This document shows positions 1 through 64,000 of a stretch of DNA of 64,000 nt, one piece after another. Made by a program: the position numbers and the translations under genes. Position 1 is the stretch's first letter; every line of letters starts with the position of its first letter. This DNA is from Dehalococcoidia bacterium (GTDB lineage Bacteria; Chloroflexota; Dehalococcoidia; SZUA-161), in contig JACWAE010000048.1 in NCBI GenBank assembly GCA_014874385.1, positions 1 through 64,000 of the forward strand, written 5' to 3'. The notes beneath the pieces were generated by a model. That model searched no databases, had not been told where the DNA came from, and worked only from the letters and a program-made list of their open reading frames with translations.

Positions 1-1448
1 ATATAGATTTCACCCGGGGCCGCTTCCGCATCCGGGGCGATACCCTGGAAATACAGCCAGCCTACGAGGATATAGCCATTCGCATCCTGTTCTGGGGCGA
101 CGAGATAGAGCGAATTCAGGAAATTGACCCCCTCACCGGCGAACTGCTTGCCGAGAGAGAGCAGATTGATATATACCCTGCCAAGCACTTCGTAACGTCA
201 TACGATAAGCTGATGTCCGCTATCGTCGATATACAGGCCGAGCTTGGGCACAGGCTCGAAGAACTAAAAAGCCACGGTAAGCTGCTGGAGGCGCAAAGGC
301 TCGAGGCTCGCACCAACTATGACATCGAGATGCTGCGCGAGACGGGATACTGCTCCGGTGTCGAGAACTACTCGCGCCACCTCGCCCACCGTCCCGCCGG
401 AAGCCCGCCCTGGACGCTGCTGGACTATTTCCCTGAAGGTTTCCTGCTCTTCATAGACGAGTCCCATATGAGCCTGCCCCAGATTCGGGGCATGTACCAC
501 GGAGACATCTCCCGCAAGCAGACACTGGTGGACTACGGCTTCCGCCTCCCCTCGGCGCTGGACAACCGCCCGCTGAACTTCGATGAATTCGAAAAACACA
601 TAAATCAGGTGATATACGTCTCGGCAACTCCGGGACCATATGAATATGAACACAGCGCCCAAATAGCGGAACAAATCATCCGCCCCACCGGCCTGCTCGA
701 CCCCACCATTGAGGTCAAGCCCACCAAGGGCCAGGTAGACGACCTGCTCGACCAGATAAAGACGCGCACAGGGCGCGGAGAGCGCTGCCTGGTCACCACC
801 CTCACCAAACGAATGGCCGAGCAGCTCGCCGACTACCTCCTGGAGATGGGGATAAAGACACATTACCTGCACTCGGAGATTGAGACTCTGGAGCGTGTAG
901 AGATTCTGCGCGACCTCAGGCTTGGAGTCTACGATGTGGTAGTGGGCATCAACCTGCTGCGCGAGGGGTTGGACCTGCCCGAGGTGAGCCTGGTTGCCAT
1001 CCTGGATGCGGACAAGGAGGGCTACCTGAGGTCGGAAGGCGCGCTCATCCAGACCATGGGACGCGCCGCCCGCCATATCGAGGGGCACGTCATTATGTAC
1101 GCCGACACCATAACCGAGTCCATGCGCCGCGCTATAGATGAGACTGACCGCAGGCGCAAGATACAGATGGCATATAACCAGGAGCACGGCATCACCCCGC
1201 AGGGCATCAAGAAAGCGATTAAGGGCATTACCGACCAGCTCAAGGCAGTCGCCGAGACCCGCGCCACGTATACCGTGGCCACCGGCATACCCAAGGACGA
1301 GATCGCCCGCCTGGTAAAGAACCTGGAGTCCCAGATGAAAGCCGCAGCCAAGAACCTCGAGTTCGAGAAGGCAGCGCTGCTCAGAGACCAGATTGTAGAG
1401 CTGAGAAAAGAGCTGGTGGGAGAACCGATATCTTCTAAAGGACGATAG
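1..1448 (+). CDS. uvrB: UvrABC system protein B, 5' end cut by window edge
   Basis: UvrB is the damage-verifying helicase-like subunit of nucleotide excision repair; it is loaded by UvrA and recruits UvrC. The frame is open from base 3, so about 481 residues are visible against roughly 670 in the family, and the N-terminal Walker A and beta-hairpin part lies outside the window. Visible motifs in order are the YPAKHFVT and [12 protein letters not shown] blocks, the DESH Walker B box, the SATPG motif, the helicase segment [13 protein letters not shown], motif [11 protein letters not shown], and a C-terminal UVR domain ([14 protein letters not shown]) that contacts UvrC. Base 1 is a partial codon. 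Identification is very secure. No LexA box can be assessed because the promoter is outside the window. Confidence 0.97.
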
Positions 1449-1449
1449 C

Positions 1450-1605
1450 TTGGAGACGGAAGAGACCAAACAGGAACGCCGCGAGAAGAAGCAACAGAAG
1501 AGACGCGAGAAAATAGCTCAACATGGGCGCAGTCTGGTCCGCGTTTATAAGGATGCCGTGTTGAAACGAGCCAAACAGGTAGGTAAAAAAGGGAGGAGTT
1601 CTTAG
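1450..1605 (+). CDS. Small very basic protein of unknown function, 51 aa
   Basis: A TTG-initiated frame starts one base after the uvrB stop. It is preceded by AAAGGA at 1437-1442, a well-placed ribosome binding site inside the uvrB end, so it would be translationally coupled to uvrB. The product is dominated by Lys, Arg and Glu (a run such as RREKKQQKRREK near residues 10-21) and ends VGKKGRSS. No domain is recognised. The charge suggests nucleic-acid or ribosome contact, but that is inference only. The open frame is short, so a chance ORF cannot be excluded; the ribosome binding site and the biased composition are the reasons to keep it. Confidence 0.4.
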   Translation: METEETKQERREKKQQKRREKIAQHGRSLVRVYKDAVLKRAKQVGKKGRSS

Positions 1606-1760
1606 CCTCGGGTTTACCTGCCTCCCGAAAATCAGCCCAAGTAAAATGTTAGACTTGGATTGGGGTGACCTTTCCCGCCATAAAAAACAGTGGGCCATCT
1701 TGAACAAGCAAACTTCCGAAGTAAACCAGCGCATTCATCAATGCATTGGGTGAAAAAGGC

Positions 1761-3107
1761 TCACTCCCGCCATTTTGAGAACACCCTTGAAATACCCTGG
1801 TATCTCGGCTCACGGAAGTGGCTTTTATCGAATTCTGGCAGCCTATAGAGTCTCCACTTGGGAAGATTTCCCGAATAAATTCCTGCTCTCAAAGCAAGCA
1901 ATTGGGGGCTTCCGAAGAGTATCGCTTTGAACATCCTCGGTTTTGAAAGTAGCGTTCTCATCACGAAGAACAGCGTACTCATCGTTTTGGGAGGACAGCC
2001 AGCGATGCTGACAGTATGGTTCGTCTTATTATTACTCTGGATGGCACAGTTACCATAGAGAATTATTCTCTGTCCTGTTACTTGTGACACCCCATTTCTC
2101 CCGCTGTAAATCCTGGTATCGCCGAGGTTCAGGTTAGGATTGACTTTGCCGAATAGACCCAAGGAGTAAGCAAGGTTAGCATAGCATCCAGAGCAGATAT
2201 GTTGTCCTGGATGGGGAACCGATAGGCCGGTTATACCGGCAAACTCAAATAACTCTTCCCCTGAGTTCACTTCCCACATCAGTTTCTCTTTCAGCAGTTC
2301 AAGGCGCTCTCCTTCAATTTGAAACGCGTTTACATCCATGGGTCTATTATTAAGTTGAGCATATTCTCTCAGGTAAGCAATCTGCGAAGGCTCAAATCCA
2401 AGGATTGTGGCCCCCACACAATCACAAGCGAATGCATCGCGGCTGGCTATTATCAAGTTTTTGCGGCGTGCCACGCCTATCATAGCATCGGGCCCTTTTT
2501 CCAACATATAGATGCCATCTATTATCGTTAGGTCACTCTCTAGAGATTGGTTTAGGAGACATATCAGATGCTCTAAGCCTTTCATGTGAAAGGCTTTCCT
2601 TGAGGCTACTTCAAGGCAGCCTTTTAGATTCTTGAAGCCCAGGGATACTTTCACCTGAGCGTGTGTCTTCAGCACTGGCACGTTAATCAGGAAGTCAGCA
2701 TCTAGTGCAATCTTTGAGATGCCGACCTTAATACCTCCCAAATTTTTATAATCAAATGGCCCATCGTTGAGATCGATTAACTTGGCACCGTATCTCTTGG
2801 CTACCCTGTTGATCCCTGTCTGACTAAAACCTCTTCTGGTATTAGAGCCAAGCACGCCGAGGATGGTACCTTCACCGATAGAGATATCATTACACCCATG
2901 CTCTGCCAACTTCCAAAGAATGCCCTCTACCATCTTAGAGGTAGTTACCATGCCGTAAGGCGGGATTGCGATCCACCCACCGAAGGTAATGTTGGGCTTT
3001 ATCAGGACCCTGTCGTTCTTGTCAAGTTTGTCGAAGCCGCCGCATAGTTCGATAGCGCGGCCGATGGATTCAAGAGAGCCATCGAATTTGACAATTGATA
3101 CCGTCAC
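1761..3107 (-). CDS. DUF362 domain protein
   Basis: A 448-residue DUF362-family protein starting at GTG, with GGAG six bases upstream. The N-terminal part has the family pattern: an early IKPN motif (VLIKPNITFGGW), a central LINVPVLKTHAQVKVSLGFKNLKG segment, and the DGIYMLEKGP motif. The C-terminal half carries a CSGCYANLAYSLG cysteine pair and further cysteines that could bind metal or an iron-sulfur cluster. DUF362 proteins are often fused to ferredoxin domains, but no 4Fe-4S ferredoxin motif is present here. Function is unknown. It lies last in the direction of transcription of the fatty-acid-like cluster, separated from the phosphopantetheinyl transferase by about 130 bases that include a perfect palindrome, so it may have its own control. 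Confidence 0.8.
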   Translation of the reverse strand: MTVSIVKFDGSLESIGRAIELCGGFDKLDKNDRVLIKPNITFGGWIAIPPYGMVTTSKMVEGILWKLAEHGCNDISIGEGTILGVLGSNTRRGFSQTGINRVAKRYGAKLIDLNDGPFDYKNLGGIKVGISKIALDADFLINVPVLKTHAQVKVSLGFKNLKGCLEVASRKAFHMKGLEHLICLLNQSLESDLTIIDGIYMLEKGPDAMIGVARRKNLIIASRDAFACDCVGATILGFEPSQIAYLREYAQLNNRPMDVNAFQIEGERLELLKEKLMWEVNSGEELFEFAGITGLSVPHPGQHICSGCYANLAYSLGLFGKVNPNLNLGDTRIYSGRNGVSQVTGQRIILYGNCAIQSNNKTNHTVSIAGCPPKTMSTLFFVMRTLLSKPRMFKAILFGSPQLLALRAGIYSGNLPKWRLYRLPEFDKSHFREPRYQGISRVFSKWRE

Positions 3108-3140
3108 TATTAGCTCCGGGATAAGATGATAATATTGTTT

Positions 3141-3159
3141 TCACGAGAAATTCTCGTGA
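3141..3159. promoter_or_regulatory. Perfect 19-bp palindrome between PPTase and DUF362 genes
   Basis: TCACGAGAA-A-TTCTCGTGA, with 9-bp arms around one central base. It sits in the roughly 130-base gap upstream of the DUF362 gene. The near-zero spacing suits a dimeric DNA-binding regulator better than a hairpin terminator, and there is no T tract on the minus strand. The binding factor is unknown. Confidence 0.45.
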
Positions 3160-3235
3160 GTTGTTTTATTGCTGCCTATCTATTGTACAAGATAAGGCTC
3201 CTATAATACAAAACCCGCTCAGGAAAGGCCATTAT

Positions 3236-3811
3236 CTAGGCAATAACCCACTCAACCTCTTTGTCGTTTTTAAGCACAGAAACGATATGATTCTTATAGT
3301 CAAGCTGCTCGACTCGAAACAGGCGATCTCGATAGTTCAAAACAATATGATTCTCATCCGGAACCGCGATTATACGGCAGACCTTTAACCCTCCGATGCC
3401 GATACCGACGGCCTTCAGAGCTGCCTCCTTCGCCGTCCAATAACGGAAAAAAGTATGCCAAGACCTGTCCTGGCTTAGCTCCCATTCTTCGTCGCTCGCC
3501 ACAAGGCTGAAAATGGACTCAGACCGAGGCCTGACCTCTTCGATGTCAATGCCTATCATCTCTTTGCTGACAACTGCTGTCACGTACTTTGGCTTATGGG
3601 AGAGAGACCAATAATTACCGTCGAATGGACACGGAACATCGTCTTCGTTTTTCATGAGCTCCCCGAGCATTACTCCACTCTTTTCCGCACTCAATCTTAA
3701 TGCCTCTCTCGAAATTCTGCTCAGCTCAGCCACCTTCTCTTTCCCGAAGAGCTTATGCCCGACTTCAGCAACTGGCAATATTACAGGGAATAGAGCCATC
3801 GCTATCATCAA
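3236..3811 (-). CDS. 4'-phosphopantetheinyl transferase superfamily protein
   Basis: This enzyme would move the phosphopantetheine arm of CoA onto the serine of an acyl carrier protein. The 191-residue protein has the two metal and CoA-binding signatures of the superfamily: GIDIEEVRP near residue 107 and [15 protein letters not shown] near residues 140-154 (WxxKE). Length is between AcpS (about 120) and Sfp (about 220). The start overlaps the fabI stop by four bases (ATGA type), so translation is coupled. A transferase encoded inside the cluster suggests it serves the dedicated ACP at 8748-8999. Confidence 0.87.
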
Positions 3812-4608
3812 ACCCTCATTGCCTTATCAATAATATTTTTATCAAAGTAGTTGACCGACATCCCACAATCCACCACGATGCCCTGGGCATTAATGCCACT
3901 GGACCTATCGCTCAACAGGAATGCTACGGTATTAGCCACTTCTCTGGTTTCCAGAGCCTTCTTGCGCAGTGTCAACTGCTCTCCAAAAAGATAATAATCC
4001 AGGTATCCAGGTATCCCCGCGGATGCCGAGGTTTTCAACAAACTAGCGTTAACCGAGTTGAATCTGACTTGAGAGAACGCACTAAAGGATTTGGCCAGGA
4101 AGCATATAGTTGAATCCAGAGCAGCCTTTACAGGCGCCATCCACCCATAGGGTTCTGCCGCCATTCTAGTAGTTGAAATCGATATAGTTACCACAGATGC
4201 ATTCTTATCGAGCAGGTCTTTGAATGCATTAGCGATACTGATTAATGAGTAACAGGAAATATCTACAGATTGCAGGAAGTCATCTTTTTTTGTCTCATGA
4301 AACGGTTTAAGCCGCGTTCCATAATTGGCAAAAGCGATGGAATGGATGATGCCATGAAGCTTGAGATACGTCTTTGAGACATCCTCAGCCAGCTTTGTGA
4401 TTTCCTGCTCATGTTCGACATTACATATGTATATATCTGCACCGGGAAGAATCCTGGAAACACTCTCCTTTATTTCCTGAGACTGAACGACATATACAAC
4501 CTTCGCCCCTGCCTCAGAAAGAACCTGGCTGATAGAGAAGGCAACACTCTTTTTATTTGCCACACCGAAGATAAGAAACGTTTTCCCCGCAATACCTAAA
4601 AAATCCAT
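3808..4608 (-). CDS. fabI: Enoyl-ACP reductase, FabI type
   Basis: A short-chain dehydrogenase-fold enzyme that reduces trans-2-enoyl-ACP in the last step of a fatty-acid elongation cycle. The N-terminus has the FabI-type nucleotide-binding variant [13 protein letters not shown] instead of the classical SDR glycine motif. The active-site region [13 protein letters not shown] gives the Tyr-x6-Lys spacing characteristic of FabI. Length of 266 residues is normal. AAGGAAATGAT precedes the ATG, a good ribosome binding site. It is embedded between fabZ and the phosphopantetheinyl transferase gene. Whether it is the housekeeping reductase or dedicated to this cluster cannot be decided from this window. 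Confidence 0.88.
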
Positions 4609-4631
4609 ATCATTTCCTTTACTTTTGAACT

Positions 4632-5057
4632 TTAGCCCTCGCGCTTAGCCAAGCTGCAGGCGAATTCAACTGTGGCTACCGTGTTACCTTGAACCGATGC
4701 TCTGCCCTTCAAAAAAAATGCATTGCTTACTTTTTCCACCAACTCAGTTTCCATCTCCAGGACAGAACCCGGTTTGACCATTTTCTTAAACTTGGCATTG
4801 CTGATTCTGGTTAGCACGGGGACGCTATCACCGGCGCCTCCGACGATGCTGGAGAGCAGAATCGCCGCCGTTTGGAAAATGGACTCACAGATGAGAACTC
4901 CGGGCATAATGGGATTCCCGGGATAATGCCCTTTGAAAAATGGCTCATCCGGACTTATATTTTTTACCGCCCTAATCTTCGTATCTGTCAACTCTACGAC
5001 CTTGTCGACGAATAGAAACGGTGGACGATGGGGGATAGCCTTTAATATCTGCTCCAT
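4632..5057 (-). CDS. fabZ: 3-hydroxyacyl-ACP dehydratase, FabZ type
   Basis: A hotdog-fold dehydratase converting 3-hydroxyacyl-ACP to trans-2-enoyl-ACP. The 141-residue protein starts [13 protein letters not shown] and carries the catalytic block [19 protein letters not shown], with the active-site His in GHYPG and the acidic residue in the following helix. Length matches the family. It begins one base after the fabG stop, so the two are tightly linked. It provides the dehydration step between FabG and FabI in the clustered elongation cycle. Confidence 0.93.
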
Positions 5058-5058
5058 T

Positions 5059-5799
5059 CTATAGACCTCCAGTCACCTCGAGTGTAGAACCATTAACATA
5101 AGACGCCTCTCTGGAAGCCAGGAAAAGAACGCAAGCAGCGACCTCCTCAGGCTTTCCAAATCTCCTTGATGGAATCTGGGCTATATAAGAATCGTGTAGC
5201 TCTTTAGAAAGGTCATTGATTAACTCGGTTGCGATGAATCCCGGTGAAACACAGTTGACCGTAATGCCCCGTCGGGCGACTTCCTTGGACAATGTTTTGG
5301 TCAAAGCAATCAGGCCTGCCTTCGAGGCGGCATAGTTTGCCTGGCCTTCAAATCCGTACTTACCAGAAGGAGAGGTTATATTGATAATTCGTCCATACCT
5401 CTTTCTCATCAGGCTCATCACAGCAAATTTGCACATGTAGAAGACCCCGCTGAGATTGACTTCCACCACATCGTGCCACTCCGACTCTTTCATCATAGCC
5501 AGGACAGCGTCCTTCCGGATGCCTGCGTTATTGACGAGGACTTCAAAGCCTTCATATTTCTTGTCTATGTATTCGAAAAAGTTCTCGACCTCTTTATACT
5601 TAGCCACATCACATTTTTGGACGTCTATATTCTCAGCATACTGACTGTTCTCTTGCTTAAATCTTGCCGCAGCAGCTTCGTTTGAGGAGTAGGTGACGAT
5701 AACTCGAGCCCCGGCTTTCAGGAAACCCTCGGCAATGCTCTTGCCTATTCCTCGCGTGCCGCCGGTGATAATGGCAGTCTGCCCTTTGAAATCATACAT
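5059..5799 (-). CDS. fabG: 3-oxoacyl-ACP reductase, FabG type SDR
   Basis: An NAD(P)H-dependent reductase of 3-oxoacyl-ACP. The 246-residue SDR has the glycine-rich TGGTRGIGKSIAEG cofactor motif near residues 12-26, the NNAG motif, a catalytic serine in NITSPSGKYG, and YAASKAGL with the catalytic Tyr and Lys. The C-terminus is VNGSTLEVTGGL, typical of FabG. It lies between the second CrtI-like flavoprotein gene and fabZ in one orientation with about 20 bases between genes. Confidence 0.92.
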   Translation of the reverse strand: MYDFKGQTAIITGGTRGIGKSIAEGFLKAGARVIVTYSSNEAAAARFKQENSQYAENIDVQKCDVAKYKEVENFFEYIDKKYEGFEVLVNNAGIRKDAVLAMMKESEWHDVVEVNLSGVFYMCKFAVMSLMRKRYGRIINITSPSGKYGFEGQANYAASKAGLIALTKTLSKEVARRGITVNCVSPGFIATELINDLSKELHDSYIAQIPSRRFGKPEEVAACVLFLASREASYVNGSTLEVTGGL

Positions 5800-5820
5800 T
5801 TACTGCCCCCCAAAACGAAA

Positions 5821-7227
5821 TCAAGGCGTTAAAAATTTGTCAACATTATTCGCAACAATTACCCCATAGTTGGCCGCACCCAACCACCCCGACATAATAA
5901 TCCCCACTGACCCAGTATGGAAAAGGCCGGGTATCTCCTCGGGAAGCCCCATACTGATCTTCAATCCCTCGAACTTGGTGCCGAAAGAGGCACCACCCTC
6001 ATGAAGAGTATATCGCTGAAATGTTTTGGGGGTAGCAGCTTCTACCCAATCGATTTTCCCTCGGACTCCGGGAATATATTTTTCTAAAGTATCGAGTGTC
6101 GATTCGGTTAGCTCTTTCTTAGAGGAGCGATATTCCTCCTCAGACAGATTCGCCCAGTCTTCGTAGTTTGCATTGGTGGAAGATACAATTGAGTACATAT
6201 CAGAGCCTGGACGCGTCTCGGGGTAATAGACAGAGAAAGTACGGCTAGTAATATTTCTGCTGCGAAGTTTTACGGAATCGAACTTCTCTGCAACTGAGGT
6301 GAAAAGCAAATCCCCTATATAGTCGATTTTCTCACCCTTCTTGATACCCATATAGACCTGGCAACTGCTGTTATTTAGACGTACCTTTCTTGCCTTTTCC
6401 ATAAAGCTTTCAGAAAACTGCCCGTCACCTACGAGCCTGTGAATGGTTGATTTCAGATTGCCGTTGGAGACTACAGCCCTGCACTTGATGGTCTTGCCCT
6501 TTGCCACTACCCCAGCAACCTTCTTTCCCTCAATGATAATCCTTTCCACCGGGCAACTGGTGCAAATATCCACGCCATTTTTCTTAAGCTCAACCTCCAT
6601 AGCACCAATAAACTTATCTGTCCCGCCTCGAACAGTATAAACACCTTTGCTCATGAAGTTGGAGAACACAATCCCGTAGGTTATTGCCGGGTCATCCAGG
6701 GTAGACCCGTTCGCATAAGCTATTGGCTCCATTAACATGCGGACGACATCGTCATGACCAGGAAAGAACTTTTCAAAAAGTTCCCTGGTGGTCATGGTCT
6801 GGTCGTCATAGAAGTTCATATCTCTAGCTGTGTTGAAAAACGCCTCGATATTCTCCCGAGGTATTTTGAATCCCTCTTGAAGTATGCGGGTAAAGTCCTC
6901 ACGATCAAAAGTTGTGGTGAAGGAGAACTGAGGGTTATCGAACCTGATCCCCTTGAGCTGGACAATCATGTTAGCGATTTCAGGCGTCCAATATTTACGG
7001 CAGGTCTTAATCATGCCGACAGGAAAACCATGTAAGGAGACATCGAAGATGTGCCCCCCCTTCCGTTTGAACCAGGCAGCTAATCCACCGAGCTTATGGT
7101 GCTGCTCCAGAAGTATAACTGAGTGACCGCTTCTAGCCAGCATATTGGCACAGGTAAGCCCCGCCAATCCGCTGCCTATAACTGCGACATCATATTCAGG
7201 TTTTATATCCTTCGCCCAATCACTCAA
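5821..7227 (-). CDS. CrtI/phytoene desaturase-like FAD oxidoreductase, copy 2
   Basis: A 468-residue flavoprotein of the phytoene desaturase/CrtISO superfamily. The N-terminal Rossmann motif [36 protein letters not shown] binds the FAD ADP moiety. The C-terminus has the usual second FAD contact [29 protein letters not shown]. No carotenoid gene (crtB, crtE, crtY) is nearby, while FabF, ACP, FabG, FabZ and FabI are, so a lipid or acyl-ACP substrate is more likely than phytoene. That is an inference. It is 18 bases downstream of a paralogue (7246-8631). The two are clearly divergent rather than a recent duplicate. Confidence 0.82.
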
Positions 7228-7245
7228 CGATAACCTCTTCTTTCT

Positions 7246-8631
7246 TTACCCTTTTTGTAGTATGTGAAGATTTGCCATAGATATACCACTGAGCATTGCT
7301 CCCACGATTCCTAAAAATCCCTGGTCTGTGCCACAGATAAACAGGTTCTCTAAATGGGTTCTGCCTGTCTTGATTTTATTGGGGGTTCCATACACTGCGC
7401 CGTTTAAATGACCCGTATATCTGTAAATTGTTTTAGGAGTGAATATATCAGTATAAACGATTGAATCACGAATATCTGGCACAAATTTTACTACCTCTTT
7501 AAGTGTGGTTTCAAGCCAGGCAGCTTTTTGGGCTCTATATTCCTCTTTATCCAGCCTGTTCCAGAGGTCGAAGTTTGCCATATTGGTTACTCTGATTATA
7601 GGTTCAGGCAATGTGGTTTCGAACTGAAAATTGTTTGGGCAGCATATAACGCCACTTGAGACATCAACTAATTTATCTGGTTTCCTGTAATTGAATTTGT
7701 CAGAGTTATTGAAAAAGGTGATTGTTGTGTCATAACCCATCTCAGTAGGTTCTTTGTCCAGAACCATGATAAACTCTATGAATGAAAGTTGCCCCACTTC
7801 ATAGTCTAATCTCGCAGGGTTATAATCGGACAGAAGTCTCATGGTTTCAACATAACCGGCTGACGATATTGTATTATCAGCGCTCAGCACTTCACCGTCA
7901 TTGAGCAATATTGATTCGACCCTGTCATTAGCAACCTGAATGCTCTTCACCCCGCATTTCAGCCTCAATTCACCACCATGCTCCTCATATTGCTTGACCA
8001 ATATGTTAAGGATGTGTCTTACCCCATCTTGAGGCCTGGCGAAACCTTCGTAGAAGATACTATTGAACATGATAACGAACTGCCCGAATTCCATGTCATT
8101 TTCCTGAGCATTACCGTAGAACATGAGCGGACAAAAAATCATATCTATAAGGAGTGGGTCAGAAATAATCGAGCTCAGGACTTCGCGAGCCGACAAGGGT
8201 TTCGCATCCAGAGACAAAGCGTCATATTCAGAGATAGTCTTGAGCAGCTTCTGGAAATTATCGGCTTGAGCCGGAAAATTTTCGACCACTTCCTGGACAA
8301 GGAAGTTTAAGTCATTATTAAACCTCAGTGTTTTCCCTGGAAATTTAATTGCCGACCCAATCTGCTGGCAGAGAGCGAAATCTTCAGCTTTTAGCTTGAG
8401 CTGCCGTAACAGCTTCGGCAGGGGCGTTGATTTAGTTCCCCTGGGGACATAATTTGTCATGGCATGAAGACCAACATCAAATCTATGCCCGTCACGATTG
8501 TAAAATGAATTTAGTCCCCCGACGCGATGATGTTTTTCCAGAATGCAGACCTTTTTACCATAGTAGGCCAATCTAATGCCGGCGGCGAGACCAGACATCC
8601 CTGCGCCTATAATGAGTACATCGTAACTCAT
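7246..8631 (-). CDS. CrtI/phytoene desaturase-like FAD oxidoreductase, copy 1
   Basis: A 461-residue flavoprotein with the ADP-binding motif DVLIIGAGMSGLAAGIRLAYYGKKVCILEKHHRVGG at the N-terminus and the C-terminal FAD motif LFICGTDQGFLGIVGAMLSGISMAN. The family includes desaturases, isomerases and oxidases of polyisoprenoids, and proteins of this type are found in fatty-acid-like clusters such as the ladderane candidate clusters of anammox bacteria. It lies between the ACP gene and its paralogue. The substrate is unknown; the setting argues for desaturation, isomerisation or cyclisation of an acyl chain. Confidence 0.82.
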   Translation of the reverse strand: MSYDVLIIGAGMSGLAAGIRLAYYGKKVCILEKHHRVGGLNSFYNRDGHRFDVGLHAMTNYVPRGTKSTPLPKLLRQLKLKAEDFALCQQIGSAIKFPGKTLRFNNDLNFLVQEVVENFPAQADNFQKLLKTISEYDALSLDAKPLSAREVLSSIISDPLLIDMIFCPLMFYGNAQENDMEFGQFVIMFNSIFYEGFARPQDGVRHILNILVKQYEEHGGELRLKCGVKSIQVANDRVESILLNDGEVLSADNTISSAGYVETMRLLSDYNPARLDYEVGQLSFIEFIMVLDKEPTEMGYDTTITFFNNSDKFNYRKPDKLVDVSSGVICCPNNFQFETTLPEPIIRVTNMANFDLWNRLDKEEYRAQKAAWLETTLKEVVKFVPDIRDSIVYTDIFTPKTIYRYTGHLNGAVYGTPNKIKTGRTHLENLFICGTDQGFLGIVGAMLSGISMANLHILQKG

Positions 8632-8747
8632 AGCCTTGCCCTAAAGATAACTTTCTCCCCTTTCCTCGAGGGGAGAAAATTCCTGAATCTGATATTTTGA
8701 CTTAGTGGGATCGAATGATATATTCCCGGTTCTCTGTCACCTGTTGG

Positions 8748-8999
8748 CTAAAACTGCTTCATTAGCGGCTCTAAATAAGCCACAGAGCCATCCAGCGTCG
8801 CTAATTTCATATAATCTTCTTCCGGCACCTTGATACCATAGCGTTTCCGCAGCTCCATCATGATGTCCAGAAAATCCATTGAGTCCATTTCAATCTGGTC
8901 CCGTATGCGGACATCACCTTTGATATTACTCAGGTCTTCATCCGGAACAATCTGATGAATGACCTCTAGAATCATGGCTCGAATGTCTTCTGCTTTCAT
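8748..8999 (-). CDS. Acyl carrier protein
   Basis: An 83-residue acyl carrier protein. The phosphopantetheine attachment serine is Ser40 in IEMDSMDFLDIMMEL; the usual DSL is DSM here. The chain is acidic and predicted helical with the usual four-helix length. It is encoded between fabF and the first CrtI-like gene, so it is likely the dedicated carrier on which the cluster's intermediates are built. The 115-base gap downstream to the flavoprotein gene shows no clear terminator. Confidence 0.93.
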   Translation of the reverse strand: MKAEDIRAMILEVIHQIVPDEDLSNIKGDVRIRDQIEMDSMDFLDIMMELRKRYGIKVPEEDYMKLATLDGSVAYLEPLMKQF

Positions 9000-9041
9000 A
9001 TGTTCCCTTCTAGTGGACTAGCTGAAATTGTTCCTTTGTGC

Positions 9042-10280
9042 TCATTCTTCATATCTTTTTACGATAAGAGCGGAGTTGATGCCCAACATGCCGAAAGAGT
9101 TGTCCAAAATGTAATTAACTTTATCGACCTTTCTGGGTTCGTTTATTACCAGGTTCTTAAAAGTACACTCCGGGTCTAAATCGTCTATATTGATAGTCTG
9201 GTGAACTACATTATCCTCGAATGATGGCAGATTCCCCACTAATTCTAAAGCACCGGCAGCACCCATAGTATGACCGATGAAACTTTTGGTGTTGTTTATA
9301 TATACATCCGAGTCGGCACCGAAGGCCCCTCTGATTGCCTGGCATTCAGCCTTGTCCCCTTCGCGGGTCCCGGTTGCGTGAGTATTAAGAACATCGATAT
9401 CGCCTGCGGATATGCCTGCTTTTCTAAGAGCAAGCCTCATACATTCAATTTGCCTCTGCGGGTTTGGAAGAATAAAATCAAATGCATCCGAGTTGATAGC
9501 ATACCCAACGATCTCGCCGTAAATCCTTGCGCCTCTTTCAAGGGCAGCGCTCAACTTTTCCAGAACACAAATGCAGCCACCTTCCGAGACAACAATACCG
9601 TTTCTGTTCTTATCAAAAGGTCGACTTGCTTTAGTAGGGTCAGGGTGGCTCGCCAACGCTCCTTCATTTTTAAAAGCAGCGAAAACACCGAACGTATTAG
9701 GTGTCTCTGAAACCCCGCCAGCCAGGGCCAAATCTATTTCACCAAGCAGCAGCATTTGTAACCCTTGTATAATTCCGATACTGCCAGCAGCGCAAGCGGC
9801 TCCCAGAGTGTAATGCGGACCGGTAATACCCATATTTAAGGTGACTTCGCCGGCTGGATTATTGGCCACAGTTCTTGGGTTATGGTGGTGGGACCAAAAA
9901 TCTACATTATAGTCAAATTGCTTGATGTTGTAGATCTCATTCTCGGTTTCCACGTTACCATGTTCGGTAACCCCGAGATAAATGCCGATTCTCGATTTAT
10001 CAACAGAAGTAAGGGCCAGTTTCGAATCAGCTATTGCTTCATTAGCGCAATAAATCGCAATAGAACCCGCTCGTGTTCCACGACGAACTTCTTTTTTTTT
10101 CTGATATTTCAGCGGATCAAAATGGCAGATACCCGCTATGACCTCGCCCATATAATGGGTCTCGATCTTTCCAACCCCGGATTTACCAGCGAGCAAGTTC
10201 TGTCGAAATTCTGTAAGATTGTTCCCGTTTGGCGCAGTTAGACCGATCCCCGTGATAACGATTCGCGTTTCATTATTCAT
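9042..10280 (-). CDS. fabF: Beta-ketoacyl-ACP synthase, FabF/KAS II type
   Basis: The condensing enzyme that extends acyl-ACP with malonyl-ACP. The 412-residue protein has the complete Cys-His-His catalytic set: Cys163 in GAACAAGSIG, His301 in NTHATGT, and His337 in KSFIGHTMGAAG. A GG gatekeeper-type loop and a normal length also fit. It is 38 bases downstream of the OleA-like gene and upstream of the ACP gene. No sign of a chain-length-factor partner (a Cys-less KS) is present, which separates the cluster from type II polyketide and aryl-polyene systems that use KS-CLF pairs. Confidence 0.92.
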   Translation of the reverse strand: MNNETRIVITGIGLTAPNGNNLTEFRQNLLAGKSGVGKIETHYMGEVIAGICHFDPLKYQKKKEVRRGTRAGSIAIYCANEAIADSKLALTSVDKSRIGIYLGVTEHGNVETENEIYNIKQFDYNVDFWSHHHNPRTVANNPAGEVTLNMGITGPHYTLGAACAAGSIGIIQGLQMLLLGEIDLALAGGVSETPNTFGVFAAFKNEGALASHPDPTKASRPFDKNRNGIVVSEGGCICVLEKLSAALERGARIYGEIVGYAINSDAFDFILPNPQRQIECMRLALRKAGISAGDIDVLNTHATGTREGDKAECQAIRGAFGADSDVYINNTKSFIGHTMGAAGALELVGNLPSFEDNVVHQTINIDDLDPECTFKNLVINEPRKVDKVNYILDNSFGMLGINSALIVKRYEE

Positions 10281-10318
10281 TTTAACCGTTATATCATACC
10301 CTATATCATCTCCTTAGA

Positions 10319-11368
10319 CTACCACTCCAAGCCCAACATAATGCAGGCTAAGCCACTGCCTGCTGCCATCATCACAATTTTATCGCCGGGCTTAACATGG
10401 CCTTGCTCAACCCCTATGGCAAACGAAATGGGCAAGGAACATGACCCGATGTTCCCCAGGTGTTCCACGGTGGAAAAGCCTCTTGATTCCTCTAGCTCCA
10501 AGGTACGAAACAGCATCTCTTGATGGATAACGCTAACCTGATGGTTGAAAATCTTGTCCACTGTTCCATTGTACCATTCCAGCTCCCGCTGGAAGGCATG
10601 CCATGTATCGGATGCCAAACCCAGGCCATTTCTCAAAATTCCTTCAAAGTTTGCATGCATACTGGGGTAACTCGAGTCATCGAAGAAACAAGTGTCGTTA
10701 TCTACGCGGCAGAGGCCATTATGTTGTGAAGCAGCTCGCACCACGCCACCCAAGAGTTTATGACCGGACTTAGACAGTGACGAGTGAGTTAATATCGCTG
10801 CCACTGCTCCGGAGCCCATAGTAAGAGAAGCAAAACCCTGTTTTAGCTTAGCCCGGTTAACTTGCGGGTCCTTCAGCAGCGAGTCGATTGTTGCCTCAGT
10901 AAGACGCCTGCTGCTCTCGCTGCCAACTATAATACCTGCTTTTACTTGACCCAATTCGATCATATTCGCCAGAGTTACCATACCATTGATGAAACCCAAA
11001 CATGCGTTTGAGATATCAAAAATAACGGCGGTGGGCGGAAGTCCCAAAGAGTCATGGACTACAAAAGCTGTCGCTGGCTCGAGAAAATCACGACTCACGG
11101 AAGTAGAAAGAAGACACTCAATCTGATTCTTATCGATTCCCGACTTAGCAATAGCCTTTTCCGCCGCTTTCACACTGAACTTACTCGGTGGTGTATCCTC
11201 GTCCCAGAATCGCCGCTCACGAATCCCAGTCATCATCTCTAGGCGTCCATAATTGCGGTTGACTTTCTCATAGACTGGGGCTAGCCTCTCTTCCAAGCTA
11301 AGAGAGGTGACAATGGTTTCTGGCAGTTCGTACCCGAATGCCTCTATACAGACTTTTTTATACAACAT
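10319..11368 (-). CDS. Thiolase-fold condensing enzyme, OleA-like (FabH superfamily)
   Basis: A 349-residue KAS III-superfamily protein. The catalytic triad is visible: Cys123 in SNACLGFINGM, His276 in NHQVS and Asn306 in GNIGS. The segment STSVSRDFLEPATA contains Glu97, at the same position relative to the cysteine as the OleA glutamate that activates the second acyl chain. The overall pattern (early ERLAPVYEKV, RRFWDEDTP) resembles OleA from Xanthomonas as I remember it, more than FabH. OleA catalyses head-to-head Claisen condensation of two acyl-CoAs to a 2-alkyl-3-keto acid. No oleB, oleC or oleD is present in the window, so the product would be processed differently. A FabH-type role remains possible. 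Confidence 0.75.
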   Translation of the reverse strand: MLYKKVCIEAFGYELPETIVTSLSLEERLAPVYEKVNRNYGRLEMMTGIRERRFWDEDTPPSKFSVKAAEKAIAKSGIDKNQIECLLSTSVSRDFLEPATAFVVHDSLGLPPTAVIFDISNACLGFINGMVTLANMIELGQVKAGIIVGSESSRRLTEATIDSLLKDPQVNRAKLKQGFASLTMGSGAVAAILTHSSLSKSGHKLLGGVVRAASQHNGLCRVDNDTCFFDDSSYPSMHANFEGILRNGLGLASDTWHAFQRELEWYNGTVDKIFNHQVSVIHQEMLFRTLELEESRGFSTVEHLGNIGSCSLPISFAIGVEQGHVKPGDKIVMMAAGSGLACIMLGLEW

Positions 11369-11516
11369 CTCAATTCATCCTAACGAAAGCTCTGCCCCGC
11401 AACTAAACAGTAAATAGAATCATGAGTAGAAAGCTTGGAGCTTTCTATTTCCACCGCAGCTTACAATAAGATGACTGGCACGCCACATTCTTATAAGCTG
11501 CATAGCAATAATTGTA

Positions 11517-11936
11517 TCAACCCCCCGGGGGGGTATCCTTGCCCTCTTTTATTAATAATGTCGGGATGCTGAACTTAATTTTGAGACTTGACCACTTGTC
11601 AGCGGACTCAGCAGGTATTAACCTATCCGGAATATATTTCCCCACTCCAGCAATAACTGTGGAAACCTTTCTCGAATTAGCTACAGTGTCTGGCACGTAT
11701 TCATCTGCTACAGCAAGAAGAGAAGCACGCACGTTCGCAGAAATATATTTTTCTATCTTATCAATAATGGAATTGATCCTTTTAGGTGAAGCCCGTTTAT
11801 CCAATGCATTTATGAAAAGAAGCAGCAGTCTATCCGGCACATATTTCTCAACTGCCTTTACCTCAAGAGAGAGTACTTTCTCGGAGACAAACTTAGCTGG
11901 TGGTTCCAAAATAGACCTTTTTGCCTTTGACGGCAT
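11517..11936 (-). CDS. Hypothetical 139-aa protein with 16-residue repeats
   Basis: The ATG at 11936 is preceded by GGGAGG seven bases upstream, which fixes this strand and start over the longer open frames on both strands. The protein begins MPSKAKRSILEPPAKFV. A short motif, basic or acidic residue then Phe/Tyr, Val/Ile, Ser/Pro, recurs at residues 15, 31, 63 and 79 (multiples of 16) and again at 100, suggesting a degenerate 16-residue repeat, possibly helical. No signal peptide or membrane segment is seen and no family is recognised. It precedes the OleA-like gene by 148 bases in the same direction and may belong to the lipid cluster. Confidence 0.6.
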   Translation of the reverse strand: MPSKAKRSILEPPAKFVSEKVLSLEVKAVEKYVPDRLLLLFINALDKRASPKRINSIIDKIEKYISANVRASLLAVADEYVPDTVANSRKVSTVIAGVGKYIPDRLIPAESADKWSSLKIKFSIPTLLIKEGKDTPPGG

Positions 11937-12111
11937 TCCTATACCTCCCGCGCTAATTTGGTCCGGATTGATACAAATATTATCCCATTTTATACATATA
12001 ACTATCACACTTTAGGGCATTTTTGTCAAGAGCAAATAGCTTAACTGCACTTAACTTTTCCTACATTATCCTAAATTCATTAGCTTACATTTTATTAGGT
12101 GAACAAACTCT

Positions 12112-15100
12112 CTACCCACTATTAACATATCGTTCGTAATAAGACTTTACCTGATGCACAAAAGCCTCAATCCTCGTTTTCTCGTTGGTTGGTTTCAACC
12201 CTTCATATATCATGGTAATCATAGGAACCTGATTATGCTCTCTTTGTACCTTTTTGTATATAGCAGTTGCCAAAGTCCCGTAGAGACAATTAAGCACGAT
12301 GAGGTTAGCTATGCCACTGCAACCCCTCACTGCATAGTTCTCCGCTTTAGATAAGTTCACGGTTACCACAGGGTCTATGGCATCAGTGACATACGGAGAT
12401 GCAGTTTCCACCCGCTCTGCCACCTTGGGAACCTTGCAATCCTCATACAAGTCTTCGCCCAGCATTCCCTCAATTCTCCCTTTCCAACCCATGAACCATA
12501 ATCTTCTGACATAGTAATAGAGAGCAGCAAGATATTCTCCCCTTGATAAGTGAATGCCAGGATACGATTCATTGAAATATACCAGGTAATCCGTGGTGCT
12601 CGGTCCATATCTCACTTCGGCCCCCAGTGACTCCAGCACTCTGATTATGTCATTATTGGCCCACGGGTTCATGCAGCTATAGAACTCACCCACAATTCCT
12701 ATAACTGGCCTGCTCTCTCTCTTTACCAGGATTGCATCCATCGCAGCTATCGAATTTTTCAAAGCCTTATCAAAGTCACCTTTTATGATTCCGGCGGATA
12801 TGTCCTGTATTGCCTTTTCGTAAACCCTATCGCTTTCTCCCTTGTTTATCTCATAGGGACGTGTATGGAGCAACTTCTTTAACAACACATCCGTAGCCAG
12901 CCAGCCTTTCCAGATAGCCTTGGCCCATTCGATGCCGAACATTCGACTCGCATCATCGTGACGGATAGAGGTAATGGGAGCGATTACAGGCACGTGACTT
13001 AAACCTAGCCTCTTCAGAACCAATTTCTGTGACAGGCCATATTGGCTCATACGGCAGGAGCCATCGAAGTTTAGCGTTACAAATGCTGACCTATCAGGAT
13101 CAAAGTCGTTAGACTGCACCTTCTTGACCAGGTCCCCGGTAGTAACCAGATAGGGATGACACTCTCTGGAAGAAGCGTATTTTCTTCCCAGCTCCTCGGA
13201 TTGTTCATCAGGCATTGGCAGCACTCTGGCATCTATACCTATCAATTGGAAGGAGGCAGCCCAAATATTAGAGTGGCCTGAAGCATTGTAAATATAGAAT
13301 GTCCTGTCCAACTCCTTTATTTTCTTCGATGGCTTAAAGATACTTATCACTCCACCAGACCCAACCACACTCATGTCTTCAACAGCCTTCTCAGGCTCCT
13401 TCACTCTAGTTCTATTAATAGTGTCGAGGAAAGCCTCGATCCTGGTTACCATTCCAGCATCACCGCTATGCTCATCTACCTCAAGAACCAGATAGGGGTC
13501 TTCGCCCATCGTATCCTCAAGATACTTGGCAAAGAAGGCATCAGGACCGCAGCCATAATTGGTAATCATTATGGGATGCAGATTCCTGCTGGCCTTTGCC
13601 AACATCGCTGATCTCAAAAGATTCTGTTCATTCTTCCAAACCAAGTTAGAATAGTAAGTCAGCAACTCAACTGTATCTAAAGGCAGCATATCATAAGGTA
13701 TAGCTATTACTCCTAACTTTCGTAGCTTCTTGGAGATATTGAGATTCAACCCTGTATCGTGAACGTTATAGGGCTTGCCTATCACCACTACCGCTCGATC
13801 ATTCTCCCGGAGGCTATCCAATATCTCCCTGCCCCTCTTCAAACGCATACCTTCGAACTCTTCTTCCAATTTGAGTGCTGCCGTTATAGCTGAAGCAATA
13901 GCCTTTTTATCTTTCCCAAACGCTCTGCCTATCTCCATCATTTGCGACTCGAGGTTTCTCTTTTCTTTTGCCATGAAAAGAGTAGGACTCATGATTTTCA
14001 CCCTGTTTTCAAAGGCCGCTTTGAGTATGAAGGGTATCGCCTGAATGTAGGGGCAGTTGTAGCTTCTGTTTACATCATCCCTATCCTTCTCCAGATCGAT
14101 TACGCAGGGCAAAAATACGCAATCTACACCTTTCTCTATAAGATTGACCATATGACCATAGGCAACCTTTACGGGATAGCACGTCTCGGCTAAGACCTCC
14201 TGGAGCCCTCGATAAATCAGCTTGCTGCTGGTTTTGTCCGAGAGCACCACGCGAACCTTGAGTTCTTTAAAGAATGTTGCCCAGAGCGGAAATTGCTCGA
14301 AGAACATCAGTATGCGGGGAATCCCGATCACAGGAGAATCTGTATCGAACTCATCCTCCTTATAATAGTGCATAAACATTTCTTCTCGCTCTTTGAAGAG
14401 ATCGGGCAGCTCCTTACCAGCGTTCTCTCCCCGCTTGATTTCGTATCTATCGCAGATACCGCCGTAAAACGATTCCTGTTTAGCCCCTATCAGTACCCTC
14501 TTCACCTCACAGTGATTGGCACAATGTTGACATTCAAACATTTTGACTTGATATGTCCTGTTTCTCAGGTCGAAGCCGACAAAGTTGCTTTTTTGCCGGA
14601 TTTCCCCTCTCTTTTCCCGGGCAATCAGGGCAGCTCCTATGGCACCGGTAACATTGTGATTCTCGGGGACGATGATCTGTGTACCCAGGATATTTTCAAA
14701 AGCAGCAGCTACACTCTTGTTTGATGCCACCCCACCCTGGAAATATATCCTTTTCCCTATTTTCTTGTTTCCTATAACTTTTTCTATGTAGTTATTGGCT
14801 ACTGAATAGGACAGCCCGGCGACGAGGTCGACCTTAGGCAAACCTACCTGTTGATGATGTATCAGATCCGACTCCATGAAAACAGTACAACGTGTGCCCA
14901 GGTCAGCGGGTTTCTTCGAGTCAAAAGCAAGGCCGCTGAACTCTTCAATCTTTATGCCCAGCCTGGCAGCTTGTTCCTGAAGAAAAGAGCCGGTACCAGC
15001 AGCACAAACTTTGTTCATCTCAAAATCTACCACCGACCCGTTCTTCAGGCGGATAAATTTTGAATCCTGGCCTCCTATCTCAAATATGGTATCAACAGTG

Positions 15101-16359
15101 TCGTCAATTTCTATAGTAGCCCTGGCCTGAGCTGTAATCTCATTGATCACCACATCAGCTCCGACGAAATCGCCCACAAAATAGCGTCCGCTGCCGGTGA
15201 CCCCCACCCCCTGAACTTCCACAAGGTCTTCCAGGCCCTTGGCTATATCCAGAAGTCCCTTCTTGACCGACTCGATTGGTTCGCCCTCGGTCATCAGGTA
15301 TATTTTGCGCAACAGGTTCTTATTCTCATCCAGGATAACTATGTTGGTGCTCGCTGCTCCGACATCGATTCCCAGATATGCCTTTTCCTTCTGTCTCTCA
15401 GGGCTCTGGATATTGTCAGGGGTAGGCTTAAGGCCGTTACCTCCCCAGACCAATCTCTTTAAATAGCCTTGCTTCGACTCGCTAGCTGTCTCAAACAAAT
15501 ACTGCCTTAGAACTTCTATCGCTTTGCGAATCTCCAGCGGGGCATCGACGCCCTTTTCCAGAGCCATTATTGCGGAGCCGAGAGCGCCCATGATAAGGAA
15601 ACGCTCAGGGATAACCAGCTCTCCCGGCCCAAGCCCCAGCAGGTCTTCGAAGGCTCTAACCACGCCCTTATTGGCAGCCACACCACCCTGGAATGCTATG
15701 GGCTTCCTGAACTTCCTTCCTTTGCCCAGGTTGCTTATGTAGTTTCTCGCCAGGGCGTGGCAGAGACCTGCCACTATATCCTCTTTAGGACTCCCCTCCT
15801 GCTGGAGGTGAACCATATCTGATTTGGCAAAAACGCTGCATCTGCCAGCGATAGTCGCTGGCCTTTGGGATTTCACAGCGAGGTCGCCAAACTCCTTGTC
15901 AATGGAAATACCCAAGCGATATGCCTGTTGATCAAGGAAAGAACCTGTGCCGGCAGCACATATCTCATTCAGGGCATGGTCGATGATGACCGGCTTCCCT
16001 TTTTTCTCATCAAAATCCAGGAAAATCAGCTTAGAATCTTGCCCCCCAATCTCGATAACTGTCCTCACCTCTGGATGGTAATAGGTTACTGCCCTTGCCT
16101 GGGTTATGATTTCGTTCTCTTTATTTACTCCCAAAATATCGGCTAGGAGGTCGCGTCCGCTTCCGGTGGCTAACACTCCTCTTACCCTAGGGAAATCCCC
16201 GACAAGCCTGTTTAAAGTATCGAGCAACACCGGGACCGGCTGCCCCTTAGTACGTTCGTATACGCTGGCAAGCAGGCGCACTTGTTCGTCTATTATAGCT
16301 ATGTTCAGGCTAACCGAACCTACGTCTATCCCCATATAAAGTTTGTCTCGGTCTGCCAT
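12112..16359 (-). CDS. Giant 2-hydroxyacyl-CoA dehydratase activase fusion (BadF/BcrA/HgdC-like, DUF2229)
   Basis: A 1415-residue fusion. Two tandem BcrAD/BadFG ATPase domains each begin with an ASKHA phosphate motif (MGIDVGSVSLNIAI near residue 9, YLGIDVGAASTNIVIL near 330). Each has the CAAGTGSF cysteine that in HgdC-type activators ligates a 4Fe-4S cluster shared between subunits. A DUF2229 region follows (GIPRILMFFEQFPLWATFFKEL), then a C-terminal part related to the dehydratase D component. The family uses ATP to inject an electron into a radical-chemistry dehydratase or benzoyl-CoA reductase. Such long fusions are known in anaerobes, but their substrate is generally not defined. No separate dehydratase subunits are seen nearby. 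It is transcribed towards the lipid cluster. Confidence 0.85.
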   Translation of the reverse strand: MADRDKLYMGIDVGSVSLNIAIIDEQVRLLASVYERTKGQPVPVLLDTLNRLVGDFPRVRGVLATGSGRDLLADILGVNKENEIITQARAVTYYHPEVRTVIEIGGQDSKLIFLDFDEKKGKPVIIDHALNEICAAGTGSFLDQQAYRLGISIDKEFGDLAVKSQRPATIAGRCSVFAKSDMVHLQQEGSPKEDIVAGLCHALARNYISNLGKGRKFRKPIAFQGGVAANKGVVRAFEDLLGLGPGELVIPERFLIMGALGSAIMALEKGVDAPLEIRKAIEVLRQYLFETASESKQGYLKRLVWGGNGLKPTPDNIQSPERQKEKAYLGIDVGAASTNIVILDENKNLLRKIYLMTEGEPIESVKKGLLDIAKGLEDLVEVQGVGVTGSGRYFVGDFVGADVVINEITAQARATIEIDDTVDTIFEIGGQDSKFIRLKNGSVVDFEMNKVCAAGTGSFLQEQAARLGIKIEEFSGLAFDSKKPADLGTRCTVFMESDLIHHQQVGLPKVDLVAGLSYSVANNYIEKVIGNKKIGKRIYFQGGVASNKSVAAAFENILGTQIIVPENHNVTGAIGAALIAREKRGEIRQKSNFVGFDLRNRTYQVKMFECQHCANHCEVKRVLIGAKQESFYGGICDRYEIKRGENAGKELPDLFKEREEMFMHYYKEDEFDTDSPVIGIPRILMFFEQFPLWATFFKELKVRVVLSDKTSSKLIYRGLQEVLAETCYPVKVAYGHMVNLIEKGVDCVFLPCVIDLEKDRDDVNRSYNCPYIQAIPFILKAAFENRVKIMSPTLFMAKEKRNLESQMMEIGRAFGKDKKAIASAITAALKLEEEFEGMRLKRGREILDSLRENDRAVVVIGKPYNVHDTGLNLNISKKLRKLGVIAIPYDMLPLDTVELLTYYSNLVWKNEQNLLRSAMLAKASRNLHPIMITNYGCGPDAFFAKYLEDTMGEDPYLVLEVDEHSGDAGMVTRIEAFLDTINRTRVKEPEKAVEDMSVVGSGGVISIFKPSKKIKELDRTFYIYNASGHSNIWAASFQLIGIDARVLPMPDEQSEELGRKYASSRECHPYLVTTGDLVKKVQSNDFDPDRSAFVTLNFDGSCRMSQYGLSQKLVLKRLGLSHVPVIAPITSIRHDDASRMFGIEWAKAIWKGWLATDVLLKKLLHTRPYEINKGESDRVYEKAIQDISAGIIKGDFDKALKNSIAAMDAILVKRESRPVIGIVGEFYSCMNPWANNDIIRVLESLGAEVRYGPSTTDYLVYFNESYPGIHLSRGEYLAALYYYVRRLWFMGWKGRIEGMLGEDLYEDCKVPKVAERVETASPYVTDAIDPVVTVNLSKAENYAVRGCSGIANLIVLNCLYGTLATAIYKKVQREHNQVPMITMIYEGLKPTNEKTRIEAFVHQVKSYYERYVNSG

Positions 16360-16396
16360 TTTGCCCCTCTAGCCTAACTCGTTGCCAGCTATGCTC

Positions 16397-17059
16397 CTAT
16401 TCACTATCGCCATGCATGTAAATAAAGTAAGCGCTCATCGCTTCTAGAGACTCAGCAGGAATCGGGGTAGGCCTGCCAATGCTCAAGACGCAGATGTATA
16501 TCTTGGCTGTCTTCTCCAGCATCTCAAGGTTAGTGAATGCTTCCCGCAGGTCTCTCCCCACACAGACTGCACCATGGTTTGCCAGGAGAACCGCGTTCCT
16601 AGGCCCCAGAGCAGCAAGCGCATTCTTGACCAGGTCCTCGCTGCCGGAAAGAGCGTACTCTGCTACCTTTATGCCGCCGCCGAGATAAGTGACCTGGTCT
16701 TCAATGATCGGAGGAATTTCCATGCCGGAAACCGCAAAGGCACTGCTGAAAACAGGGTGGCTGTGAATGACAGCATTAACCCTTTTACGTGCTTTATAGA
16801 CCCCTATATGCAGCATTGTCTCGACAGAGGGACTGAACTCTCCCTCAACATGCTTTCCATCGAAGTCAACGACTGCTATATCGTCCACGCCGATTGTGTC
16901 GTAATAGCGGCTGGTAGGGGTGATAGCCATGAATTTCCTTCCACCAGACTCTTTGAGACGCATGCTAATATTCCCCGCCGTGCCCACCACAAAGCCTTTT
17001 TCGGACATTCGCCGTCCGGCTTCAAGCACCGCTTGCTTCTCTGCGTTCCAAATGGTCAT
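16397..17059 (-). CDS. Class II aldolase/adducin family protein
   Basis: A 220-residue zinc-dependent aldolase of the fuculose-phosphate/ribulose-phosphate type. Visible features are the N-terminal GFVVGTAGNISMRL loop that binds substrate phosphate, the zinc-ligand motif VIHSHPVFSSAF, and the third-histidine region VLLANHGAVCVG. The catalytic acid expected after PPIIEDQ fits the IPPIIEDQVTYLGG segment. Candidate reactions are reversible cleavage of fuculose- or rhamnulose-1-phosphate, 5-methylthioribulose-1-phosphate dehydration-like chemistry, or decarboxylation. The exact substrate cannot be read from sequence. It is 37 bases upstream of the giant activase gene in the same direction, so possibly co-transcribed. 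Confidence 0.86.
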   Translation of the reverse strand: MTIWNAEKQAVLEAGRRMSEKGFVVGTAGNISMRLKESGGRKFMAITPTSRYYDTIGVDDIAVVDFDGKHVEGEFSPSVETMLHIGVYKARKRVNAVIHSHPVFSSAFAVSGMEIPPIIEDQVTYLGGGIKVAEYALSGSEDLVKNALAALGPRNAVLLANHGAVCVGRDLREAFTNLEMLEKTAKIYICVLSIGRPTPIPAESLEAMSAYFIYMHGDSE

Positions 17060-17293
17060 TTTATCTCCTCTGTTGAAACTGAAATATGCTCAGTGAAAAG
17101 AAATTCTTATTATATTTTAAAGAAAGAGCATCAGAATCAGCATTGGCCAAGTCTGGTGGAGAAAAGAGAGATGACTCGGCAATTACAGAAAGAAGTCGAA
17201 GAAAATACCCCCATCTTACTCCGGCAAGCTTATATTATACCACAGGTTCGCATAATCATAAACTCGGAATCTGCATTGGGTGGCTATGCGTAG

Positions 17294-17324
17294 AGGGGCG
17301 ACCCGCCAGAGGCGGGTCGCCCCT
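17294..17324 (-). terminator. Long GC-rich hairpin downstream of GH1 gene
   Basis: A perfect inverted repeat with 14-bp arms (AGGGGCGACCCGCC) and an AGA loop, 33 bases past the end of the glycosidase gene. There is no T tract. It probably terminates or stabilises the bglA-side transcript, or is a member of a dispersed hairpin repeat like the one at 63035-63064. Confidence 0.55.
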
Positions 17325-17357
17325 ATGTGAAGACACAGAATCTGAACGTAGGTTTTT

Positions 17358-18761
<1,404 letters not shown>

Positions 18762-18830
18762 TTATATCCTAAAAATGGCAATGGCAAATAACAGCCATAT
18801 TAGCTGGCTTAGTTTTACACGGCTTAACTG

Positions 18831-19625
18831 TTACTTCTTCTTGCTCTTTTCGCTGTTGTATATCTCCTCAGCCTCTTTGGGAGTAGCGTTCTTGTGGATC
18901 ACGGCGCGCAGGGCTTTAATCATGGCCACGGGGTGCTCGTCCTGCCAGATATTTCTCCCCAGGTTCACCCCTACTGCGCCCTTTTGCATGCCATCATAGA
19001 CAAAATCGAACACCTGGCGCTGAGTGTCTACCTTGGGCCCACCTGCCATGACCACCGGCACGGGACAGCCTTTCGTTACCTTGTCGAAATTCTCACACCA
19101 ATATGTTTTCACCACACGCGCGCCCAACTCAGCCGCAATTCGACTGGCCAGAGCAAGATAGCGGGCCTCCCGCTTTTCCAACTCCTTGCCTACTGCGGTG
19201 ACCGCCATCACGGGGATACCATATCTCTCGCCGTCATCTACAAGCTTAGACAGATTCAACAGCGATTCTTTCTCGTACTCGGTGCCCACAAAGATAGAAA
19301 TGCCCACCGCTGCCACATTGAGGCGTATAGCCTCCTCCATAGAAGTGGTGATACCCTCGTTGGCCAGGTCCTTGCCTACCACGCTAGAGCCGCCAGACAC
19401 CCTGAGAATGATCGGCTTGGCTTTGTCAGGGTCCACCGATGAGCGTAAAACGCCCCGGGTGATAAATACTGCGTCGGCATAGGGAAGAAGAGGCTCCAGC
19501 GTCTTACGAGGCTCCTCCAGCTTTCTGGTAGGCCCCTGAAAATACCCGTGGTCGACCGGCAAAAACAAGCAATGGCCGTCAGACTGGATGAGCTGCGCCA
19601 GGCGGTTTGCCATTCCCCATTCCAT
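18831..19625 (-). CDS. DeoC/LacD-type class I aldolase, LsrF-like
   Basis: A Schiff-base class I aldolase/thiolase of about 264 residues. The chosen ATG follows GAGGAGG by nine bases; an ATG 18 bases further up would put the ribosome binding site inside the coding sequence. Visible family features: FLPVDHGYFQGPT near the N-terminus, the lysine in ARVVKTYWCENFDKVT that would form the Schiff base, and the phosphate-binding VMAGGPKVDT and GAVGVNLGRNIWQ loops. The closest resemblance is to LsrF (3-hydroxy-5-phosphonooxypentane-2,4-dione thiolase) and archaeal-type fructose-bisphosphate aldolase or ADH synthase. No lsr transport genes are present, so a general aldolase role is more likely than autoinducer-2 breakdown. 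Confidence 0.8.
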   Translation of the reverse strand: MEWGMANRLAQLIQSDGHCLFLPVDHGYFQGPTRKLEEPRKTLEPLLPYADAVFITRGVLRSSVDPDKAKPIILRVSGGSSVVGKDLANEGITTSMEEAIRLNVAAVGISIFVGTEYEKESLLNLSKLVDDGERYGIPVMAVTAVGKELEKREARYLALASRIAAELGARVVKTYWCENFDKVTKGCPVPVVMAGGPKVDTQRQVFDFVYDGMQKGAVGVNLGRNIWQDEHPVAMIKALRAVIHKNATPKEAEEIYNSEKSKKK

Positions 19626-19694
19626 ATTAGAAATCCTCCTCATTTACCATGCTGTTCTTAGTCTACGGATGCCGCTCTGGTTAGTCAAGACACG

Positions 19695-20333
19695 TTAAGC
19701 CGCTGCAAGCTGTCTGATAACCCCGATGACCTTACCTTGAACCTCCACATTCTTCGGCTTGACATAGATGGGCTTCATCTGAGAGTTAGCAGGCTGGAGT
19801 CGGATTCGGTTAGGCTCCCGGTAGAGCTTCTTCAGGGTTGTCTCGCCCTCTGACTTGAGCCAGGCAGCAACCATGTCGCCATTATCGGCAGTCTCCGCCT
19901 GCTGCATCAGTACAATATCACCATCGCTGATCAAGGCGTCAACCATCGAGTTCCCCTTTACTTTCAGTGCATACACATCGCTCCTGCCCTTGACAAGCTC
20001 GCCGCTCACCTCCACAGTATCCAGCGGCTCCATCTCCCAGGTATCAGATGACGGCACCGGGATTGGCTCACCGGCAGCGATATAACCCAGGACCGGCACA
20101 CGCACCAGGCGGTTTTTTGCCCCACCCAGCAGCTCGATGCCCCTCGATACCTCGCGGTCGCGGCGTATGTAGCCCTCTTTCTCCAGTATCTTCAGATTGT
20201 AGTCCACCACCGAGGTCGAGCTAATGCTGCACGCCTTGACTATATCCCTGATAGAGGGCGGGTAATCCTTCTCTTCCCGAAAGCGCCGCAGGAAAGCGAG
20301 GATTTCCTTCTGTTTTGAGGAAAGTGTTTTCAT
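19695..20333 (-). CDS. lexA: LexA SOS repressor
   Basis: LexA represses DNA-damage genes and self-cleaves on RecA filaments. The 212-residue protein has an N-terminal winged helix (residues 1-65, with PPSIRDIVKACSISSTSVVDYNLKIL), then the cleavage site Ala87-Gly88 in GYIAAGEPI, and the S24 catalytic dyad Ser129 (GNSMVDALI) and Lys168 (GETTLKKLY). AGAGGTGA precedes the ATG. An SOS box at 20355-20368 lies 22 bases upstream, so it is autoregulated in the usual way. All catalytic residues are intact. Confidence 0.97.
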   Translation of the reverse strand: MKTLSSKQKEILAFLRRFREEKDYPPSIRDIVKACSISSTSVVDYNLKILEKEGYIRRDREVSRGIELLGGAKNRLVRVPVLGYIAAGEPIPVPSSDTWEMEPLDTVEVSGELVKGRSDVYALKVKGNSMVDALISDGDIVLMQQAETADNGDMVAAWLKSEGETTLKKLYREPNRIRLQPANSQMKPIYVKPKNVEVQGKVIGVIRQLAAA

Positions 20334-20354
20334 ATCTCACCTCTCGGCTTTTAT

Positions 20355-20368
20355 CGAACTCTTGTTCT
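20355..20368. promoter_or_regulatory. LexA operator (SOS box) upstream of lexA
   Basis: CGAAC-TCTT-GTTCT matches the Gram-positive-type SOS box CGAAC-N4-GTTCG in 9 of 10 half-site bases. It is 22 bases from the lexA start, where repressor binding would block promoter clearance. No second box is seen in this gap. Confidence 0.85.
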
Positions 20369-20448
20369 ACTGAGGCAAAGCTTACCACGGCAAAATCCTG
20401 TTGTCAATGGGATTGAGGAATTAGTAAACAATCTCTTGAGGGAAAGAA

Positions 20449-20470
20449 AAGCTGCTCTTGCGAGCAGCTT
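20449..20470 (-). terminator. Rho-independent terminator of rpsT
   Basis: A 9-bp stem AAGCTGCTC with a four-base loop, followed on the minus strand by TTTTCTTT. It lies 40 bases past the rpsT stop, separating rpsT from lexA downstream. Confidence 0.85.
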
Positions 20471-20510
20471 CAAATCGATATTACTGAAGGTTTCAAGCGA
20501 CCTGACAGGG

Positions 20511-20795
20511 CTAACTCTGAGCCTTAGCAGGAGGGAAAGCCACGTTGTACTTCTTCATCAGGCGGGACTTGTGGCGGGCGGCATTATTAGGATGAATAAT
20601 GCCCTTATGCGCTGCCTTGTCCAGGGCAACCGATGCCTTCTGGACTGCCTCTTTAGCCGGTTCCGGTTCTTTGCCCGAGAGAAGCTCTTCAGCCTTGTCG
20701 ATATAGGTCTTCACGGCACTCTTAATAGCCCTGTTGTGGCTTCGCTGTTCCCCTATGACATGTATCATTTTTTTTGCTGATCTTGTATGTGCCAA
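20511..20795 (-). CDS. rpsT: 30S ribosomal protein S20
   Basis: S20 binds 16S rRNA at the base of the small subunit body. The 94-residue product is rich in Lys, Ala and Arg and has the family features HTRSAKKMI...RSHNRAIKSAVKTYI near the N-terminus and KAAHKGIIHPNNAARHKSRLMKKYN near the C-terminus. Length is normal. It is monocistronic with its own terminator at 20449-20470, and is divergent from lysA, whose start lies 98 bases away. The intervening bases must hold both promoters. Confidence 0.96.
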   Translation of the reverse strand: MAHTRSAKKMIHVIGEQRSHNRAIKSAVKTYIDKAEELLSGKEPEPAKEAVQKASVALDKAAHKGIIHPNNAARHKSRLMKKYNVAFPPAKAQS

Positions 20796-20892
20796 CTCCT
20801 CAACCTCCGAATGCTCATATTACACTATCCTGTGGATTTTGTCTACAGGGTGAAGTATAATCGCATCACTAACTGCCGAAAACGAGGTAAGC

Positions 20893-22215
20893 ATGTCAGT
20901 TCTGGAGAGAATGGCCACTTTACTTCCCGATACCGCAGGAGTGAACGAAAAGGGGCACCTCACCCTGGGAGACTGCGACGTAGTAAAGCTCGCTGCTGAG
21001 TTTGGCACGCCGCTTTACATCTTCGATGAAGCTACTCTACGCCGCACCTGCGCCGAGTTCCGCAAAGAGTTCGGGCAGCGTTACGCGGATACGCTGGTAA
21101 TCTATGCCGCTAAGGCATTTATCAATCGAGCTCTGGCATGCATATTCAAAGAAGAAGGCCTGGGGCTGGATGTGGTCTCGGGAGGAGAGCTGACCATTGC
21201 CAAATCGGCAGATTTCCCCATGGATAAGGTGTACTTCCATGGCAACAATAAGCTTCGTGACGAGATAGAGCTGGCGATAGGCTGGGGTATAGGTCGCATC
21301 GTTGTGGATAATCTTTACGAGCTGTCTCTGGTTAACGAGGTCGCCAGGAAGTCCGGAGTTATCCAGGATATCCTGCTCCGGCTCACCCCCGGGATAGATG
21401 CCCATACCCATCAGTACATCACCACCGGCATCATAGACAGCAAGTTCGGCCTGCCTATCGCTACGGGGCAAGCCGAGGAAGCAGTGGCTGAGGCGATATC
21501 GGCATCCAATCTCAGGCTCATCGGATTGCATGTGCACCTGGGCTCGCTCATCTTCTCCATCGAGCCTTATCAGAAGGCGATCGAGATTGTATTCCAATTT
21601 GCTGCCGAGATGAAGAAGAAGCACAACTTCACTTGGCACGAGTTCAGCCCGGGCGGGGGGTTTGCAGTCCAGTACACGCAGGGTACCCCTGCTCCGAATG
21701 CTGCTTATTATGCCAAGGCCATCGTTGACTCCATCTATTCTAAAAGCAAGGAGCTTGGGTTGAAGCTACCGCGCCTTATCGTGGAACCGGGGCGGGCTAT
21801 TGTGGGCCGCGCCGGTGTGGCTATTTACCGGGCAGGGGCAATCAAAGAAATCCCCGGCGTACGCAAGTATGTTGCCATCGATGGCGGTATGGCAGACAAT
21901 ATCCGGCCCGCCCTGTACGGTTCCAAGTATGAAGCGCTCATCGCGAACAAGGCGGACAAGAGCGACTCCGAGCGAGTAAGCATTGTGGGCAAGTTCTGCG
22001 AGTCAGGGGATATACTGGTCAAGGACGAGGATATACCCAAGGTTGTCCCCGGGGATATAATAGCGATTCCCGTATCCGGCGCTTACTGTCTCTCCATGGC
22101 CTCCAACTACAATGCCTCGCTGAAACCTGCCATCGTCATGACCAGGGATGGTAAAACGCGCCTCATTCGCCGCCGCGAGAGCTACGACGACCTGATGCGG
22201 TGCGATGTTGACTGA
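20893..22215 (+). CDS. lysA: Diaminopimelate decarboxylase
   Basis: A PLP enzyme of fold type III that decarboxylates meso-diaminopimelate to lysine, the last lysine step. In the 440-residue protein the PLP-binding lysine is Lys74 in IYAAKAFINRA. HVHLGS, the phosphate-binding FSPGGGFAVQY and EPGRAIVGRAG follow, and the substrate cysteine is in KFCESGD. GAGG five bases before the ATG supports the start. It matters here because the window shows no peptidoglycan genes: diaminopimelate would serve lysine synthesis only. Confidence 0.96.
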   Translation: MSVLERMATLLPDTAGVNEKGHLTLGDCDVVKLAAEFGTPLYIFDEATLRRTCAEFRKEFGQRYADTLVIYAAKAFINRALACIFKEEGLGLDVVSGGELTIAKSADFPMDKVYFHGNNKLRDEIELAIGWGIGRIVVDNLYELSLVNEVARKSGVIQDILLRLTPGIDAHTHQYITTGIIDSKFGLPIATGQAEEAVAEAISASNLRLIGLHVHLGSLIFSIEPYQKAIEIVFQFAAEMKKKHNFTWHEFSPGGGFAVQYTQGTPAPNAAYYAKAIVDSIYSKSKELGLKLPRLIVEPGRAIVGRAGVAIYRAGAIKEIPGVRKYVAIDGGMADNIRPALYGSKYEALIANKADKSDSERVSIVGKFCESGDILVKDEDIPKVVPGDIIAIPVSGAYCLSMASNYNASLKPAIVMTRDGKTRLIRRRESYDDLMRCDVD

Positions 22216-22230
22216 TTTAACGGACACAAG

Positions 22231-22262
22231 AAGGTCGCAGGAGCGGCCGCTCCTGCGACCTT
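22231..22262. terminator. Convergent hairpin between lysA and ftsZ
   Basis: A perfect 32-base inverted repeat; each arm is AAGGTCGCAGGAGCGG or its complement. It sits 15 bases after the lysA stop and 41 bases past the ftsZ stop on the other strand, so it can terminate both. T-richness is weak on the plus side and modest (TTCTTGTG) on the minus side. Confidence 0.75.
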
Positions 22263-22303
22263 ACGCTGTTCCTGCCCCGCAGGAATTCAAAATAGGGCGC
22301 TAC

Positions 22304-23371
22304 TTACATCATCCGGCGAAAAAAGGGCCGGCGCTCGCCAGCCATCGCCGATTCAAACGACTCGTCATTGTTTACAGCCGGCTTTCTTTTTTTCTCCGAA
22401 AAATCGGTGGCTATCAGGGTGATTTTCATCGTACGATCCATTAACGGGTCTGCACCGAAGCCGAAGATTATCTGCGCTTCGGGGTCTGCCACCTGTTTGA
22501 TAATACCGGCGGCCTCATTTATCTCGGCCAGCGTGAGTTCGTTACCAATGATATTGAACAGTATTCTTTTCGCTTTATCTATGGAGAAATCGAATATGGG
22601 GGCACCGATAACAGCCCTCGCAGCATCAACAGCCCGTGTCGACCCGCCACCGCGTCCGATAGCTATCCAGCCAAGACCGGCCCCTCTCATAATAGTTTTC
22701 ACATCATTGAAATCGAGGTTTATGTGTCCTATCGTCGTCACAACCTCGTGAATACCCTGAACACTTTGAAACAGCACATCATCAACCATCTTGAACGCCG
22801 TTTCGATAGAGACCTTCATATCGCACATGCTGAGAAGGCGGTCGTTACAGATAACTACCATAGTATCTACCTTCTCTTTGAGCATATTAATGCCTTCCTC
22901 TGCTACCTTCGCCCGCTGCGACCCTTCAAAGCTAAAAGGCCTGGTTACTACAGCAACAGTGAGGATGCCGAGTTCTTTGGCAACCTCAGCTACTACCGGT
23001 GCCGCGCCGGTGCCAGTGCCACCACCCATACCAGCCGTTACGAACAATATATCGGCTCCCTGGACAGCTTTGGTTATCTCGTCTCGGCTTTCCTGAGCAG
23101 CCATCATACCCAGCTTGTGGTCACCACCCACACCCAGTCCTCTGGTCAATTTATCCCCGATGCGAAGACGTACCGGAGCTGCAGACCGCGACAATGCATA
23201 AGCATCGGTGTTTACTGCAATGAATTTCGCCCCTTCTATTTTCTGCTCGACCATGTTATCGACAGCGTTGGAACCCCCACCACCCAACCCAATAACCTTA
23301 ATCCGGGTCAGACTCCCAACGCTGGTTTCAGGTGTATGAACTGATTTCTCAATAGCAGCGTCAGTAACCAT
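22304..23371 (-). CDS. ftsZ: Cell division protein FtsZ
   Basis: The tubulin-like GTPase that forms the Z ring. The 355-residue protein has the N-terminal GLGGGGSNAVDNM motif, the tubulin signature GGGTGTG at residues 116-122, and the synergy-loop region NLDFNDVKTIM. The C-terminal linker is short and ends ERRPFFRRMM. This only loosely matches the conserved IPxFLRR tail that binds FtsA and other anchors. rsmH lies 22 bases upstream with no ftsL, ftsI, mur, ftsQ or ftsA genes between, a strongly reduced division cluster. Partners anchoring the ring to the membrane are therefore not evident. Confidence 0.97.
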   Translation of the reverse strand: MVTDAAIEKSVHTPETSVGSLTRIKVIGLGGGGSNAVDNMVEQKIEGAKFIAVNTDAYALSRSAAPVRLRIGDKLTRGLGVGGDHKLGMMAAQESRDEITKAVQGADILFVTAGMGGGTGTGAAPVVAEVAKELGILTVAVVTRPFSFEGSQRAKVAEEGINMLKEKVDTMVVICNDRLLSMCDMKVSIETAFKMVDDVLFQSVQGIHEVVTTIGHINLDFNDVKTIMRGAGLGWIAIGRGGGSTRAVDAARAVIGAPIFDFSIDKAKRILFNIIGNELTLAEINEAAGIIKQVADPEAQIIFGFGADPLMDRTMKITLIATDFSEKKRKPAVNNDESFESAMAGERRPFFRRMM

Positions 23372-23392
23372 AATCCCCCCTTTACCAAAGGG

Positions 23393-24334
23393 CTAAATTC
23401 GCTCGCCAACCCTCATTTTCGCACTGCGACTTCTCGGATTAGCCTGTATTTCGCTCCGTGAGGGCCTGACTGCCTTCTTGGTTACTATTTTGAGATTGGG
23501 TTTATGCCCGCAGACACAGACAGGCACGGAAGGAGGGCAGAGGCATCCCTGCGACTCACGGCGCAAGAATTCCTTAACCAATCTGTCCTCTAAAGAGTGG
23601 AAGCTGATAACGACAACCCTGCCACCACTTCCCAACAGATTGAGTGCCTGTTCCAGCGCAAGCTGTAGGCTCTCCAACTCCTCATTTACCACAATACGCA
23701 ACGCCTGAAAAGTTTTCGTTGCCGGGTGAATCTTGCCCCGTCGCCCACCAACAGCCTCCTCAACCACCCTGCTGAGCTCCAGTGTGCTCCTCAGAGGACG
23801 CCTCTCCACAATACGCCTTGCTATTTGTTTACCTCGGTGTTCCTCGCCGTATCTCTGCAAAAGCCCGGCCAGCTCTTGTTCAGAGTAGGTATTGACGATA
23901 TCCGCTGCCGTAAGGGACTGCCTGGGACTGAACCTCATGTCCAGCGGCGCGTCCTGTTGAAAGCTAAAGCCACGGCCTGACGCCTCAAGCTGGAGCGACG
24001 ACATGCCGAGATCAAATATGATGCCGTGCACCGGCCGGAAGCCATATCTATTACAAATGTTCTCGAGATACCTGAAATTCTCGTTAACCAGAATTGCATT
24101 ACTGCCAAAGGACCTAAATCTCTCTTTAGCCACCTTGATTGCCTCGGGGTCGGCATCTATGCCCAGGAGTTGTCCCCCAGGGGAACTCTCCTCAAGAATC
24201 GCCGCAGCATGCCCTCCGCCATTGACTGTGCAATCGATATACCTGCCGCCACGTTGAATCAGCAGCGCTTTGATGCTCTCTTCTAGTAAAACCGGCTCAT
24301 GGCTATACGCAGCACTCATGGTTAAAGTAATCAT
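23393..24334 (-). CDS. rsmH: 16S rRNA (cytosine(1402)-N(4))-methyltransferase
   Basis: RsmH methylates N4 of C1402 in the ribosomal P site using SAM. The 313-residue protein carries [14 protein letters not shown], the SAM motif [29 protein letters not shown], the [17 protein letters not shown] block, and the C-terminal [17 protein letters not shown] and [14 protein letters not shown] signatures. Two starts are possible: ATG at 24334, immediately after the mraZ stop, and an internal ATG at 24319 just before SAAYSHEPV. The internal one fits the family's usual N-terminus better. It is co-transcribed with mraZ. Confidence 0.96.
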
Positions 24335-24336
24335 CG

Positions 24337-24759
24337 TTACATCTGCACTGCCTCCGCTATCTCGGCGGCGTGCTCAGACATAAATTCCTTTTCTGCTGTC
24401 CAGAGTTTCTTAGACCATATCTGAAGGTGGCTGTATGCCCCGACCACAATCGCCTCATCGTTGAGCTCAGCATACTGGCGTAGAGTTAATGGTATAATCA
24501 CTCTCCCCTGACGGTCTGGCTCGAGATCAAAGGCGCCGGAGAAAGTAAATCGAGAGATTCTCCTCGGGTTGAGCTGAGTCAAAGGCAAAGCAGCGAGCTT
24601 TTCCGCCACCTTTGACCACTCCACCTCCGTATAAGCGATGAGGCACTTATCGAACCCGCGGGAAAGCACCAAGCCCCCACGGAATACCTCTCTGAACCGC
24701 ACCGGGATGGCTAACCTTCCCTTATGGTCAATCTTTAGCTCATATTCACCGAGTAACAT
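24337..24759 (-). CDS. mraZ: MraZ transcriptional regulator
   Basis: MraZ is a ring-forming AbrB/SpoVT-fold DNA-binding protein that represses its own division operon. The 140-residue protein has two MraZ repeats: [24 protein letters not shown] at the start, and [29 protein letters not shown] in the second half, each with the DxKGR/DxQGR core. It is first of the mraZ-rsmH-ftsZ unit. Four CCAC boxes at 24760-24797 directly abut the start codon, so autoregulation is well supported. There is no strong Shine-Dalgarno sequence because the boxes occupy that space. Confidence 0.96.
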
Positions 24760-24797
24760 CCACTTTTACCCACTTTTAGCCACTTTGCACCACTTTT
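24760..24797 (-). promoter_or_regulatory. Four-copy MraZ-binding box array
   Basis: On the minus strand AGTGG occurs four times at exactly 10-base spacing, in units such as GCTAAAAGTGG. This is the tandem TGG-type direct repeat recognised by MraZ octamers in other bacteria. The array begins at the base next to the mraZ ATG and overlaps the predicted -10 element and transcription start. Confidence 0.85.
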
Positions 24798-24821
24798 AGC
24801 ATATCTTCATTACCTTGTCAA
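24793..24821 (-). promoter_or_regulatory. mraZ operon promoter
   Basis: TTGACA at 24821-24816, a 17-base spacer, then TAAAAG at 24798-24793 preceded by TGC (extended -10). The predicted start near 24787 falls inside the MraZ boxes and leaves a leader of about 28 bases. Confidence 0.75.
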
Positions 24822-24960
24822 TAGATTTCCGGGGGCTTTTCTCAAATTAGACATCTTTATGGACAAGGTATTGACCCGGATTTCCCTTATCAAAACAGGG
24901 GCTTAGGTAGAGTTGCTATGGTAAAATAGCTTCAAAAGAGAAGCGGGCTGGAGGAACCCA

Positions 24961-25041
24961 ATGGGTGAGAAGGCTCATGAAGCGGTGAAGCTTCAATTCG
25001 ACAGGCGGCTGAGACCGATAGTTCAACCGGCTGCCCCTTAG
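24961..25041 (+). pseudogene. IS1380-type transposase N-terminal remnant
   Basis: A 26-residue frame begins MGEKAHEAVKLQFDRRLRP and then stops. The KLQFDRRLRLEF-type opening is, from memory, characteristic of IS1380-family transposases, whose next residues (GARITSDAG) are missing here. GGAGG lies about 11 bases upstream (24951-24955 region). No terminal inverted repeat or remaining catalytic part is seen, so this is a deletion scar rather than an active element. Confidence 0.5.
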
Positions 25042-25214
25042 GTACGACTGCTCATTATGCTCAAGGCGATTTGCCTACATCCCTAACCGCTTCGAACATG
25101 TGCCTAGAAATCCTTAAACTTTTCTAGGCATTATTGCCTACGCTAGAATAAGCCGATTAGCCGATGTATACTCCCTAGCTTTAGAGTACTATTTTCCAAG
25201 GCTTTCGAATTACT

Positions 25215-25361
25215 ATGTCACTGTCCAACAATGGCTACGAAAAACTTCTGACGCAAAATAAAAACTCCATTTTGCAAAGATGGTTCAATCTGATAGCTGA
25301 TACCTCTCCCGCTGAGTTCAGGTTTTCTCGAATTGACCATCATCTCAGGTTTCTGTTATAA
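25215..25361 (+). pseudogene. RsbRD N-terminal-like fragment
   Basis: A 48-residue frame reads MSLSNNGYEKLLTQNKNSILQRWFNLIADTSPAEF and then ends. The LLxxNKxxILxRWxxLI pattern resembles the start of the RsbRD_N domain found in stress and redox sensor proteins. The family continues for about 100 more residues, absent here. It ends inside the atp promoter, so it is most likely a truncated relic. Confidence 0.35.
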
Positions 25362-25362
25362 T
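25333..25362 (+). promoter_or_regulatory. ATP synthase operon promoter
   Basis: TTGACC at 25333-25338, 18 bases, then TATAAT at 25357-25362 with an upstream TGT (extended -10). The predicted start near 25369 leaves only about 12 bases before the ATG at 25381. This rules out the TTG at 25333 as a start codon. Confidence 0.75.
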
Positions 25363-25380
25363 CGCAAAAGTGTGCAATTT

Positions 25381-25614
25381 ATGGGTCAGAGATGGGCGGC
25401 GGTTATCAGGTTCGCCGGAATTGGATGGTACATCGCCGCTTGTATATTTCTGGGTACGCTGGGAGGGCGCTGGGTAGGTCAGAAACTGGGTGGTAATGCC
25501 GGCGAAATTATCGGGACCATCGTTGGACTGTTACTAGGATTGGTAGTAGCTTTTTTCGGAGTCTATCGCATGCTTAAACCCACCTTAACGGATAAAAAAG
25601 ATGGGGGAAAATAG
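25381..25614 (+). CDS. AtpZ/AtpI-like F0F1 ATPase-associated membrane protein
   Basis: A small two-helix membrane protein at the head of the ATP synthase operon, 77 residues from the ATG at 25381. The first segment (GIGWYIAACIFLGTLGGRWVG) and second (GEIIGTIVGLLLGLVVAFFGVYRML) fit the AtpZ/AtpI superfamily, implicated in c-ring assembly and in magnesium uptake. The polar tail is KPTLTDKKDGGK. The start is chosen because the only upstream candidate lies in the promoter; no clear Shine-Dalgarno precedes the ATG, consistent with a very short leader. The gene ends four bases before atpB. Confidence 0.75.
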   Translation: MGQRWAAVIRFAGIGWYIAACIFLGTLGGRWVGQKLGGNAGEIIGTIVGLLLGLVVAFFGVYRMLKPTLTDKKDGGK

Positions 25615-25617
25615 CTA

Positions 25618-26872
<1,255 letters not shown>

Positions 26873-26983
26873 AATATTTCGCAAGTAAAGCGCCGTTACG
26901 CGAGGCGACGACCTATCATCTTCTAAATGGAGGATTGGTAAGATAGACAACCGTTTCCTAAGACATATAAAGGGAGTTATACC

Positions 26984-27556
26984 ATGAGGTACCGTATAGG
27001 CCTTGCCGTTGCACTTATCGTGTTGACACTGTTGCTCAGCAGCTGTAGCAGCACAGGGAACCTGGGAATAAACTGGCATGGCCTTCTCGCACAGTTTGTC
27101 AGCTTCGGGATACTGGTGGCGCTTCTCTTGTATGTAGCTTACAAGCCTATCACCAAGATGCTTGACGAGCGTTCCAATAAAATTAAAGAGAGCATTGAGC
27201 AGGCTGAGTTTGTCAAGCAACAGGTGGCGAAAACAGAGCAGATGGTGCAAGAGCAACTGACACAGGCACGCAAACAAGGACAGGACCTGATAGCGCAGGC
27301 GACACAGATAGGCGAGCGGCTCAGAGAAGAAGCACGTCAGCAGGCAAGGCAGGACGCCGAGGCGATCGTTGCCAGGGCACAGACCGAAATCCGGGCCGAA
27401 AGAGAAGAGATTGTCGATAAACTGCGCGGGGAGTTCGTTGATATAGCAATCCAGGCTGCTGAGAAGGTAATCAATAAGGCCTTAGATAAAGAAACCCACA
27501 GGCAGATTATCCAGCAGACTCTGGAAGAGAGCACCAAGCTGAAGAAGGGGGCCTAG
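26984..27556 (+). CDS. atpF: ATP synthase F0 subunit b, with lipoprotein-type N-terminus
   Basis: The peripheral stalk subunit: one membrane helix (FVSFGILVALLLYVAY) then a long charged coiled coil rich in Gln, Ala and Glu to residue 190. Unusually, a full signal peptide precedes it: basic MRYRIG, a hydrophobic stretch, then the lipobox LLSSC with Cys21. This predicts cleavage and lipidation at Cys21, giving a second membrane anchor. Lipoprotein-type b subunits are known from mollicutes. A good ribosome binding site (AAAGGGAG) precedes the ATG. The 111-base gap after atpE shows no other feature. Confidence 0.93.
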   Translation: MRYRIGLAVALIVLTLLLSSCSSTGNLGINWHGLLAQFVSFGILVALLLYVAYKPITKMLDERSNKIKESIEQAEFVKQQVAKTEQMVQEQLTQARKQGQDLIAQATQIGERLREEARQQARQDAEAIVARAQTEIRAEREEIVDKLRGEFVDIAIQAAEKVINKALDKETHRQIIQQTLEESTKLKKGA

Positions 27557-28095
27557 TGGCTAGAGCCGGCTCTGCTAAGCGATATGCACAGGCAGTGTTC
27601 CAACTCGCTCGAGAGAAGAACGAGGTAGAGAGATGGCGCTTCGAGTTGAGGACTATCGCTGAAACATTAAGCGACCCTCAGCTTCGGGCGATCCTGGAAG
27701 ACCCTAAAGTTCACCTGACCGAGAAGGAAAAGCTGGTCAGTAAGTGCCTGCCCGATATCAGGCAGCTTGCGCTGAACTTCAGCTATATTCTGGTAGCAAA
27801 ACAAATGCTGGGCATACTGAAACAGATAGTATCAGAATACGAACGCATGGCAGATGCTTATCAGGGTCTGGAACATGCCAAGGTGATTACTGCCGTGCCC
27901 CTAGATGAACAAGACCGAGAAAAGCTGTCCGGGCGCCTGGCGACGCTTACGGGGAAAAAGATATTGCTCGAGACGGAGGTCGATCCCGCTATCATAGGTG
28001 GTTTTGTCGCCCGTATCGGAGACCAACTCATAGACGGCAGCTCAAGGGCAAAACTCGAGGCTCTCAAGAGAAGGTTAATCCAGACAGCGCTATAA
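27556..28095 (+). CDS. atpH: ATP synthase F1 subunit delta
   Basis: The OSCP-type delta subunit linking the peripheral stalk to the top of F1. The 179-residue protein begins AGSAKRYAQAVFQLAREKNEVERW and ends with the conserved IGGFVARIGDQLIDGSSRAKLEALKRRL block. The GTG start overlaps the last base of the atpF stop, so the two are translationally coupled. Length is normal. Confidence 0.95.
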   Translation: MARAGSAKRYAQAVFQLAREKNEVERWRFELRTIAETLSDPQLRAILEDPKVHLTEKEKLVSKCLPDIRQLALNFSYILVAKQMLGILKQIVSEYERMADAYQGLEHAKVITAVPLDEQDREKLSGRLATLTGKKILLETEVDPAIIGGFVARIGDQLIDGSSRAKLEALKRRLIQTAL

Positions 28096-28176
28096 TTATA
28101 CCAATGAAACCCAATCGGGTTCGGGCACTCTAAGGGCCGAAGAACTCGTTAAAACAAGGGAAAAGGAGTTGGACAG

Positions 28177-29685
28177 ATGGCTCGAGCTCAAGACATAGCT
28201 TCAGTTATCAGGCAGCAGATAGAGCAGTTCGGGACTACAGTCACCGCCGTTAATGTAGGCACCGTAGTCGAGGTCGGCGATGGCATTGCCCGCATTCACG
28301 GGCTCTCCGGAGTCAAATACAACGAACTACTCGAGTTCCCCAACGGCGTAATAGGTCTGGCGCTGAACCTTGAGGAAGACAGCGTCGGTGCCATCGTCCT
28401 GGGCGGATATTCTGACATCAAAGAGGGGGATGAGGTTAAATGCACCGGCCGAATAGTAGAGGTGCCGGTGGGCGAGGAACTTATCGGGAGAGTAGTAAAC
28501 GCGCTGGGACAGCCCGTCGACGGCAAGGGTCCCATCAATTACACCAAGACCCTCCCCGTGGAACGAATCGCTCCCAACGTGGTTACACGTATGTCGGTGG
28601 ACACTCCTGTGCAAACAGGCATTAAGGCTATCGATAGCATTATCCCCATCGGCAGAGGACAGAGAGAGCTTATCATCGGTGACCGCTCAACCGGGAAAAC
28701 CGCCATCGCCATAGACACGATTATAAACCAAAAAGGCGGCGACCTTATCTGCATATATGTAGCCGTCGGGCAGAAATCATCCAAGGTAGCCCAGTTAGTG
28801 GCCACCTTAGAGAGCTATGGTGCCATGGAGCACACCATCATAGTTTCAGCGAACGCCTCAGACTCCGCAGCCCTGCAATATCTGGCGCCTTATGCCGGCT
28901 GCGCCATGGGCGAGTACTTTATGGAAAAAGGGCGCGATGCCCTGATTATCTACGACGACCTTTCCAAACACGCCTGGGCTTATAGGCAAATATCGCTGCT
29001 CCTGCGCCGTCCTGCAGGTAGAGAAGCATATCCGGGAGATGTCTTTTACCTCCATTCACGCCTTCTGGAGAGAGCGGCAAAATATGATAAGGAACATGGA
29101 GGCGGTTCCCTGACCGCCCTACCCATCATTGAGACCCAGGCTGCCGATTTCTCAGCCTACATCCCAACTAACGTCATCTCCATCACCGACGGACAGATAT
29201 ATCTGGAAACCGACCTGTTCAACGCTGGAATCAGGCCCGCTATGAACGTCGGCCTCTCGGTATCACGTGTTGGCGGTTCCGCACAGACCAAGGCCATGAA
29301 AAAGGTGGCAGGCAGGCTGCGCATTGAACTCGCCCAGTTCCGAGAGATGGCAACTTTTGCCCAGTTCGGCACCTCCGATCTAGACAAGACGACCAGAGCC
29401 CAGCTCGACCGTGGTCAAAGAATCACTGAGGTGCTGAAGCAACCCCAATATGTGCCCATGCCACTTGAGAAACAGATTATGATTCTTTACGCCGTGACCA
29501 ACGGATACCTTGATAATACCCCTGTAGACAAAATAAGCCCCTTCGAGGAAGCCTTCCACCGCTTCATGGAGGCCAATCACCCTGATGTGGGCAAAACTAT
29601 AGCTGCGGAAAAAGCGCTGAGCGATAAAACCGAGGAGGCACTTAAGAACGCCATCACCCAGTTCATGCAAACTGCGTCCTTTTAA
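28177..29685 (+). CDS. atpA: ATP synthase F1 subunit alpha
   Basis: The regulatory, non-catalytic nucleotide-binding subunit of F1. The 502-residue protein shows the beta-barrel domain, a P loop [14 protein letters not shown] near residue 169 (Ser replaces the usual Gln of GDRQTGKT), and the alpha signature [17 protein letters not shown] with the arginine finger region. AAAAGGAG precedes the ATG. The 81-base gap after atpH shows nothing else that I can name. Confidence 0.97.
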
Positions 29686-29701
29686 ATTGGAAGATTGAAA
29701 A

Positions 29702-30559
29702 ATGATCCCTATACGAATAATCCGCCGCCGTATCCGCTCCATCAAGAGCACAGCTAAAATTACCAAGGCTATGGAGATGATAGCCGCCTCCAAAATGAGG
29801 CAGGCACAGCTCCGCGTTCTTGCAGCACGTCCCTATTCAGAGAAGATGGGCGAGGTGCTGTCTAACCTTGCCGCCCAACCAAGAGCAGAAGCTGAAAGTC
29901 ACCCTCTCCTTCAGCACAGAGAAGTGAAACAACTAACAGTGATCCACGTCACCGCTGACAGAGGCCTCTGTGGAGGGCTTAATGCCAACATGAACCGGAG
30001 AACAAGCTCCTTCATCCTGGAGCAGAAGGTGCCTCTCAACCTCGTCACCGTAGGACGCAAGGGCAGAGACTTTATGTCAAGATACGGTCGGGATATACAT
30101 GCCGAGTTTACCCAACTCGGCGACAAGCCCTCTCTGGTAGACACCACGTCTATCTCCCGCGTGGTCATCGATGACTACACCAACAAGCTCACCGACGAGA
30201 TCTATCTGGGTTATACCCAATTCATCAGCACCGTCATCCAGAGACCGGTGCTCTGGAAGCTTTTGCCAATCGAGCCAACTAAGTTCGAACGCACAGAGAA
30301 CATAGATTATATCTACGAGCCCTCGCCGGCAGTGGTTCTGGGAGAACTCCTGCCACGCTACGTAGAGATGCAAATTTACCACGCTATACTGGAGTCCATA
30401 GCCAGCGAACAATCAGCCAGGATGGTAGCTATGCGTAACGCTACCGATAACGCCAATGAAATGATCGATGACCTCACTTTAACCTATAATAAGGCGCGCC
30501 AGGAGTTAATTACTAAGGAACTCTTAGACATCGCCGGTGGGGTAGTGACATCAACATAA
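29702..30559 (+). CDS. atpG: ATP synthase F1 subunit gamma
   Basis: The rotating central shaft of F1, 285 residues. N-terminal helix MIPIRIIRRRIRSIKSTAKITKAMEMIAASKMRQAQ and C-terminal helix ARMVAMRNATDNANEMIDDLTLTYNKARQELITKELLDIAGG are the two coiled-coil halves of the shaft and are strongly conserved. The central domain includes VTADRGLCGGLNAN. It lies 16 bases after atpA in the same operon. Confidence 0.96.
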   Translation: MIPIRIIRRRIRSIKSTAKITKAMEMIAASKMRQAQLRVLAARPYSEKMGEVLSNLAAQPRAEAESHPLLQHREVKQLTVIHVTADRGLCGGLNANMNRRTSSFILEQKVPLNLVTVGRKGRDFMSRYGRDIHAEFTQLGDKPSLVDTTSISRVVIDDYTNKLTDEIYLGYTQFISTVIQRPVLWKLLPIEPTKFERTENIDYIYEPSPAVVLGELLPRYVEMQIYHAILESIASEQSARMVAMRNATDNANEMIDDLTLTYNKARQELITKELLDIAGGVVTST

Positions 30560-31966
<1,407 letters not shown>

Positions 31967-31979
31967 GATAGCCGGGATA

Positions 31980-32405
31980 ATGGTTAAAACAAGGCTTGAG
32001 ATCATAACCGCAGAACGGGTAGTGTATTCCGAGGATGTCGATATTGTAGTAGCGCCGGGCATCGAGGGTGAACTGGGTGTGCTACCCCACCACGCTCCCC
32101 TGATGACAATGATCCAACCGGGAGAGCTGAGGGTCAGGAGGGATAACGTCGAAGAGTCGATGTTCGTAAGCGGCGGTTTCCTCGAGGTGCGAGGAGACAA
32201 GGTGGTGGTACTTGCTAACGTTGCCGAACGGGCCGATGAGATAGATGTCGCCCGCGCTGAGGCAGCCAAGCACCGCGCCGAGGAGAGAATGGCCCAGCCT
32301 CCTGCCCAGATAGACCATGCTCGTGCCGAGGCAGCGTTGCGCCGCTCAATGATGCGACTCAAGGTGGCAGAAAAGAGTAGAAAACGGAGGCAGCGGCCAG
32401 TCTAA
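31980..32405 (+). CDS. atpC: ATP synthase F1 subunit epsilon
   Basis: The epsilon subunit of the rotor, 141 residues: an N-terminal beta-sandwich ([30 protein letters not shown]) and a C-terminal helical hairpin rich in Ala, Arg and Glu that can inhibit rotation. It is the last gene of the operon. Its stop overlaps the end of rex on the opposite strand by four bases, so the two operons converge without a terminator between them. Confidence 0.94.
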
Positions 32406-33109
32406 CCCTTTAGCCCACCCTCGGTGTCATACGAATCTCTGCTCAAATAGAAAGTCATGCTTTGTAACGCCAGAACCGGGTCTATCCCCTGTAATCGTAC
32501 CCCTCGGGGCACCTTGACGCAGATTGGCGCATAATTAATAATAGCTCTAATCCCGCTTTTTACCAGCTTATCAATAACCACCTGGGCATCAGATGAGGGC
32601 ACCGCAACAATAGCTATATCAACCTTCTTGTCCTTAAGCGAAGTCTCAAGGTCTGCGATATCCTCAACCAGCACTCCGCTGACTATTTTGCCGATCAAAT
32701 TTGGATCACTTTCGAAGGCAGCAACTATCTTGAAACCCTCCGGCGCAAAACCCTTGTAGTCCAATATAGCCCGCCCTAACCGGCCCACGCCGATAAGCGC
32801 CATTGACCATTTTTTTCCCAGTCCCAGTATCTGCTGCAGTTCACTGCGCAGTCGGCTCACATTGTATCCCCTGCCCTGTCTGCCGAACTTCCCGAAAAAG
32901 GACAAGTCTTTCCTAATCTGAGCTGGTGTCATGCGCAGTCTGGCCCCCAAGCCCTTTGAACTGATAAACTCTACACCCTCGGACTTCAAAAGAGCCAGCG
33001 CACGCAGATACATCGGCAGCCGCGAGATAACTACTTCTGGAATCTGTCTCTGCACGGCCCTCTCCTCATATGTCCGGTTATCACTACTTGACTCCAACAT
33101 GTACGGCAA
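32402..33109 (-). CDS. rex: Redox-sensing transcriptional repressor Rex
   Basis: Rex represses fermentative and respiratory genes and leaves DNA when the NADH/NAD ratio rises. The 235-residue protein has an N-terminal winged helix ([20 protein letters not shown], then [24 protein letters not shown]), and a Rossmann domain with [11 protein letters not shown] as the NAD glycine motif. The C-terminal helix includes FYLSRD. The start overlaps the end of ubiE by 26 bases; internal Met at 33100 is an alternative. The gene ends opposite the ATP synthase operon. Confidence 0.96.
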
Positions 33110-33791
33110 TTGTCCCCAGGTTTAGGCTTCTATGGTCAACCTGGCGGAACCCGACCTCCTCCATAATTTTCTGAAACTCAATTACGCTCAGAAAGCAGCC
33201 GACTGAGTCCGGGAGATAACGATAAGCCTTACCATCACCACTTAACCAGCGACCCAAAACAGGGACTATTTTATATAGATAGAATTGATAAAAAGCGCCG
33301 ATAATGCCAGATGCTGGCCTCACCAGCTCCAGACAGACGACTCTGCCCCCGGGTTTGACTACCCGACGCAATTCTGCGAGGAAAAGATTGATATCGGCCA
33401 CGTTGCGCAGGGCGAATCCGTTCAGAGCACAGTCAAAGCTATTATCGCTAAAGGGCAAAGCTAAGGCATCCCCCATAATAAAATCAACCCTCTTCTCCAT
33501 TCCCTTCTTCTCCGTCTTCACCTGGCCCCGTCTCATCATTTCCTGGCACAAATCCAACCCCACCACCGAATCAGTATACCTGGCAAGCTCCAGAGCCATA
33601 TCGCCGGTTCCAGTAGCCACATCAAGCACCCGTCCCCGCGCCGGTCGTGCCAGCTTCACTGCAACCCGGCGCCACCGACTATCCTGCCCCCAGCTCATTA
33701 AGCAATTAATGAGGTCATAGTAAGGAGCGATCCTGGCAAACATCTCTCGGATCGCTCTCTCTTTGAACTTATTACTATCCTGCCTGTCCAT
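33084..33791 (-). CDS. ubiE: Demethylmenaquinone methyltransferase, UbiE/MenG family
   Basis: A SAM-dependent methyltransferase for the last step of menaquinone (or ubiquinone C-methylation). The 235-residue protein has the family signature YDLINCLMSWGQDSRWRRVAVKLA, the SAM motif VLDVATGTGDMALEL, and ALNGFALRNVADINLFLAELRRVVKPGGRVVCLEL. For an anaerobe menaquinone is the more likely substrate. It lies between gmk and rex; all three appear to be one transcript. Confidence 0.92.
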   Translation of the reverse strand: MDRQDSNKFKERAIREMFARIAPYYDLINCLMSWGQDSRWRRVAVKLARPARGRVLDVATGTGDMALELARYTDSVVGLDLCQEMMRRGQVKTEKKGMEKRVDFIMGDALALPFSDNSFDCALNGFALRNVADINLFLAELRRVVKPGGRVVCLELVRPASGIIGAFYQFYLYKIVPVLGRWLSGDGKAYRYLPDSVGCFLSVIEFQKIMEEVGFRQVDHRSLNLGTIAVHVGVK

Positions 33792-34421
33792 TTATTGCGC
33801 TGTTCCGGAATCACTCCTGATTTCGATCGCCCTCGGTCTTACCCGGCATTTCTCGGCAGTAATGATGGACTCGATTTGAGAAATAGCCTGCTCAATCCCA
33901 CCCTTGTGATTGACCACTACGTAATCAAACATAGAAATGCTGTTCATTTCCTTTTCGGCAGCCTTCATCCTTACTTCCAAATCAATACTGGATTCAGTCT
34001 TGCGCTGTTTGAGTCTCTTTTCCAAATCCTCCCTCGATGGCGGCACCAGGAAAATGAACACAGCCTGTGGAATAGTCTTCTTAATAGTAGCTGCCCCCTG
34101 AATATCCACCTTAACAATCACATCCCTTCCCTTGTCCATAGCTTGCTGCAACTCGCTTTTGGGCACACCGTAGAGATTGCCATAGACATTAGCCCATTCC
34201 AGAAGCTCACCCTTTTCAATCATCTTTTCGAATTGGGCTTTGGAGACAAAGTGATAGTCAACCCCCTCGGTTTCTCTCTTACGCCGAGGCCGGGTTGTTG
34301 CCGTCACCGCGTAGTGCAGGGGATAGCCTCTCCTTTTAATTCCTTCCAGTACCGCATCCTTGCCCACCCCCGAGGGCCCGGACAGGACGATAAGCAGTGG
34401 ACTTTCACTTGAACCTGTCAC
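33792..34421 (-). CDS. gmk: Guanylate kinase
   Basis: Guanylate kinase converts GMP and ATP to GDP and ADP. The 209-residue protein has the P loop LSGPSGVGKDAVLEG near residue 13 (Asp replaces the common Ser or Thr after GVGK), the GMP-binding TATTRPRRKRETEGVDYHFVS, and the lid region FLVPPSREDLEKRLKQRKTES. It is placed 19 bases downstream of the RemA-like gene, a pairing common in Firmicutes. Confidence 0.95.
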   Translation of the reverse strand: MTGSSESPLLIVLSGPSGVGKDAVLEGIKRRGYPLHYAVTATTRPRRKRETEGVDYHFVSKAQFEKMIEKGELLEWANVYGNLYGVPKSELQQAMDKGRDVIVKVDIQGAATIKKTIPQAVFIFLVPPSREDLEKRLKQRKTESSIDLEVRMKAAEKEMNSISMFDYVVVNHKGGIEQAISQIESIITAEKCRVRPRAIEIRSDSGTAQ

Positions 34422-34440
34422 TTATTCACCTGCTCCTTCT

Positions 34441-34707
34441 TCAATCCGGCTTAACTCCACCGCCTCTGCTTGCCGCCACTCTGCTGGCGATAGTCTCCGC
34501 ATTAAGAGCGACAAGCACAATATGACCGCTGTCCATGATTATGACTGCCTTTGTCTTTCGGCCACTGGTCAGGTCGATTAAAAGACTCTTGCCTTTACCC
34601 GCCTGTATCATGCGCTTTATCGGTGCCGAGCCCGGGGAAACAATGGCAAGGACTTTATCTATCGCTAATATATTGCCGAAACCCACATGAACCAATTCCG
34701 TGCTCAT
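34441..34707 (-). CDS. RemA/DUF370 family DNA-binding regulator
   Basis: An 88-residue DUF370 protein related to Bacillus RemA, which activates matrix and osmoprotection genes by wrapping DNA. The conserved blocks VHVGFGNILAIDKVLAIVSPGSAPIKRMI and LIDLTSGRKTKAVIIMDSGHIVLVALNAETIASRV cover most of the protein. The ATG at 34707 is preceded by GGGAGAG; an upstream GTG at 34734 would overlap aroA and lacks a ribosome binding site. Adjacent gmk is the usual neighbour of remA. The regulated genes are unknown here. Confidence 0.9.
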   Translation of the reverse strand: MSTELVHVGFGNILAIDKVLAIVSPGSAPIKRMIQAGKGKSLLIDLTSGRKTKAVIIMDSGHIVLVALNAETIASRVAASRGGGVKPD

Positions 34708-34730
34708 CACTCTCTCTCCCTGACCTAGAT

Positions 34731-36023
34731 TCACGACTTCGCAGCGCTCAGCCGCTTTAAATCCTGCCAGAATCTGGGATATGATATATTCACAGCCTCA
34801 GCGTTGTCAATCTCAGTTTTCCCTTCAGCAACAAGTGCAGCTACCCCAATCATCATCGCCAGGCGGTGGTCTCCGTGGCTCTCACAGGCAGCACCGCGCA
34901 GCTTCTTTCTTCCCTGAATGACCATGCCGTCGGGCAGTTCCTGTACATCAGCGCCCAGCTTTAACAGCTCCTTCGCCGTGTTGCTTATCCTGTCAGTCTC
35001 CTTCACTCTGAGCTCACCAGCATCCCTTATCACAGTCTTCCCCTGAGCTACAGAGGCAGCTAACGCTATCAGCGGTATCTCGTCTATCACTCTGGGAATA
35101 AGCTCGCCGCTAATCTCTATTCCAGACAGTTGGCTTGACTGCACTCTCAGGTCAGCGACAGGCTCGCCGCTCACTGTCCGCTCGTTGGTCACAGTTAAAT
35201 TAGCTCCCATAGCATTCAGGACATCGATTATCCCGCTCCTGGTGGGATTAATGCCTACATTGCTTAACCGGATGTTCGCCCGGTGGTGGATAACGCCTGC
35301 CACCAGCCAGAAGGCAGCGGAGCTTATGTCGCCCGGCACAGTAATATCTATAGCTTTTAGACGGCTTGGTGAGACAGTGATGGCATCCCCCTTCACCTCA
35401 ATCTTAGCCCCCATCGCTTTGAGCATTCTTTCCGTATGGTCACGAGAAGCTACGGGCTCCTTTATGATAGTATCCCCCCGGGCATAGAGCGCCGCCAGCA
35501 GCAGCGCTGATTTGAGCTGAGCGCTGGGGACAGGGAGCGTATAGCGAATCCCGTGGAGCTGTCCACCTTTGATCACCAGAGGAGCCCTGGAATCACTGCT
35601 CCGTCCCCAAATCTGAGCACCCATAAGTCTGAGAGGCTGAATAACACGGTCCATAGGGCGGGAGCGCAGCGACCGGTCACCTGTGATAATGGAGAAGAAA
35701 GGTTGAGCCGCGAGCAGCCCCGCCAGAAGCCGCATGGTCGTGCCGCTGTTCTCCGCGCAAAGCACATCGTCAGCTTCCTTCAGTCCCTTGTCCCCTACCC
35801 CCCCGACAACCAGACCGCCACCTTTAGATGACTCGATTGCCACTCCCAGAGACCGCATACACGCTACAGTGGCAAGACAGTCAGCGGCCTGAGCGAAATT
35901 GCTGACCCTGGAATCGCCCCGGGCAATGCCGTTGAGAATAACAGCGCGGTGAGAGATAGACTTGTCGCCCGGAGGACTGACCTTGCCATCGAGAGCAGGA
36001 GGAGCCTGCACGACCTGTTTCAT
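34731..36023 (-). CDS. aroA: 3-phosphoshikimate 1-carboxyvinyltransferase (EPSP synthase)
   Basis: The sixth step of the shikimate pathway. The 430-residue protein shows the N-terminal SPPGDKSISHRAVILNGIARGDSRV, then AENSGTTMRLLAGLLAAQPF, SAQLKSALLLAALYARG, and the C-terminal KETDRISNTAKELLKLGA and DHRLAMMIGVAALVAEG blocks, all typical. AAxPFF in place of the LAAQP-x-x variants places it closer to class II (Gram-positive) enzymes, though I cannot settle the class. It overlaps tyrA upstream by four bases. Confidence 0.96.
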   Translation of the reverse strand: MKQVVQAPPALDGKVSPPGDKSISHRAVILNGIARGDSRVSNFAQAADCLATVACMRSLGVAIESSKGGGLVVGGVGDKGLKEADDVLCAENSGTTMRLLAGLLAAQPFFSIITGDRSLRSRPMDRVIQPLRLMGAQIWGRSSDSRAPLVIKGGQLHGIRYTLPVPSAQLKSALLLAALYARGDTIIKEPVASRDHTERMLKAMGAKIEVKGDAITVSPSRLKAIDITVPGDISSAAFWLVAGVIHHRANIRLSNVGINPTRSGIIDVLNAMGANLTVTNERTVSGEPVADLRVQSSQLSGIEISGELIPRVIDEIPLIALAASVAQGKTVIRDAGELRVKETDRISNTAKELLKLGADVQELPDGMVIQGRKKLRGAACESHGDHRLAMMIGVAALVAEGKTEIDNAEAVNISYPRFWQDLKRLSAAKS

Positions 36024-36883
36024 AGGCCCTGCCCCCGCAGCCAGTTCTCCCGCGCCTCCCGCGCCTGAGCCAGCATCTCAGCCAGCTCGTCGCTCTCATC
36101 AGCTACCATGTCCCGATATCCTTTCAGCACTTCAATATAGCGGTCCAGCCAATCTGCAATCTTCTCCCGATTGGTAAGACAGATATCGCGGTTCATCTCC
36201 GGATTCCCCGAGGCCAGGCGTGAGAGATCCCGATAGCCTCCAGCCGCAAGCTTAGCCATCTCAGGCCACAATCGACTTTTCGTCGTGGCAGTAACAAATG
36301 CAGCCGAAAGCAGCATGGGGAGATGGCTGACACCCGCCACCAGGTTATCATGTGTCTCGGCATCGATAAAGAAAGGCTTAGCGCCAATTGACTCCACCAA
36401 TCTTTTCAACTTTCTCACCGCCTGTGGAGTTGCACATACAGAAGAGGTAAGGCAATAGACACATCCCCGAAATAGGTCGGCCTCAGCCTCACTTATGCCG
36501 GAGGTCTCTTTGCCAGCCATAGGGTGGCCGCCGATAAAGCTTATTTTGGGAGATAAGTACTCTCCAGCCCATTGCATAACCTGCACCTTGGTGCTGCCGG
36601 TATCCGTGACCACACACTTGGGGGATAAATGTTCCGATATTGATGCCAGCACCTCTTTGGTAGCCATCACCGGCGTGGCAATGATAACCATATCCGCTCC
36701 CGATACAGCCGACGCCAGATTCTTCGCAGCCCCGTCTATGGCGCCACACTTCTTCGCCGCAGCGATCGTTTCGGCGCTCCTGCTGAATCCTACAATCTCA
36801 ATCCCTCTGGCTCTTGACTTCTTCAACGCCAGAGCTAATGAGCCTCCAATCAGGCCCAGACCTATTATGGCAATCCTTTTCAC
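36020..36883 (-). CDS. tyrA: Prephenate dehydrogenase
   Basis: Oxidative decarboxylation of prephenate to 4-hydroxyphenylpyruvate for tyrosine synthesis. About 287 residues from a GTG at 36883, preceded by GAGG; a TTG 12 bases upstream is the alternative. The N-terminus has the NAD motif RIAIIGLGLIGGSLALAL; the catalytic region includes FIGGHPMAGKETSGI and the substrate-binding VAGVSHLPMLLSAAF. No C-terminal ACT domain is visible, so feedback control by tyrosine through ACT is not expected. It is coupled to aroA by a four-base overlap. Confidence 0.93.
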   Translation of the reverse strand: MKRIAIIGLGLIGGSLALALKKSRARGIEIVGFSRSAETIAAAKKCGAIDGAAKNLASAVSGADMVIIATPVMATKEVLASISEHLSPKCVVTDTGSTKVQVMQWAGEYLSPKISFIGGHPMAGKETSGISEAEADLFRGCVYCLTSSVCATPQAVRKLKRLVESIGAKPFFIDAETHDNLVAGVSHLPMLLSAAFVTATTKSRLWPEMAKLAAGGYRDLSRLASGNPEMNRDICLTNREKIADWLDRYIEVLKGYRDMVADESDELAEMLAQAREARENWLRGQGL

Positions 36884-36898
36884 AAAGCACCTCAAAAA

Positions 36899-37603
36899 TC
36901 AGAGTGGCTGCCCTACAAAGAGGCGAGCAAACAGGTCTACGGCACGCAGCAAGAAATCCCACAAGAAGCCGGTAAAATAGCCTAAGAAGACTACCACAAG
37001 CAGAATCATCGGGCCATATGGCTCCATTCTCAGCATAGCAGCAGCCTGCTGCCGGGGCAAGATACCAACAGCGATATTGAACCCATCCAGAGGCGGGATA
37101 GGGATCAGATTGAACACCCCCAGGATGAGGTTGAGCAGAATAACGTAGCCTATTATATCAGCAGCGACCCAGCCCGGATTCCAACTGTAAAAAGGCGGAT
37201 AGGCCCACGACCAGGGCGAATGCCAGGCCACTACTCCTACCCTCACCAGTATCCCCAGCAGCGCAACCAGGGTAAAGTTAGCCAACGGCCCGCCGAAAGC
37301 CGATAATGCCATCCCTCTCCTGGGGTTCATACGGAAATAGTTGGGATTAATAGGCACGGGCTTGCCCCAGCCGAAGCCGACCAGAAACAGCATCAAAGTA
37401 CCTAAAGGGTCGAGGTGCTTAACCGGATTTAAAGATAGCCTACCCAGCCTCTTCGCAGTAGGATCGCCGAGCCGGTACGCCATCAAGGCGTGACTGAACT
37501 CATGGGCGGTTATCGCGATGAGCAGAGAGAACCCGACTATTACTACCAGCAAGAAGAATGCTGCCGGGTCTGCTCTCAGCAGCCCTAGATTCCAGAGGAG
37601 CAT
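36899..37603 (-). CDS. Site-2 protease family (M50) membrane metalloprotease
   Basis: A 234-residue polytopic protein of the M50 family. The zinc motif is HEFSH (His34, Glu35, His38) in the first long membrane segment, and the third ligand region is NLIPIPPLDGFNIAVG. Four or five hydrophobic segments are visible. There is no PDZ domain, so it is the short FxxxB-like type. Members cleave transmembrane segments or leftover signal peptides; the substrate is unknown. The first 29 bases of this gene and its promoter region are duplicated at 38424-38488. Confidence 0.9.
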   Translation of the reverse strand: MLLWNLGLLRADPAAFFLLVVIVGFSLLIAITAHEFSHALMAYRLGDPTAKRLGRLSLNPVKHLDPLGTLMLFLVGFGWGKPVPINPNYFRMNPRRGMALSAFGGPLANFTLVALLGILVRVGVVAWHSPWSWAYPPFYSWNPGWVAADIIGYVILLNLILGVFNLIPIPPLDGFNIAVGILPRQQAAAMLRMEPYGPMILLVVVFLGYFTGFLWDFLLRAVDLFARLFVGQPL

Positions 37604-37639
37604 TACCCTACCTTTTTTGAGTTATTATAGCATAGTTTA
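37575..37639. repeat. 65-bp direct repeat, copy A (5' end of M50 gene and upstream)
   Basis: About 65 bases that recur 849 bases further on with about five or six mismatches. This copy includes the first nine codons of the M50 protease and its upstream TTTTTTGAG and TTATAGCATAG segments. It bounds the toxin-antitoxin module on the left. Confidence 0.85.
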
Positions 37640-37737
37640 CTCTTCACTCATATAAATATATAAGTTGGCAGTGGTTCAGTTTGAAGTTAGGGGAAATAGT
37701 ATCTTGCCAAAATATCCCCAAGGTGGGATAAACCCAC

Positions 37738-37765
37738 TTGACAAATAATCCCACCACGATATAAT
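37738..37765 (+). promoter_or_regulatory. Toxin-antitoxin promoter
   Basis: TTGACA at 37738-37743, 16 bases, TATAAT at 37760-37765, a consensus promoter. GTGGGATAAACCCAC just upstream and ATCCCACC within the spacer form inverted GGTGGGAT repeats around the -35. This is a plausible autoregulatory operator for the antitoxin. Confidence 0.8.
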
Positions 37766-37796
37766 ATGTGTATGTAGGTAGCAGGGGGACAGATTC

Positions 37797-38078
37797 ATCG
37801 CAACTATAATAAAGGACGAGGACTTAACAAGAATACCCGGGAGTGTAAAACCGGATTCCAAAAAGAGGGTAGTTTTACCCAGCTTCTTAGTGAGGGAAGA
37901 TATTATCTACCATATCTACAGCAACAGCGCGGGGCAAATCGTGTTAGACCCTCAAGTAACAATTCCTGCCTCAGAAGCCTGGCTATTCAAGAATCCCGTT
38001 GCTATTGCAGCGGTTCGGCGGGGTCTTGCTGATGCTGCAAAGGGCAAAGTCTCAAGGGTCAACCTTAGTACTTTATAA
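37797..38078 (+). CDS. Antitoxin of a RelE/ParE-type module, apparent ATC start
   Basis: The open frame gives ATIIKDEDLTRIPGSV, then SKKRVVLPSFLVREDIIYHIYSNSAG and QIVLDPQVTIPASEAWLFKNP, the pattern of a common antitoxin family partnered with RelE/ParE-like toxins. From memory this family starts MATx-x-x-x-DL, which aligns exactly with the ATC at 37797. AGGGGGA ends eight bases before it, and no ATG, GTG or TTG is in frame until a GTG at 37890 that would delete the first third. So either AUC initiates or the start codon has been lost. The toxin gene begins ten bases after the stop. Confidence 0.65.
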   Translation: MATIIKDEDLTRIPGSVKPDSKKRVVLPSFLVREDIIYHIYSNSAGQIVLDPQVTIPASEAWLFKNPVAIAAVRRGLADAAKGKVSRVNLSTL

Positions 38079-38088
38079 GGTCTAAGCT

Positions 38089-38382
38089 TTGTTTGAGCTA
38101 CAATGGACAGATGAGGCAAAGGCAGCTTATAAGTTACTCAGGGACAATCCGTCGGAGAAAGCCCGCTACAGGGCTGTCAAGAAAACCATAAAACTTCTAG
38201 CAGAGAATCCACGGCACCCCGGCCTACAAACCCACCCATTTCTGAGTCTAAATGGACCGAATGGGGAAAAGGTTTTTGAAGCATATGCACAACAGAAGAC
38301 ATCAGCAGCATATAGAGTGTTTTGGTATTATGGCCCCTCAAAGGGGGAAATGACTATTTTCGCGATTACTCCTCACCCGTAG
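38089..38382 (+). CDS. RelE/ParE-like toxin
   Basis: A 97-residue protein with the RelE/ParE-like fold pattern: FELQWTDEAKAAYKLL at the start, a helix KARYRAVKKTIKLLAENPRHPGLQTH, and a C-terminal strand segment AAYRVFWYYGPSKGEMTIFAITPHP. It starts at TTG with AAGG upstream, ten bases after the antitoxin gene. RelE relatives cleave mRNA on the ribosome and ParE relatives poison gyrase; the subgroup cannot be told from this sequence. The frame is intact, so the pair matters if the antitoxin is under-translated. Confidence 0.75.
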   Translation: MFELQWTDEAKAAYKLLRDNPSEKARYRAVKKTIKLLAENPRHPGLQTHPFLSLNGPNGEKVFEAYAQQKTSAAYRVFWYYGPSKGEMTIFAITPHP

Positions 38383-38423
38383 TTGCTTAAGTACACTTAC
38401 TTTCTCCACCTAGCCAGTCTCGC

Positions 38424-38488
38424 CTCAGCAGCCCTAGATTCCAGAGGAGCATAGCCCTACCTTTTTTGAGCTATTATAGCACAGATTA
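38424..38488. repeat. 65-bp direct repeat, copy B
   Basis: A near copy of 37575-37639, starting CTCAGCAGCCCTAGATTCC and running through TTTTTTGAGCTATTATAGC. It carries the first 29 bases of the M50 gene without the rest, so it is a duplicated fragment. It bounds the toxin-antitoxin module on the right. Confidence 0.85.
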
Positions 38489-38626
38489 ATACCTATTTTA
38501 GTCATGACACAATGTTTGTAGTGCGCCCTTGCACGTTCGCGCGACGATAATGGAGTGTGATTTTTAATTGAGTTGAGCGCGAGCGCAACATATGTGACGC
38601 GTGTACGCGGAGGAAATTTTGTTAGT

Positions 38627-39550
38627 CTAAATAGGGTCTAACATCTTGAACATTTCCGGAATTATCGTGTCAGTTTTGCCAAAATAGGCGTAAACTTTAT
38701 AATATTTTACGAGTGCTTCTAGAAATTCTAGACTCTTACAAGCGACAAATCTTTGTGACCTCTCCATCATTGCCGCATTGAATTCAATTGAGAATGCTGG
38801 AGGGAGCACTCTATTTGGGGGTTTGTTAAGACTAACCAACAATATTTTTCCAGAGACAGGGAAAACAAATTCTTTTAGACAGTTTACAGGATCATTGTCG
38901 CTATCTCCCATACTAATAATTGGGCTATCTCCCACAATATTCCAGCTCTTATTATCTTTCGTATAGAAGAACCGCCAATTAACTAATCTCGCAACCCAAT
39001 CATCTTTAAAAAATGGAACGAACGGAATTATATGTTTGAAAGCTTTCTTAAATGCTTGAGATTGTCTTATTATTTCTCTAACTTCCTTAGGCGCTTTTTC
39101 GCCACTCTTATTTAAGAGTTTCAACCAATCAAACTCACCTATCTCCTCGAACGCTTTTTCTGATAATTTCTCTACAACTTCAACATTGCTTGGCAATCTC
39201 CAATGAAGAAACAATAAGAAGAGAAAAAGGTTCATTGCATCTGAGACTTTAATAGGTGTTTTTTCATTAGATTCTCTAATCTTGTTTAACGAACCCCAAC
39301 ATTGATTTTCGATCGCTGTGTACCCTTCCTCCAACAAATCTGATGAATCGCCACCTGGAAACAATACTGCATTCAAATTGTTTTCAAAGAAGGCGCCGCT
39401 TGGATTGGTTAGAAAGATATTGTCTTTCCGTTTGTCGTAGACAAAGAAAGTATTCTGGCTATTCGTAAACCCCTTCAAATAGAACTGGGGTAGGTAGTGA
39501 TGTTTCTTGCTAGGTTTTTTCATTTGCGAAGCCGATTTACACTCTGTCAT
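38627..39550 (-). CDS. DUF4238 domain protein
   Basis: A protein of about 307 residues with the DUF4238 opening KKHHYLPQFYLKGFTNSQNTFFVYDKRKDNIFLTNP near residues 14-50. The family is uncharacterised and turns up in accessory and defence-associated regions. A middle segment SWNIVGDSPIISMGD and C-terminal YYKVYAYFGKTDTI follow. The preferred start is the ATG at 39550, overlapping the upstream stop as ATGA; TTG at 39565 is the alternative. Base composition is more AT-rich than the housekeeping genes on either side, as is its partner gene. No catalytic residues can be assigned. Confidence 0.8.
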   Translation of the reverse strand: MTECKSASQMKKPSKKHHYLPQFYLKGFTNSQNTFFVYDKRKDNIFLTNPSGAFFENNLNAVLFPGGDSSDLLEEGYTAIENQCWGSLNKIRESNEKTPIKVSDAMNLFLFLLFLHWRLPSNVEVVEKLSEKAFEEIGEFDWLKLLNKSGEKAPKEVREIIRQSQAFKKAFKHIIPFVPFFKDDWVARLVNWRFFYTKDNKSWNIVGDSPIISMGDSDNDPVNCLKEFVFPVSGKILLVSLNKPPNRVLPPAFSIEFNAAMMERSQRFVACKSLEFLEALVKYYKVYAYFGKTDTIIPEMFKMLDPI

Positions 39551-40533
39551 AACTGCGCTTGGCAACGACTAAACATATCGTCCCACCACTTCTTTTCCCA
39601 GTCATCCGTTACCAGTTCACCCATTGCTTTCAGCATAGCTATTAACTTATCCACTTGCTCGCTCATACGTCCTGGCGAGCTAAATTCTACTTCCTTTGAT
39701 AGCACATACAAGGCGCTTATTGTATATTGTATTACATGGTCCGGGTCCTTAACATCCATACCCATGGGAAGCGTCCCAGTTCTAAGCGACTCCAAAACTG
39801 CTTGGTAAGCTCTATCCGGCAGACCGCTCGCCCTAAAACGCAACTTAAGGAAATCACGTAAATCCATCAGGATACCTCCATACGCTGACAAATCCTGCTT
39901 CCACTTCCCCTTCAGCACCTCCCTATTTGCAGCGCCGAACCTAATCCCCCTCAACGGCAATATACTCAACGCTAGTGCAACATACAGTAAGGCTCTGTTC
40001 GGAGCGTCTTTGTATAGCTTTATTAAGAATTCACCACGCCCAAGCGTTTTAAGACCCAGATACGGCTCAAGCATTGCCGTCATCTTCTTACCAGGTACAG
40101 AGAACCCAATCAAGACCGTTTTTGGCGAGTAATCAACCCCTTTAGGGAACACCATCATCCATTTCGCATCACTTTCCCTACTCCCGGTCTTCCCCGAACC
40201 CAACTCCTTTCGTTTTCCTTGAATTACCCTAACAAATTCTTTGCCAAAAACTTTTTCCAAATGTGAAACCATTATCGGTTCAGGAAAGGCACCCGCCATA
40301 ATCATCATTAAACCCACGACAGCTTCCAGTTTTTGCTTAGGAGATAAAAAACTCGATTTATCTATCATCTCATACAAATCTTCTCTTTCTGCTACCGTAA
40401 GCTTACTCTCAACCGATTCAAACGCAATATGACATGACGTATATTTTTCAAGCAGCTGTTCAACAAACTCTCGACTAACTGAGTCCCTATATTTCGCAAA
40501 ATATTTTTCCTCTACATATTTTCCCTCTGCCAT
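39547..40533 (-). CDS. Unrecognised 328-aa protein, first gene of DUF4238 operon
   Basis: I do not recognise a family. The ATG at 40533 has GGAGG five to nine bases upstream and sits about 16 bases from a predicted transcription start; a start at 40557 would lie in the -10 element. The protein is mostly helical in character, soluble, with a basic middle (QGKRKELGSGKTGSRESDAKWMMVFPKG) and a hydrophobic segment RALLYVALALSILPLRGIRFG around residues 184-204. It ends DDWEKKWWDDMFSRCQAQL. The coupling to the DUF4238 gene by a four-base overlap implies the two proteins work together. Confidence 0.7.
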   Translation of the reverse strand: MAEGKYVEEKYFAKYRDSVSREFVEQLLEKYTSCHIAFESVESKLTVAEREDLYEMIDKSSFLSPKQKLEAVVGLMMIMAGAFPEPIMVSHLEKVFGKEFVRVIQGKRKELGSGKTGSRESDAKWMMVFPKGVDYSPKTVLIGFSVPGKKMTAMLEPYLGLKTLGRGEFLIKLYKDAPNRALLYVALALSILPLRGIRFGAANREVLKGKWKQDLSAYGGILMDLRDFLKLRFRASGLPDRAYQAVLESLRTGTLPMGMDVKDPDHVIQYTISALYVLSKEVEFSSPGRMSEQVDKLIAMLKAMGELVTDDWEKKWWDDMFSRCQAQL

Positions 40534-40555
40534 ATTCACCTCCCCAACTTCCGGC

Positions 40556-40584
40556 ATTATAGATTGTTCCGATTCTAAAGTCGA
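40556..40584 (-). promoter_or_regulatory. Promoter of the DUF4238 operon
   Basis: On the minus strand TCGACT at 40584-40579, 17 bases, TATAAT at 40561-40556. The -10 is perfect and the -35 weak. The predicted start near 40549 gives a short leader containing GGGGAGG. Confidence 0.6.
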
Positions 40585-40761
40585 GGATTAATAATGACTT
40601 AGCCAAACGTCTGTCACCTAGCCAATTAACGGTAATCCAAATTGGATTTCGCGACCCCCTGTTAGTCCTTGACACCGTTATGGGGAACTGATAGCATCGC
40701 GAGTTCGTAAATCTTTATGATTTACCTAGCTAATCCTTGATTGGAATTCGACTTGACAATC

Positions 40762-40885
40762 TTATAGCATAGTTTACCCTTCACCTATATATAATTATCG
40801 AGAGTACGCAGATTTCCTCCCACCCCGGAAAACCAAGGTGGGAAAAGAGGGTTTACATATACTCCCGTGGGATAAACTTGACAAA
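40762..40885. repeat. Diverged copy of the intergenic module upstream of the toxin-antitoxin genes
   Basis: Shares in order TTATAGCATAGTTTA (also at 37625), a CTTCAC plus TATATAA-like stretch, CCAAGGTGGGA, and GTGGGATAAAC followed by TTGACAAAT with the 37621-37745 region. The bases between have diverged. The module brings a promoter to both the toxin-antitoxin pair and the RNA gene below. Confidence 0.6.
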
Positions 40886-40906
40886 TGAAGCTGAGTATGT
40901 TATATG
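40878..40906 (+). promoter_or_regulatory. Promoter of the putative RNA gene
   Basis: TTGACA at 40878-40883, 17 bases, TATATG at 40901-40906. The same GTGGGATAAAC context precedes the -35 as in the toxin-antitoxin promoter. Confidence 0.75.
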
Positions 40907-40911
40907 TAGTA

Positions 40912-41187
40912 CACGGAGCCAAGAGGTGCTTCCGAATCCAGGTTCAGGAGGTGCGCCGTGAGGCTTCACGCAATGTATGGAGTCAGGCAGGTGGATTGTT
41001 GATGCCCTGCCATGGGGTAGGGCAAGCGGACCCTCGAGTTCAATTCGAGGAAAAGAGGTCGAGAGGTTAGTCTCATAAATAGAGCCTCGTTCGGTGGTGA
41101 TCACTGAAAAAGAGTTGGGCTCGAGAAGCTAAAACAGAAGGTAATCAGTGGTGGAGGGCGCTGCAAAAGTGCCCTCCACATTTTTTA
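40912..41187 (+). ncRNA. Putative structured non-coding RNA, about 275 nt
   Basis: This interval runs from a consensus promoter to a strong intrinsic terminator and contains no convincing protein. Local stems are visible: CGTGA/TCACG at 40957-40970, a nine-pair stem around ATGG at 41003-41024, CCTCGA/TCGAGG with a GTTCAAT loop at 41032-41050, and GAGG/CCTC around CTC-N7-GAG near 41065-41095. A longer pairing of ATCACTG with CAGTGGT would close the 3' part. I compared it by eye with RNase P, tmRNA, SRP and 6S RNA and do not see their signatures. The start is inferred from the promoter and is approximate. Confidence 0.6.
41151..41186 (+). terminator. Intrinsic terminator of the RNA gene
   Basis: GTGGAGGGC and GCCCTCCAC form a perfect 9-bp stem around an 11-base loop, followed by ATTTTTT. 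It is one of the strongest terminators in the window. Confidence 0.92.
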
Positions 41188-41218
41188 TTCTATCTTCCAA
41201 GCAAGCCTTTTCAGGGTA

Positions 41219-41240
41219 GCCTGGAGCACCCGCTCCAGGC
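41219..41240. terminator. Perfect 9-bp hairpin, probably terminating the 41308 gene
   Basis: GCCTGGAGC, a four-base loop and GCTCCAGGC. It lies 68 bases beyond the end of the minus-strand gene at 41308-41616, without a T tract. The bases between (41250-41285) contain AGATTCTTCGCTGCCGCTC, which looks like a fragment of a dispersed repeat. Confidence 0.45.
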
Positions 41241-41307
41241 CCAGGATTTAAGTACTGAGATTCTTCGCTGCCGCTCAGAATGACAGGCAAATAAACCCTG
41301 GCTTCCG

Positions 41308-41616
41308 CTAGCCCCGGCGCAGCTTGCTCTCAACTGAACTAATCTTGCTTTCCATCGTAGCTCTCTTGTCTCTGCGGTCATCTATGTTAACGATGGTAAC
41401 GACTCTCTGCACGCCTTCTCCGAACACACTCTCGTGCATTTGCCTGACCATGTTCAGCACTTTATCCAGATCGCCTTCGAGCACGGTGCCCATCGGGGTC
41501 AACCGGAAGGCCACAGACTTCTGACTCTGCAAAACCTTGAGAGACCGGGCAACGTACTTGCTGAGGGAAGTTGTTTTGGTTCCCAGGGGAACGATACTTA
41601 CCTGGACTATTGCCAT
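41308..41616 (-). CDS. MTH1187 family thiamine-binding protein
   Basis: A 102-residue ferredoxin-like fold protein of the MTH1187/YkoF (DUF77) family. The N-terminus MAIVQVSIVPLGTKTTSLSKYVARSLKVLQ and the middle RLTPMGTVLEGDLDKVLNMVRQMHESVFGEGVQRVVTIVNIDDRRDK match the family pattern. Members bind thiamine or related ligands and may have a transport or sensing role. The ATG at 41616 is preceded by GGGGGTG; the GTG nine bases upstream lies within that site. No thiamine genes are adjacent. Confidence 0.87.
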   Translation of the reverse strand: MAIVQVSIVPLGTKTTSLSKYVARSLKVLQSQKSVAFRLTPMGTVLEGDLDKVLNMVRQMHESVFGEGVQRVVTIVNIDDRRDKRATMESKISSVESKLRRG

Positions 41617-41661
41617 TGCTGTCACCCCCTGACTCGGGCAAGCTGCTCGAACTATACAGGT

Positions 41662-42561
41662 TTATTTGACCTGCACCCTGCCCACGTTGCATTTGATTTC
41701 CAGCTCCACCTGCTTGCCACTGGTGCCGAAATCTTCAGACATATAGTAATCGCCGCTCTGGGGAAAGCGACTCTTATCTATATCTATGCCGGTTACATTG
41801 GTATCCAGAAGTATTCTGGCGGCGACCCCCGCGGGAACAGTCACCTCAACATTAGAAGCGTTTGCGGTTATCTTGATATGGGTAGTGCCTGCCGATGACG
41901 GGGCGGTGACCTGACAACTGCCAGCGTTCAATTCTACGATGACGTCAGGCGTCAGCAGCTTGCTCAGATTGAGGGAGATACTGCTTGCGGCCGACTTGAT
42001 ATCCAATGTCAGCGGTATTTTTGGAGTGAACATGGCCTGCCAGTCAAGGTAAGGCCCGCTCCAGAAGAACCGGTTAATACTTCTGGCAGTCAAATGAAGG
42101 CTGCCATTCCCATCCTGCTGCTGGAAATCAGCTTCAATGCCTCCATCTCCACCTCTGGAACTTGAATCTACCTCCACAAGGTTCGCTGAGTCATTCCCCA
42201 GGCTTCCCAGGGAGAGACTCCCTCCATTGAAGTCTATGGCAATACTGGCTCGTTCGAGATTCGCCAGAGGTTCAGAGTAGCTCTCAGCGACTGCGGCCGG
42301 TTGATACTGCCAGTAAGCTATGCCCAGGCAGGCCCACAGCAGCGCAAATACCAGTATGCTCGTTGCCCAGCGACTGTAGCGGCTGAGAAGAATATTGAGG
42401 CCGATTATGATTATCAATACCGGCCAGAAGCGCCACAGCGTCCCCCAGACTCCCCAGGGAAGAACATCAAGAGCCTGCAGGAGGAACACTATGCCCAGAA
42501 AAAGCAGTATTATGCCCCAGATAGGAGCACCATGCGCCCGCCGGGGTCTCATCTCAGACAT
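41662..42561 (-). CDS. LiaF-like membrane protein
   Basis: About 299 residues. After a basic N-terminus come paired membrane segments (PIWGIILLFLGIVFLLQALDVLPWGVW, FWPVLIIIIGLNILL, ATSILVFALLWACLGIAYW), the LiaI-LiaF type transmembrane domain, then a long beta-rich exterior domain ending LELEIKCNVGRVQVK-like (LiaF C-terminal/DUF4097-like). LiaF relatives report envelope damage to sensor kinases. The ATG at 42561 has GGAGG five bases upstream and follows the PspC stop by one base. It is cotranscribed with the PspC gene, forming an envelope-stress pair. Confidence 0.8.
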   Translation of the reverse strand: MSEMRPRRAHGAPIWGIILLFLGIVFLLQALDVLPWGVWGTLWRFWPVLIIIIGLNILLSRYSRWATSILVFALLWACLGIAYWQYQPAAVAESYSEPLANLERASIAIDFNGGSLSLGSLGNDSANLVEVDSSSRGGDGGIEADFQQQDGNGSLHLTARSINRFFWSGPYLDWQAMFTPKIPLTLDIKSAASSISLNLSKLLTPDVIVELNAGSCQVTAPSSAGTTHIKITANASNVEVTVPAGVAARILLDTNVTGIDIDKSRFPQSGDYYMSEDFGTSGKQVELEIKCNVGRVQVK

Positions 42562-42562
42562 G

Positions 42563-43033
42563 CTACCTCCGGCTAGCACCGAATATGATAACCAGGCCTA
42601 TGACCAAAATAACCAGGGCGATGAAAACACCCCAGTGGAACCACCAGAATAAACCGAAGTTACTCAAGAGTATAACTATGCCGATAACGACAATTAATAT
42701 CCCTAAGAAAGTTCTGCGCCCATGGTGAAAGCTGGCGACATCCGTCGACTCACCTTCTTTCCGCTCAAAAGTAGAACGAATCTCGCTGGCGGAGGCTTTG
42801 ATGTCCTCTATATTCTCTTTTATCGCTTCCCGCGGTGTGGCGACTTTTGAGCCCTCCGGGGGGACGATGATTGCCATTATGATATAAGCGAGGATGCCCA
42901 GACCGTCGGCAAATATCAGCAACACCGCTACTATTCTTACGATAACTGGATTGATGTCAAAATACTTCGCCAGGCCGCCGCACACCCCCCAAATCATTCT
43001 ATCTGTCCGACTTCGATAAAGCCTTTTCTCCAT
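42563..43033 (-). CDS. PspC domain membrane protein
   Basis: A 156-residue protein with an N-terminal PspC domain ([56 protein letters not shown]), a charged linker, and two further hydrophobic stretches ([40 protein letters not shown]) like the LiaF membrane region. PspC relatives sense membrane stress. The ATG at 43033 is chosen because AGGAG lies six bases upstream; the ATG six bases before has none. No pspA is present in the window. Confidence 0.87.
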
Positions 43034-43131
43034 GTCCATCTCCTGAGCTTAATCGTGTGCGGGATTATACTACAAAAATACGTCGAGTGTCTATCCCGGC
43101 AACAAGGAGGTCGCTTAGCTACTCTTTTCAA

Positions 43132-43223
43132 CCCCCTTTATCCCCCAATCTTGGGGGATTTTAGATTTGGGGGACACCCCCAAACCCCTGGCAAAGGGGG
43201 TGAACCCCCTCTGCACTCCCCCT
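43132..43223. repeat. C/G-tract palindromic repeat element (REP-like)
   Basis: Successive small inverted repeats: CCCCCAATCTTGGGGG, then TTTGGGGG-ACA-CCCCCAAA, then CCCCTGGCAAAGGGG. It is intergenic. The architecture is that of a dispersed REP or MITE-like repeat, but only this copy is in the window. The rest of the 43034-43399 gap shows a GGGCC-AAA-GGCCC stem near 43312 and nothing else I can name. Confidence 0.6.
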
Positions 43224-43399
43224 TATTAAATAACTTCGTAACAGGTTGTCTGAGCAAACACGTAGACCAGATAATATCGACAAGTCTGTCATTCTTTGTC
43301 TTTTCGTCAATCGGGCCAAAGGCCCTGCCTTTATACGGTATTTCATCGATACGGCAATATTTTGACAGATTTTCGTAATTATTTCAGGGATAAGTACTA

Positions 43400-43428
43400 T
43401 TGACAAATTAGAATAAAGGTGATATTCT
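43400..43428 (+). promoter_or_regulatory. Promoter of the glutamate synthase operon
   Basis: TTGACA at 43400-43405, 17 bases, TATTCT at 43423-43428. The predicted start near 43435 lies directly before the leader hairpins. Confidence 0.75.
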
Positions 43429-43436
43429 CTAGACAA

Positions 43437-43466
43437 GCGGCAAGCGGTTGCCGCTAACCGCTTGCC
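43437..43466 (+). promoter_or_regulatory. Leader with two mutually exclusive hairpins
   Basis: GCGGCAA (43437-43443) pairs with TTGCCGC (43448-43454) around GCGG. Alternatively GGCAAGCGGTT (43439-43449) pairs with AACCGCTTGCC (43456-43466). The two use overlapping bases. A tandem CAAGCGG repeat creates the choice. The start codon is at 43485. Confidence 0.65.
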
Positions 43467-43484
43467 CATAATGAGGGAGATAAG

Positions 43485-43937
43485 GTGAAGAAGATACTGA
43501 TAAAAGAGGAAGTCTGCATCGGCTGCGGCCTGTGCCGGGTCTATTGTCAGACAGAGCACTCCCGTTCCAAAGACATAATCAAGGCATTTAAGAAAGAAAG
43601 CCCCCATCCCCTGCCTCGCATCCGTGTAGAGAGAGATGGGGAGGTCTGCTTCTCAATCCAATGCCGTCACTGCGCCGAGCCCTGGTGTGTCTATTCCTGC
43701 CTGACAGGTGCCATGCGCAAGGACCCGGCGACCGGCATAGTTACAGTTGATGCTGAGAAGTGCGCCGGATGCTGGACCTGCATATTAGCATGCCCCAATG
43801 GGGCCCTGGTCAAAGATTCGGATAACAAGGTTATCGCTAAGTGCGACCTCTGCGCTGATAAGGATGTACCGGTTTGCGTTGCTAATTGTCCCAACGAAGC
43901 GCTGGTGCTGAGCACGGATGGGAGTGAAGTCAGTTGA
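43485..43937 (+). CDS. 4Fe-4S ferredoxin-type electron carrier
   Basis: A 150-residue protein of the DmsB/HycB-like ferredoxin type. It has four cysteine clusters: CIGCGLCRVYC near residue 11, CRHCAEPWCVYSC near 63, CAGCWTCILAC near 87, and CDLCADKDVPVCVANC near 113, enough for up to four 4Fe-4S centres. No signal peptide. It starts at GTG with AGGGAG upstream and is first in the glutamate synthase operon, so it probably delivers electrons to the synthase or to the FAD oxidoreductase. Its stop overlaps the hisH start. Confidence 0.9.
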   Translation: MKKILIKEEVCIGCGLCRVYCQTEHSRSKDIIKAFKKESPHPLPRIRVERDGEVCFSIQCRHCAEPWCVYSCLTGAMRKDPATGIVTVDAEKCAGCWTCILACPNGALVKDSDNKVIAKCDLCADKDVPVCVANCPNEALVLSTDGSEVS

Positions 43938-44548
43938 TCGCCATAATCGACTACGGGGCTGGAAATCTGCGCAGTGTCGCCAATGCTCTGGTGAAACTGG
44001 GCTACCGGCCAAAAGTGACCCGGGAACCGGAGGATGTTTGCAACGCTGCCGCAGTGATTTTCCCCGGCGTCGGTGCGGCCGCAGATGCTATGCAGAGCCT
44101 GAAAGATTCCGGCCTGGATGAAGCTATTCGGGAAGTAATACGCGAGGGCCAGCCGCTCTTCGCTGTTTGCGTAGGGATGCAAGTCCTGCTGTCCTCAACT
44201 GAGGAAGGGGGATGGAATGAGTGTCTGGGGATAATTCCCGGGACAGTCAGGAGATTGCCCGCAGGGCTTAAGGTGCCACACATAGGCTGGAATCAGGTGA
44301 AACAGTTAGTCCGGCATCCTATTTTCGATGATATTCCCGATGAATCGAATTTCTATTTCGTACACAGCTATTACGCCGAGCCGGAAGATAGCACTGTTGT
44401 GGCCGGGACCACTGAATACGGGGTAACCCTATGCAGCGTGCTCATCAAGGATAACCTGGTGGCAACTCAATTTCATCCCGAGAAAAGCGCCACTATCGGA
44501 TTGAAGATGTATGACAACTTCTTGAAGATGGCCGGGGCCAAGGAGTAG
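43934..44548 (+). CDS. hisH: Imidazole glycerol phosphate synthase, glutaminase subunit
   Basis: HisH hydrolyses glutamine and channels ammonia to HisF for histidine synthesis. The 204-residue class I amidotransferase starts IAIIDYGAGNLRSVANAL, has the nucleophile Cys79 in FAVCVGMQVL, and the His-Glu pair in TQFHPEKS. The start is TTG, overlapping the ferredoxin stop. Its partner hisF is 2.7 kb away in the same operon with three glutamate-synthase-related genes and a zinc ribbon between. No other his genes are in the window. Confidence 0.95.
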   Translation: MIAIIDYGAGNLRSVANALVKLGYRPKVTREPEDVCNAAAVIFPGVGAAADAMQSLKDSGLDEAIREVIREGQPLFAVCVGMQVLLSSTEEGGWNECLGIIPGTVRRLPAGLKVPHIGWNQVKQLVRHPIFDDIPDESNFYFVHSYYAEPEDSTVVAGTTEYGVTLCSVLIKDNLVATQFHPEKSATIGLKMYDNFLKMAGAKE

Positions 44549-44553
44549 ATACC

Positions 44554-45858
44554 GTGTCAAAGACAAAGTCGCTGACAACAAGATACCTGATTATCGGAAA
44601 CTCGGCCGGAGGCATAGGGGCTGTTGAGGCGATACGCGAGGTGGATAAGGAAGGCTCTATTATCATGATTTCTGACGAGCCCTATCCCAGCTACTCCCGC
44701 CCGCTCATCTCGAAGTATCTGACCAGGGAGCGCAGCCTTGAGAGTATGCTCTTCCGTCCACTTGAGTTCTACAGTCAGAACAATATCACATCAATTCTGG
44801 GAAAGAAGGTCAGAAGCCTGGGCCTCGGTGACCACACCGCTGAGCTTGAAAACGGTGAGCATATCTCCTGGGAGAAGCTGCTAATAGCCAGCGGCGGAGT
44901 GCCCATAGTCCCGAAGATGGAAGGAGCCGGTAAAAGAGGCATTTTCACCTTCACTACACTCGACGACGCCAAGGCCATCGACGAATTCATCGAGAACGCT
45001 CACACCGCAGTAGTCATCGGCGGCGGACTTATCGGCATAAGCGTAACCGAAGCCCTGAAAAAGCGCGGGGTTAAGGTCACGGTAGTGGAAATGAAGGATA
45101 GAATCCTGAATACCATCCTCGATGAGCAAGCATCCTCGATCGCAGAGGAAGCTTTAAAGAGGGCTGGTATCAGAATCATTACAGGGCACACTGTGGCTGA
45201 GATTACGGGGAAGGAGTGGGTCAGGGGAGTAGTGCTGGACAGCGGAGAGGACATACCCTGTAGCATGGTGGTGGTCGCTATCGGGGTATCTCCGCGCACC
45301 GAGCTTGCCAGAGGTACAGAGATAAAGGTAAACCGCGGCATAGCGGTAGATAGTCACATGGCCACGAACTATTCGGATGTTTACTCCTGCGGTGACGCAG
45401 CCGAGGCATACGATTTCGTCTACTGCACCAACAGGCTGACGCCAATCTGGCCCAATGCCTATATCGGAGGCAGGGTTGCCGGCTACAACATGGCCGGAGT
45501 TAAAGCTGAATATCCCGGCGGCACGGGAATGAACTCACTCAATTACTTCGGGCTGGACATCGCCGCAGCAGGTATAGCAGTCCCCCCAGAGGGCGACGGC
45601 TATGAGCTTATTCACAAACAAAAGGATGGTATTTACCAGAGGATAGTTCTGAAGGATGACCTTATTGTGGGAATAGTCTTTGTGGGTGCTATCGAAAAAG
45701 CAGGCATACTCTTCAGCCTGATGAGGGACAGAGTCAAAGTGAGCAACTTCAAGAAGATGCTTTTGAGCGATAACTTCGGCCTAATATCTTTGCCCAAGGA
45801 GCTGTGGCAGAGGCGATTGAAGAAAGATGCCACTATTATAGGAGGGCTCAAAAGATGA
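44554..45858 (+). CDS. FAD-dependent NAD(P)-disulfide-type oxidoreductase
   Basis: A 434-residue two-dinucleotide-fold flavoprotein. The FAD motif is YLIIGNSAGGIGAVEAIREVD at the N-terminus. The NAD(P) motif is AVVIGGGLIGISVTEALKKRGVKVTVVE near residue 150, and the second FAD contact is NYSDVYSCGDAAEA. A C-terminal domain of the NADH oxidase/rubredoxin reductase type follows. No CxxxxC redox disulfide is visible. Its place between ferredoxin and glutamate synthase subunits suggests it supplies electrons from NAD(P)H, standing in for GltD. That is inference. It overlaps the next gene as ATGA. Confidence 0.87.
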   Translation: MSKTKSLTTRYLIIGNSAGGIGAVEAIREVDKEGSIIMISDEPYPSYSRPLISKYLTRERSLESMLFRPLEFYSQNNITSILGKKVRSLGLGDHTAELENGEHISWEKLLIASGGVPIVPKMEGAGKRGIFTFTTLDDAKAIDEFIENAHTAVVIGGGLIGISVTEALKKRGVKVTVVEMKDRILNTILDEQASSIAEEALKRAGIRIITGHTVAEITGKEWVRGVVLDSGEDIPCSMVVVAIGVSPRTELARGTEIKVNRGIAVDSHMATNYSDVYSCGDAAEAYDFVYCTNRLTPIWPNAYIGGRVAGYNMAGVKAEYPGGTGMNSLNYFGLDIAAAGIAVPPEGDGYELIHKQKDGIYQRIVLKDDLIVGIVFVGAIEKAGILFSLMRDRVKVSNFKKMLLSDNFGLISLPKELWQRRLKKDATIIGGLKR

Positions 45859-47009
45859 AAGACTTTAGCAAGATAAACAACCCCTACTCTGACGACAAGG
45901 TGATAGACGCCTGCTCCATCTTTGGCATGATGGACACTACAGGAAAGCCATTTTCCGGCAAAGGCGTGATCAAAGCCATAGCCAACATGCATTTCCGCGG
46001 TAACGGATTGGGGGGCGGGTTCGCTATCTATGGGTTATATCCGGAATATCCCGATTACTACGCCTTTCACATAATGTACCTGTGCCCGGAAGCGAAATCA
46101 GAAGTAGAGGCTTTTCTCAAGCAGGGGTTCTGTATTGTAGCTGCCGAAGAGGTACCCACACAGCCTACTCCCGCCATATCGGATCCGCCGATAGTATGGC
46201 GATATTTCCTCCAGGTCGAAGCACAAAACGGAGGTGGGCTTTCAGAGGATGACTATGTTGTGGAAATGGTAATGAGAATCAACACCGGAATAAGAGATGC
46301 CTTCGTTTTCTCCAGTGGCAAAAACATGGCGGTATTCAAAGGGGTAGGCTACCCTGAGGAGATAGCCGAATATTTCTGCCTGGAGCAATACAAGGGTTAT
46401 ATATGGACAGCTCACGGCAGGTTCCCCACTAACACGCCGGGCTGGTGGGGCGGGGCGCATCCTTTCAACATCCTGGACTGGACGGTCGTTCATAATGGCG
46501 AGATCTCCTCCTACGGGACAAACAGGCGCTACCTCGAGGAGTTCGGCTATCATTGCACCTTGCAGACTGATACCGAGGTGATAGCCTACGCCGTAGACCT
46601 CTTGGTGCGAAGGCACGGCCTTCCAATAGAGATAGTGGCCAAGATACTGGCACCTCCCTTCTGGAGCGACATAGAGCGACTTCCCGAAGGACAACAGAAG
46701 CTGTTTCGCACGTTGCGTCAGGTATATGGCAGCCTGCTGATGAACGGGCCTTTTACCATAATAGTGGCTCATCACGGCGAAATGATCGGGCTCACCGACA
46801 GGATAAGGCTGCGTCCGCTCACAGTCGGGGTGAAAGACCAGAAGCTTTATCTTTCTTCCGAGGAATCAGCTATTCGCCTGATCTGCTCGGAGCCGGACCG
46901 TACCTGGATTCCTATGGGTGGCGAACCTATTATAGGCAGGCTGAAGCCAACAGGTGCTTCGGTAAGTGCAAGAACAGAGATGCTGGGCAAAAGAAGTGTT
47001 GCCAGGTAG
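45855..47009 (+). CDS. Glutamate synthase glutamine amidotransferase subunit (archaeal-type)
   Basis: A 384-residue class II amidotransferase corresponding to the N-terminal domain of large glutamate synthase. The ATG at 45855 has AGGAGG upstream. The catalytic cysteine is Cys20 in IDACSIFGMM, so a 19-residue propeptide must be removed to expose it, as happens in GltB and some PurF proteins. GQ/RFPTNTPGWWGGAHPFNILDWTVVHNGEISSYGTNRRYLE contains the glutamine-binding arginine and asparagine regions. It releases ammonia for the FMN synthase subunit at 48022-49527. Confidence 0.92.
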   Translation: MKDFSKINNPYSDDKVIDACSIFGMMDTTGKPFSGKGVIKAIANMHFRGNGLGGGFAIYGLYPEYPDYYAFHIMYLCPEAKSEVEAFLKQGFCIVAAEEVPTQPTPAISDPPIVWRYFLQVEAQNGGGLSEDDYVVEMVMRINTGIRDAFVFSSGKNMAVFKGVGYPEEIAEYFCLEQYKGYIWTAHGRFPTNTPGWWGGAHPFNILDWTVVHNGEISSYGTNRRYLEEFGYHCTLQTDTEVIAYAVDLLVRRHGLPIEIVAKILAPPFWSDIERLPEGQQKLFRTLRQVYGSLLMNGPFTIIVAHHGEMIGLTDRIRLRPLTVGVKDQKLYLSSEESAIRLICSEPDRTWIPMGGEPIIGRLKPTGASVSARTEMLGKRSVAR

Positions 47010-47022
47010 GGAGGGATGATAA

Positions 47023-47232
47023 GTGAAAACAGTTAAAGGGTTCTGCCCTAAATGCGGAAATCCAGTGGCTCTGACAGAATACGGCCAGTACTTGAGCAAG
47101 GAGCTAAGGAGATTTGATCACGTTTTCGAGGGTTGGTGCCCGAACTGCGTTGAGCGTGTGGTCGAGCATGCTGTGCTTAAGGGTTCTGAGAAACGCAAGG
47201 CAAACAGAGCAGAGCCGAAGATCGCTAAGTAG
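47023..47232 (+). CDS. Small zinc-ribbon protein
   Basis: A 69-residue protein with CPKCG near residue 8 and CPNC near residue 39, a four-cysteine zinc ribbon, followed by a basic tail (GSEKRKANRAEPKIAK). It starts at GTG 14 bases after the amidotransferase stop and ends 10 bases before hisF. The function is not known. The operon position suggests a structural or regulatory accessory of the glutamate synthase or IGP synthase complex. Confidence 0.75.
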   Translation: MKTVKGFCPKCGNPVALTEYGQYLSKELRRFDHVFEGWCPNCVERVVEHAVLKGSEKRKANRAEPKIAK

Positions 47233-47241
47233 GACTCAACT

Positions 47242-48009
47242 ATGTTAACTAAGAGAATTATCCCGTGTCTGGATGTAACAGGGGGCCGCGTAGTTAAGGG
47301 GACGAGCTTCACCGAGCTTCGCGACGCCGGTGACCCTGTAGAGTTGGCTGCGTTCTACTACCAGCAGGACGCCGATGAGCTGGTTTTCCTGGACATCGGT
47401 GCCACACCTGAGGGACGTAAAACTATGGTGGAAGTGATTGAAAAGGTGGCAGAACAGGTTTTCATCCCGCTCACTGTGGGTGGGGGATTGCGCAGCACGC
47501 GCGACATGAGACTTATGCTGGAATCAGGCGCGGACAAGATAACAATCAATACAGCGGCTGTCCTCAACCCCAAGCTCATCAGCGAGGGGGCAAAAAAGTT
47601 CGGCTCTCAGTGCATAGTTTTAGCTATAGATGCCAAGAGGGTAAATAGCAACGGAGCGCCCAGATGGGAGGTCTGCACCCACGGAGGGCGCAAGTCGACA
47701 GGTATCGATGCTGTAGCGTGGGCCAGGAAAGCTATCGAGCTTGGTGCCGGTGAGGTGCTCCTTACCAGTTGGGATGCCGATGGCCACCGCAGCGGATATG
47801 ACCTGGAGCTAACCCGTGTCATGAGCGAGTCGCTGCCCGTGCCAGTAATAGCAAGCGGCGGCGCAGGCAATCTCGAACATCTCTATCAAGCGCTTGTGGT
47901 CGGCAAGGCTGATGCCGCTCTTGCTGCCAGCATCTTTCACTATCGCACTTATTCGATTCGCCAGGCAAAGGACTATCTGGCTGAAAGAGGGATTCCCGTC
48001 AGGAGATAG
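47242..48009 (+). CDS. hisF: Imidazole glycerol phosphate synthase, cyclase subunit
   Basis: HisF condenses ammonia from HisH with PRFAR to give IGP and AICAR. The 255-residue TIM barrel has the catalytic Asp in [16 protein letters not shown] (residue 11) and Asp130 in [10 protein letters not shown]. Phosphate sites are TVGGGLRS and [10 protein letters not shown]. The loop usually reading TSMDRDGTKSGYD is [13 protein letters not shown] here, a variation near the active site, but key residues are kept. It lies 12 bases before the glutamate synthase core gene. Confidence 0.95.
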
Positions 48010-48021
48010 CAGGGGGATAAC

Positions 48022-49527
48022 GTGAAGACATATTTGCCACCGAAATTTATAGTTGAGCGCGACCCTGAGCGCTGCATCCAGTGTCAGGTGTGTGTTAATC
48101 AATGCTCCTTTGACACTCATTACTATGATGCTGAGGACGATGTTGTGAGAAGCCGCGAAGGAACGTGCGTCGGCTGTCACCGCTGCGTCGTGTTCTGCCC
48201 TACTAATGCCTTAACCGTAAGAGCGAACCCACTGGACTACAGGGAGAACTTCAACTGGCGCCCCGAGGTAATCGAGGATATTATCAAGCAGGCTGAGACC
48301 GGCGGAGTGCTTCTCACAGGGATGGGCAACGATAAGGGTTACCGCGTCTACTGGGACCACCTGGTTCTCAACGCCAGCCAGGTGACGAATCCCTCCATTG
48401 ACCCGTTGCGGGAGCCTATGGAGCTCACTACTTATCTGGGTAGCAAGCCAGATAAGGTAGAGATAGAGCCAAACAGTCTGAGCCTGAAGACCAACGTTGG
48501 TCCTCAGGTCAAAATCGAGGTGCCCGTAATGTTCGCTGCCATGTCCTACGGGGCAGTGAGCCTGAATGTGCATGAGTCCCTGGCACGCGCAGCCACTGAG
48601 GCAGGCACTTTATGGAACACTGGAGAAGGCGGACTTCATCCAAGCCTGTATAAGTACGGTGCCAACACAATAGTGCAGGTGGCATCAGGCAGGTTCGGCG
48701 TCCACCAGGATTACCTCGATGCTGCCGCGGTGGTCGAGATAAAGATCGGCCAGGGGGCTAAGCCCGGCATCGGTGGCCATCTCCCCGGGGAAAAAGTGAG
48801 CGCCGAGGTATCCATGACCAGGATGATCCCTCGGGGCACGGATGCGCTGTCCCCAGCACCGCAGCACGACATATATTCTATCGAGGACCTGGCACAGCTC
48901 GTCCATGCCTTGAAAGAGGCTACCAACTATAGCAAGCCTATTTCAGTCAAGATAGCTGCCGTCCATAACTCGGCAGCCATCGCCAGCGGGATGGTACGAG
49001 CCGGAGCGGATATCATAGTACTCGATGGATTGCGGGGCTCTACTGGAGCTGCGCCCAAGATTATCCGCGACAATGTGGGCATACCCATTGAGATGGCCCT
49101 CGCATCTGTTGATAGCAGGCTGAGACAGGAAGGCATACGCAACCAGGCCTCCCTCGTAATTTCGGGCGGCATCAGGAACAGCGGAGACGTGGCGAAGGCG
49201 ATCGCTTTAGGTGCAGATGCTGTCTATATCGGCACCGCAGCCCTGGTTGCTTTGGGCTGCTGCCTCTGCCAGCAATGCCACACAGGCAAATGCGCCTGGG
49301 GCATCTGCACGACAGACCTTGCCCTGACCAAGAGAATCAACCCCGACATCGGGGCCAGAAGGCTGGCCAACCTGCTCCGCGGCTGGAGCCTAGAACTGAA
49401 GGACATTTTGGGTGGCATGGGAGTCAATGCCCTGGAGAGTCTGAGAGGTAACCGATTGCACTTGAGAGGTGTTGGGCTAACTGACACCGAGCTAGAAATC
49501 CTGGGAGTAAGAATGGCAGGCAGCTAA
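48022..49527 (+). CDS. gltB: Glutamate synthase FMN/Fe-S core subunit (archaeal-type GltB)
   Basis: The synthase that converts 2-oxoglutarate plus ammonia and reductant to glutamate. The 501-residue protein has an N-terminal 2x4Fe-4S domain (CIQCQVCVNQC near residue 15, CVGCHRCVVFC near 46), then the FMN-dependent TIM barrel with MSYGAVSLNVHESLARAA, GEGGLHPSLYKYG, and IKIGQGAKPGIGGHLPGEKV. The C-terminal CCLCQQCHTGKCAWGICT cysteine block ligates the 3Fe-4S centre. Bacterial GltB normally fuses amidotransferase, synthase and GXGXG domains; here they are three genes. Confidence 0.94.
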   Translation: MKTYLPPKFIVERDPERCIQCQVCVNQCSFDTHYYDAEDDVVRSREGTCVGCHRCVVFCPTNALTVRANPLDYRENFNWRPEVIEDIIKQAETGGVLLTGMGNDKGYRVYWDHLVLNASQVTNPSIDPLREPMELTTYLGSKPDKVEIEPNSLSLKTNVGPQVKIEVPVMFAAMSYGAVSLNVHESLARAATEAGTLWNTGEGGLHPSLYKYGANTIVQVASGRFGVHQDYLDAAAVVEIKIGQGAKPGIGGHLPGEKVSAEVSMTRMIPRGTDALSPAPQHDIYSIEDLAQLVHALKEATNYSKPISVKIAAVHNSAAIASGMVRAGADIIVLDGLRGSTGAAPKIIRDNVGIPIEMALASVDSRLRQEGIRNQASLVISGGIRNSGDVAKAIALGADAVYIGTAALVALGCCLCQQCHTGKCAWGICTTDLALTKRINPDIGARRLANLLRGWSLELKDILGGMGVNALESLRGNRLHLRGVGLTDTELEILGVRMAGS

Positions 49528-49528
49528 G

Positions 49529-50302
49529 ATGACAGAGAAAGTTCACAGCGAGAAAGCTAACACAGTAGTGAAGATAGATGCCTATGGGCTTTCCCATCGG
49601 GAGCTCAACGCAAAGCTGAGGGAAGCAGTCTCGAATGGGAGCCAGAAGATTGAGCTTCGGAATGTTTACGGCCAGAGATATATCGGGACAGACTTAGATA
49701 AAGCGGTTGAGATTGAGATATTCGGCGTTCCAGGAAATGACCTGGGTGCGTTCATGAACGGGCCCAGGATTATTGTTCGCGGCAATGCCCAGGATGGCTG
49801 CGGGAATACTATGAACAACGGCGAGATAATTGTTCATGGCCACGCGGGAGATATTATCGGCCTCTCGGCCAGAGGCGGAAAGATTTTTGTCCGCGACGAC
49901 GTGGGCTACAGGGCCGGCATCCACATAAAGGAGTACCAGGACAAGAAGCCGGTGCTGGTCATAGGAGGCACAGCCCAGGACTTTTTCGGTGAGTACATGG
50001 CTGGGGGGGTTGTAATCTTACTTGGCCTCAATCTGAAAGAGGGCGAACATCATAAAGCCAAATTCATCGGCACCGGCATGCACGGCGGTGTTATTTACCT
50101 TCGAGGCAGCGTGGATAATTATCAACTGGGCAAAGAGGTGGGGGTTGCCGAACTGGAAGAGAAGGACTGCCAGACTCTTAAGGAACTTGTCGGTGAGTTT
50201 GCCTCCCATTTCGACTTCAACGCTGAAGAGATACTGAAGCAAAAGTTCAGCAAGCTATTCCCGCGCTGGCTCAGACCTTACGGCAGGCTCTATGCCTATT
50301 AA
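49529..50302 (+). CDS. Glutamate synthase GXGXG-domain subunit
   Basis: A 257-residue right-handed beta-helix protein corresponding to the C-terminal domain of large glutamate synthase. Repeats with glycine pairs are visible: GNDLGAFMNGPRIIVRGNAQDGCGNTMNNGEIIVHGHAGDIIGLSARGGKIFVRDDVGYRAG. It starts one base after the core subunit stop. It packs against the amidotransferase and synthase domains and is required structurally. Similar domains occur in FwdC, but the neighbours settle the assignment. Confidence 0.92.
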   Translation: MTEKVHSEKANTVVKIDAYGLSHRELNAKLREAVSNGSQKIELRNVYGQRYIGTDLDKAVEIEIFGVPGNDLGAFMNGPRIIVRGNAQDGCGNTMNNGEIIVHGHAGDIIGLSARGGKIFVRDDVGYRAGIHIKEYQDKKPVLVIGGTAQDFFGEYMAGGVVILLGLNLKEGEHHKAKFIGTGMHGGVIYLRGSVDNYQLGKEVGVAELEEKDCQTLKELVGEFASHFDFNAEEILKQKFSKLFPRWLRPYGRLYAY

Positions 50303-50317
50303 ATTGGGGGGTGAGAT

Positions 50318-51319
50318 ATGATAGGCCAAGAGGCTCCAGATATAGAAAGAAAGATAGTAGCAATCTTAAAAGTGCTCAGCGATTCCCAGGAGCCGCTGGG
50401 CGGCAGGGTTATCGCCCGTCGTTTAAGCGATTTCGGGATCGAGTTGGGTGAGAGAGCAGTCAGATACCACCTCAAGCTAATGGATGGTCGAGGTCTCACC
50501 AGACCAGTGGGACTGAGGGATGGCAGGTCTATTACTGAGAGAGGGATTGAGGAGCTAGGCGGTGCTCTGGTCCGTGACCGGGTGGCCTCTATAGCCGCCA
50601 GGATCGAACTGCTGGCCTATCGAACCTCTTTCAACCCGGAGAAACGTACAGGTGAGGTTCCCATCAATACATCACTGTTTCCCAAGGAACAATTCAGAAA
50701 AGCCCTTTCTGCGATGAAAGATTCTTTTAAAGCCGGGCTCTGTGTCAGCGACCTGGTAGCTGTGGCATTCGAGGGAGAGGCGCTTGGCGAGATACCAGTG
50801 CCGCCACGCAAAATAGGACTGGCTACCGTATCGAATGTAACAGTAAACGGAGTTCTGCTAAAGGCAGGCGTACCACTGGATTCCAGGTTCGGGGGCGTAC
50901 TCCAATTTCGTAACCACAAACCGCTCAGGTTCGTCGAACTGATAGAGTGTTCAGGCTGCTCACTATCTCCCGCCGAGATATTCCTCGCCAGCAGAATGAC
51001 CAGTGTCCGGGAGGTAGCAAATACAGAAGAAGGCAAGATACTGGCTCATTTCCGCGAACTTCCGTCCCCCTGTAGACCGGCGGTGGAGACCATCATCGGG
51101 AAACTAAATGCGGCAGGCATCGGCGGCGTCGTTATGATAGGTAAGCCAAATGAGACGGTATGCGAGATACCAGTAGCTTTCAATAAGATCGGAATGGTAC
51201 TTCAAAGCGGGCTCAACCCAATAGCAGCCGCAGTGGAAGCAGGTGTAGAAGTAACAAATCGTGCCATGAGCGGTGTAATCGACTATAGCAAGCTGAGAAA
51301 ATTTGAGGACTTATTATAG
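50318..51319 (+). CDS. NrpR/DUF128-type nitrogen regulator, copy 1
   Basis: A 333-residue protein with an N-terminal winged helix (KIVAILKVLSDSQEPLGGRVIARRLSDFGIELGERAVRYHLKLMDGRGL) and one long NrpR (DUF128) domain containing GLATVSNVTVNGVLLKAGVPLDSRFGGVLQF. In methanogens NrpR represses nitrogen genes and leaves DNA on binding 2-oxoglutarate. Position right after glutamate synthase and before ammonium transporters supports a nitrogen role. A paralogue of similar length is at 58349-59344. No confident GGAA-N6-TTCC operator was found. Ribosome binding site GGGGGGTGAG precedes the ATG. Confidence 0.88.
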   Translation: MIGQEAPDIERKIVAILKVLSDSQEPLGGRVIARRLSDFGIELGERAVRYHLKLMDGRGLTRPVGLRDGRSITERGIEELGGALVRDRVASIAARIELLAYRTSFNPEKRTGEVPINTSLFPKEQFRKALSAMKDSFKAGLCVSDLVAVAFEGEALGEIPVPPRKIGLATVSNVTVNGVLLKAGVPLDSRFGGVLQFRNHKPLRFVELIECSGCSLSPAEIFLASRMTSVREVANTEEGKILAHFRELPSPCRPAVETIIGKLNAAGIGGVVMIGKPNETVCEIPVAFNKIGMVLQSGLNPIAAAVEAGVEVTNRAMSGVIDYSKLRKFEDLL

Positions 51320-51345
51320 AAAGTGACAGCGGAGGCTGGTCCACC

Positions 51346-52020
51346 TTGTTCAGAGTATCCATAATAGGCGAGGGAAAAGGGCAAATAGCAAGACTTGGTT
51401 CCGAGCTTGCCAGCAAGGGTTTGCTTTGCTCGATTGACACCGACGGTAAGAAAACAGCCCAGAAGGTCTCCGCACGAGATTTGGATCTGGTATTCATAGC
51501 TATAGATGGCAAGCCTGACAGTTTAGAGATGATAAATCTGGCACAGGGCATTAAGCAGGAAAGCCATCTGCCTGTAATAGCCCTTCTTTCTAAAGATGCC
51601 CTTGATAGGCTTGATTCCGGTCTGATTGTCGACGATTTCGTGGTTGAACCCTGGGATGCAGCCGAAATAGTGCTAAGAGCCAAACGAATATTAAAGAAGA
51701 CTGAAAGCGCTGCCAAACAGGAGCTAATCGAGTGTGGCGACCTGACCATAGACCTGGCAAAGTATGAGGTTTATGTCAACAACAGGCTTATAGAATTAAC
51801 CTTCAAGGAATACGAGTTGCTCAGATTTCTGGCGAGCAACAAGGGGAGAGTTTTCAGCCGCGAGGCTCTGCTCAGCGAAGTCTGGGGCTACGATTACTAT
51901 GGTGGCGATAGGACAGTTGATGTCCACATCACGAGACTCAGGAGCAAGATCGAGGACTCCACCCACACCTTCATCGAGACGGTGAGGAACATAGGCTACA
52001 AGTTCAAAGAACCTGCGTAG
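51346..52020 (+). CDS. Receiver-degenerate OmpR-family regulator, GlnR-like
   Basis: A 224-residue OmpR-type protein. The C-terminal winged helix is intact (IELTFKEYELLRFLASNKGRVFSREALLSEVWGYDYYGGDRTVDVHITRLRSKI). The receiver domain lacks its chemistry: the position of the phosphoacceptor aspartate is Ala52, the acidic pair is replaced by GE (residues 8-9), and the KPF lysine is Glu in VEPWD. It cannot be phosphorylated in the usual way and no kinase is adjacent. Actinobacterial GlnR is an atypical OmpR regulator of ammonium and glutamine genes. The position next to amtB and glnA suggests a parallel role. TTG start with GGAGG upstream. Confidence 0.82.
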   Translation: MFRVSIIGEGKGQIARLGSELASKGLLCSIDTDGKKTAQKVSARDLDLVFIAIDGKPDSLEMINLAQGIKQESHLPVIALLSKDALDRLDSGLIVDDFVVEPWDAAEIVLRAKRILKKTESAAKQELIECGDLTIDLAKYEVYVNNRLIELTFKEYELLRFLASNKGRVFSREALLSEVWGYDYYGGDRTVDVHITRLRSKIEDSTHTFIETVRNIGYKFKEPA

Positions 52021-52098
52021 AGCACTTATCCTCTTTCAATCCCCGTAACATAAACTTAACCTCAGTGAAATCTATTAGAAACAATGTCCCTCTATTAT

Positions 52099-52145
52099 AT
52101 TTCCCAGAAGCAACCTTAATCCCTAGAAAGGGGTTTCTGGGAAAT
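52099..52145 (+). promoter_or_regulatory. amtB1 leader hairpin covering the start codon
   Basis: ATTTCCCAGAA (52099-52109) pairs perfectly over 11 bases with TTCTGGGAAAT (52135-52145). The last two bases are the A and T of the amtB start codon. Inside, CCCT pairs with AGGG of the ribosome binding site AAAGGGG. Folded, it would hide both the binding site and the AUG. Confidence 0.75.
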
Positions 52146-53376
52146 GATAAACACCGGTGATACAGCCTGGCTTTTGACCTCATCAGCCCTGGTGATGCTG
52201 ATGACACCGGGCCTGGCCCTCTTCTATGGCGGGATGGTGAGGCGCAAGAATGTGCTGTCCACCATAATGATGAGCTTCGCCCTCCTCGGATTGATCGGCG
52301 TCCTGTGGGTTCTTTATGGCTACAGCTTGGGCTTCGGGCCCAACGTGGGCGGCATCATCGGCAATCTGGACTTTATCGGCCTCAGAAATGTGGGGCAGAG
52401 TCCCTCTGCCGTATATGCTACCACGGTGCCCCAACTAGCTTACATGATATTCCAGGCTATGTTTGCTATTATCACTGTCGCCCTCTGGACCGGAGGCGTG
52501 GTGGAGAGGACAAAGTTCAGCGCCTTCCTGGTTCTGGCGATATTATGGTTTACCGTAGTCTACTGTCCCGTGGCGCACTGGGTATGGGGACAAGGCGGCT
52601 GGCTGGCCAAGCTGGGAGTCCTTGACTTCGCCGGCGGCACCGTAGTGCATATCAATGCCGGTATGTCAGCATTAGCTCTAGCGCTGCTGCTCCGTCCCCG
52701 CAAAGGATTCAAGGAAAAGGAGCCCATGGAGCCCAACAACATCCCCATGGTGATGCTGGGCGCCGGCCTGCTCTGGTTCGGCTGGTTCGGCTTCAATGGC
52801 GGGAGCGCCCTCACCTCAGGCGGGCTGGCATCCAGCGCTTTTGTAGCTACCAACATCGCTGCTGCGACTGCTGCCTTTACCTGGATGATGCTGGCCTGGA
52901 TATATCGCCGCCCCTCTGCGCTCGGCGTTGCAACCGGGGCTGTAGCAGGGCTGGTGGCAATCACGCCTGCGGCTGGCTTCGTGAGCCCGATCGCTGCCAT
53001 ACCTATAGGAGTCGGAGTCTCAGTGATTTGCTACTACTGCATGATTCTAAGAGCGAAGGGAGGCATAGACGAGTCACTGGATGTTTGGGCAGTGCATGGC
53101 ATGGGGGGTATCTGGGGCGCGCTGGCGACCGGCATCTTCGCCAATATCGCGGTTAACTCAGCAGGAGCCAACGGCTTAATCCACGGCAACCCTATGCAGC
53201 TCGCTAAACAGCTCGCCGGTGTCGCTGCCGTAGCTGTTTTTGCCTTCGTCGCCACCTGGGTGCTGGGCAAGATAGTAGACCTCACCATCGGGCTCCGGGT
53301 CAAAGAGGAAGAAGAGGTAGTGGGGCTCGATATATCGCAGCATGGAGAAAGAGCGTATGGAGGCACACTGCCATGA
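52144..53376 (+). CDS. amtB: Ammonium transporter Amt/MEP family, copy 1
   Basis: A 410-residue polytopic ammonium channel with about 11 membrane helices. Conserved features: NTGDTAWLLTSSALVMLMTPGLALFYGGMVRRKNVLSTIMMSF at the start, the first pore histidine in CPVAHWVWGQGGWLAKLGVLDFAGGTVVHI, and the second in VWAVHGMGGIWGALATGIF. No separate signal peptide. A tandem paralogue of the same length follows 135 bases downstream. The C-terminal tail ends EERAYGG-like ([11 protein letters not shown]), the segment that P-II proteins usually contact. The start codon lies in a leader hairpin. Confidence 0.96.
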   Translation: MINTGDTAWLLTSSALVMLMTPGLALFYGGMVRRKNVLSTIMMSFALLGLIGVLWVLYGYSLGFGPNVGGIIGNLDFIGLRNVGQSPSAVYATTVPQLAYMIFQAMFAIITVALWTGGVVERTKFSAFLVLAILWFTVVYCPVAHWVWGQGGWLAKLGVLDFAGGTVVHINAGMSALALALLLRPRKGFKEKEPMEPNNIPMVMLGAGLLWFGWFGFNGGSALTSGGLASSAFVATNIAAATAAFTWMMLAWIYRRPSALGVATGAVAGLVAITPAAGFVSPIAAIPIGVGVSVICYYCMILRAKGGIDESLDVWAVHGMGGIWGALATGIFANIAVNSAGANGLIHGNPMQLAKQLAGVAAVAVFAFVATWVLGKIVDLTIGLRVKEEEEVVGLDISQHGERAYGGTLP

Positions 53377-53452
53377 GATAGTTCACTTACTTGACGTCAT
53401 TTTACTTTGTTTTTGGCAAAATCGAGTTGTTTTGTAACATGTTTGAAACAAT

Positions 53453-53511
53453 TCTCAGGTAATATTGTCCCTAACAAAGCAAAATTAAACGAAGAAAGGG
53501 AATTACCTGAG

Positions 53512-53512
<1 letters not shown>
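53453..53512 (+). promoter_or_regulatory. amtB2 leader hairpin reaching the start codon
   Basis: TCTCAGGTAAT (53453-53463) pairs perfectly over 11 bases with ATTACCTGAGA (53502-53512); the last base is the A of the start codon. The 38-base loop holds TCCCT and AGGGA, the latter being the ribosome binding site. The sequence differs from the amtB1 leader, the geometry does not. Confidence 0.75.
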
Positions 53513-55079
<1,567 letters not shown>

Positions 55080-55111
55080 ATAATAATAAGGAGATAAGAA
55101 GGAGGTTTTAA

Positions 55112-56485
55112 ATGGCAACCAAAAGCAGGAAGGAGAGCAAGGAGTATGTTCTCAAGATGGCAAAGGAGCACGATGTAAAATTCATCAGGATGTGGTTCAC
55201 AGACATCCTGGGTATGCTCAAAAGCTTTGCCATAACCGTGGAGGAACTGGAGGGTGCGCTGGAGGAAGGGATGGGTTTCGACGGTTCTTCCATACAGGGG
55301 TTTGCCCGTATTGACGAAAGTGATATGATGGCTTTGCCCGACCCGGACACTTTCCAGTTGCTGCCGTGGCGGCCCAAGGAACACCACGCAGTAGCCAGGA
55401 TGTTCTGCGACATAAAGATGCCAGGCGGCGAGCCATTCGAGGGAGACCCCAGGTATGTCTTAAAGAGGAACTTGAAGCGGGCAGCGGACATGGGGTACAC
55501 TTACTACGTAGGCCCGGAGCTGGAGTATTTCTACTTTGCGTATAAAAAGGACGCCCATGGAAAGGACACAAGGGAGCCGACAACCGAGGCCCTGGACCAG
55601 GGCGGATATTTCGATATGATTCCACTGGACGTAGCCACCGATTTAAGGAGGGAGACGGTTCTCACTCTGGAGGAGATGGGCATAGGCATTGAGTATTCCC
55701 ATCACGAGGTGGCAACCAGCCAGCATGAGATAGACATGAGATACACAGACGCCCTGACCATGGCCGACAGTGTGATGACCTATCGCCTGGTGGTCAAGCA
55801 GATAGCTATAAAGAGTGGGGTTTACGCCACCTTCATGCCCAAGCCTGTGTTCGGTATCAACGGGAGTGGAATGCACGTTCACCAGTCTTTATTCAAAGAG
55901 GGAAAGAACGCCTTCTTCGATGCTAAGGACTCTTACCATCTTTCCAAGATAGCCAGGAGCTATATAGCCGGGCTGCTGAAGCATGCCCCTGAGATCACAG
56001 CCGTTACCAGCCAGTGGGTCAACTCATACAAGCGTCTGGTCCCTGGCTATGAGGCTCCGGTTTATCTTTCCTGGGCACGGCGCAACCGCTCAGACCTGAT
56101 CAGAGTCCCGGAATATAAGCCAGGCAAGGAAAACGCTACCAGGATAGAGTACAGGTCTCCTGACCCTGCCTGCAACCCGTACCTAACCTTTGCCGTAATG
56201 CTGGCTGCCGGACTGGATGGAATCGAGAAGGGGCTCGAACCACCGCCTCCTGTGGAAGAAAACGTCTATGAGATGACCGACGAGGAGAGAAAGAAGAAGG
56301 GCATAGGCACCTTGCCCGCCAGCCTCTGGGATGCTATCCAACTGACTGAGAAAAGCGATGTAGTGCGCAAGGCCCTGGGCGACCATGTCTTCGATGCCTT
56401 CATCAAGAACAAGACGATAGAGTGGGACCAGTACAGGACCCAGGTAACAGATTATGAGTTAAAGAAATACCTGCCGATTTTGTAA
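55112..56485 (+). CDS. glnA: Glutamine synthetase type I
   Basis: ATP-dependent amidation of glutamate to glutamine. The 457-residue protein has GFDGSSIQGF, VGPELEYFYF, NGSGMHVHQSLF, KRLVPGYEAPVYLSWARRNRSDLIRVP and the C-terminal IEYRSPDPACNPYLTFAVMLAAGLDGI. Near the end it reads NVYEMTDEERKKKGIGTLPASL, the alpha-type pattern of Bacillus and Thermotoga enzymes, which lacks the adenylylated tyrosine of beta-type enzymes. Control is therefore by feedback or protein partners. The ribosome binding site AAGGAGG is strong. Confidence 0.96.
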   Translation: MATKSRKESKEYVLKMAKEHDVKFIRMWFTDILGMLKSFAITVEELEGALEEGMGFDGSSIQGFARIDESDMMALPDPDTFQLLPWRPKEHHAVARMFCDIKMPGGEPFEGDPRYVLKRNLKRAADMGYTYYVGPELEYFYFAYKKDAHGKDTREPTTEALDQGGYFDMIPLDVATDLRRETVLTLEEMGIGIEYSHHEVATSQHEIDMRYTDALTMADSVMTYRLVVKQIAIKSGVYATFMPKPVFGINGSGMHVHQSLFKEGKNAFFDAKDSYHLSKIARSYIAGLLKHAPEITAVTSQWVNSYKRLVPGYEAPVYLSWARRNRSDLIRVPEYKPGKENATRIEYRSPDPACNPYLTFAVMLAAGLDGIEKGLEPPPPVEENVYEMTDEERKKKGIGTLPASLWDAIQLTEKSDVVRKALGDHVFDAFIKNKTIEWDQYRTQVTDYELKKYLPIL

Positions 56486-56520
56486 GTTGAGTGCAGCTTA
56501 CATTATCTGGAGGAGTTAAT

Positions 56521-58257
56521 ATGCGCCGACTGCGTATCGGCATGGCTCAGGTTAACACTACCGTCGGCGACTTCAAGGGCAACACCGAGAAGATTCTGGA
56601 GGCTATTGCCGAAGGCAAGTCTCTCGGTGTTGACCTTCTCACATTCCCCGAGCTTGCCATCTGCGGCTACCCGCCCGAGGACCTGTTGCTCAAGCCCAAG
56701 TTCATCGAAGAGAATCTGCGTTCTCTGGGTAAGGTGGTCGATGGCTGCTTAGGGCTTACGGCAGTAGTTGGCTTTGTCGATGCCAAGGGCGACATCTTTA
56801 ACGCTGCCGCCGTGATAGATGATGGAAAGTTAGTCGGGGTTTATCACAAGATTTACCTGCCCAACTATGGTGTCTTCGATGAGAACCGCTACTTTCAGGC
56901 CGGAAGGGAGTGTCCGGTATATGTTATAGCAGGCATAGGTGTGGGGATAAACATCTGCGAAGATATCTGGTACGAGGCTGGGCCGGCTACCACTCAAGCT
57001 TACTCCGGAGCTGAGGTTATAGTGAATATAAGCGCATCGCCTTATCACTTCGGCAAGCGAAACTCCAGGGAAAAGATGCTGGGAACCCGCGCCTCAGACA
57101 ATGTTGCCATCGTTGCTTACAACAACCTGGTGGGAGGGCAAGATGAGCTGGTATTCGATGGCGACAGCGTAATTATGGATGAAAAGGGAAAGCTCATAGC
57201 GCGGGGCAAACAGTTCGAAGAAGACTTGATAATTGCCGACCTCGATGTCGAGGCTGTCTTCAGGACGCGTCTTCACGACCCCCGCTGGAGGAAGGCAACG
57301 CTGCTGCCGGAAAATCAGCAATGGAATACACCAAGAATAGTAGTATCTGAAGCGCCAAGCAGCATACCAAAACCACCGCTGCCGCAGAGGCAAATCAAGT
57401 TGCGCGAGCTTCCCGGAGAGATTTACGATGCGCTGGTTCTGGGCACGCGTGACTACATCCTCAAGAACGGGATCAAGAAAGTAGCAATAGGGCTTTCCGG
57501 AGGTATAGACTCCAGCATTGTGGCAACTATTGCAGTTGACGCCTTAGGCCCTTCAAACGTAATAGGAGTAGCGATGCCTTCGAGGTACTCCTCCCCAGGC
57601 AGCATATCGGACGCTGAATTGTTATCTCGGAATCTGGGCATAAGGCTCCTGACCATCCCTATTGAAAATGTCTTTAAAGCTTACCTGGAAGTGCTGGCAG
57701 AGTCGTTCAAAGGAGTTAAACCGGACGTCACCGAGGAGAACCTCCAAGCCCGTATCAGAGGCAATCTGCTCATGGCTTTATCTAACAAGTTCGGGTGGCT
57801 TGTCCTCACTACAGGCAACAAGAGCGAGATGGCTACAGGCTATACCACGTTGTACGGTGATATGGCAGGCGGCTTCGCAGTGATAAAGGATGTGCCCAAA
57901 ACCATAGTCTACCAGATCGCTAAATACAGAAATTCACTGGCAGGAAAGGAACTCATCCCTTCCACCGTGTTTGAAAAGCCGCCCTCTGCGGAACTGAGGC
58001 CGGACCAGAAGGATATCGACTCCCTGCCTCCGTATGACCTGCTCGACCCTGTCTTAACAGCCTATGCCGAGGAGGACAAAAGCGTCGAGCAAATCATCGC
58101 TATGGGAATAGATGAAGAAGTGGTAAAACGGGCTGCCCGATTGGTGGACTCAAGTGAATACAAACGCCGCCAGGCGCCGCCAGGCGTCAAGATAACATCC
58201 AGGGCTTTCGGTCGGGACAGGAGGCTGCCCATCACAAACCGATTCAAAGGATGTTAG
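56521..58257 (+). CDS. nadE: Glutamine-dependent NAD+ synthetase
   Basis: Makes NAD from deamido-NAD, ATP and glutamine. The 578-residue protein has an N-terminal nitrilase-like glutaminase domain with the Glu44-Lys-Cys triad (TFPELAICGY, HKIYLPNYGVFDE, INICEDIW) and a C-terminal synthetase domain with the PP-loop GLSGGIDSSIVATIAVDALG and TGNKSEMATGYTTLYGDMAGG. The ATG at 56521 follows GGAGGAG by five bases; an upstream TTG at 56491 is rejected. It joins the glutamine genes as a third glutamine user in the operon. Confidence 0.96.
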   Translation: MRRLRIGMAQVNTTVGDFKGNTEKILEAIAEGKSLGVDLLTFPELAICGYPPEDLLLKPKFIEENLRSLGKVVDGCLGLTAVVGFVDAKGDIFNAAAVIDDGKLVGVYHKIYLPNYGVFDENRYFQAGRECPVYVIAGIGVGINICEDIWYEAGPATTQAYSGAEVIVNISASPYHFGKRNSREKMLGTRASDNVAIVAYNNLVGGQDELVFDGDSVIMDEKGKLIARGKQFEEDLIIADLDVEAVFRTRLHDPRWRKATLLPENQQWNTPRIVVSEAPSSIPKPPLPQRQIKLRELPGEIYDALVLGTRDYILKNGIKKVAIGLSGGIDSSIVATIAVDALGPSNVIGVAMPSRYSSPGSISDAELLSRNLGIRLLTIPIENVFKAYLEVLAESFKGVKPDVTEENLQARIRGNLLMALSNKFGWLVLTTGNKSEMATGYTTLYGDMAGGFAVIKDVPKTIVYQIAKYRNSLAGKELIPSTVFEKPPSAELRPDQKDIDSLPPYDLLDPVLTAYAEEDKSVEQIIAMGIDEEVVKRAARLVDSSEYKRRQAPPGVKITSRAFGRDRRLPITNRFKGC

Positions 58258-58283
58258 AAACGGGCTTTCGGCTGCATGCCCTT

Positions 58284-58311
58284 TTAACACATTGTCCAGG
58301 AGTGCTATAAT
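58284..58311 (+). promoter_or_regulatory. Promoter of second NrpR-like gene
   Basis: TTAACA at 58284-58289, 16 bases, TATAAT at 58306-58311. It lies after the nadE stop, giving this regulator its own transcript start near 58318. Confidence 0.65.
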
Positions 58312-58348
58312 TAGAGTTGTCGATTCTGGAGCGTTAAAAGAGGTCGAT

Positions 58349-59344
58349 GTGCTTCAAAGCGCCAACTCGGACGCCGAAAAGAAGATTATAGCTATCCTCA
58401 GGGTCCTGAGCGAATCATCCGAACCGCTCGGTTCCATCACAATCGCCCGCGAACTCGAGCGCTACGGAATTTTCCTGAGCGAGAGGGCAGTCAGATACCA
58501 CCTGAGGTTCACAGATGAGAGAGGCTATACTGAGGGGATGGGGCGAGACGGCAGGATGGTTACCCCAAAGGGGCTCGAGGAACTGCGTATGGCCCTGGCA
58601 CCGGACCAAATCGGTTTCATACAGGAGAAGCTGGAACTGCTGGCTTTTCGCACTACATTCGACCCCGTCAAACGAACCGGGCTGATTGCTATAAACACCT
58701 CCCTTTTTGACAAAGAGCAGTTCAAGAAAGCCCTGGCACCCATGAGTGAAGCATTCGAGGCAGGGTTGAGCGTTAGCTCTCTTGTCGCAGTAGCATCCGG
58801 TGGCGAGAAGCTGGGAGATGTGGTTATCCCCAAGGGAAAAGTAGGCTTCGCCACAATATGCAGCGCTACTATAAACGGAGTAACACTCAAAGCAGGTGTC
58901 CCTATAGAATCCAGGTTTGGTGGCGTGCTCGAGGTCAGTGATTCGAAGCCAAGGCGTTTCACAGCAATAATCAACTACGGTGGCACGTCACTTGACCCCT
59001 CAGAACAATATATCCGCGCCAAAATGACAAGCGTAAGAGAAACCGCGAAAACCGGCAATGGCAGGATACTAGCCAATTTCAGAGAGATACCGGCACCATC
59101 GAGGTCTATTGTAGAGAAATGCATTGCCGCACTTAAAGATGCCGGCATTGGCGGCGTCTATGTCCTGGGCAGCACCAGCGAGCCCGTTTGCCAGATAGCA
59201 GTAGGCCCTAACCGGGTTGGCATGGTGCTGCTTGGCGGGCTGAACCCTGTGGCTGCCGCCGCAGAGGCAGGGATCGAGGTTGATAATATATCTGAAAGCG
59301 GCATGATAGATTTCCAGGAGCTCCGCAGCTTCGGGCAGTTATAG
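58349..59344 (+). CDS. NrpR/DUF128-type nitrogen regulator, copy 2
   Basis: About 331 residues from the GTG at 58349, which has AAGAGG upstream and gives the same N-terminal length as the paralogue at 50318; a TTG at 58292 lies inside the promoter and is rejected. The winged helix is KKIIAILRVLSESSEPLGSITIARELERYGIFLSERAVRYHLRF, and the single DUF128 domain has VGFATICSATINGVTLKAGVPIESRFGGVLEV. The pair brackets the amt-gln-nadE genes. They could form a heterodimer or sense different signals; methanogens also carry NrpR domains in fused or paired forms. Confidence 0.87.
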   Translation: MLQSANSDAEKKIIAILRVLSESSEPLGSITIARELERYGIFLSERAVRYHLRFTDERGYTEGMGRDGRMVTPKGLEELRMALAPDQIGFIQEKLELLAFRTTFDPVKRTGLIAINTSLFDKEQFKKALAPMSEAFEAGLSVSSLVAVASGGEKLGDVVIPKGKVGFATICSATINGVTLKAGVPIESRFGGVLEVSDSKPRRFTAIINYGGTSLDPSEQYIRAKMTSVRETAKTGNGRILANFREIPAPSRSIVEKCIAALKDAGIGGVYVLGSTSEPVCQIAVGPNRVGMVLLGGLNPVAAAAEAGIEVDNISESGMIDFQELRSFGQL

Positions 59345-59496
59345 GTTGAACTTTTAGCAGCTATTGCCCCAGCTATTTATCACCAGCCTTTTTCTCTTCT
59401 CCTACTCCTTGACCAGGAGGTTCTTTTAATACCTCTCAGCATCCGGGCTCACCGTAATGGCCGCAACAGCTCTGCCTTTTCCGTATCTTAATAAAG

Positions 59497-59721
59497 TTGT
59501 TGCGGAACACGAGATACAGCTTTCTGCGCAGGGGCATCGGGGCTGACATATTCGTGAATACAGCTCTCATGCTTGGCATTATCTTTCACCTCCTCCCTAT
59601 GTTGTCTGGCAAGGATATAGCATGGCGCTATCCGATGTCAATCCTTTGTATGGGGCCAGTAGGGATTGTTGCCGGAATCCTTGCATTCTCTCATTTTATT
59701 CTCATGTTTATTCCAGTATAA
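59497..59721 (+). CDS. Small membrane ORF with YqaE/Pmp3-like segment, possibly degenerate
   Basis: A 74-residue frame with FLRRGIGADIFVNTALMLGIIFHLLPML, which resembles the second half of YqaE/Pmp3 proteins. The first helix of that family is missing, and the last 30 residues (PVGIVAGILAFSHFILMFIPV) are simply hydrophobic. The start would be TTG with no ribosome binding site. It may be a decayed gene. The bases from 59345 to 59496 upstream show nothing I can name. It precedes a response regulator. Confidence 0.3.
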   Translation: MLRNTRYSFLRRGIGADIFVNTALMLGIIFHLLPMLSGKDIAWRYPMSILCMGPVGIVAGILAFSHFILMFIPV

Positions 59722-59723
59722 TT

Positions 59724-60398
59724 ATGACCATGCAGATACTCATTGTGGAAGACGAAGAAAAAATCGCTAACTTCTTAAGACGCGGTCTTTTAGAGGAGAG
59801 CTATGCTGTAGACATTGCAAATGACGGTGAGGATGCCCTTTACAAATTCAATATTAATGAGTATGACCTCGTGATTCTGGACCTTCTCATCCCGAAAATT
59901 AATGGTATAAGCGTATGCCGGAAGATTAGAGAGGTCAATACCAGTATCCCTATCATGGTACTTACAGCCAAAGATGCCATCGAAGACAAAATCAAAGGTC
60001 TCGATGCAGGTGCGGACGACTATATGACAAAGCCTTTCTCTTTTTCCGAACTTTCCGCAAGAGTCCGGGCCTTGATTCGGCGAGGAAAGAAAGCGGACCC
60101 GACAGTTCTAACGATTGATGATCTGTCACTAGACCCGTCAACAAGAACGGCCAAACGTGGGGATACGACTATTATTTTGACGATGCGGGAATATGCCCTG
60201 CTTGAATATTTCATGCGTAACCCAAACAGAGTTTTGACAAAAACAGAACTATTAGAACATGTATGGGATTATAGCTATGATGGACTTTCCAATATCCTTG
60301 AAACCTACGTAAAGTACTTACGAAAGAAACTTAAGGTACATCCAAAGGATAAAGAACTTATTTATACTATGAGAGGGTCAGGATACATACTGAGGTAA
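59724..60398 (+). CDS. OmpR/PhoB-family response regulator
   Basis: A 224-residue two-component regulator. The receiver has acidic Glu9-Asp10, phosphoacceptor Asp53 in LVILDLLIPKING, a Thr in MVLTAKD and Lys in DYMTKPFS. The winged helix (IILTMREYALLEYFMRNPNRVLTKTELLEHVWDYSYDGLSNILETYVKYLRKKL) is intact. The first ATG at 59724 is used; the ATG at 59730 is equally possible as no strong ribosome binding site is seen. It overlaps no gene and precedes its kinase by five bases. The signal is unknown. Confidence 0.93.
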   Translation: MTMQILIVEDEEKIANFLRRGLLEESYAVDIANDGEDALYKFNINEYDLVILDLLIPKINGISVCRKIREVNTSIPIMVLTAKDAIEDKIKGLDAGADDYMTKPFSFSELSARVRALIRRGKKADPTVLTIDDLSLDPSTRTAKRGDTTIILTMREYALLEYFMRNPNRVLTKTELLEHVWDYSYDGLSNILETYVKYLRKKLKVHPKDKELIYTMRGSGYILR

Positions 60399-60403
60399 AA
60401 TCG

Positions 60404-61405
60404 ATGTTCAAAAAAGCAAACATCAAACTCACTCTTATCTATTCCCTCTTATTTCTTATTTCATTTTGGGTATTTAGTGTTGGCCTCTACTTTTGGATGG
60501 AAAATTCCTTTGGCGAAAGTTATATCAGCGAGGTCCAGCAAAAGCGGGAAGTGGAGGGAAGTTTTGATCAAAGGGATACGGCCATTGCTACTGTTGCTGG
60601 TGATATCGCGCTGGATCGTTTAAAGAACATTTTACTCGTTCTCAATGGTGGTATGGTAATCTTAGTCCCTGCTGTTGCCTGGCTCATGACCCGACGCACA
60701 CTTGCGCCTGTGCAACGCATCCATGACCAGCAAAAGCAGTTCATTTCCGATGTAGCCCACGAACTGAGAACTCCCCTTTCAATAATGGCCGGTGAGTTGG
60801 AAGTGGCGCTTAGTAGAGACCGTACAGTTCCTGATTACAAACAAGCTTTAACCAGTAACAAGGAAGAAGCAGCCCGTTTAATCAATCTTGTAGAGAATCT
60901 CTTATTTCTGGCGAGAGGAGACCAGGGAAGACAGACCATCGAGTTTGAGAAAGTGGATATAACCGACCTGATCGGTAACGTTATCGCAAGCCTACAGATC
61001 GAAAGCAGCAACAAAAAAATCTCTTTACACTTCGAGACGGAAACCGAACCAACATTTGTTTGGGGTCAGATGTCTATGCTCAGACGCCTCTTCTTTAACC
61101 TCATTCATAATGCAATCCTGTATACGCCAGCAGAAGGGAATATCTGGGTTTCCTTATCGACTAATAAGCAATATACCCAGGTTGAAGTAAAAGATACCGG
61201 AATTGGAATATCACCGGAAAATCAAGAGAAGATTTTCAATCGTTTTTATCGGGTAGATTCATCCCGCTCGCAGACCAAGGGATACGGACTGGGCCTTGCT
61301 ATTTGTAAATCAATCATCGAACTGCACCACGGAAGGATAACTGTTCACTCTGCTCTAGGGCAAGGCTCAACGTTTACTGTGTTACTTCCCACAGTTAACA
61401 GCTAA
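60404..61405 (+). CDS. Sensor histidine kinase
   Basis: A 333-residue membrane kinase. Two membrane segments (LTLIYSLLFLISFWVFSVGLYFW and ILLVLNGGMVILVPAVAWLM) flank a short outer loop of about 40 residues, so it senses little directly outside. The dimerisation box is DVAHELRTPLS with His119. ATPase motifs follow: N box NLIHNAILYTP, G1 DTGIGIS, F box IFNRFYRVD and G2 GYGLGLAI. It pairs with the response regulator immediately upstream. The exported PepSY protein downstream is a plausible target or modulator. Confidence 0.93.
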   Translation: MFKKANIKLTLIYSLLFLISFWVFSVGLYFWMENSFGESYISEVQQKREVEGSFDQRDTAIATVAGDIALDRLKNILLVLNGGMVILVPAVAWLMTRRTLAPVQRIHDQQKQFISDVAHELRTPLSIMAGELEVALSRDRTVPDYKQALTSNKEEAARLINLVENLLFLARGDQGRQTIEFEKVDITDLIGNVIASLQIESSNKKISLHFETETEPTFVWGQMSMLRRLFFNLIHNAILYTPAEGNIWVSLSTNKQYTQVEVKDTGIGISPENQEKIFNRFYRVDSSRSQTKGYGLGLAICKSIIELHHGRITVHSALGQGSTFTVLLPTVNS

Positions 61406-61487
61406 ATACCATACTATTCCCACGTTCTTCCCATCCTTGCTTTAGTATACTTATACCAGAGTCCAAGAGGAAAGGAGGTGAAAGCCA

Positions 61488-61952
61488 ATGTTGAAGAAAG
61501 TGTTGATCGGGACCGGGATAGCAGGGGCGCTTACAGCTGTGTTCTTCCTGGGGAGCCTTGCCCTGGGAACAGTTTTTGCTCAGACACCTGCAACACCGCC
61601 CCCTCCCCAAGCACAGGCTCAGGTCGATGAGCAACAGCCTATGTACACTGGATCTATCCAGGTAAACGACAGCCAATACCAAGGCATGAGTGAGGCTAAC
61701 GAGGCGGCTGCACTACAAAGTACAGCCACCATCACCAGCGCTCAGGCTGAAACGGCTGCTCTTGCTGTCAATCCAGGGACCACTGTTGTTAAGACAGGAC
61801 TTGACAATGAAAATGGTGTGCTGGTTTACAGTGTGGAACTGAGCAACGGTATGGACGTCAAAGTAGACGCTGGTACTGGAAAAGTTCTCTACACGGAACA
61901 GGCTGGCAACGATGCTGCCGAGACAACTGGTGCTGAGAATACGTCGCAGTAA
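61488..61952 (+). CDS. Exported PepSY domain protein
   Basis: A 154-residue secreted or membrane-tethered protein. A signal peptide (KKVLIGTGIAGALTAVFFLGSLALGTVFAQ) is followed by a Pro/Gln/Ala-rich linker and one PepSY-like domain (AETAALAVNPGTTVVKTGLDNENGVLVYSVELSNGMDVKVDAGTGKVLYTEQ). PepSY domains often inhibit or modulate extracytoplasmic proteases or sit next to two-component systems. AAGGAGGTGA precedes the ATG strongly. It is 82 bases after the kinase, likely regulated by it. Confidence 0.85.
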   Translation: MLKKVLIGTGIAGALTAVFFLGSLALGTVFAQTPATPPPPQAQAQVDEQQPMYTGSIQVNDSQYQGMSEANEAAALQSTATITSAQAETAALAVNPGTTVVKTGLDNENGVLVYSVELSNGMDVKVDAGTGKVLYTEQAGNDAAETTGAENTSQ

Positions 61953-61985
61953 GAGGCTGTCGAAGACTAGATAATTTGAGGTGCA

Positions 61986-62019
61986 GAGAGGCCGGACAAA
62001 TCGTGATGCCTGGCCTCTC
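61986..62019 (+). terminator. Hairpin after the PepSY gene
   Basis: GAGAGGCC pairs with GGCCTCTC around an 18-base loop, which can add pairs (GG/CC) with one bulge. It lies 33 bases past the PepSY stop. The T tract is poor (CATTTCC). Confidence 0.5.
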
Positions 62020-62075
62020 CATTTCCATCTGACAACTATACTCCACTCGAAATCTTGGTGGCGCAGTGAGAAACT

Positions 62076-62285
62076 TTGAAGATAACAAAGACGGCAACCA
62101 CATTCACGGCTCTGACTCTAAGCGTACTTCTACTAGTAAGCGTTTTCAATGGGTGCACCATAAACCCGCCACCCCCTTCTGGCGAAACTCTACTTTTTCA
62201 GGGATCAGGAGCAAGTCCAAAAGTGTCCATTAACCATCGTCTCAAAAGTACCATTAACGCTGACGTACAGGGGGAGACATGGTGA
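62076..62285 (+). CDS. Small lipoprotein-like ORF
   Basis: A 69-residue frame starting at TTG. The N-terminus looks like a signal peptide (KITKTATTFTALTLSVLLLVSVFNGC) with a Cys at residue 27, but the lipobox FNGC is weak. The remaining 42 residues (PPPPSGETLLFQGSGASPKVS) are low in motif content. No ribosome binding site is clear. It may be a truncated lipoprotein gene. The 119 bases to dedA hold nothing I can name. Confidence 0.35.
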   Translation: MKITKTATTFTALTLSVLLLVSVFNGCTINPPPPSGETLLFQGSGASPKVSINHRLKSTINADVQGETW

Positions 62286-62404
62286 ATTTACGCGAGTGCC
62301 CTCATGTTACTCTTGTCCACCCCAACCCCACATTTGACGTTAGATATGCCATTCTGTTACACTGTCCTCCAACAAGTCAGAACTTGAACTACTAGAGCAA
62401 TATA

Positions 62405-63022
62405 ATGCTGGATTTCATACATCACGTTTCGCAGGTTTTGGTCTGGCCTGGCGTGGTGCTCTTGATGGCGATTGAGAGCGCCTGTATCCCCTTGCCCAGC
62501 GAAATCATCATGCCCCTTGCGGGCTGGATGCTGATATCTGACAAAGGGTTAGGGCCTGAATATCTCGTCCTGGCCGGATTCTGCGGGGCTGTAGGCAATG
62601 TCATTGGCTCTTTGGTTGCCTACGAGGTCGGAGCCTGGGGCGGCCGCCCCTTCCTTTACCGTTGGGGCAAATACCTCCTCATCACACCCCACGATATCGA
62701 GCGTGCCGACCGCTGGTTCGACAGATACGGTGACCGCATAACCTTCTTATCAAGGCTGCTCCCGGTGGTACGCACCTTCATCAGCCTTCCCGCAGGGATT
62801 GCCAGAATGAAGATAGGAAAATTCGTCCTCTACGCCTTCCTCGGAGCCTTCCTCTGGTCTACAGGTCTGGCCTACGGGGGTTACCTGTTAGGGCAACACT
62901 GGGACAAAATCAGAGAAGCTATACGGCCCTTCGATTACCCCATCGTCGCGGTATTTTTAATATTGGTAGCCTTCTTTGTCTGGCGACGGCTCAGGGCGCT
63001 CCGCTCTACACCAGAAGCCTAG
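62405..63022 (+). CDS. DedA/SNARE-associated family membrane protein
   Basis: A 205-residue DedA-family protein. It has the family blocks IESACIPLPSEIIMPLAGWM near residue 23, GNVIGSLVAYEVGAWGGRPFLYRWGKYL, RYGDRITFLSRLLPVVRTFISLPAGIARM (with the conserved arginines), and a C-terminal hydrophobic end. DedA proteins are linked to lipid carrier recycling and membrane potential; some translocate undecaprenyl phosphate or phospholipids. No peptidoglycan gene is nearby. Confidence 0.92.
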   Translation: MLDFIHHVSQVLVWPGVVLLMAIESACIPLPSEIIMPLAGWMLISDKGLGPEYLVLAGFCGAVGNVIGSLVAYEVGAWGGRPFLYRWGKYLLITPHDIERADRWFDRYGDRITFLSRLLPVVRTFISLPAGIARMKIGKFVLYAFLGAFLWSTGLAYGGYLLGQHWDKIREAIRPFDYPIVAVFLILVAFFVWRRLRALRSTPEA

Positions 63023-63034
63023 AATATCCATAGA

Positions 63035-63064
63035 AGTAGGGGCGTTCGATTGAACGCCCCTACT
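63035..63064. terminator. Convergent hairpin between dedA and etfA
   Basis: Perfect 13-bp arms (AGTAGGGGCGTTC and complement) around GATT, between the end of dedA and the end of etfA on the opposite strand. It probably stops transcripts from both sides. The GGGGCG core resembles the hairpin at 17294-17324, so these may be one dispersed family. Confidence 0.7.
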
Positions 63065-63086
63065 GATTGAATCCTCTGTTTAGTGA

Positions 63087-64000
63087 CTAACCTTTGAGCA
63101 GCTCTTTGACCTTGTTCATAAAGGGAGGCAGCACCTTCTTGTAATCGCCAACCACACCATAGCGGGCTACCTTGAAAATATTGGCCTCAGCGTCTTTGTT
63201 TATGGCTACAATGTTCTTCGCCCCAGAACACCCTGAGAGGTGCTGGCTTGCCCCTGATACTGCTACAGCGATATAAAGGGTGGGAGAGACAATCTTGCCT
63301 GTGAGCCCTATTTGCAGAGTAGCCGGCACCCATCCGTTGTCGCAAGGTGGTCGGCTTGCACCCAAAGCTCCACCCAGAAGCTTTGCCAGCTCTCTAAGCG
63401 GCGCGAAGTTATCGGGCCCACCCATTCCCCTGCCCCCACAGACAATCACATTGGCGTCTTCGAGCTTCACGCCCTCTACTTTTTCCTTCACTCGCTCCAC
63501 AAACCTGGCTCTTATCTTTGAAGCGTCAAGTTTGGGATCGAAGCTAATAGTCTCGCCTTTGCGGGAATCGTTGCGCGCCAGGGGCTCCATAGTTTTCGGC
63601 CTGACGGTCGCCATCTGGGGCCGAGTTTTCTCGCAGACTATCTCAGCTAAGGCGCTGCCGCCATATACCGGCTTCGTCTGTACCATAAGCTTAGTCTGCG
63701 GATCAATCTTCAGGTCAAGGCAGTCCAGTGTAACACCAGTGCCCAATCTGAATGCCAGCCTCGGCGCCAAATCGCGCCCCATAGGAGTCTGACCAATTAG
63801 CAAGATATTGGGCTTGACCTCCTGGCAAAGCTTCTCTAGCGCACCTACGTAAGAATCAGTGACATAATCCTTGAGCAGAGGGCTTTCGATAACATACACC
63901 TTGTCCGCACCGAAGGCGATAGCATCCTTGGCTGCATCGCCGACCTTGTCCGCAAGGAGCACAGCCGACAACTGCTCACCAAGGCCATCGGCAAGCCTTC
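63087..64000 (-). CDS. etfA: Electron transfer flavoprotein alpha subunit, 5' end cut by window edge
   Basis: The FAD-binding alpha subunit of electron transfer flavoprotein, which passes electrons from acyl-CoA dehydrogenases or, in some anaerobes, takes part in electron bifurcation. About 304 codons are visible, open to the window end. Conserved parts: [33 protein letters not shown] near the middle, [39 protein letters not shown], and the FAD signature [62 protein letters not shown] at the C-terminus. The fixA/etfB partner would lie beyond the window, upstream in transcription. Confidence 0.95.

Follow-up and report, generated by a model that had tools for sequence, protein, structure and literature searches.

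Comparison of homologs supports an undescribed family of structured RNAs, each about 270 bases long, spread across the Chloroflexota, one member of which lies in the window, the whole stretch of DNA analysed (64,000 nucleotides from a Dehalococcoidia bacterium). The anatomy of the RNA and its translation signature emerge directly from this comparison, and from them we infer ribosome pausing and a function in trans. The best explanation, held tentatively and given somewhat less than an even chance, is a dual-function RNA: the GVWQVD peptide, while still nascent, would pause the ribosome at a hairpin, P2, and thereby govern how the 3′ domain folds or acts. The features of the RNA in the window are as follows.

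40878 to 40883, forward strand: −35 element TTGACA, read from the sequence and exact in 56 of 63 homologs.
40901 to 40906, forward strand: −10 element TATATG after a 17-nt spacer, from the sequence and homologs.
40911 to 41187, forward strand: transcript of about 270-277 nt, both ends placed from promoter, alignment and terminator.
40947 to 40953, forward strand: Shine-Dalgarno sequence GGAGGTG, nearly invariant across 63 homologs.
40958 to 41002, forward strand: 14-codon frame VRLHAMYGVRQVDC and stop, with a GTG start, from a coding test across relatives.
40997 to 41003, forward strand: the 7 nt that separate the Asp13 codon from hairpin P2, with the spacing measured across homologs.
41004 to 41023, forward strand: hairpin P2, GCCCTGCC...GGGTAGGGC, directly 3′ of the frame, from covariation.
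41033 to 41047, forward strand: 5′ arm of the long helix P3, in which both sides change in 13 of 15 pairs.
41063 to 41088, forward strand: hairpin P4, within P3, from covariation.
41090 to 41108, forward strand: hairpin P5, within P3, with changes on both sides in 6 of 7 pairs.
41111 to 41125, forward strand: 3′ arm of P3, pairing with 41033-41047, from covariation.
41151 to 41187, forward strand: intrinsic terminator GTGGAGGGCGCT...AGTGCCCTCCAC followed by a T tract, from a terminator search and homolog pairs.

An earlier note on this DNA had described a consensus promoter (TTGACA-17-TATATG), several stable stems and a strong terminator with a T tract, and all three were borne out. The promoter is present in the sequence and is backed by conservation across the 63 homologs: in 52 of them the −10 element ends a fixed 5 nt before the 5′ end of the aligned RNA, and promoter match scores were mostly 10 of 12 in homologs versus mostly 6-8 of 12 in random stretches from the same loci. 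The promoter scan did not report the site at 40878-40906, since TATATG lacks the final T and is excluded by the rule of the scan, so that the promoter claim for this RNA depends on conservation among homologs. The terminator hairpin was detected at 41151-41179 as 12 pairs followed by ATTTTTT, and 11 of 11 pairs in its core showed changes on both sides among homologs. Between promoter and terminator, the folding energy of the forward strand went far beyond that of shuffled sequences (−113.5 kcal/mol, z = −5.63, with none of 200 shuffles folding as well), while the opposite strand gave z = −2.84.

Searches with blastn found the locus at 90% identity within the same genus and at 67-70% identity over almost its full length in other genera of the same family, with shorter matches in other families. 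A covariance model built from the 5′ half of the RNA had matches (E ≤ 0.01) in 87 of the 393 Dehalococcoidia genomes searched, with up to 7 copies per genome, and in 11 genomes outside this class (E ≤ 1e-4, 400 Chloroflexota genomes searched); because genomes were sampled these counts are lower bounds, the E-values are rough owing to a short calibration, and most of the genomes are metagenome-assembled. The genome to which the window belongs holds a single copy, and the search of 400 genomes across the phylum gave no match in the single-contig genomes of family f16. A codon-degenerate pattern scanned against 84,980 species returned 64 loci, 59 of which were labelled Dehalococcoidia, Dehalococcoidales, Chloroflexi or Chloroflexota, or lower ranks of these. 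Among the five labelled as other phyla, three have no in-frame start codon and look like chance, and two (L164 and L168) bear the full element and may be misbinned contigs. Judged by these matches, the RNA family seems confined to the Chloroflexota. The codon pattern had no match among 2.9 million viral contigs, and no similar sequence was found in phage and plasmid records; the suggestion that the RNA is phage- or plasmid-derived was therefore abandoned in favour of a chromosomal family that is widespread in the phylum.

Comparison with Rfam, proposed in the earlier note, yielded no family that matches the RNA: the whole window gave no match at gathering in Rfam 15, and permissive filters returned chance-level matches only. 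By eye, signatures of RNase P, tmRNA, SRP and 6S RNA had been judged missing. For the first three this judgement stood, as RNase P, tmRNA and a small SRP RNA were located elsewhere in the genome (at C92, C84 and C18 of G000), away from the RNA; for 6S RNA it could be followed only part of the way, since RF00013 matched neither at the locus nor elsewhere in the genome, using a model that gives a match in only 5 of 14 control genomes and is weak for this phylum. The size of the RNA, its single copy in the window's genome, its deep conservation and the missing 6S match are what a divergent housekeeping RNA might display, and yet we regard that identity as exceedingly unlikely: three of the four candidates are accounted for elsewhere, even permissive filters gave no Rfam match, 6S RNAs contain no comparable frame, and the missing 6S match says little given the control genomes.

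The earlier note had found no convincing reading frame between the promoter and the terminator. In every close homolog, however, GGAGGTG is followed by a short gap, a start codon and a 14-codon frame, with the family consensus M(R/K)LHxx(Y/F)GVWQVDx, and in the window this conserved frame occupies 40958-41002. Coding potential was assessed on 33 sequences whose detection had involved no codon pattern. Differing codons had a mean BLOSUM62 score of 2.1, versus −0.13 (sd 0.43) in permuted columns, and the synonymous fraction was 0.39 versus 0.18 expected from column permutation; none of 200 permutations reached either value, in a test that is strong but inexact because permutation preserves the composition of columns and not relatedness. 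BLOSUM scores were negative in the two other frames over the same region, and variability at third codon positions was about double that at first and second positions, and more than triple within GVWQVD. Comparison across relatives thus indicates that the 14-codon frame is under coding selection and bears a translation signature. Of the proposal that this is a new class of non-coding RNA, the structured class holds, given the lack of an Rfam match, the phylum-wide homologs and the covariation, whereas the label non-coding is not supported because of this frame. The longer frame at 40885-41070, put forward as a possible conserved protein, starts upstream of the −10 element, and related sequences interrupt it. 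Extension of the peptide by frameshifting was also considered and rejected: of the 63 sequences, only 1, 3 and 0 keep the 3′ domain open across 45 codons, for the three frames respectively. Among open-access papers, none was found to mention GVWQVD, and none was recognised as describing the RNA.

Covariation of the helices was counted in an alignment of 63 sequences from the class Dehalococcoidia. In the consensus structure 90.2% of cells were paired, versus 35-50% when the 3′ partners were slid by 1-3 columns, and 44 of 57 pairs changed on both sides, with 358 such cells versus 111 in shuffles; alignment and folded structure are interdependent here, which the slide and shuffle controls offset only partly. 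Homologs with paired changes, for which the earlier note had suggested blastn and covariance testing, are found across the Chloroflexota. Covariation supports P2, P3, P4, P5 and the terminator: in P2, 7 of 8 pairs have both-side changes and 94% of cells are paired, and in P4 the corresponding values are 5 of 5 scored pairs and about 80% of cells. Comparison of the aligned sequences therefore indicates a 3′ domain, about half of the RNA in length, that forms a covarying three-way junction in which P3 encloses P4 and P5. Outside the Dehalococcoidia, single-sequence folds and a four-sequence consensus retain the layout of frame, P2, long helix around two hairpins and terminator; despite this common layout, their 3′ domains are different in primary sequence. 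Two further structural candidates were rejected. One is a hairpin within codons 3-8 of the frame, whose pairs show one-sided variation and so give no support independent of coding. Sequestration of the Shine-Dalgarno sequence was rejected as a common switch, its mean unpaired probability (0.38) being that of the RNA as a whole; the copy in the window, at 0.10, is unlike the rest of the family.

The distance between the frame and P2 was constrained throughout. The conserved residues GVWQVD end 5-7 nt before P2 in all 76 sequences measured, as would be looked for in an arrest leader, and the best-stem count places the Asp13 codon 6 or 7 nt from P2 in 74 of the 76. Among the 63 class sequences the distance is 7 nt in 34, 6 nt in 28 and 5 nt in one, and it is 7 or 6 nt in all 13 further loci (12 outside the class, and L214); because a best-stem search decided where P2 begins, 6 versus 7 is partly a matter of one extra base pairing or not. 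The stop codon shifts between members while the distance from GVWQVD to the hairpin stays: it is at codon 15 in 39 of the 63 class members and further on in the other 24, where the frame enters P2, and in the 13 further loci it is the first or second codon after Asp13. Constant spacing despite a shifting stop fits a fixed position of the ribosome relative to the hairpin better than it fits termination or a peptide product alone. A hairpin 6-7 nt downstream of the A-site codon is the usual spacing that holds ribosomes in programmed frameshifting, and with the Asp codon placed in the A site, P2 begins 6-7 nt downstream.

Variants of the RNA were observed in two settings. Some Dehalococcoidales carry a short variant consisting of a frame, MKLNxLYGVWQVD, and the hairpin, without the 3′ domain (L072, L073, L074, L123, L130, L162, L168 and L181). 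It sits about 100-370 nt before genes whose products have exported-looking N-termini, and one genome (G311) contains several copies in a single 12-kb stretch. From its position, the short variant looks like a shared cis leader. In addition, paralogs in two genomes, G011 and G185 (loci L061-L067, in G011, and L215), keep GVW and differ in the residues that follow, the peptides ending in GVWQVTS, GVWIFPS, GVWLFPS or GVMEVYS. Because residues after GVW vary among paralogs, one arrest code does not fit all of them.

The genes around the RNA were compared among loci. In the family to which the window belongs, a gene for a NusA N-terminal domain lies downstream and a class II (prolyl-type) tRNA synthetase gene directly upstream, and in other families the downstream genes encode peptidase M16, cysteinyl-tRNA synthetase (CysS) or ribulose-phosphate epimerase. 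As a separate observation, cysteinyl-tRNA synthetase-like genes occur near the RNA in three unrelated lineages (L104, L120 and L207), one of them confirmed by Pfam. The downstream neighbour is on the same strand at 37 loci and on the opposite strand at 23 (p = 0.09), and in the window the next genes run on the strand opposite to the RNA; there, the proteins encoded in 41308-42579 are a member of the thiamine-binding family and a LiaF-like membrane protein. The segment immediately 5′ of the RNA, 38627-40557, encodes two proteins, a DUF4238 protein of 312 aa and one of 336 aa that matches nothing in Pfam. The sister genome (L084) has different genes at this position, so 38627-40557 may be an accessory insertion, which makes the accessory patch proposed by the earlier note plausible.

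As the adjoining genes are not conserved, the RNA appears to be free-standing. A role as the leader of a conserved downstream gene was rejected because main-family loci have no such gene, and control of a gene in cis, for which no conserved cis gene was found in the main family, is possible only for the short variant. The succession of frame, hairpins and terminator does resemble an attenuator, and in a few Dehalococcoidales the variant lacking the 3′ domain precedes putative exported-protein genes, as expected if the RNA were a cis-acting leader working through ribosome-mediated attenuation. We consider this very doubtful for the family, because downstream genes vary among families, the terminator is kept in every case, and the next gene lies on the opposite strand at many loci, the window included (23 opposite, 37 same), which weakens it. 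What was found instead are the hallmarks of a dual-function sRNA, namely a conserved promoter and terminator of its own and a small frame with a Shine-Dalgarno sequence and coding selection.

In the dual-function mechanism that we tentatively favour, the RNA would be transcribed from its own sigma70-type promoter and translated from the Shine-Dalgarno frame. The ribosome would read up to GVWQVD and pause once Val12/Asp13 is at the peptidyl-transferase centre, so that its leading edge rests against P2. By holding P2 open or blocking it, the paused ribosome would determine how the 3′ domain folds, how stable it is or whether it is available, and this domain would then act in trans. With no gene under its control in cis, the RNA most likely delivers its output in trans, by way of either the 3′ domain or the paused complex, and the conservation of the 3′ domain makes a separate riboregulatory activity, by base pairing or protein binding, likely. 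The short variant is consistent with pausing, keeping frame and hairpin before genes as a cis leader would. Several points count against pausing: a trans-acting peptide would give coding conservation too, RNA packing could partly fix the spacing, and the 24 of 63 members that lose the codon-15 stop have a frame that runs into P2.

The first of these points bears on the main rival, in which the peptide is the product and the RNA functions as the mRNA of a trans-acting peptide of 14 residues, its helices stabilising the message or tuning translation. The strength of coding selection and the near-invariance of the Shine-Dalgarno sequence are in keeping with this, as are paralogs within one genome that differ in their C-termini, as for different partners, and a precedent exists in the 14-residue leader peptide peTrpL, which acts in trans in Sinorhizobium (PMC7298713). 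It is nevertheless somewhat unlikely, given that the 3′ domain makes up about half of the RNA, with helices kept by covariation phylum-wide, and that the Asp-to-P2 spacing is constant even where the length of the C-terminus changes. Conversely, the RNA might be a trans-acting sRNA or scaffold whose translation merely protects or remodels the 5′ end, the sequence of the peptide mattering little. The deep conservation of helices and terminator agrees with such a role, for which the frame-bearing sRNAs SgrS and VcdRP offer precedents (PMC4021124, PMC8672173), but amino-acid conservation of GVWQVD exceeds what the nucleotides would require, and we judge it distinctly improbable. A bolder form of the pausing mechanism, which we rate as rather improbable, is that the 14-residue peptide parks the ribosome and that the ribosome-RNA complex is itself the regulator or a translation sensor, making this a core Chloroflexota RNA whose paralog ends read different signals.

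Recognition of this RNA adds a phylum-wide family that is absent from annotation; standard annotation misses it on two counts, Rfam having no entry for the RNA and gene callers passing over so short a gene. Its carriers are bacteria abundant in sediments and the deep sea, mostly uncultured. The constant codon-to-hairpin spacing gives a precise prediction of ribosome position and, should pausing prove true, arrest peptides would be extended from the control of genes in cis to the control of a free-standing RNA.

Several known systems share part of this anatomy. The RNAs raiA, ROOL, GOLLD and OLE are large, long, deeply conserved, free-standing structured RNAs of orphan function. The Chloroflexota RNA is likewise long, deeply conserved and free-standing; it differs in having no Rfam match and in carrying, by its coding signature, a translated frame within the conserved core. 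With SgrS/SgrT and VcdRP/VcdP it has in common a free-standing, structured RNA with its own promoter and terminator, a Shine-Dalgarno sequence and a small frame, but those systems encode longer peptides (29 aa in VcdP) and their RNAs base-pair with mRNAs (PMC4021124, PMC8672173), whereas here a peptide of about 14 aa ends at a fixed distance from a hairpin and is followed by a three-way-junction 3′ domain. In Sinorhizobium, rnTrpL/peTrpL is a small RNA with a 14-aa leader peptide, both of which act in trans, and rnTrpL is leaderless and a by-product of trp attenuation (PMC7298713). The Chloroflexota RNA also bears a frame for a peptide of about 14 aa; unlike rnTrpL, it has a strong Shine-Dalgarno sequence, is not associated with a trp operon and has no sequence in common with it. 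Finally, ErmBL undergoes erythromycin-dependent arrest at Val-Asp in a short leader and regulates the ermB resistance gene carried by the same transcript (PMC4935803). A short frame with Val-Asp near its end and a downstream hairpin recur in the Chloroflexota RNA, a resemblance in principle; unlike ErmBL, most Chloroflexota loci control no gene in cis, and arrest at GVWQVD is a prediction.
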